Shown here: positions 1 to 22,993 of the stretch, piece after piece
Numbering within the stretch: the first letter of the stretch is position 1
How the letters are laid out: each line of letters opens with the position of its first letter
Source: a virus
Reading direction: 5' to 3' (one strand)
Length of the DNA: 22,993 bases
Virus record (IMG/VR): IMGVR_UViG_3300021963_000685
Span: 1-22,993 of that record
Translations under genes and position numbers: made by a program
Notes under the pieces: generated by a model
What the model was told of the DNA's origin: nothing
Databases searched by the model: none
Seen by the model: only the letters and a program-made list of their open reading frames with translations

Positions 1-46
1 TAACAGAAAAGTTGTATGCATTGAATGGAAAAAGGTTGAGCGATGA
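1..46 (+). CDS. C-terminal end of a gene cut by the left edge
   Basis: A reading frame is open from base 2 to a TGA at 44-46, giving the C-terminal residues NRKVVCIEWKKVER. The stop overlaps the next ATG (43-45) as ATGA, the same junction used by many genes here, which is the main reason to believe it is the tail of a real upstream gene. Nothing can be said about function from 14 residues. Confidence 0.5.
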   Translation, partial: NRKVVCIEWKKVER

Positions 47-537
47 TTGATCCCATCACCGCCCTAGCTGGCATACAAACAGCCATCAGCATGGTCAAGA
101 AGGCCAGTGCTGTGGCATCTGATCTTGGGTCTTTAGCCCCAATGATTGGTAAGCTTTTTGACGCTAAATCAACTGCCACTAAAGCTTTAATTGAAACGAA
201 GAAGAGTAAAGGTTCCAACATGGGAACTGCTCTTCAGATTGAGATGGCTCTTGAACAAGCTAGAGCGTTTGAAGAAGAACTCAAGATGCTCTTTATGACC
301 ACAGGCAAGATTGATGTGTGGAATAAAATTAAAGCTCGGCAAGACCAGATGGATATTGACGATGCAAGAGAGCTTCGTGCTTTAGAGCGAGCAGAAAAGA
401 AAGCCAAAGAAAAAGAAGCTGAGATGAATGAGCTGGTAATGATTATTGGTGGCTGTGCTTTTGTTTTGCTCTTGGTTGGAATTGGTATTTATGAACTCAT
501 GGAGTTCTGCAACACTACTAGAAGGTGTGGGCGGTGA
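43..537 (+). CDS. Conserved phage protein with C-terminal membrane segment (164 aa)
   Basis: The protein has an N-terminal half rich in small and hydrophobic residues (1-50), a helical middle, a highly charged Lys/Glu helix (about 108-130), and one strong transmembrane segment at about 131-150 followed by a short tail with two Cys. I recall proteins of this pattern as widespread in marine phages, with no established role. It heads a series of tightly overlapping small membrane-protein genes that leads into the spanins and endolysin. A part in lysis or in the membrane phase of infection is therefore possible but only inferred from position. The ATG overlaps the upstream stop and the end overlaps the next GTG start. 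A virion-associated protein is the main alternative. Confidence 0.85.
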   Translation: MIDPITALAGIQTAISMVKKASAVASDLGSLAPMIGKLFDAKSTATKALIETKKSKGSNMGTALQIEMALEQARAFEEELKMLFMTTGKIDVWNKIKARQDQMDIDDARELRALERAEKKAKEKEAEMNELVMIIGGCAFVLLLVGIGIYELMEFCNTTRRCGR

Positions 538-683
538 ACGAATATCAAAAGACCTTTGACTTATGTATAAAGATATTTGTCTATGGGTGTGTGGCTCTGT
601 ACTTCTTAGGCTTCCTGAAGTTCTTGCCTGATGATTTGTCTGACAAGATTGTGAACTTGTTATTAGGAAAGGTTGGCTTATGA
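534..683 (+). CDS. Small single-TM protein (49 aa), GTG start
   Basis: The start is GTG at 534-536, overlapping the TGA of the previous gene. A GAAGG Shine-Dalgarno lies at 521-525, 8 nt upstream. The 49-residue product has one hydrophobic helix at about residues 15-32 (IFVYGCVALYFLGFLKF) and a short amphipathic C-terminal helix. The stop overlaps the next ATG. A small TM protein in front of spanin and endolysin genes could be a pinholin-type or accessory lysis protein, but no family can be assigned from sequence alone. It is too short for standard ORF cutoffs and would be missed. Confidence 0.75.
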   Translation: MNEYQKTFDLCIKIFVYGCVALYFLGFLKFLPDDLSDKIVNLLLGKVGL

Positions 684-841
684 AAGTAACACCTTATCAA
701 CACAATGCAAACATGCTTCGTGAATATCAGAAGGTTATTCATCAACAGCATTTAAAAGACTTAGAGAAGCTTAACCGCCAAACTCAAGAGAAGATTAAAG
801 CTCAGTGGGTAAAGGTAGATTCTGTGGATGTAATGGTATGA
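680..841 (+). CDS. Small helical cytoplasmic protein (53 aa)
   Basis: The ATG at 680 is preceded by AGGAAAGG (665-672) with 7 nt spacing and overlaps the upstream TGA. The 53-residue product is strongly helical, Gln/Lys/His-rich (motif IHQQHLKDLEKLNRQTQEKI), has no membrane segment, and ends where the lipoprotein ATG overlaps its TGA (ATGA). It shares the translationally coupled chain of the pre-lysis region. The function is unknown. The Shine-Dalgarno and the two exact stop-start overlaps are the evidence that it is real. Confidence 0.75.
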   Translation: MKVTPYQHNANMLREYQKVIHQQHLKDLEKLNRQTQEKIKAQWVKVDSVDVMV

Positions 842-1068
842 AATATTTATTATTGTTATTGTTGCTCACTGGTTGTGAAGACAAGTACAGATACTTCTGT
901 CAGAACCCTGACAACTTCCATGCTGAGCCATGTCAGAAACCTAGATGTCAATTCACACAGACATGTCCTGAGTATTTAGTTGCACCCATATTGGAGAAAC
1001 AAATTGAGAGAACTGCTAATCAAAATGCTGACACCCAACCAGCAACCAAAGCCAAAGCTAACAACTGA
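838..1068 (+). CDS. Cysteine-rich outer lipoprotein (76 aa)
   Basis: The start chosen is ATG at 838, which overlaps the previous stop as ATGA. An in-frame upstream start at 805 would bury the signal peptide behind 11 extra residues. The N-terminus is a compact lipoprotein signal of seven Leu ending in the lipobox LTGC, so Cys13 would be acylated. The +2 residue is Glu. Four further Cys (21, 32, 37, 43) sit in a short Cys/Pro-rich core (DKYRYFCQNPDNFHAEPC), enough for two disulfides, followed by a polar Ala/Asn/Lys tail. I recall similar lipoproteins as common in aquatic phages. The role is unproven. Superinfection exclusion, receptor masking or a lysis accessory role all fit a late-expressed phage lipoprotein. 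The 3' end overlaps the next gene by 44 nt. Confidence 0.8.
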   Translation: MKYLLLLLLLTGCEDKYRYFCQNPDNFHAEPCQKPRCQFTQTCPEYLVAPILEKQIERTANQNADTQPATKAKANN

Positions 1069-1549
1069 AGAGTTTGAGGTTAGGGTTTGGGGGTTTGTGG
1101 TGGTGGCTATCACCATCATTCTCTTTGGTATTGTGTTTGCCTTGCTCTATTCTGTTACTTTTGTAACACAACCAATCAAGAGTATGGCTCCGATTGACCA
1201 AGCCTACACCAAGATGCTTAATGATATAGTATTACTTATTGTAGGTGGCATTGGTGGCATTGTGGGTAAGAGGGCAGTTAACTCAGCACAGAATGCTTTT
1301 AAACCTCCTCAGCCTCCAATGCAGGGCTGTGGCGGTGGATATGGCGGTGGTGGCTATGGTAGCAGCTACGCCCCTCCACAGTCGGCCTATGGCCTTCCTA
1401 GCCAGCCCTTCGGTGCTATGCCTGTATGGAAGAACCCAGAGCTAGACGAAAGCTGGACTCCCGGTCCTCCACCAACAACACCTCCTGAACACATGGAGCC
1501 TGATGAGGATAGGGAAGAGATAGCAGCAGCTAGAAAAGAGGCTGAGTGA
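1025..1549 (+). CDS. Two-TM membrane protein, holin candidate (174 aa)
   Basis: From the ATG at 1025 the protein has a Lys/Glu-containing N-terminus, TM1 at about 21-43, a 20-residue loop, and TM2 at about 66-81 with a Gly-rich face (LLIVGGIGGIVGKR). A Gly/Tyr/Pro-rich segment follows (about 94-135), then a Pro-rich stretch and an acidic-basic C-terminus. An in-frame ATG at 980 would add 15 residues, but the shorter form starts in the pattern I recall for this family. The Shine-Dalgarno is weak. It directly precedes Rz and is the best holin candidate because it is a small two-TM hairpin inside a lysis cassette. That is inference from context; the long Gly/Pro tail is unusual for a holin. Confidence 0.8.
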   Translation: MLTPNQQPKPKLTTEEFEVRVWGFVVVAITIILFGIVFALLYSVTFVTQPIKSMAPIDQAYTKMLNDIVLLIVGGIGGIVGKRAVNSAQNAFKPPQPPMQGCGGGYGGGGYGSSYAPPQSAYGLPSQPFGAMPVWKNPELDESWTPGPPPTTPPEHMEPDEDREEIAAARKEAE

Positions 1550-2022
1550 TGTTTCCTATTCCACTGCCTTGGATAATTATTGGTGCAATGGTTGCACTAT
1601 TTGGTACATATCAAGTTGGTCATCACTATGGCTGGATTGAGCGTGACGAAGAGATGCAGATAGAGATAGCTAAGAAGAATGAAGAAGCCCGTGAAGTAGA
1701 GAAGAACATGACTTCTAAACTTGCTGATAAAGAAACAGAGTTGAGAAAGGCAAAGAATGAAATATCTAAAAAGCAGTCTGCTATGCGTGAGCTTGCTAAC
1801 ACTGGCAGGTTGCGCCTCCCCACCACCAGTTGTGTACAAGCCAGCACAAGTGCTGCCCCTGCCACAGGAGATAGCAGAGATGAGCCAACCGAACTTGAGC
1901 GACAGACTATTGCAACTCTTATCGACATCGTTGCCGAAGGAGACAAAGCCATCGTCAAGCACAACGCCTGTGTCGCAGCCTATAACGAAATGAGGGAGTT
2001 GGTAAACAATGGTAACAAGTGA
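1549..2022 (+). CDS. Rz: Rz-like i-spanin (157 aa)
   Basis: This is the inner-membrane spanin subunit. With its outer-membrane lipoprotein partner it fuses inner and outer membranes in the last lysis step of Gram-negative hosts. It has one N-terminal TM segment (about 7-23), a long charged coiled coil (30-85), an RLRLPTTSC segment typical of Rz proteins, and a second C-terminal helix. Cys95 and Cys141 may give intermolecular disulfides. ATG at 1549 is used: it overlaps the upstream TGA and has GAGG 7 nt upstream; the GTG at 1546 is less likely. The decisive evidence is that a lipoprotein gene (1757-1993) lies wholly inside it in the +1 frame, the classic Rz/Rz1 arrangement. It overlaps the endolysin start by 14 nt. 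Confidence 0.93.
   Translation: MFPIPLPWIIIGAMVALFGTYQVGHHYGWIERDEEMQIEIAKKNEEAREVEKNMTSKLADKETELRKAKNEISKKQSAMRELANTGRLRLPTTSCVQASTSAAPATGDSRDEPTELERQTIATLIDIVAEGDKAIVKHNACVAAYNEMRELVNNGNK
1757..1993 (+). CDS. Rz1: Rz1-like o-spanin, embedded in Rz (78 aa)
   Basis: This is the outer-membrane spanin lipoprotein, encoded entirely within Rz in another frame. The N-terminus MKYLKSSLLCVSLLTLAGC is a complete lipoprotein signal with lipobox LAGC (Cys19). Next come Ala-Ser and a Pro-rich stretch (SPPPVVYKPAQVLPLPQE), the hallmark of Rz1, then a short helical C-terminus expected to pair with Rz. It has its own Shine-Dalgarno AAAGG (1746-1750), 6 nt before the ATG. The nested architecture, lipobox and Pro-rich linker together make this one of the firmest assignments here. 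The stop lies in front of the endolysin Shine-Dalgarno. Confidence 0.93.
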   Translation: MKYLKSSLLCVSLLTLAGCASPPPVVYKPAQVLPLPQEIAEMSQPNLSDRLLQLLSTSLPKETKPSSSTTPVSQPITK

Positions 2023-2623
2023 ACAACTAAGACAGCTACACATTGAGCCATCTTTGGCTGATGCTTTCAATGAAACCTTTGAGAGATTTGGTATAGTTAC
2101 ACCAGCTCAACAGGCTTCATGGATTGGTCAATGTGGTCATGAGTGCGGTAACTTTCGTATTATGGAAGAAAACCTGAACTATCGTGCTCCCACTCTGCTG
2201 AAGCTGTTTCCTCAGAATCCTAAGCGAGTCTGGGGCTTCACCCCTGAGAGTGCTGCAGAGTATGAGAAAAAGCCACAGCGTATTGCCAATAGGATTTACG
2301 GCAATCGTATGGGCAACAGGGATGAGGCTAGTGGGGATGGGTTCAGGTTCCGTGGATCCGGCTTCCTCCAGCTAACTGGACATAGCAACTTCTACCATGC
2401 AGGTCAAGCCTTAGGTGTAGATTTTGTTATGCAGCCAGAGCTTGTTCGTACTCCCAGATATGCAGCACAGACCGCTGGCTGGTTCTGGCAGACTCACAGG
2501 CTTAACCAATATGCTGACAGTGGTGACATCCTCACCATGACAAAGCGAATCAATGGTGGTACTATTGGTTTAGAAGATCGTAAGAAGCATATAGAACATG
2601 CCTTACATGTATTAGGTGGTTGA
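2009..2623 (+). CDS. GH19-type endolysin (204 aa)
   Basis: A peptidoglycan-cleaving enzyme of the glycoside hydrolase 19 (chitinase-like) lysozyme fold. It has no signal peptide or TM, so it needs a holin for release. Visible motifs are GHECGNF around residues 43-49 with the catalytic-type Glu45, the IYGNRMGN-DEASGDG segment with Glu106 as probable second acid, and FRGSGFLQLTG at 114-124. The common family form of the last motif is RGRGxIQLTG, so Ser117 replaces the usual Arg. The C-terminal TxxINGG segment (179-184) also fits GH19. GGGAG 10 nt upstream serves as Shine-Dalgarno, inside the end of Rz. Length is normal for a single-domain phage GH19 lysozyme. Confidence 0.92.
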   Translation: MVTSEQLRQLHIEPSLADAFNETFERFGIVTPAQQASWIGQCGHECGNFRIMEENLNYRAPTLLKLFPQNPKRVWGFTPESAAEYEKKPQRIANRIYGNRMGNRDEASGDGFRFRGSGFLQLTGHSNFYHAGQALGVDFVMQPELVRTPRYAAQTAGWFWQTHRLNQYADSGDILTMTKRINGGTIGLEDRKKHIEHALHVLGG

Positions 2624-2648
2624 CTAAGCCCCTAAATTGTGGTATGAC
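2620..2648 (+). promoter_or_regulatory. Possible sigma70-like promoter before the virion-protein genes
   Basis: TTGACT at 2620-2625 (5 of 6 to the -35 consensus) is separated by 17 nt from TATGAC at 2643-2648 (4 of 6 to -10). A TGG directly before the -10 gives an extended -10. It sits in the only rightward non-coding gap (43 bp) and would start transcription just ahead of the gene at 2667. The -35 overlaps the endolysin stop codon. The same gap holds a 6-bp inverted repeat (TAAGCC 2625-2630, GGCTTA 2651-2656). The match is good but one near-consensus site can occur by chance. Confidence 0.4.
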
Positions 2649-2666
2649 AAGGCTTAAAGGTATATA

Positions 2667-2975
2667 ATGTTACCAGCTTCTCTAAGTATTATTGGCAGAG
2701 AAGTGCCGATTAGAGTTGTAGATGTATTCCCAGAACAACTGGGAGAGTACAACTATGATGATTATGCAATTAAAATAAAGTCTGGTCAGCACCCCTTAGC
2801 GGAGGCAGATACATTGTTACATGAATGTATACACGCTATAGACGACTGCTTCCAATTAAAACTGTCAGAGAGGCAGGTGTATTGTTTAGCTGTAGGAGTG
2901 TTAGCACTACTTAGAGATAACAGAAATATGCTTGCCTATTTAACTGAAGCAATAGAGAAACCAAGAAACATATGA
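2667..2975 (+). CDS. Small HExxH (zincin-like) putative metallopeptidase (102 aa)
   Basis: The central motif LLHECIHAIDD places HECIH at residues 52-56, a zinc-binding and catalytic HExxH, flanked by hydrophobic helix residues. The region before it (REVPIRVVDVF...GEYNYDDYAIKIK) is a beta-rich stretch like the strands that precede the HExxH helix in ImmA/IrrE-type small peptidases. The third zinc ligand is not obvious; Glu68 or later acidic residues are possible. AAAGG at 2656-2660 is 6 nt before the ATG. The gene lies first after the putative promoter and its stop overlaps the next ATG (ATGA), so it may be made with the virion proteins. The substrate is unknown: virion maturation, antitoxin or repressor cleavage, or an inactive fold are all possible. 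Confidence 0.75.
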   Translation: MLPASLSIIGREVPIRVVDVFPEQLGEYNYDDYAIKIKSGQHPLAEADTLLHECIHAIDDCFQLKLSERQVYCLAVGVLALLRDNRNMLAYLTEAIEKPRNI

Positions 2976-5287
2976 AAGATTTTACATCACAGCAAAAAGA
3001 AGTCGTAGCTAGAAAGCTAGGCTACGATGGTCCTATGCAAGGCTTTGATGAATTCATTGCATCCTCTCCTTCACTAGAAGCTAAGTATGCTGCCATCACT
3101 GGTAAGTTTTCTCAGCGTATGGCTAATGGTGGCTTGGTTAAGATGAAGCCCAGAGGCTTTCCGGCTGGAGGATATGTAACGACAGAAGCCCCAAAATATA
3201 CAGATGAACAAATAGCTTCTTGGTGGAGTAATCCCGCAAACCAAGCGTTAAGTGATGGTCAGATTAAAGCAATTATGCTTCAGGAGGGTGTTAGTCCTGA
3301 GCAGTTTGCTAGGTCTATTGGTGCTAATGAAGAGACTGCTGCTGATATTAATGCTAGGTATCAAGTTGCTACACCAGAAGAATCAACACAAGCAGTACCT
3401 CCAACAACTGTACCTCCAACAACTGTACCACCAATAACAACTACACCAGCACCAACTACAACTGTACCACGAACAACAGCACCTATTACAACTAGACCAG
3501 TTACTACAGTACCTCCTACAACTAGACCAATTACTACAGCTCCTATTACAACAATTCCCGGTACTACAAGAGCACCGGGTGTGACCCTGTCTCCAGCAGA
3601 TGCAGCAGCGGCCTTGACTAGTAGAACCGCTGCAACACAGACTGGTGGAGGTGTTACTTTCTCAGCTACAGGTGTTCCTCAGGCTGGTGATGCTGCTCAA
3701 GTAGGTACGATTGCTACTATTGATTCTACTGAAGCTCAGAAGATTGGTACAGAAGAAAGAGCTGGAACTGTAAGTACTATTGAAGGAACTACTCCCGCTA
3801 CTGCTACATTAGCAGCTCTTCCTACCACACTGACAGCAGATCAAATGACAGCAACTGCTGCTGCTCCCGGCTTAGCCACTGCTCTTTCTACTGTTACTCC
3901 TGCAGATGGCACATTATCCGAAGCTGCCAAAGTAGATGCAGAAGAACTTTGGACAACTGCTTTAACTGCTGCTAGAGAAAAGGTTCCTCAGATTGACACT
4001 GCTCAAAAAGTAGCGGTGGTTCCAGAGAGAACTCTACTTACAGGTGAGACTGTTGCTGGGTCTGCTGTTGATATGACTAAGGTGGCTACAGAGCTTGCTA
4101 AAGCTGAAGCTGCACAAGGAACTGTCACTGAAGACATGACTGTACAGGGTCAGCTTGCTAAGCTTACTAAAAACTTTGATGCTACCAATCCCCCATCTTG
4201 GGCTGCTGGTGCATTGAGAGCAGTGACAGCAGAGATGGCTGCTAGGGGCTTAGGTGCTTCTAGCTTGGCTGGTGCTGCTTTGGTGCAAGCTGCTATGGAG
4301 AAGGCTCTTCCTATTGCTTCTGCTGATGCTGCTATATATCAACAATTTGCTTCACAGAATCTGTCTAACAGACAACAGATAGCTGTTCTTACAGCACAAC
4401 AAAGAGCTACCTTCTTAGGTCAAGAGTTTGACCAGAACTTCCAGACCCGTGTTGTTAACGCTGCCCGTGTTGCTGACATTGCCAACTTAAACTTCAATGC
4501 TAAACAGCAAGTGGCTTTAGAGAATTCTAGACTAGCTCAGTCTGTAGACTTAGCTAATCTGAATAGCAGACAAGCTGCTTTCATGGCTGAGCTTGCACAG
4601 ACAGCTACACTTGAAACAGCTAGTTTAAATAACAGACAGCAAGCTGCTGTTGTTAATGCTCAGGCTGCTTTGCAGATTGATTTGACCAACATGTCTTATG
4701 AACAACAAACAACTGTTCTTAAAGCACAACTAACAGCACAGGCTATTTTGTCTGATGCTGCTGCTGAGAATGCTGCTAAACAGTTTAATGCTACTAGTGC
4801 AAATCAAACAAAGCAATTCTTTGCTACTCTCTCTTCACAAGTGAGTCAGTTTAATTCTGCACAGAGTAATGGTATGGAACAATTTAAAGTTGACCAAGCA
4901 AACTCTGTTAAGAAGTTTAATGCTGAAGTTACTAATCAAAGAGAACAATTCAATGCACAGCAACGATTGGTGATTGATCAATCTAATGCTCAATGGCAAA
5001 GAGAAATTTCTACAGCTAACACAGCAGCCACTAATTTAGTAAATCTACAGAATGCTCAGCTCTCACAGCAGATGTCATTGACAGAATATAATAATGAGAT
5101 ACAGATGTATCGTGATGCTGTAACACATGCTTGGCAGTCTGCTGAGAATGATGCTAACAGAGCAACCACTCTTGCTGCTTCAGAGATTTCTGCTGCTGCT
5201 GCAATTCAAGGTGCAAATATTAAAGCAGATGGGGATAGCTCAGCAGCTATTGGTGGATTTATTGCCCGTGTTCTAATTGGTAAGTAA
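2972..5287 (+). CDS. Large repetitive helical virion/ejection protein (771 aa)
   Basis: This is a probable internal virion or ejection protein, by analogy with the long helical proteins next to lysis genes in aquatic podoviruses; no enzymatic motif was seen. In order: a short N-terminal domain, the Gly motif ANGGLVKMKPRGFPAGGYV (about 51-69), a small helical segment ending in QEGVSPEQFARSIGAN, a Pro/Thr-only linker (142-202), a Thr/Ala-rich middle (203-400), then about 360 residues of continuous helix rich in Gln, Asn and Ala. The helix holds a 22-residue repeat (about 463-580) and a strict 11-residue Phe repeat (603-661). The C-terminus GGFIARVLIG is hydrophobic and Gly-containing. The low-complexity Pro/Thr region and long coil argue for an extended structural part. 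A tail-needle or fibre role is the alternative. Confidence 0.85.
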   Translation: MKDFTSQQKEVVARKLGYDGPMQGFDEFIASSPSLEAKYAAITGKFSQRMANGGLVKMKPRGFPAGGYVTTEAPKYTDEQIASWWSNPANQALSDGQIKAIMLQEGVSPEQFARSIGANEETAADINARYQVATPEESTQAVPPTTVPPTTVPPITTTPAPTTTVPRTTAPITTRPVTTVPPTTRPITTAPITTIPGTTRAPGVTLSPADAAAALTSRTAATQTGGGVTFSATGVPQAGDAAQVGTIATIDSTEAQKIGTEERAGTVSTIEGTTPATATLAALPTTLTADQMTATAAAPGLATALSTVTPADGTLSEAAKVDAEELWTTALTAAREKVPQIDTAQKVAVVPERTLLTGETVAGSAVDMTKVATELAKAEAAQGTVTEDMTVQGQLAKLTKNFDATNPPSWAAGALRAVTAEMAARGLGASSLAGAALVQAAMEKALPIASADAAIYQQFASQNLSNRQQIAVLTAQQRATFLGQEFDQNFQTRVVNAARVADIANLNFNAKQQVALENSRLAQSVDLANLNSRQAAFMAELAQTATLETASLNNRQQAAVVNAQAALQIDLTNMSYEQQTTVLKAQLTAQAILSDAAAENAAKQFNATSANQTKQFFATLSSQVSQFNSAQSNGMEQFKVDQANSVKKFNAEVTNQREQFNAQQRLVIDQSNAQWQREISTANTAATNLVNLQNAQLSQQMSLTEYNNEIQMYRDAVTHAWQSAENDANRATTLAASEISAAAAIQGANIKADGDSSAAIGGFIARVLIGK
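3395..3577 (+). repeat. Pro/Thr-rich repeat (PPTT-type) within the 771 aa protein
   Basis: Residues 142-202 are almost only Pro and Thr with spaced Val, Ile, Ala and Arg, built from units like VPPTT, TRPITT and APITT. The DNA shows near-tandem copies of cctccaacaactgta at 3399-3428 and looser copies after it. The composition predicts an extended, unstructured, mucin-like linker joining the N-terminal part to the helical body. Confidence 0.85.
4358..4711 (+). repeat. 22-residue protein repeat (N[L/F]x[N/S][R/K]QQxA)
   Basis: Copies begin at residues 463 (NLSNRQQIA), 507 (NFNAKQQVA), 529 (NLNSRQAA), 551 (SLNNRQQAA) and 573 (NMSYEQQ). All fall on a 22-residue register, with a degenerate copy at 485. 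Twenty-two is two hendecads, pointing to a long amphipathic or right-handed coiled helix. The DNA copies are diverged, so this is an old protein-level repeat. Confidence 0.75.
4778..4954 (+). repeat. 11-residue (hendecad) Phe repeat, six copies
   Basis: Phe occupies residues 605, 616, 627, 638, 649 and 660, exactly every 11 residues. Each usually has Gln or Lys before it and often Asn after it (KQFN, KQFF, SQFN, EQFK, KKFN, EQFN). This is a textbook hendecad pattern for a right-handed or straight coiled coil. It directly follows the 22-residue repeat region. Confidence 0.85.
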
Positions 5288-5290
5288 TAT

Positions 5291-5503
5291 ATGAAAAACT
5301 TTAAAAACTATTATAGTAAAGTGGATGGTATGGCTAATGCTACCCTATCTAAACCAAAGAAAGATACTGGTAAAGGTTTGTTATCTAAAACATCCACAGA
5401 ATCAGAAGTATCAACACCATCTTCTAAAGATGTATTTGCTAAAGTAGCCAACTACATGGCAGCAATTAGAAAACAAAAACAGGAGTTGATGAATGACAGA
5501 TGA
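5291..5503 (+). CDS. Small basic hypothetical protein (70 aa)
   Basis: A Lys/Ser/Thr-rich, low-complexity N-terminal two-thirds is followed by a C-terminal amphipathic helix (FAKVANYMAAIRKQKQELM). There is no TM or signal. It starts 3 nt after the stop of the 771 aa gene and overlaps the next gene by 11 nt. Its place between large virion-type genes suggests a small virion or assembly factor. I do not recognise a family. Confidence 0.7.
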   Translation: MKNFKNYYSKVDGMANATLSKPKKDTGKGLLSKTSTESEVSTPSSKDVFAKVANYMAAIRKQKQELMNDR

Positions 5504-5963
5504 TATTTTATTTACTGCACCTATCCCCGGTCAATCATTAACGATTGAGCCGGGTAGTGGTCCTTGGGAGCAGCCTCCTCAGTATGTCACTGTAGATGAT
5601 GTAGCTTCTTTCTATTCTGATAAGCTGGACAATCCAGAGGCTATCTTTGAGTTGATGTCTTTGCTTGAGAAGGGCATACCCATTCTTACTATTGTTAATA
5701 CAATGGTGAAGACATCTATCATGAAGGGCTATCACACTGTTGATACAGGTTTCTTAGTTACACCAATCATTGTAGAAATTATTAAGACAATAGCAGATTT
5801 GAATGATGTTATGTACACAGTAACTGCTGAAGATGCTGGTAAGAAAAACACTGTAAGCCCTGCAATCATTAAACAATTGATTGATGAAGCAAAGAAAAAA
5901 GTAGAGAAGAATCCTGAAGCTATTGTAGAGCGTAAAGGTTTAATGGCTAAAGGAGTAGCATAA
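5493..5963 (+). CDS. Conserved phage virion-region protein, PIPGxSL type (156 aa)
   Basis: The N-terminus DDILFTAPIPGQSLTIEPGS followed by GPWEQPPQY is a pattern I recall at the start of a small protein family common in marine tailed phages, next to virion genes. The rest is helical, with a hydrophobic stretch around 60-105 (IPILTIVNTMV; VTPIIVEIIKTIADLN) and a Lys/Glu-rich C-terminus (KKKVEKNPEAIVERKGLMA). GGAG 7 nt before the ATG supports the start. The stop overlaps the next ATG as TAATG. The biochemical role is unknown; a structural or assembly role is inferred from its neighbours. The hydrophobic stretches look more like a buried core than TM segments. Confidence 0.8.
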   Translation: MTDDILFTAPIPGQSLTIEPGSGPWEQPPQYVTVDDVASFYSDKLDNPEAIFELMSLLEKGIPILTIVNTMVKTSIMKGYHTVDTGFLVTPIIVEIIKTIADLNDVMYTVTAEDAGKKNTVSPAIIKQLIDEAKKKVEKNPEAIVERKGLMAKGVA

Positions 5964-7366
5964 TGGCATTTAGACTTAGTTCATTTCTTGGTGGTGCAGC
6001 TAAAGGTGCAACAGACTTAATCGAAGAGAGAGAAAAAGAGAATGCTCTTCAGATTAAAGAGAGTATTAAAAACATGTACCACAACTATGCTGAGTACAGA
6101 AAAGAAACAGATAAGAAGAAAGAAGAGATTAGAGAAACAGTAGGTTCTCTTCGTTCCTTTAAATTTGCTGATGGTCCTTTAGATGAGAAGGAGCTTATTG
6201 CTCTTGCTTCTGATTTACCAACAGCTAAATCTATTGCTGAAGAATTTAGAAAGAATCCTGAGAAGCTTGAAGGGTTGTCTAAGTCATTCATTAAAGCAAC
6301 AGGTAACATACCTGAAGGCATGACCTTCAATGACTATGTTAATCAGTATGGCAAAGTGGCTAAGATGGATGCTACTGAGTTTGAACAAGCTGCTGCTGGT
6401 AAACAAGATGGCTTCTTAAATAAGATGGTGTATGGTAATAATGTAACTAAGATTAGAAACGCTGCTGCTAAGTATGGTGTTAGTGCTGAAGAGTTATACA
6501 ACGTAGGTGCAGCTAAGGGTTCTAAGTCATTTCCAGCACTTCTTGAAGTTGACTATGCTAAGCTTAAAGACAAACCAGACTTTAAGAAAATTGAGTCTGA
6601 TGCACAGGTTGCTATGCTCACTGCTAGACAAACTGGTACAGAAGAAGATCAAGCTAAAGCTGCTGCCAACTTAGGCCACATTACATTCATTAAAGAATAT
6701 GGTGATAAGAAAGATAAGACACAAAACATAATTGAAGCTGATTATGCTAACAAAGTTATCAAGCTACAAAAAGAAGGTAAGCCTAAGGAAGCTGCTGAAA
6801 TGGAAGCTGAGCTTAAAAGATGGCAGAAGCTTGTGGCTAATCCTGCTACGGCTGCTAAGACAGATGCTGATAAGATTTCTCAGGCCAACCTAATTACTGC
6901 TGCATCTAGAACAATGGTGTCTACGATGTCTAACTACCTACCACCCGGTAGCTTCATTACAACGTCTAATTCAGATGGTACAACTAACATTGAAGTTAAA
7001 GACTTGGCCTCCTCAGACAAGGCAGCTAAAGGCTACGTTGCTGGTAGAGAAGTGCTGATTAAAGAGATGACTACCAACGGCAAGCCTAGATCTGAGATGC
7101 ATAAGAATGCTTTGTTATCTGCTGGTGTTCAGTTTGATAAAGATGGTAATGCTGTTAATCCTAAGATTCAGTATGGTGGTGAAGCACCTGCTCCAGCGGC
7201 AGCAGCAACACAAACACCAAGACCAAGGGGTGGTCCTATGGCTAGGCCAACAGCACCAGTGGATACAGCTAAGGCAAGATCAGAAGCTAATGCAGCCATT
7301 GCTAATGGGGCAGATAGAGCAGCAGTGGCTGCACGTTTTAAACAACAGACAGGACAGGATCTCTAA
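5963..7366 (+). CDS. Helical internal-virion-type protein (467 aa)
   Basis: The N-terminus LSSFLGGAAKGATDLIEERE is a short Gly-rich amphipathic helix leading into a highly charged coiled coil (20-60). Several hundred residues of mostly helical sequence without catalytic motifs follow. A Pro/Ala linker (about 405-430, APAPAAAATQTPRPRGGPMA) and a compact C-terminal helix-turn-helix-like tail (ANAAIANGADRAAVAARF) end the protein. The start overlaps the previous stop (TAATG) and the next ATG follows its stop directly. Size, helicity and position between two larger helical proteins suggest an ejected internal core protein, analogous in role to T7 gp14-gp16. There is no detectable motif for peptidoglycan cleavage. 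Confidence 0.8.
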   Translation: MAFRLSSFLGGAAKGATDLIEEREKENALQIKESIKNMYHNYAEYRKETDKKKEEIRETVGSLRSFKFADGPLDEKELIALASDLPTAKSIAEEFRKNPEKLEGLSKSFIKATGNIPEGMTFNDYVNQYGKVAKMDATEFEQAAAGKQDGFLNKMVYGNNVTKIRNAAAKYGVSAEELYNVGAAKGSKSFPALLEVDYAKLKDKPDFKKIESDAQVAMLTARQTGTEEDQAKAAANLGHITFIKEYGDKKDKTQNIIEADYANKVIKLQKEGKPKEAAEMEAELKRWQKLVANPATAAKTDADKISQANLITAASRTMVSTMSNYLPPGSFITTSNSDGTTNIEVKDLASSDKAAKGYVAGREVLIKEMTTNGKPRSEMHKNALLSAGVQFDKDGNAVNPKIQYGGEAPAPAAAATQTPRPRGGPMARPTAPVDTAKARSEANAAIANGADRAAVAARFKQQTGQDL

Positions 7367-10300
7367 ATGGGAATGTTTGATGACTTAATCCCCACTAAAA
7401 CTAGTGGTGGTATGTTTGATGATTTAATTCCAACAAAGCTTACGCCTCAGCAAATGGAGGCTAAGGTTGTTCAGCCTCCCACAGAAGCTGAGCTTAAGGA
7501 TGCAGAGAAACCTGCCATCATCACCAAACAACTCATGCCTAGACAGGCTAAGATTGAGGAAGCAAAAAAGAAAAGCTTAGAAACCACCATTCCTTTTGAA
7601 GACCTGTATAAAAATCCAGAACTGTTTGGTGTTATTAAAGACTACATGAAAGTTAGTCGTAATGTTGTTCCTGAGAAGGGTCAATCAGACGAAGACTTTG
7701 TTAAGAAGTACATGGCAACAATGAGGGATATTGAATTCAATACCTTCACTGGTGCTCTTCCTGAACTAAACAGAATCCGTAATGCTAAGCCTGAAGATGC
7801 TCAGACATTGGGACTGGGTAGAGAACTGTATAAACAAACACGAAGCGTATTCCAACCCGGTGGTCAAGGCTATGGCAGTGCTGATGCTTTAGTTCCTTAT
7901 TGGAATGCAATGGCATCTATTGCTACAGACCCATTAAACTATGTTGGGTTTGTTGGAGGTAAGATTGGTGGACAGGTTGTTAAATTAACTGCTGCTCAAG
8001 AAGCTGCACAGCTTGCTCTTGGAGCTGCTTCTAAAGGTAAGCTTGCTTCCATCCTCACACCAACTAAAGGCAAAGTAGTTGCTGGAGTTGCTGGTTTAGA
8101 AGCTGCATCAGGAGCAGGTCAAAGTGTTGTTAGCCAACGCTTAGATCAAGAAGTTGCTAAGAGTATTGGTCAAGAGCCGGAAGAACTCAGCACAACACAG
8201 ATAGCTGTTAGCGGAATTATCAGTGGACTCTTTGGTGGGTTAGAGGCTAAAGCTGCTATGACTAAGTTTGGTAAGACTGGTAAAGAACAGCTTGCTGACT
8301 TACTTAAGAAGTCTAAAGAGAAAACACCAACAGATCCAACTGCTCCACCCACTAAGGTAGAGACAGCTTTGTTATCTCCTGTTGATGAGAACATGGACCT
8401 ACTTGCTGAAGAGTTTATGAAGCAAGAGGGTGCTAAGGTATTAGATCAAATCTCTCCTGCTGCTGCTTTGGTAGAGCCAGCTATCCGTAGAGACTTATCA
8501 CAGAGAGCTATTCGTGTGGCTTTGAATGTGATTGAGAATGATCCTACCTACAAGGTTAAAGCAGGACAGAAGACCAGTACAGCTATTGCTGAAGTGTTCT
8601 CTGCTATGGACCAAGGTCTTATTGATGACACCCTGTTAGAGCAAGCCATTAGAAAAGAAGGACTGAGTCCTGAACAGTTTGCCCAAGCTAACAGAGTGAC
8701 AGTGACACAAGCTGCTCAGATTATGCAGCAATACTCTACGGCTTCTAAGGCTTTGAATCGTCTGCGTCAAATTGATCCAGATGTTGCTAAGCAAGTGGAT
8801 GCTTTGTATGGTGCGCCTGATGAATATACATCCACCCTTGGCTACTTAGGTGGTGCATTCAACCGCCTTGAAAGAGAAAGTAAAGCCCTCATCGTCAGCG
8901 GTATTGGCACTACTGTTCGTAACATTATGGGCAGTGGTATTGGTTTGACATTCAACTCAGCAGCTTCTGTTATTGAAGGCTCGTTGATGACCATAGGAAA
9001 GACACTAGCACCAGAAGCTAAAGGTGCTAGACTTAACACACTGAAGACAAGCATTGGTGACACCATTGAGAATGCCTTTGGTACATGGGGCTACTTGCGT
9101 AAGAATGATTTAGCCTCTGAAGTAACTGATGAGTTGCTCAAACATAACCCATCCATTAGAAGCCACATCCTTTCTGCTATGCAAGAGAGTGATACAGACC
9201 TGTCTAAGGTGGCTCGTATGGCTAATGCTCTTAATGTGGCACAGGATGCTTTCTTTAGGAAGGCCATCTTTGCTAACTCAGTGGAGAAGAAGCTTAAGGG
9301 TGTTGGCTTAGATATGTATGAGCTAATAGCTGATGGTAAAGTTATCCCTGCTGACATCCTTAAAGAAGCAGCAGATGAAACATTAAAAGCTACCTTCTCT
9401 TACACACCTAAAATACCTAAGGGTGGTATTAAGACATTCGAAGGTGGTGCTGAGGCGATGGGTAACTACTTTGTTAAAGCAGCAGAGGTTCCCGGTGGTA
9501 GCTTGTTTGTTACCTTCCCTCGCTTCATGACCAATGCCATTGCATTCCAATATCGTTATAGCCCATTGGGTGGTATTGCTGGAGCAGAAGACATTCTTAG
9601 AGGTTCTAAGATGTTAGCCAATGGTGATGAGACAGGTGCTGCTCTCATCAGAAAAGGTCAAGAGAACACAGCTAAGGGTATTGTAGGTACATCAGCTTTG
9701 CTTGCTGCCATTGACTATCGTGAGAACAATCAGGATGTTGAGTGGAACATGTGGAAAAGAGGTGATGGTACTACAGTGGACATGCGTGGCATCTTCCCAA
9801 TTGGTCCTTTGTTAGCTATGGCTGATGTATCAGTGAAGCAAAAGCGTGGCTTGTCTGCTAAGACTGGTGATGCCTTTGAAGCTGTCATTGGTATGAAGAT
9901 GCCAGCAGGTACACAGAACCAATTCATGGACCAACTCATCTCTGCTCTTTCTTCAGAGAGGGATGTAGAGAAGTGGGCTGATAAGATGGGTAAAGTGATT
10001 GGTGATTTTGGTGCTAGGTTTGTATCACCCTTCATCGTCAAAGACATCTTCAACCTTGTTGATTTGATTCGTGAAGGTGGCTCTGTTGCTAGAGATCCTA
10101 ATGTACTTAAATCAGAGAAACCAGCAGATAGAATGTTAGAAGCTGCAGGTAATAGAATTCAATCTAAGCTTCCTGTGTTGAAGGAAGAACTACCTGAAAC
10201 TATCCCCCGTGTTAGACAAGGACCAATATATAAAGAAGGTGAATTCTTTAACAACTTAGTTGGTATTCGTATCACACCAGAGAAGACACCAGAAGAAACT

Positions 10301-12361
10301 GAACTGGTCTACCTTGGTATTGAAACATACAAACTGTTTGGTCAACCATCAGGTGATAAAGAATATGACAGGGCTTATGTAGAAGAAGCTAATCCATTAG
10401 TGATTGCTACCATTCAAAGAGCAATGCTCAGTCCTCGCTATCAATCCTTACCTGAGATTGAACAGAAACAAGCCATTGAGAATGTAGTTAAGAACATTCT
10501 TCCAGTGGCTAGACAGCTCACTGATGCTAAGTTTATGCAGGAAGATTTAAATCGTGTGTACAAGATGAAGTTTAACAAACTCACTGAAGACACACGCAAG
10601 ATTATTAATAATAGATATGCTGCTGAGAATAATGGTAAGACATTAGAAGAAACCAATGACTACATGAGAGTACCTGAGTATGCTGCTAAGATTAAAGATC
10701 TTCAGTTTGCTAAGGGTGGATTTCTTGCTGGAAAGATTGCCACAGCAGGAGCTAAAGCTGCTACTACAGGAGGCACTGAGGGAATGCTTAACCTTATTAG
10801 AAAGGTTAAAAATCCTGAAGCTATTGTTGCCAATGAAATTAACAATGTTGTTGAAGATGCTTTAAATAAAGCAGACTTAACAACTAAAGCAATTCCTACT
10901 AAGCCTGTTGCTAAAGCTAAGAGCACACCTCCAGTAGAAGAGGCTGCTCCAATTGCTAAGCAAATGGAAGAAGCCATCCCTGAAGCTGTGCCAACAAAGA
11001 TTGAAGAGCCACTGCCTGAGATTAAAACAGAATTGCCACCACCAGAGCCTTCTATCTACACTACACCCATTGCCACTACAAATTTAAATAAACCTGCCTT
11101 TGGTTTTGATGAAGAGACTAGGAAGTCTACACTGTCTAGTATTAAAGTGCTTAGACAAGAAGCATTTGCTGCTGTTAAAGATGCTCCTGAGTTTGCGGGT
11201 ATTGACCCAAGTGCTATTGCTGTAGCTCAAGGTGAATATAGAATTAAGACAGGCAGGGAGCTTAATGCTGATAGCCCTACAGATGTTACAGCCTTTGCTG
11301 AGTTTGCTCAGGGGTTCCAAAAGAAACTAGAAGATCTGAGAGAGCAATATAAAGACAAGCCACCAAAGATATTGATTCATGGCACAGAGACAGAGCGAAC
11401 ACCTGCTAAAGTTAAGCGTGGTTTCTATGATCCTCAAACAATGGAAAGTAAGAAACACATGGAACTAGATGTAGGGGCTACATCTTTCACCAGTGATCTA
11501 CGATTGAACTACAGGGATGATGCCTTTGGTGGTCCAGTTGTTAAGAACATTTCTTACACTGAGATTCCATATGCTGACTATATGTTCAGAAGAGTGAACA
11601 TGCCATTATCAGCATACAGTAAGAAGGACATGAACACCATTGCTAGAACCATCACTGGTGATCCAACAGTGGCTAGGCCGCTAAGCCTTCCTCGTAGCTT
11701 AGGCTACAGAGAAACTGAAGATGCTTTTGTGGAGAGTGAAAAACTCAAGATACAAACTGATTTCAATAAAGTTGAAAAACAATATGGCTTAATTGAGCAA
11801 CAAGAAACTAATAGAAAAAGACTGACTAATAAATTATTAGATGTTGTTAACAAGACAGATAAAGATGGTCTTACTTTAATTGATAATATCAGAGCATCCA
11901 CTGAAAAACCTAAAGAGGTTTATGAAACATACACCACCATTAAGGGATTGTTTAAGAATGAGTTTAGACATACAGGTGGCAAGGCTGCTACAAAAGATGG
12001 TAAGCTTCCAGTAACAGACAGCAATCAAACATTTATTAGTGCATTAAATAAACTGGCTAAGACAACCACTGTAGATACTATTGATGCAGTCTCTCTTTCT
12101 TTAGAAAGATCTGGAGCTAAAGATAAAGCACTAGCTTTAAAAGAGCTTAGTAAGAATCTAAAGACAATTCAGACAGTACCAACATATATACCATCAGGTT
12201 CAACACCAGCAGATATAGCTGACATGATTGCTACACAAACTAAAGCCGCTAATAATATTAGAGACTTAATTGGTAATGACTTTAAGATTGTTGATCCAGC
12301 CAACCCTAGTAACACCAAGAGAATTGGCTTAGCTAGGGGTGGCCTCGCAAGCCGTAGGTAA
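7367..12361 (+). CDS. Giant internal virion/ejection protein with C-terminal ART-like region (1664 aa)
   Basis: At 1664 aa this is the largest gene, of the size and place of T7 gp16-type ejected core proteins. Order of parts: a duplicated GMFDDLIPTK motif at residues 2-24; a Lys/Glu-rich spacer; a core (about 60-1110) with the segments ELFGVIKDYM, GSADALVPYWNAMASIATDP and, at 717-723, FPRFMTN followed by the YRYSPLGG segment. I recall the last pattern as conserved in giant proteins of aquatic phages. Then come an FAKGG motif at 1114-1118, a Pro/Glu linker (about 1175-1240), a helical region, a possible ADP-ribosyltransferase-like region (about 1335-1460), and a helical C-terminus ending in LARGGLASRR. 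No lysozyme motif was found. It starts directly after the previous stop; a second in-frame ATG lies 6 nt on. Its end overlaps the convergent gene by 33 bp. Confidence 0.88.
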   Translation: MGMFDDLIPTKTSGGMFDDLIPTKLTPQQMEAKVVQPPTEAELKDAEKPAIITKQLMPRQAKIEEAKKKSLETTIPFEDLYKNPELFGVIKDYMKVSRNVVPEKGQSDEDFVKKYMATMRDIEFNTFTGALPELNRIRNAKPEDAQTLGLGRELYKQTRSVFQPGGQGYGSADALVPYWNAMASIATDPLNYVGFVGGKIGGQVVKLTAAQEAAQLALGAASKGKLASILTPTKGKVVAGVAGLEAASGAGQSVVSQRLDQEVAKSIGQEPEELSTTQIAVSGIISGLFGGLEAKAAMTKFGKTGKEQLADLLKKSKEKTPTDPTAPPTKVETALLSPVDENMDLLAEEFMKQEGAKVLDQISPAAALVEPAIRRDLSQRAIRVALNVIENDPTYKVKAGQKTSTAIAEVFSAMDQGLIDDTLLEQAIRKEGLSPEQFAQANRVTVTQAAQIMQQYSTASKALNRLRQIDPDVAKQVDALYGAPDEYTSTLGYLGGAFNRLERESKALIVSGIGTTVRNIMGSGIGLTFNSAASVIEGSLMTIGKTLAPEAKGARLNTLKTSIGDTIENAFGTWGYLRKNDLASEVTDELLKHNPSIRSHILSAMQESDTDLSKVARMANALNVAQDAFFRKAIFANSVEKKLKGVGLDMYELIADGKVIPADILKEAADETLKATFSYTPKIPKGGIKTFEGGAEAMGNYFVKAAEVPGGSLFVTFPRFMTNAIAFQYRYSPLGGIAGAEDILRGSKMLANGDETGAALIRKGQENTAKGIVGTSALLAAIDYRENNQDVEWNMWKRGDGTTVDMRGIFPIGPLLAMADVSVKQKRGLSAKTGDAFEAVIGMKMPAGTQNQFMDQLISALSSERDVEKWADKMGKVIGDFGARFVSPFIVKDIFNLVDLIREGGSVARDPNVLKSEKPADRMLEAAGNRIQSKLPVLKEELPETIPRVRQGPIYKEGEFFNNLVGIRITPEKTPEETELVYLGIETYKLFGQPSGDKEYDRAYVEEANPLVIATIQRAMLSPRYQSLPEIEQKQAIENVVKNILPVARQLTDAKFMQEDLNRVYKMKFNKLTEDTRKIINNRYAAENNGKTLEETNDYMRVPEYAAKIKDLQFAKGGFLAGKIATAGAKAATTGGTEGMLNLIRKVKNPEAIVANEINNVVEDALNKADLTTKAIPTKPVAKAKSTPPVEEAAPIAKQMEEAIPEAVPTKIEEPLPEIKTELPPPEPSIYTTPIATTNLNKPAFGFDEETRKSTLSSIKVLRQEAFAAVKDAPEFAGIDPSAIAVAQGEYRIKTGRELNADSPTDVTAFAEFAQGFQKKLEDLREQYKDKPPKILIHGTETERTPAKVKRGFYDPQTMESKKHMELDVGATSFTSDLRLNYRDDAFGGPVVKNISYTEIPYADYMFRRVNMPLSAYSKKDMNTIARTITGDPTVARPLSLPRSLGYRETEDAFVESEKLKIQTDFNKVEKQYGLIEQQETNRKRLTNKLLDVVNKTDKDGLTLIDNIRASTEKPKEVYETYTTIKGLFKNEFRHTGGKAATKDGKLPVTDSNQTFISALNKLAKTTTVDTIDAVSLSLERSGAKDKALALKELSKNLKTIQTVPTYIPSGSTPADIADMIATQTKAANNIRDLIGNDFKIVDPANPSNTKRIGLARGGLASRR
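7370..7438 (+). repeat. Tandem GMFDDLIPTK motif with synonymous divergence
   Basis: Residues 2-11 and 15-24 of the giant protein are identical (GMFDDLIPTK), separated by TSG. The two coding copies differ at the third base of six of ten codons and at no other base. An identical peptide with scrambled synonymous sites implies selection on the peptide. Position suggests a docking or packaging tag at the N-terminus. Confidence 0.9.
11369..11746 (+). other. Possible ADP-ribosyltransferase-like region in the giant protein
   Basis: Residues about 1335-1460 contain, in order, LIHGTET (His1338), then GFYDP, then GATSFTSD (Ser1373-Asp1377), then IPYADYMF, and finally YRETEDAFVESEKLKI with Glu1449, Glu1451 and Glu1456. 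A His-Gly-Thr strand, a later Ser/Thr-rich strand and a C-terminal Glu before a short strand is the order of the conserved elements in ADP-ribosyltransferase folds. T4 Alt is a precedent for an ART carried in a virion. This is a motif-level inference without a structure search. A structural domain with chance similarity remains possible. Confidence 0.4.
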
Positions 12362-12787
12362 TACAACATAAGATAGTCTATCAAGAGGAACCTTGTAAAA
12401 GAGTTCTCCTTGGTAGACATATTTATTTCTAGACTCTTTAACTTCTGAAGCTAACACAGCAGCAGCTTCACAATGGAACAAGGCTGTTCCATCCTTATTA
12501 ACAGAAAAGAAGTATGTTAACATGTCCTGTGTTAGAAGCTTCTTTTTTCTGTTAGGTACATTCAAATCTTCATAGGGAAACTCTACAGTTTTCCATGACA
12601 GTCTGACTTCTACCTCAGCATACCCTACTAACAAGTCATCTTTATACAGATGCAAATCAATACCATACCTATCGGGATTATCTCTAGCTTCCATACCCCA
12701 AAAAGAAGAGACATAGTCTTTAACTACATCTCTTCCAAACTTGTCGTAGGTGTCGTGGAGTTCTTTATCAAACCGCTTGGTAGCCAT
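12329..12787 (-). CDS. Possible PD-(D/E)XK-like protein (152 aa)
   Basis: The start chosen is ATG at 12787; the frame is open further upstream (to 12913), but that part overlaps the RMF-like gene. The core reads RYGIDLHLYKDDLLVGYAEV followed by EVRLSW, then EFPYEDLNVPNRKKKLL. An acidic residue (Asp44) followed about 14 residues on by Glu58-Val-Glu60-Val-Arg62 in a beta strand, then an Arg-Lys-Lys cluster (80-83), resembles the PD-(D/E)XK nuclease core, here with Glu/Arg in place of the usual Lys. I recall similar proteins in aquatic phages. Activity is unproven. It is the last gene of the leftward arm, overlaps the RMF-like gene by 20 nt, and overlaps the convergent giant gene by 33 nt. Confidence 0.75.
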   Translation of the reverse strand: MATKRFDKELHDTYDKFGRDVVKDYVSSFWGMEARDNPDRYGIDLHLYKDDLLVGYAEVEVRLSWKTVEFPYEDLNVPNRKKKLLTQDMLTYFFSVNKDGTALFHCEAAAVLASEVKESRNKYVYQGELFYKVPLDRLSYVVLPTACEATPS

Positions 12788-12956
12788 TGAGTCTTTCAAT
12801 GTTATCAAAGTAGCCACGATCAAATCCTCGTTGCCACTCTTTACCTGCCACAGATGATGGTTCATATTGATTGACCAACCATCCATGTCTGAAAGCTTTA
12901 TAGCCCTGTTCAAATTGAATACGCAATGGTGCAGATCGTTCAGACTTGACTTGCAT
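12768..12956 (-). CDS. Ribosome modulation factor (RMF)-like protein (62 aa)
   Basis: The ATG at 12956 has a strong Shine-Dalgarno AGGGGA 5 nt upstream, formed within the end of the preceding gene; longer in-frame starts are less likely. The body FEQGYKAFRHGWLVNQY, then KEWQRGFDRGYFDN, matches the layout of bacterial RMF. That family has an RGYxAGxxG-type segment, a polar Pro/Tyr middle, and a W-x-x-G-[WF] segment near the C-terminus. E. coli RMF is 55 aa. RMF binds 30S ribosomes near the anti-Shine-Dalgarno and drives 100S dimer formation. A phage copy beside the nucleotide genes could alter host translation, but this is inferred from a short alignment by eye. The basic, aromatic composition fits rRNA binding. 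Confidence 0.7.
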   Translation of the reverse strand: MQVKSERSAPLRIQFEQGYKAFRHGWLVNQYEPSSVAGKEWQRGFDRGYFDNIERLNGYQAV

Positions 12957-12957
12957 G

Positions 12958-13164
12958 TTATTCCCCTGTAGGTTTATCGCCTTTAATGAGTTCACCAATC
13001 TCTTCAAACTCACCAATATAGATACTAAGAAAAGGCAACTTAAGTAGTATACCACTATAAGAGAACAATTTATCTTGTGGTCCACCATCATCTATGATGT
13101 GACAGATGGTGTCATTAAACTCAATATCTAGCCCAATGCCCTGCCTTAGTTCTACAACTATCAT
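12958..13164 (-). CDS. Hypothetical protein downstream of NrdB (68 aa)
   Basis: The ATG overlaps the nrdB stop (ATGA), so it is probably coupled to it. The sequence is mixed alpha/beta with hydrophobic strands (MIVVELRQGIGLDIEF; LLKLPFLSIYIGEF) and an acidic-basic tail. It has no Cys pair, TM or known motif, and nothing that would make it a glutaredoxin or thioredoxin. It ends 1 nt before the RMF-like ATG. I do not recognise a family. Confidence 0.65.
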   Translation of the reverse strand: MIVVELRQGIGLDIEFNDTICHIIDDGGPQDKLFSYSGILLKLPFLSIYIGEFEEIGELIKGDKPTGE

Positions 13165-14120
13165 GCAGCTTTACCCCATACATCATCCCAAGTACCAGTG
13201 GTAGCACCCTTGCTGTAGTCTGTTACACGCTGCTCAAAGAAGTTGGTGTGGCTAACACCAAGCATACCATCCACCCAAGGCAGAGGGTTCTTCTTAATCT
13301 TATAGATGCCTTTCATCCCCATAGAGATGAGTCTACGATCTGCAATGTAGCGGATGTATTGCTTCACTTCTTCTTTCGTAAGCTTCTCGACCTCGACCAT
13401 CGAAAAAGCCAGATCCACAAACTGATCCTCCAGACCCACCATTTGATCTGCAATTTCCTTGATGCGGTCCGAAGTCGTTTCATCCTGATGGTGCTTAACA
13501 TACTCACGATAAACCTTAATCATACCTTCAGCATGCTGAGTCTCATCCACTATGGACCAAGCAATGATCTGACCTAGTCCTTTAAGCTTACCATTCCTTG
13601 CAAAATTAAGCAACATAACAAAGCTAGAGAATAGCTGCATGCCCTCACCAAAGGCAGAGATGGCAGCAATCTTCTCAGCCATTGGTGCTGCACTAAGATT
13701 GTTAATGTAGTCATGCTTCTGCACCATCTCTCCATACTGTAGGAATTCATTGTATGTAGACTCAGGTAAACCTAAGGTTTCAATGAGGTGGGCGTATGCT
13801 GCTACATGCAGGGCTTCCCTACTGGCAAAGCCACTCATCATCATCCTTACCTCAGGCTGTTTGAATATAGGAATGTAGTGGTCATGATAACCACTGCCAA
13901 TGTCCAAGTCACCTTGTACAAAGAAGCGCAAGATCTTTGTTAGAAACTCCTGCTCATGGCTGCTTAGTTTCTTGTAGTCTTTAACATCCTCAGACATAGG
14001 CACTTCAGTATGAAGCCAATGGCTCTGCTCATGTTGCAGCCAAGCATCATAAGCCCAAGGATATTTAAAGGGTTTGAATGTTGTACGCTCTTGCGTGATG
14101 TCTGTCTTAGTCTTTACCAT
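13161..14120 (-). CDS. nrdB: Ribonucleotide reductase class I small subunit (319 aa)
   Basis: The beta subunit houses the dimetal site and the radical used by NrdA to reduce ribonucleotides to deoxyribonucleotides. Numbering from the ATG at 14120 (GAAGG 5 nt upstream), the six metal ligands are Asp71, Glu102, His105, Glu159, Glu193 and His196. Tyr109 sits four residues after the first His, the place of the radical Tyr122 in E. coli NrdB. The Asp71-Glu102 spacing of 31 is the same as in E. coli, so the enzyme looks intact. An alternative GTG at 14132 would add four residues and overlap nrdA. The C-terminus (GTWDDVWGKAA) differs from the E. coli tail, as expected if it matches only its own NrdA. 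The stop overlaps the next start. Confidence 0.96.
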   Translation of the reverse strand: MVKTKTDITQERTTFKPFKYPWAYDAWLQHEQSHWLHTEVPMSEDVKDYKKLSSHEQEFLTKILRFFVQGDLDIGSGYHDHYIPIFKQPEVRMMMSGFASREALHVAAYAHLIETLGLPESTYNEFLQYGEMVQKHDYINNLSAAPMAEKIAAISAFGEGMQLFSSFVMLLNFARNGKLKGLGQIIAWSIVDETQHAEGMIKVYREYVKHHQDETTSDRIKEIADQMVGLEDQFVDLAFSMVEVEKLTKEEVKQYIRYIADRRLISMGMKGIYKIKKNPLPWVDGMLGVSHTNFFEQRVTDYSKGATTGTWDDVWGKAA

Positions 14121-14121
14121 A

Positions 14122-15903
14122 TCAACCTTCACATGCTAAACAAGTTTCACCTTCTGCTACCTGCTTCAAATCAATATCGTCTTCAATCTTCTGACGCTTG
14201 ATCTGAGCACCCACCTTATCTGCCTTACGCACCTTCTCTGAACGAAGATAGTATAAGCTTTTCAGTCCACTCTTCCAAGCAAGGAAGTGGATGGCATGTA
14301 GATATTTAATGGATACATTGGCATGGAAGAACAAGTTAATGCTCTGGCCTTGGTCAATGTATTTCTGTCTGTCTGCTGCAAGCTCAACCAACCAACGCTG
14401 ATCAATCTCCATAGCAGTCTTAAACACTTCCTTCAAGTTGTCAGGAATGTCTAGGTGCTGTACAGATCCTTCGTTGCTGATGATGGATGCCCATGTGTCA
14501 TCATCGTCCATACCCAGTGCAGCAAGTTGTGCCTTCAAGAACCTATTCTTGTATACGAATGCTCCGCTGAGTGTGTCCTGCCTAAATACATTTGCTCTGT
14601 AAGGCTCGACCGAAGGGCTAGTATTCCCCATGATAAGGCTGCTACTAGCGTTAGGGGCAATAGCAGTATGATGACTAAACCTTCTACTAATATTGCCGTG
14701 ACCAGCATCGACACAACTACCACGCTGCTGCTCCAAGACAGAGTCAGCAAGTAGACACGAAGAATGAATGTGCTTAAAGATTTCATTGTTATAACTCTTA
14801 GCCATCACTCCATCGATGGCTACACCTTTCTTTTGTAATAGGGCATGGAAGCCTAGAGTACCAACACCAATGCTACGCTCCATCATTGCACTGTACTTAG
14901 CTCTTGCAATTGTTGATGGTGCTTTGTCGATGAAGTATTGCAAGACATTGTCTAGCATTTCCATAACATCCAAAATGAACTGCTTGTCATTCTTCCAGTC
15001 ATCATAGTATTCTAGGTTGAGTGAAGATAAGCAACACACTGCTGTTCGTTTATTGTTAGTTGGTAGAAATATTTCTGTACACAGATTGCTACCATTAATC
15101 TTCAAGCCTTTGTCACTCAACCACTTAGGCATAGCCTTGTTAGCTGTGTCAATGAACACCAAGTATGGCTCACCTGTCTGCATGCGAAGGTCTAGGATTT
15201 TCTGCCATAAATATTTAGCAGACACTGTCTCCACCACTTCACCATTAGCAGGGTTCTTAAGTTGAAAGCTGTCATCAAAGTCAGGATCTTTCATGGCCTT
15301 CTCAATGATGGTCATAAATTCATCAGTGATGTTGATGCCATGATGCAGGTTTAGTGTGCGTACATTCTGATCACCAGTGGGCTTACGCATCTCTAAGAAC
15401 TGGATGATGTCAGGGTGGTGAATGTCTAGGTAGGCAGCATAGCTACCTCGTCTTGTACGGCCTTGACGATAGGCCAAGGAACTGGCATCGTAGATTTTGA
15501 GGTGGGGCATAACACCAGTAGACTTATCGTCACCATTGCGGATACCAACATGAACCCCAACACCACCACCATACATGGATAGCCAGTTAGTTTCTGATAG
15601 GTTATCGACCAAGCCTTCTGCACTATCATCCATGTAATTAAGGAAACAGCTAATAGGGAGGCCACGCTTAGAGCGACCAAAAGATAGGATAGGCGTAGAA
15701 TAGCTAAGCCAGTGCTTACTACTGTAGTCATACAGTCGCTGAGCATGTTCCTGATTTGAAGCAAACGATTCCGAAACATAAGCAAATCTTTCTTGAGGAC
15801 TAACTTCTTCATCCTTCATATAACTTTCTCTCAATCTCTGGATGCCTAGTTCATCGAACAAACTATCCCGAGACAGGTCAATACTGACCTTAAACTTTGC
15901 CAT
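14122..15903 (-). CDS. nrdA: Ribonucleotide reductase class I large subunit (593 aa)
   Basis: The catalytic alpha subunit supplies dNTPs for phage replication. Active-site Cys86 lies in GLPISCFL, the NLCTE motif at 273-277 carries Asn273, thiyl Cys275 and Glu277, and Cys290 in AVCCLSSLNL is the partner of Cys86. Tyr551-Tyr552 (LYYLRS) are the radical-relay pair. The C-terminal CLAC (Cys588, Cys591) is the shuttle that accepts electrons from thioredoxin or glutaredoxin. It is shorter than E. coli NrdA (about 760 aa), and no N-terminal ATP-cone is seen, so overall dATP inhibition is probably absent; that is typical of phage enzymes. A strong AGGAG precedes the ATG by 7 nt. An intrinsic terminator separates it from thyX upstream. 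Confidence 0.97.
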   Translation of the reverse strand: MAKFKVSIDLSRDSLFDELGIQRLRESYMKDEEVSPQERFAYVSESFASNQEHAQRLYDYSSKHWLSYSTPILSFGRSKRGLPISCFLNYMDDSAEGLVDNLSETNWLSMYGGGVGVHVGIRNGDDKSTGVMPHLKIYDASSLAYRQGRTRRGSYAAYLDIHHPDIIQFLEMRKPTGDQNVRTLNLHHGINITDEFMTIIEKAMKDPDFDDSFQLKNPANGEVVETVSAKYLWQKILDLRMQTGEPYLVFIDTANKAMPKWLSDKGLKINGSNLCTEIFLPTNNKRTAVCCLSSLNLEYYDDWKNDKQFILDVMEMLDNVLQYFIDKAPSTIARAKYSAMMERSIGVGTLGFHALLQKKGVAIDGVMAKSYNNEIFKHIHSSCLLADSVLEQQRGSCVDAGHGNISRRFSHHTAIAPNASSSLIMGNTSPSVEPYRANVFRQDTLSGAFVYKNRFLKAQLAALGMDDDDTWASIISNEGSVQHLDIPDNLKEVFKTAMEIDQRWLVELAADRQKYIDQGQSINLFFHANVSIKYLHAIHFLAWKSGLKSLYYLRSEKVRKADKVGAQIKRQKIEDDIDLKQVAEGETCLACEG

Positions 15904-15924
15904 AAAAATACTCCTGCTGTGGTG

Positions 15925-15948
15925 GAAAAAATGGGAGCCGAAGCTCCC
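15925..15948 (-). terminator. Rho-independent terminator between thyX and nrdA
   Basis: On the minus strand a perfect 6-bp GC-rich stem GGGAGC/GCTCCC closes a TTCG tetraloop (15933-15948) and is followed by A and six T (15926-15931). The UUCG loop and U-tract are hallmarks of an intrinsic terminator, and the orientation matches the leftward genes. It lies in the 77-bp gap between thyX and nrdA. Confidence 0.85.
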
Positions 15949-15961
15949 GAAAGGAAAGGTA

Positions 15962-15991
15962 GTTATACCTCAGTTGACTTCTACTTGCCAG
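15962..15991 (-). promoter_or_regulatory. Weak promoter candidate upstream of the nrdA terminator
   Basis: On the minus strand TATAAC (15962-15967, 5 of 6 to the -10) lies 18 nt after CTGGCA (15986-15991, 4 of 6 to the -35), at the end of thyX. A transcript from here would meet the terminator almost at once, which would make the terminator an attenuator-like control of nrdAB. This is a speculative match. Confidence 0.2.
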
Positions 15992-16604
15992 TTACAAATA
16001 GAGATGGAAATAAGTTTGTTAGCACTACCTTACATTGGTCTGCTACATCACGATGTTCTTTCTGTGTTGCTTTGTCGCAACGAATATCAACGTAGTGCAT
16101 CCAGCTTCTCAGTGTACCATTCATGTACATTCTACTGGTGGTTAGTCCTTCGGGCAACACCTTTCGTGCTACCTCCTTGGCTATGCCCATGCCCAATGCA
16201 GCCTCATAGGACCGCTTTGCAGCCACTAAAACATCTGTCTGTAGCTCATCCCATACCGCCATCAATTCTCGGTCCTGAACGGCTATAGAGTTCTGTCTGT
16301 TCTTGTTATCCTGTAGCCTCACCTCACTGGTTTCATAGCGTGAGGAAATGGCATAGCGTTGTGAGAATTCTTGGAAGCTAAAGCTACGATGTCGCAATAT
16401 CTGTCGTGCAATGTCACGGGTTGTCGTAATTTCCATACAGACATTCACCATTTCAAATGGACTCCAGTGTTTGTTGTCCATCAAATACTTCAACAGCTTA
16501 GGTGCTGTGTCAGGGTTGTCCTGATTCTCTGGGTTGCTCACCCTCGCCATGTACGCTATCAGGTGTTCCGCATTTGGTGTAGCCCAGATCAGTGTTACCG
16601 ACAT
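15981..16604 (-). CDS. thyX: Flavin-dependent thymidylate synthase (207 aa)
   Basis: ThyX methylates dUMP to dTMP using FAD, NADPH and methylenetetrahydrofolate, regenerating tetrahydrofolate directly. The signature RHRSFSFQEFS (71-81) fits the family motif RHRx7S exactly. KHWSPFEMVNVCMEI (45-59) is the upstream conserved helix, and the N-terminus (VTLIWATPNAEHLIAYMARV) is the standard family start. LPEGLTTSRMYMNGTLRSWMHY is the conserved C-terminal half. The length is normal. The start lies 95 nt inside the preceding small gene, in a different frame, and has a GGAAG-type Shine-Dalgarno. With NrdAB it supplies dTTP. The terminator downstream ends this transcription unit. Confidence 0.96.
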   Translation of the reverse strand: MSVTLIWATPNAEHLIAYMARVSNPENQDNPDTAPKLLKYLMDNKHWSPFEMVNVCMEITTTRDIARQILRHRSFSFQEFSQRYAISSRYETSEVRLQDNKNRQNSIAVQDRELMAVWDELQTDVLVAAKRSYEAALGMGIAKEVARKVLPEGLTTSRMYMNGTLRSWMHYVDIRCDKATQKEHRDVADQCKVVLTNLFPSLFVTGK

Positions 16605-16743
16605 ATTTCTTTCCTTCTTGAATGCCGTTCTTAATGGCTGTCATTATACCTAAGCTCAGTAGGATGTCACGCTCTTCCATTGTTAAATCAAATGTATAGG
16701 TGGCACTACCATCTTCATGTTCTTCTAGTAATATTACATTCAT
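16510..16743 (-). CDS. Small acidic hypothetical protein (77 aa)
   Basis: The first 45 residues are a well-formed domain (VILLEEHEDGSATYTFDLTM, then EERDILLSLGIMTAIKNGI): two strands and two helices, a pattern I recall as common in phage replication operons. Residues 47-77 lie over the thyX start in another frame and are Gly/Glu/Pro-rich and disordered, which suggests the tail is a by-product of the overlap. The ATG overlaps the HNH stop (ATGA). The function is unknown. Confidence 0.75.
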   Translation of the reverse strand: MNVILLEEHEDGSATYTFDLTMEERDILLSLGIMTAIKNGIQEGKKYVGNTDLGYTKCGTPDSVHGEGEQPRESGQP

Positions 16744-17123
16744 TTCTTTTTCCTTTCTGCTTTCTCTTCTTCTGTCTTCACCTTATGACAAGGCTTACAC
16801 ATCACTTGTAGGTTTTCTATCTCACAGAAGATGCGGTTAATAAAATCATCCCAACTAACAAACCCTGTCTTAGGATCTACCACTGGCAGCTTATGATCTA
16901 CTTGAACATCTGCTGCAACAAAGTGTTTCTTACACTTGGCACATTTGTAATGCATCGCAAGCTTACCAGTCTTCTTATTTTCTTTCCTACCTACAAAAGC
17001 TTCTTTGAGTGCTTTATATTTAGGAGGCCAACGCCTAGATGCAGCTCTCAATGCAGAGGTGACGAAGCTTCTGAACCTAGCGTCAGTCCATTCACCACCA
17101 TTCCTTTTTTTATTATCTACCAA
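16740..17123 (-). CDS. HNH endonuclease (127 aa)
   Basis: A zinc-stabilised HNH nuclease. CxxC pairs at Cys61/Cys64 and Cys109/Cys112 hold the zinc, and the HNH residues are His77 (VDHKLP), Asn104 (ENLQVMC) and His113 (CKPCHKVKT). The N-terminus (WTDARFRSFVTSALRAASRR) and the GFVSWDDF segment match a group I recall as a standing member of podovirus replication modules, so this is more likely a replication or recombination nuclease than a homing enzyme. The only start that gives the full protein is TTG at 17123, overlapping the end of the preceding gene; no in-frame ATG exists before residue 57. A run of seven A follows the start closely. The stop overlaps the next ATG. Confidence 0.88.
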   Translation of the reverse strand: MVDNKKRNGGEWTDARFRSFVTSALRAASRRWPPKYKALKEAFVGRKENKKTGKLAMHYKCAKCKKHFVAADVQVDHKLPVVDPKTGFVSWDDFINRIFCEIENLQVMCKPCHKVKTEEEKAERKKK

Positions 17124-17313
17124 TTGGTGTATCTACTAGATGCGACATGTCAGCAGCATCGTAATGCACAAATAGATCTCTGGCTATTGCCAGTGCTTCG
17201 TCAATATCTAGAGCAACAAACTCAGAAAGATACTTATCGTATTCTCCCTCAGCTACATGCTCAACAACAAAGCCATTACTGGCTTCTCTAATGGTTACTG
17301 AATTAACTTTCAT
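17113..17313 (-). CDS. Small acidic hypothetical protein (66 aa)
   Basis: The ATG overlaps the stop of the 58 aa gene (ATGA) and AAGGA lies 5 nt upstream. The product is acidic, with two or three strands (VNSVTIREASNGFVVEHVA) and a helix (FVALDIDEALAIARDLFVHY), a compact alpha/beta pattern without catalytic motifs. It overlaps the TTG start of the HNH gene by 11 nt. The function is unknown. Its coupling with DNA-metabolism genes suggests an early accessory protein. Confidence 0.7.
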   Translation of the reverse strand: MKVNSVTIREASNGFVVEHVAEGEYDKYLSEFVALDIDEALAIARDLFVHYDAADMSHLVDTPIGR

Positions 17314-17486
17314 TCTAGTCCTTCGATATCAACGAAACTAAAGATGACATCCTGTGCATCCATTCGTTCCAACGAAGCAGTTAAGTTTTCAGTGATGGCT
17401 TCACTCAGCACTTCCTCATTCAAGTAAACATTGGGTAGGTCTTGTGGTTTAAATAATACCTTCAGATGGATGTCAACAGATATCAT
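17310..17486 (-). CDS. Small hypothetical protein (58 aa), below usual ORF cutoffs
   Basis: An ATG at 17486 overlapping the upstream stop (ATGA) opens 58 codons to a TGA that overlaps the next ATG. It exactly fills the gap between two genes. The product begins MISVDIHLKVLFKPQDLPNV, then has an acidic helix (EEVLSEAITENLTASLERM) and a C-terminal strand (DVIFSFVDIEGLE). This beta-alpha-beta layout looks like a folded small protein. The perfect fit at both ends is the strongest evidence that it is real. Function unknown. Confidence 0.75.
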   Translation of the reverse strand: MISVDIHLKVLFKPQDLPNVYLNEEVLSEAITENLTASLERMDAQDVIFSFVDIEGLE

Positions 17487-17746
17487 AATCGTTCCAGTCT
17501 TTCTTCTACCAACCTAGCATAACCAATGATGTCATGCCATGAGTCATGATACCAAGGATCACCATTAACAATGCGAGAGATTTTGTTACAGATGAGGTCA
17601 AGGCTTTCCTTCATATCATCATCCATCTCTTTCCACTCAGCACCAGATCTAACAACTTCTTTTAAGGCTTGTGAAACCCTAGAGACATCTTCTTTGTAGT
17701 TGCCATACCTAACACCACGTTGTATCAATGTGTCATCTACATTCAT
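17483..17746 (-). CDS. DUF6378-like protein (87 aa)
   Basis: The pattern TLIQRGVRYGNYKEDVSRVSQ, then ESLDLICNKISRIVNGDP and DSWHDIIGYARLVEERL, matches what I know of the DUF6378 family of phage proteins: R-G-x-x-YG, K-x-x-RI-x-x-GD, D-x-W-x-DI-x-GYA. All-helical layout with conserved Glu/Asp/Lys is reminiscent of MazG-type NTP pyrophosphohydrolases, but that relation is only suggested. A full GGAGG Shine-Dalgarno lies 6 nt before the ATG, inside the end of the upstream gene. Presence next to nucleotide and replication genes is consistent with a role in nucleotide-pool control. Confidence 0.8.
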   Translation of the reverse strand: MNVDDTLIQRGVRYGNYKEDVSRVSQALKEVVRSGAEWKEMDDDMKESLDLICNKISRIVNGDPWYHDSWHDIIGYARLVEERLERL

Positions 17747-18081
17747 TGGATGCCTCCAACTGTCTTAGTGTCAATGGTGAAGTTGCCATCACCAAAGCTG
17801 TCATGGTCTGCGTTGTAAAAGAAGTCACCAACATCACCAAACATCTTACCGCAATATTCAACAAGCTTGTTAGCAAGCTGCTCATCTTCTTCCATATACT
17901 GTACAGTTGCTGCCAATATAGTAGCCATACCAATTAAATTATTTATATCATCTTCACTGATAGTGAGTGGTCCAAAGCCACTGACTAACACCTGAAAGTG
18001 TTTTTGATATACACCATCTACGATAGTAGGACGAAGTATTAGTGCAATGTCATTAGGCTTTAAGCTTGTGGAGGAGTCCAT
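17743..18081 (-). CDS. Conserved hypothetical protein of the replication arm (112 aa)
   Basis: AAGGA lies 5 nt before the ATG, within the exonuclease 3' end (22-nt overlap). The N-terminal half is beta-rich (KPNDIALILRPTIVDGVYQK...FQVLVSGFGPLTIS), the middle is a helix (DDINNLIGMATILAATVQYM) and the C-terminus is acidic and aromatic (FGDVGDFFYNADHDSFGDG). It has no TM prediction that would hold, no Cys pair and no catalytic signature. The stop overlaps the next ATG. I do not recognise a named family. Confidence 0.75.
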   Translation of the reverse strand: MDSSTSLKPNDIALILRPTIVDGVYQKHFQVLVSGFGPLTISEDDINNLIGMATILAATVQYMEEDEQLANKLVEYCGKMFGDVGDFFYNADHDSFGDGNFTIDTKTVGGIQ

Positions 18082-18761
18082 ATTTGTCCTTCGTATCTGC
18101 GTAGAAAAAGAAGCTGAGCATTCTCTAACACACGCTCAGCATTACCCTCGTAAGCTTCCAACACTTTGTTGTACAGCTCAAGTTCATTTGTTGTGTCCCC
18201 AATTATCTTGGCTGCTTTCACTGGACCAACACGGAACAATCCTTTGATGTTATCAGCAGCATCACCAGTAATCATCTGCGTATACAGCTTGACCAGAGCT
18301 TCCTCTGGTTTGATGTAGTAGCCTAGATGTTTAACGAAGTTGTAATGCCATCCAACAATCTGATCTAAGTCTTTGTCTAAAGACACAATGACACAATTGT
18401 CACCAAGCTTTGTAGCTTCAATGGCAATGGTGTCATCAGCTTCTTCACCTTCAGATATAGAAGCACCCCATTCCTTTACTAGATAGTCTCTAAGGAAAGC
18501 TAGATGCTTTGGCTTAGGCTTGTCCACTCTGTTCCCTTTGTAAGGTACAGTGGTGGCTATCTGATATCGGAAGTTGTTCTTACCTGTTAGGTGCATGCTC
18601 CAACTATCCACGAAGCAATCAGGATAGATGTTATCAACACCGCACATAAGGACATCAACAATTAAACGATCCAGTGTTCGCTGTGCCGTTGCTTCGTCTT
18701 CGTCCTCACATGCGGATGCTGCCCGATAAGCGAATATATCGCTATCGAATAGTGCTTTCAT
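18060..18761 (-). CDS. 5'-3' exonuclease, FEN-like (233 aa)
   Basis: Structure-specific 5' nuclease of the FEN/T7 gp6 group, expected to remove RNA primers and degrade DNA during replication. The metal-binding acids are in order: Asp6/Asp8 (LFDSDIFAYRAA), Glu107, Asp109 and Asp110 (EGEEADD), Asp129 and Asp131 (SLDKDLDQI), and Asp167/Asp170 (MITGDAADNIKG). The last group is followed by the helix-three-turn-helix GLFRVGPVKAAKII. The length is usual for the phage enzyme. The start overlaps the previous stop (TAATG). It sits two genes after SSB and three after the polymerase, as in T7-like replication modules. Confidence 0.93.
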   Translation of the reverse strand: MKALFDSDIFAYRAASACEDEDEATAQRTLDRLIVDVLMCGVDNIYPDCFVDSWSMHLTGKNNFRYQIATTVPYKGNRVDKPKPKHLAFLRDYLVKEWGASISEGEEADDTIAIEATKLGDNCVIVSLDKDLDQIVGWHYNFVKHLGYYIKPEEALVKLYTQMITGDAADNIKGLFRVGPVKAAKIIGDTTNELELYNKVLEAYEGNAERVLENAQLLFLRRYEGQIWTPPQA

Positions 18762-18934
18762 TACTGCACTACTTGTTCTTCAGCAGCTTTACCTGCCTCG
18801 AAAGCTTTCAACTGCTCTGTCCCTTGCTCTTTAATAACAGCAATGGTATCTGTAACAGCCTCAAAGGGAAGCTTAGATAGCGCAGCCAATACCAAATTCA
18901 ATTGGTCAAGGGTTAATGTAATATTGAAGTTCAT
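18761..18934 (-). CDS. Small conserved protein between SSB and exonuclease (57 aa)
   Basis: The ATG at 18934 overlaps the SSB stop (ATGA) with GAGG upstream, and the TAA overlaps the exonuclease ATG, so it fits the gap exactly. The product begins with a strand-helix unit (MNFNITLTLDQLNLVLAALS), then KLPFEAVTDTIAVIKEQGTE and an Ala/Glu/Gln tail. I recall very similar short proteins (a NFxxTLTxxxxNxxLxALxxLPF pattern) in many phages, always unnamed. A binding partner of SSB or exonuclease is a guess from position only. Confidence 0.8.
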   Translation of the reverse strand: MNFNITLTLDQLNLVLAALSKLPFEAVTDTIAVIKEQGTEQLKAFEAGKAAEEQVVQ

Positions 18935-19350
18935 AATACATCCTCATCATCTGCGCTAATGCCACTGGCTGCAGCATACTCAACCAAGTCAGTGACAACC
19001 AGCTTCTTCAACGAAGGGCTAACACCTTTCTTGTTCTTGTATGTCCAAGAGTAGGAAGACACAAGAGCCTTACCCTTGCTACCATTACCGATAGCCTCAG
19101 TAATCTCATCATTGTCCGTATCAAAGACACGGATAGGCTTCTCTGATTTGCAAGTGATGTACCTGCCCATGTCAGCCTTCTTATCTTCACCAGTTTGAAC
19201 ACTGATACCCATATCTTCCAGTGCTGCAACAGCAGCATCAGACAGGTTGCATAAGTTCAACTGGAACTTACCAGACATGTCATTCACTTTGTTGTGCTGA
19301 CACCAGAACAAATCAGCCTTAAGCTTAATTGCTTTCTTTTCTTCACTCAT
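18931..19350 (-). CDS. ssDNA-binding protein, gp2.5-like (139 aa)
   Basis: Putative single-stranded DNA-binding protein of the replisome. It is beta-rich, with conserved-looking segments KPIRVFDTDNDEITEAIGNG, SYSWTYKNKKGVSPSLKK and VVTDLVEY. The acidic tail ADDEDVL is like the acidic C-terminal tails by which phage SSBs contact the polymerase and helicase, although T7 gp2.5 ends in Phe. The start chosen is ATG at 19350 with GGAG 6 nt upstream; a TTG at 19362 would remove that spacing. It is placed directly after the polymerase gene. The family call rests on pattern and context. A recombination or nucleoid-type DNA-binding protein is the alternative. Confidence 0.8.
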   Translation of the reverse strand: MSEEKKAIKLKADLFWCQHNKVNDMSGKFQLNLCNLSDAAVAALEDMGISVQTGEDKKADMGRYITCKSEKPIRVFDTDNDEITEAIGNGSKGKALVSSYSWTYKNKKGVSPSLKKLVVTDLVEYAAASGISADDEDVL

Positions 19351-19383
19351 AATATTCTCCAATATAAAAACCCACCTCTATCG

Positions 19384-21099
19384 TTAGTGGCACTCACGCC
19401 AGTTGTTACCAACCTTACCTTCGGCATCAACTGGACACCGGAAACTAAGAGCCTCACCTGCCTTGGTTGCTGCTTGCTCTATGAGCCTAGCTGCTTCCTC
19501 TGCCTGATCTTCTCTCACTTCCCACTGTGTTTCGTCATGAACAAACGCTAACAGTTTAGCATTTATTCCCTTCTCTTGCAACAGCTTTGTTGATTCAACA
19601 AGCCATTGTTTAGCAATGATAGCACCTGCACTTTGCAGCAATGTGTTTAATGCTGCATGTTCTGATCTAACCCACACTCTCCTACCATCTAAGGCAGGTA
19701 AGTGACCCTTAGCCATCAGCCTAGATATCTTCTTCTTCAGAGCAGAAAGGCCGGGTGTGTTATTGATAAAACTATCAATAAGTTTCTTGCCTTTACTACT
19801 GTTACCACCCACAATCGAACCCGCCTTGGCTGCACCTGCACCATACAACACACCATAGGTGAGTGTCTTTGTAACATTCCTAGCCTTCTTATGCTCAGGA
19901 TTGTTATCGTCCTTGACAGTGCCTCGTTCCACCAAGCCAAAGCTCTGTGCATTGAACCAGTGGATGTCACCCTTAAGCAACTCAGTGATCCACTCTTGGT
20001 CATTGAGGTAGTGACCTAAGCAGCGTAGCTCAATGCCTGACAGGTCAACACCCACCTGCTTATATCCCTTAGGCACTGTCCATACTTCTCTGCACTCAGC
20101 CCCATATGGACCACCCACGGCAGGGATCTGCGCCATGTTAGGACTACTGTGTGTCGCCCTTCCTGTAACTGCGCCATTGGTTGTCACTCTACCATGCACC
20201 CTACCATCATCAGCTACCAGCTCAAGCCAACTACTTATCTGAGATACACGCTTTTGAATCATTAAGTATTCAGCTACAAGCTTAGCTTCAGGTAGGTCAA
20301 TGGTTTCTAGGACAGCTTCGTCAACAATGACATTGCCTTTGTCTGTGTGTTTCTTAAATACAACACCAAGCCCTGCCAATCGCTCAGCAATCTGCTGCCT
20401 ACTTCCGGGATTGAAGATGATTACTTTGTCCTTAAGTTGTTTGCCTGTCTTCTCAGAGACACGCTGCTCAACGATAGGGAGAAACACCTTCTGCATCTCC
20501 TCTTCAATGTCAGACATGCGTCCACTAAGTATGGCATGCAACGCCATAGCCTTAGGCATATCAAGCATGAAGCCATTGTCTTCCATGCCACGGCAGATGA
20601 TGGCAACCTCATGCTCAAGCTGAATGCTTTGTTGGGAAAACCCTTCCTTCGTCATGGTTACTGTCAGAAAGTTGTACAGTTTTTCTAAAAGTTGAACATC
20701 TTGTTCACAATAGGTAGCCATCTCTTGTGTCCATCCACTGTCGAAGTCAGTGAAACCAATCTTGTGACTACCTAAGCGGTAGCCCCATGCCTCTAGGCTA
20801 TGTGGTGTAGGAGCCTTTCCTTCCTTAGGAAGCACCACCTCAATGTCAGGTTTGTACAGCCGTGACATTACTAGGGTATCCACTAGGCTGTTGTCAGAAA
20901 TGCCAACACCCCATACCTTCTTCAGGATGGGAGCATCAAAGCCAATGATGTTGTGGCCCACCACTTGCTCACCCTCTAAGTATTGCTGCAAGCTGTCGGC
21001 TTCCCGCCAGTGCCTCACCTCACCAGTGGTGTTGTGCTTGGTTACACACAACCATATGGTGTCATGTTTCAGGTTTGTCTCTATGTCTAAGAAGATCAT
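19384..21099 (-). CDS. polA: Family A DNA polymerase, T7-type with 3'-5' exonuclease (571 aa)
   Basis: Replicative polymerase with proofreading. Start chosen at ATG 21099, giving MIFLDIETN with AAGGA just upstream; in-frame ATGs at 21117 and 21138 are alternatives. Exonuclease motifs: Asp5/Glu7 (Exo I), GHNIIGFDAP with Asp55 (Exo II), and YCEQD with Asp134 (Exo III). Polymerase motifs: motif A VGVDLSGIELR (Asp352), motif B RNVTKTLTYGVLYGAG with Lys411 and Tyr415, and motif C FVHDETQWEV (His521-Asp522-Glu523). Tyr415 is at the site of E. coli Phe762 and T7 Tyr526. The protein is about 130 aa shorter than T7 gp5 (704 aa), and no thioredoxin-binding loop is obvious. It overlaps the preceding 66 aa gene by 38 nt. 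Confidence 0.96.
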   Translation of the reverse strand: MIFLDIETNLKHDTIWLCVTKHNTTGEVRHWREADSLQQYLEGEQVVGHNIIGFDAPILKKVWGVGISDNSLVDTLVMSRLYKPDIEVVLPKEGKAPTPHSLEAWGYRLGSHKIGFTDFDSGWTQEMATYCEQDVQLLEKLYNFLTVTMTKEGFSQQSIQLEHEVAIICRGMEDNGFMLDMPKAMALHAILSGRMSDIEEEMQKVFLPIVEQRVSEKTGKQLKDKVIIFNPGSRQQIAERLAGLGVVFKKHTDKGNVIVDEAVLETIDLPEAKLVAEYLMIQKRVSQISSWLELVADDGRVHGRVTTNGAVTGRATHSSPNMAQIPAVGGPYGAECREVWTVPKGYKQVGVDLSGIELRCLGHYLNDQEWITELLKGDIHWFNAQSFGLVERGTVKDDNNPEHKKARNVTKTLTYGVLYGAGAAKAGSIVGGNSSKGKKLIDSFINNTPGLSALKKKISRLMAKGHLPALDGRRVWVRSEHAALNTLLQSAGAIIAKQWLVESTKLLQEKGINAKLLAFVHDETQWEVREDQAEEAARLIEQAATKAGEALSFRCPVDAEGKVGNNWRECH

Positions 21100-21262
21100 T
21101 GTCCTTGTCCTTATCATTTTGTCGGAGATTGTTAACATCTACCGACTGTTTGTAATCTTCTAATGAATCTTTACCAAAGATGGCATTCCATCTTGATGCC
21201 CATTCCTCATCAGCTATTGACTTGGGACGCTGAGTGTGTCCCTTTCCACCATCACTCGTCAT
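21062..21262 (-). CDS. Small hypothetical protein upstream of polymerase (66 aa)
   Basis: A basic, Gly-containing N-terminus (MTSDGGKGHTQRPKSIADEE) leads to WASRWNAIFGKD, a segment I recall in short phage proteins located just upstream of the DNA polymerase. The last third (NDKDKDNDLLRHRDKPE) lies over the polymerase start and is charged and low-complexity. It overlaps the 76 aa gene by 11 nt. The function is unknown. Its position suggests a replication accessory protein. Confidence 0.75.
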   Translation of the reverse strand: MTSDGGKGHTQRPKSIADEEWASRWNAIFGKDSLEDYKQSVDVNNLRQNDKDKDNDLLRHRDKPET

Positions 21263-21482
21263 GATATTGCCACACCACTACAGGTGTGTCCTTTCCTATG
21301 TAAGCACCTTCAATATTAAAGTTGATGTAGTCGATAGCTTCTTCAGAATCCATACCATCTCTGATCATTAGCTGCTCAACCATCTTCTCACAATCGTAGA
21401 CCAATACATCAACACGCTCTTTACCAATCCAAAGATTGGATGTTCCTATAATGGCACTGTCAAACCCATCCCACTTCTTCAT
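21252..21482 (-). CDS. Conserved small phage protein (76 aa)
   Basis: The sequence WDGFDSAIIGTSN, then VDVLVYDCEKMVEQLMIRDGM, SEEAIDYINFNIEGAYIG and KDTPVVVW is a pattern I recall in many phage genomes as an unnamed protein of the replication module. It has an alpha/beta layout with no catalytic motif I can name. The ATG overlaps the helicase stop (ATGA) with GGAAGGA upstream, so expression is coupled to the primase/helicase. Confidence 0.8.
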   Translation of the reverse strand: MKKWDGFDSAIIGTSNLWIGKERVDVLVYDCEKMVEQLMIRDGMDSEEAIDYINFNIEGAYIGKDTPVVVWQYHDE

Positions 21483-22993
21483 AACATTGTTCCTTCCATA
21501 GCTGAATCAATCTCAAACATTCTGCCAGTGTCTTTGTTATAAAGCAAGCTGCAAGCAGGACCAGTCTGTCCACTGTAGCGGTTCTTCAACACCCTCACCT
21601 TGGTGGTGTTACGCTCAATAGGATCATCATGCTGACCATTCCTCTCCAGTGATATCACCATGTCACTTAGCTGTGCAATGGCAGCACTGCCTCGTAGCTG
21701 AGCTAAGCTAGTGGTTGCACCTTCCTCATGTCCCTTGTCTGATGGACGCTTGAGGTGGCTAACAATGATGAGAGCTATGTTAGTTTCCTGCACAAGCATG
21801 CGAAGCTTGGTCATGATTTCATCAATGGCCTTACGCTCATCACCATTGTCCTGACTAGACACAATGATAGACAAGTGATCCAAGAATACATACTTACAGC
21901 CTAGTCCCTTAGCCATGTACTTGACACGATTGACAATGTTCTCAATGGCTGTACTTCCAAAGTGATCGAAGAAGAACAAACGCCCAGTGCCTAGTGTCTT
22001 CTCGAATGCGTCCTTGCGTACAGCATCAGACACCACAGATGTAGGCAGATGCAAAGGTGCATCAGCAGCAAGGCTCATCATAGACAGACTAGTCTTTCTC
22101 ACACTCTCTTCAAGAAACATCAAGCCAATGTTGTCACTGCTATTCTGTAACAAGTGCCAAACAATTTCCCTTAGGGTTTGACTCTTACCTAGTCCACTAC
22201 CTGCTGTGAATGTAACTAGCTCACCTGCTCTAATGCCATAGGTAATTTCATTCAGTCCCTTCCAAGGGTAGAAACAATCTGCTGCCTCCATTGGTGTAGA
22301 CACCAACTCCCACAGGCTAGACCCACACACAATGCCATCAGGCACGAAGGGTTCAGCAGCCCACCATCTAGAAACAAAGGCAGCTTCCTTGCTATCAGCA
22401 AGCCACTCGCATGCATCTTTATATTCAGGGTCTGGTTTAAATATCTTGCACTTGCTACCAAACAATTCAGCAACTTCCTTTGCTGCCTTCTGTCCTGCCT
22501 CATCACCATCAAAGCACAGCACAATGTTTTCAAAGCTATTGATGTATTCGTAGTTTGCTTTAGCGTCCTTCAATGCACTACCTGCACCTGTGCGTATAGA
22601 CACGACAGGATATTTACTACCTGTCAATTGGTATGCAGCCAGTGCATCAAACTCACCTTCAGTGATGGTGAGATACTTGCCATTGGATGGGTATAGGTTC
22701 TGTCCAAACAGAGTACCCTTGCTCCACCCACCCACTGTTGTGAACTTCTTGTCCTTCACTTCCCTACGCTTAGCTGCTACCAGTTGGGAGTTGCTATCGT
22801 AATAGGGAAAGTAATAATGGCCTTCGCTACGGACTACCCCATAGCGTTCCATTGTTGCTTTGTTAATGCGTCTGTCTGACACACTAACACTGTGTCCTTC
22901 GTTGTAGCTTTTAATAAAGCCACTCGTATCTTTTGTATCACCATCTACATCAATCACTTCAAGTCTTTCGTTGTTCGTTGAGGGAATGTATGT
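21479..22993 (-). CDS. DNA primase/helicase, T7 gp4-like, 5' end cut by the right edge
   Basis: Bifunctional replisome protein that makes primers and unwinds DNA. The frame is open to the right edge (12 codons beyond the GTG at 22957), so the start and probably the N-terminal zinc-binding domain are outside. Counting from 22957: TOPRIM primase domain with Glu100 (TITEGEFDAL) and Asp150-Gly-Asp152 (CFDGDEAG); RecA-like helicase with Walker A GSGLGKS (253-259), catalytic EES (283-285), Walker B FLDH (358-361), VSHLKRP (399-405) and the LRGSAAIAQLSD helix. KNRYSGQTG (459-466) carries the likely Arg finger. All key residues are present. Its stop overlaps the start of the 76 aa gene. Confidence 0.95.
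   Translation of the reverse strand, partial: TYIPSTNNERLEVIDVDGDTKDTSGFIKSYNEGHSVSVSDRRINKATMERYGVVRSEGHYYFPYYDSNSQLVAAKRREVKDKKFTTVGGWSKGTLFGQNLYPSNGKYLTITEGEFDALAAYQLTGSKYPVVSIRTGAGSALKDAKANYEYINSFENIVLCFDGDEAGQKAAKEVAELFGSKCKIFKPDPEYKDACEWLADSKEAAFVSRWWAAEPFVPDGIVCGSSLWELVSTPMEAADCFYPWKGLNEITYGIRAGELVTFTAGSGLGKSQTLREIVWHLLQNSSDNIGLMFLEESVRKTSLSMMSLAADAPLHLPTSVVSDAVRKDAFEKTLGTGRLFFFDHFGSTAIENIVNRVKYMAKGLGCKYVFLDHLSIIVSSQDNGDERKAIDEIMTKLRMLVQETNIALIIVSHLKRPSDKGHEEGATTSLAQLRGSAAIAQLSDMVISLERNGQHDDPIERNTTKVRVLKNRYSGQTGPACSLLYNKDTGRMFEIDSAMEGTML

What the first reader, a model, noticed from the sequence alone, without database searches (positions are those of the whole stretch)
11369..11746. 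ADP-ribosyltransferase-like region inside a giant probable ejection protein
The 1664 aa virion-type protein has, after a Pro/Glu linker, the ordered elements LIHGT (His1338), GATSFTSD (1371-1377) and a late Glu cluster (1449-1456) before a short strand. This is the element order of ART folds. Established knowledge: T4 Alt shows that ARTs can be injected with DNA to modify the host RNA polymerase. Inference: this phage may carry a host-modifying enzyme as a domain of its ejection apparatus, delivering it at the moment of infection.
Basis: partly seen in the sequence, partly recalled or inferred. Interest (0 to 1): 0.7.

Follow-up and report, generated by a model that had tools for sequence, protein, structure and literature searches.

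The report
Phage ejection protein carrying ADP-ribosyltransferase cargo
A giant protein that this aquatic virus of bacteria probably pushes into the cell together with its DNA ends in what looks like a previously unnamed enzyme domain of the ADP-ribosyltransferase type, which could chemically tag host molecules at the very start of infection.

Summary
In detail: residues 1336-1340, 1370-1377 and 1449-1458 of the 1664-aa ORF (7367-12361) carry the motifs. AlphaFold2 gives a confident domain (pLDDT 90.7). All 50 PDB rows shown by Foldseek and all 50 by VIA-align are ADP-ribosyltransferase (ART) folds, though each match is modest (best E 0.019, best Z 6.1). His1338, Ser1373, Thr1375, Glu1449, Glu1451 and Glu1456 are invariant in 89 of 89 distinct relatives. 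No curated ART model detects it beyond E 0.17. The ART is a detachable module ending the virion operon: among 80 relatives of the ejection-type body it is fused in 35, a separate adjacent gene in 11, absent in 25 and undeterminable in 9. Bodies and modules recombine (96% body with 53% ART; 34% with 93%). I read it as ejected cargo of a new ART family with a His, Ser-x-Thr, Glu-x-Glu pattern that fits none of the three named clades. Not shown: catalysis, NAD+ binding, presence in virions, entry into the host, or the target. Injected phage ARTs and ART-bearing polyvalent proteins are known, so this is a new variant of a known kind.

The parts
7367..12361 (+). 1664-aa giant virion-operon protein: N-terminal short repeats, helical ejection/polyvalent-type body, linker, ART module
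7367..7438 (+). N-terminal tandem short acidic motif (GMFDDLIPTK twice within residues 1-24); its sequence is exchanged between relatives but a 2-3 fold repeat is often kept
7544..10711 (+). ejection/polyvalent-type body, residues 60-1115, predicted almost all helical (low confidence, pLDDT 57.8); relatives without ART end about here
10706..10723 (+). internal FAKGGF motif (residues 1114-1119) at the body/ART-module junction; resembles the C-terminal motif
10889..11071 (+). Pro/Glu-rich linker, residues about 1175-1235
11111..11347 (+). three-helix N-terminal part of the ART domain (residues 1249-1327)
   Evidence: helices 14-35, 46-60, 69-92 of the model
11357..11746 (+). ART-fold core, residues about 1331-1460
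11378..11380 (+). His1338 (strand 1 of the model, residues 1334-1339); 89 of 89
11483..11491 (+). Ser1373-Phe1374-Thr1375 (strand 1372-1375); 89 of 89
11711..11719 (+). Glu1449-x-Glu1451 (strand 1451-1454); 89 of 89; Asp1452 beside it is 84 of 89
11732..11734 (+). Glu1456, 89 of 89; possible further acidic residue
12329..12358 (+). C-terminal LARGGLASRR motif; this kind of tail ends nearly all fused and separate ART-module proteins listed
5963..7366 (+). 467-aa protein directly upstream, probable second internal virion protein (inference from position)
   Evidence: (PHROG matches no better than E 0.45)
2972..5287 (+). 771-aa protein of the same operon, with a MANGGLVKM stretch near its N-terminus

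Best explanation
The C-terminal ~540 residues of the 1664-aa protein are a cargo module centred on a catalytically intact ADP-ribosyltransferase of an unnamed family. The module is attached to (or, in relatives, encoded directly behind) a polyvalent/internal-virion-type body. Proposed working, step by step. (1) The protein is made late, as the last product of the virion operon: gene order shown, timing inferred. (2) It is built into the particle and leaves it with the DNA: inferred from the body's kinship to large polyvalent proteins and from position. (3) In the cell the ART binds NAD+ through the His1338/Ser1373 side and uses Glu1451 (with Glu1449) to transfer ADP-ribose: inferred from fold and invariant residues. 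(4) A host macromolecule, most likely a protein, is modified to favour early phage expression or blunt defence: inferred by analogy with T4 Alt. Host RNA polymerase is one candidate, since no T7-type RNA polymerase was found in eight relatives of 55-59 kb. The module varies between clades (fused, separate, absent) and recombines as a unit.
For: Confident model, pLDDT 90.7, pTM 0.86. All 50 Foldseek PDB rows shown (of 235 with E<=10) are ART-superfamily chains (tankyrases/PARP4, diphtheria-type and exotoxin-A-type toxins, RES toxins), best E 0.019. VIA-align, on chains preselected by Foldseek: all 50 rows shown are ART, Z 6.1 down to 4.2. Range offsets put His1338 on the residue number I recall for the strand-1 His in three toxin families (inference; assumes no gap). 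Profile comparison: KptA score 33.9 (E 1e-4, probability 58%, 22 columns) and ART-PolyVal 22.9 (E 0.01, probability 4%, 11 columns), the His in register, against at most 15.9 for 26 decoy segments. Invariant residues 89/89. Purifying selection. Module fused 35, separate 11, absent 25, undetermined 9 of 80. Discordant body and ART identities. Body matches large-polyvalent-protein entries. T7-type RNA polymerase in 0 of 8 relatives of 55-59 kb and not in G001, with phage T7 ringing as positive control.
Against: No Foldseek match under E 1e-3 in the PDB, and Z below 8 can reflect a common arrangement. No significant hit to a curated ART family. Profile matches cover only strand 1. No Tyr in strand 2, so the configuration is unusual. 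The body model is poor (pLDDT 57.8) and its match to named internal virion proteins is weak (E 0.06, probability 0.11). All 25 ART-less bodies are the more distant ones (38-43% identity), so gain or loss within the close clade is not shown. The RNA polymerase profile also missed the N4-type polymerases of record W03, so other RNA polymerase types are not excluded. No proteomic, biochemical or target evidence.
Confidence: 0.6

Rival explanations
1. ART fold, but the substrate is not a host protein: it works on RNA, DNA or small molecules (KptA-like repair, NADase, or countering NAD-based defence signals).
For: The best profile-profile match is KptA, and a KptA-labelled family is the only ART name among the weak PHROG hits (2 of 19 members, E 0.17; 2 of 42, E 0.19). 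The strand-2 residue is not the Tyr of H-Y-[EDQ] ARTs.
Against: The KptA match is confined to 22 columns around the HG motif. The invariant E-x-E is, as I recall, a mark of macromolecule-modifying ARTs rather than of the H-H-h clade (clade names: PMC9503650 passages).
Confidence: 0.17
2. The ART acts in the producing cell late in infection (assembly, lysis timing or superinfection exclusion) and is not delivered.
For: In 11 of 80 loci the ART is a separate gene, so it does not need to be joined to the body; it lies at the end of the late operon.
Against: It is fused to the body in 35 of 80, fused and separate forms mostly share the same kind of C-terminal tail, and body relatives are polyvalent-type proteins.
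Confidence: 0.14
3. The domain keeps the fold but is a structural or binding module without catalysis.
For: An unusual active-site combination; further 89-of-89 residues outside the motifs (E1366, G1389, P1401, Y1402, G1431, K1459) could mean a binding surface.
Against: Invariance of His, Ser/Thr and Glu at the putative catalytic positions in 89 of 89.
Confidence: 0.07
4. The region is not an ART; the resemblance is a chance arrangement of a mixed alpha/beta domain.
For: Modest scores.
Against: All 50 rows shown in each of two lists belong to one superfamily, with the motif residues on predicted strands.
Confidence: 0.05

Closest known systems
ART domains of phage polyvalent proteins (Tox-ART-HYD2 / N4-ART; Pfam ART-PolyVal PF18760), prototype Roseovarius Plymouth podovirus 1 vRNAP
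   Same: An ART domain in a giant protein of a podovirus, proposed to be injected with DNA (PMC5512222 passages); similar [YF]HG strand-1 motif
   Different: The active site there is reported as H-Y-D; here the strand-2 residues are S-F-T and the late strand has E-x-E. No PF18760 match for this domain, while the control ART in RPP1 is found. A different carrier body, without RNA polymerase
T4 Alt (Alt/VIP2, R-S-E clade)
   Same: Precedent for an ART packaged in the head and injected to modify host RNA polymerase (PMC5512222 passages); Ser and Glu as in R-S-E
   Different: Strand-1 residue is Arg in R-S-E, His here in 89/89; [quoted passage not shown]
KptA/Tpt1 RNA 2'-phosphotransferase (H-H-h clade)
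   Same: Best profile-profile score, PPxxLYHGT region
   Different: Only 22 columns align; strand 2 has Ser, not His; the five phage KptAs used here are small solo genes
Bodies of HMO-2011-like podophages (CRP-603 gp44; Podoviridae sp. ctYwJ313)
   Same: Same gene order and related body
   Different: No ART module in those two proteins by HMM or in the two whole records

Membership tests
ART superfamily | ART fold | tested here: met
   AF2 pLDDT 90.7; all 50 shown rows ART in Foldseek PDB (best E 0.019) and in VIA-align (Z 4.2-6.1). Individually modest scores
ART superfamily | conserved strand-1 His/Arg, strand-2 residue and late acidic residue | tested here: met
   H1338, S1373, E1449/E1451 invariant in 89/89 and at or beside predicted strands
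ART superfamily | residues arranged in an NAD+ pocket; NAD+-dependent transfer | not testable with these tools
   no model coordinates, no assay
Tox-ART-HYD2 / ART-PolyVal (PF18760) | match to the family profile | tested here: not met
   no PF18760 match at E<=1 in the window or in 42 members; positive controls found
Tox-ART-HYD2 / ART-PolyVal (PF18760) | Tyr in strand 2 | tested here: not met
   strand 1372-1375 has no Tyr: S, F, T at 1373-1375 in 89/89 and T/P/S/I at 1372 in 68/68. Of 9 ART-PolyVal sequences aligned here, 4 have [YF]FT and 5 have H-[IF]-G-T at the comparable place, so Tyr is not universal among them either
Tox-ART-HYD2 / ART-PolyVal (PF18760) | Asp in strand 5 | tested here: inconclusive
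   E1451 is 89/89 but D1452 next to it is 84/89; no superposition to say which faces NAD+
R-S-E clade (T4 Alt/VIP2) | Arg in strand 1 | tested here: not met
   His in 89/89
R-S-E clade (T4 Alt/VIP2) | Ser in strand 2 and Glu late | tested here: met
   S1373, E1449/E1451 in 89/89; equivalence by motif position
KptA/Tpt1 (H-H-h) | second His in strand 2 | tested here: not met
   no His at 1372-1375
Polyvalent (ejected multidomain) proteins | giant protein with a large-polyvalent-protein-associated domain | tested here: inconclusive
   Foldseek hits to entries so labelled, but from a pLDDT 57.8 model; no Pfam LPD match in P0001 or in 6 relatives
Polyvalent (ejected multidomain) proteins | packaged in the virion and injected | not testable with these tools
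   needs virion proteomics / translocation assay

The most novel reading that the evidence does not exclude
The domain founds a separate ART class with a hybrid active site (strand-1 His as in H-Y-[EDQ], strand-2 Ser and E-x-E as in R-S-E), found so far only in viral records of the collections searched. Aquatic podophages attach it to, encode it beside, or leave it off their ejection proteins as exchangeable cargo aimed at host-specific targets.
Probability: 0.3. Interest if true: 0.72.

Novelty: new variant of a known kind. Interest (0 to 1): 0.57.

Why it matters
A survey of viral proteomes found ARTs in only 3% of siphoviruses and podoviruses (PMC9503650 passages). No significant ART model of Pfam, PHROGs, NCBIfam or PADLOC matched the members scanned here, so surveys built on known families would undercount injected enzymes in these aquatic phages. 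The fused, separate and absent states of one module at one locus give a natural series for testing whether covalent linkage to the ejection body is needed for delivery. The hybrid motif bears on how the ART clades diverged.

Tried and rejected
Sequence-only searches for a known family gave no significant ART match: Pfam, PHROGs, PDB sequences, NCBIfam and PADLOC. The best matches of any kind were weak and not ART: phrog_37572 E 0.0014 in 1 of 42 members and phrog_19272 E 0.0075 in 7 of 42, both of unknown function; Pfam YceG_bac E 0.0021 in 7 of 19 (in the window row it lies on the helical stretch behind the ART core); phrog_23943 E 0.0043 at residues 1544-1636. The first search with a Pfam ART family in the window's own record found nothing, and its controls did not ring either, so it is uninformative. 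tblastn of the domain against phage isolates found no relative; the only row was a KptA at E 0.7. None in plasmids (one distant member as query), none confirmed in GTDB genomes (21 pattern matches).

Programmed frameshifting between body and separate ART gene was considered. Rejected for L080/L081/L086, where the ART has its own ATG behind an AGGA box. For L011/L087 the open frames overlap by a few bases and a TTG start is the likeliest reading, but frameshifting is not excluded.

The hhalign run carried a mis-given option and is superseded. Fold of the body: pLDDT 57.8, so its matches are only supportive. HTVC103P gp52, a giant protein at a similar position in a Pelagibacter phage, was checked as an isolate model: it matches neither the ART nor the body profile. 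First T7-type RNA polymerase search had no ringing control; a second with phage T7 rang there. VIA-align did not list some ART families; that is no evidence against kinship with them. On checking, I lowered the novel case from 0.35 to 0.30, because 5 of 9 ART-PolyVal sequences have no [YF]FT and Asp1452 is nearly invariant beside Glu1451.
Full report
What is there. The window is a 22,993-base virus record. The plus strand carries lysis genes (spanin and endolysin PHROG matches) and large virion-type proteins up to 12361. The minus strand carries replication and nucleotide genes: RNR, exonuclease, DNA polymerase and primase/helicase are PHROG matches; ThyX, an HNH-type endonuclease and a single-strand-binding-type protein are my reading of the ORFs. 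The finding lies near the end of the last plus-strand gene of that series, a 1664-aa ORF at 7367-12361.

Relatives. Close relatives came from viral contigs, then 113 with a profile, of which the tool kept 80. Domain alignments: A1, 19 rows, and A2, 42 rows chosen from 105. After the body search the set grew to 146 ORF rows and 89 distinct segments, short segments dropped. L1336, H1338, G1339, S1373, F1374, T1375, D1377, E1449, E1451, E1456 and K1459 are 89 of 89. Positions 1340 and 1450 vary. One search pattern contained the SFT stretch, so its invariance is partly built in; His and Glu were in no pattern, and the body scan used other parts of the protein. dN/dS for the ART part is 0 to 0.12 over seven pairs; for the C-terminal tail it is 0.11 to 0.20.

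Fold. AlphaFold2 on A2 gives pLDDT 90.7, pTM 0.86: three N-terminal helices, then strands 1334-1339 (with His1338), 1372-1375 (TSFT), 1395-1400, 1438-1441 and 1451-1454 (starting at Glu1451). Foldseek against the PDB has no match under E 1e-3 and a best E of 0.019, but every one of the 50 rows shown (of 235 with E up to 10) is an ART-superfamily chain: tankyrases, PARP4, diphtheria-type and exotoxin-A-type toxins, and RES toxins. VIA-align, a second look at Foldseek's own candidates, puts diphtheria-type catalytic domains first (Z 6.1, 135 residues, 4.0 A), then exotoxin A, cholix, ParT, RES and tankyrase, Z 4.2 to 6.1 in the 50 rows shown. The tool warns that Z below 8 can be a common arrangement. 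The unanimity of both lists is what convinces me, not any single score. The first aligned positions place His1338 at the strand-1 His of three toxin families, if no gap intervenes; those residue numbers are recalled. In BFVD the one match under E 1e-3 is a 45% identical uncultured-phage protein labelled only as 'large polyvalent protein associated domain-containing'; ranks 2 and 3 are a viral PARP-like protein and a phage NAD+ ADP-ribosyltransferase, at E 0.025 and 0.04.

Profile comparison. The core of A2 against profiles built here scores 33.9 (E 1e-4, probability 58%) for KptA (5 sequences) and 22.9 (E 0.01, probability 4%) for ART-PolyVal (9 sequences). 26 decoy segments from other window frames and their homologues, some of them spurious antisense frames, reach at most 15.9. 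Both ART matches cover only the HG motif region (22 and 11 columns).

Which ART. Published clades are H-H-h, H-Y-[EDQ] and R-S-E (PMC9503650, passages). ARTs of polyvalent proteins are reported as H-Y-D and T4 Alt as R-S-E (PMC5512222, passages). Here strand 1 has His, strand 2 has S-F-T, and the late strand follows E-x-E. Of the 9 ART-PolyVal sequences I aligned, 4 have [YF]FT and 5 have H-[IF]-G-T at the comparable place, so the comparison with them is less clean than the clade name suggests. Asp1452 (84 of 89) could also be the acidic residue. By motif reading the pattern is a hybrid H-S-E. That rests on motif position, not on a residue-level superposition, which I could not make.

Architecture. 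Body relatives were sought with a 28-row body alignment (A3): 339 found, best 80 kept, so close ones are favoured. ART state among these 80: fused 35, separate gene directly downstream 11, absent with at least 2.5 kb seen downstream 25, undetermined at contig ends 7, body end not held 2. The 25 ART-less bodies are all among the more distant ones, 38-43% identical to the window body, so the states differ between clades; recent gain or loss within the close clade is not shown. The separate state occurs both in bodies at 50-54% and at 36-39% identity. Where the ART is absent the body ends within 18 residues of the profile end; in the 20 absent loci I listed, the frames over 200 aa in the next 2.5 kb are on the opposite strand. 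In L080/L081/L086 the separate ART gene starts with ATG behind AGGA, 2 bases after the upstream stop codon. ART and body identities disagree: against the window, L013 has body 96% and ART 53%, L016 93% and 47%, L002 34% and 93%, L008 33% and 89% (50 distinct proteins of 1580 aa or more, the window among them, shorter ones left out). This is what a swappable cargo module looks like.

Carrier. The body model is poor (pLDDT 57.8) and almost all helical. Even so its two best BFVD matches are proteins labelled large polyvalent protein associated domain, and a 'PolyVal ADP-ribosyltransferase' protein is at rank 17. Named internal virion proteins appear only at E 0.06 and worse. Gene order agrees with Roseobacter phage CRP-603 and Podoviridae sp. 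ctYwJ313, whose corresponding proteins match the body profile (E 2e-47 and 9e-88) but lack the ART. A paper on HMO-2011-type phages names an internal virion protein D in a figure legend (PMC6918029, passages); I did not establish that it is this gene.

A second ART. One relative (G008, the contig of L104) has an ART-PolyVal protein (PF18760, E 4.7e-18) just downstream of a portal-like gene (portal is my reading). It ends with the same kind of GGL-RR tail. Contig 3300020161_000055 carries the window-type ART (L041) and an 87% identical relative of that ART-PolyVal stretch (L121). So at least two members of this phage group carry two different ART types.

Working model. ART cargo, fused to or encoded next to an ejection-type protein, delivered at infection, using NAD+ to modify a host molecule. 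Eight relatives of 55-59 kb gave no T7-type RNA polymerase (0 of 11 records), nor did the 45-kb relative G001; phage T7 was found as control, and a terminase profile rang in 10 of 10 records. The profile did not ring in the N4-type record W03, so other polymerase types are not excluded, and record completeness is not given. Dependence on host RNA polymerase makes an Alt-like target attractive, but there is no direct evidence for any target.

Literature. Searches for ART together with ejection protein (4 papers) or internal virion protein (2 papers), and for three of four terms ART/podovirus/metagenom/polyvalent (69 papers, 12 listed), showed no title or abstract start describing an ART domain in such a protein of this phage group; I judged these from listings only and opened none of them except PMC5512222 and PMC9503650 (passages). 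The general idea of injected phage ARTs is well established there.

Noticed in passing
window 12329-12358; also 10706-10723 and the 771-aa protein at 2972-5287: A [LF]x[KR]GG[LF]xxRR-like tail ends nearly all ART-module proteins, fused or separate. Similar GG motifs sit at the body/ART junction and at about residue 58 of the open frame of the 771-aa operon protein. 212 occurrences in 758 ORFs against 37.6 in shuffled ORFs; of 97 C-terminal ones 93 are in ART-bearing ORFs and 4 in body proteins without a fused ART (overlapping loci of one contig are counted more than once). Possible processing or packaging signal.
   Followed up: partly
window 7367-7438: The N-terminus carries 2-3 tandem copies of a short acidic motif whose sequence is swapped between relatives (FDDLIP, IKFLDDE/IKFTD, FGINDK, EFDLF/EFSSF, YADLIP). 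Pelagibacter phage HTVC103P gp52 and Podoviridae ctYwJ313 show analogous repeats.
   Followed up: partly
L113 1288-3042 (contig of L104): ART-PolyVal protein just downstream of a portal-like gene, with a C-terminal GGL-RR style tail; the same contig also has the window-type ART.
   Followed up: partly
L010/L173: In this relative the body is split into two ORFs (368 and 1380 aa) near residue 370; not examined for frameshift or sequencing error.
   Followed up: no
window 2667-2975: 102-aa protein with a PHROG match of unknown function (phrog_1233, E 1.4e-9) and an HExxH-like stretch (HECIH), between the endolysin and the large virion-type proteins.
   Followed up: no
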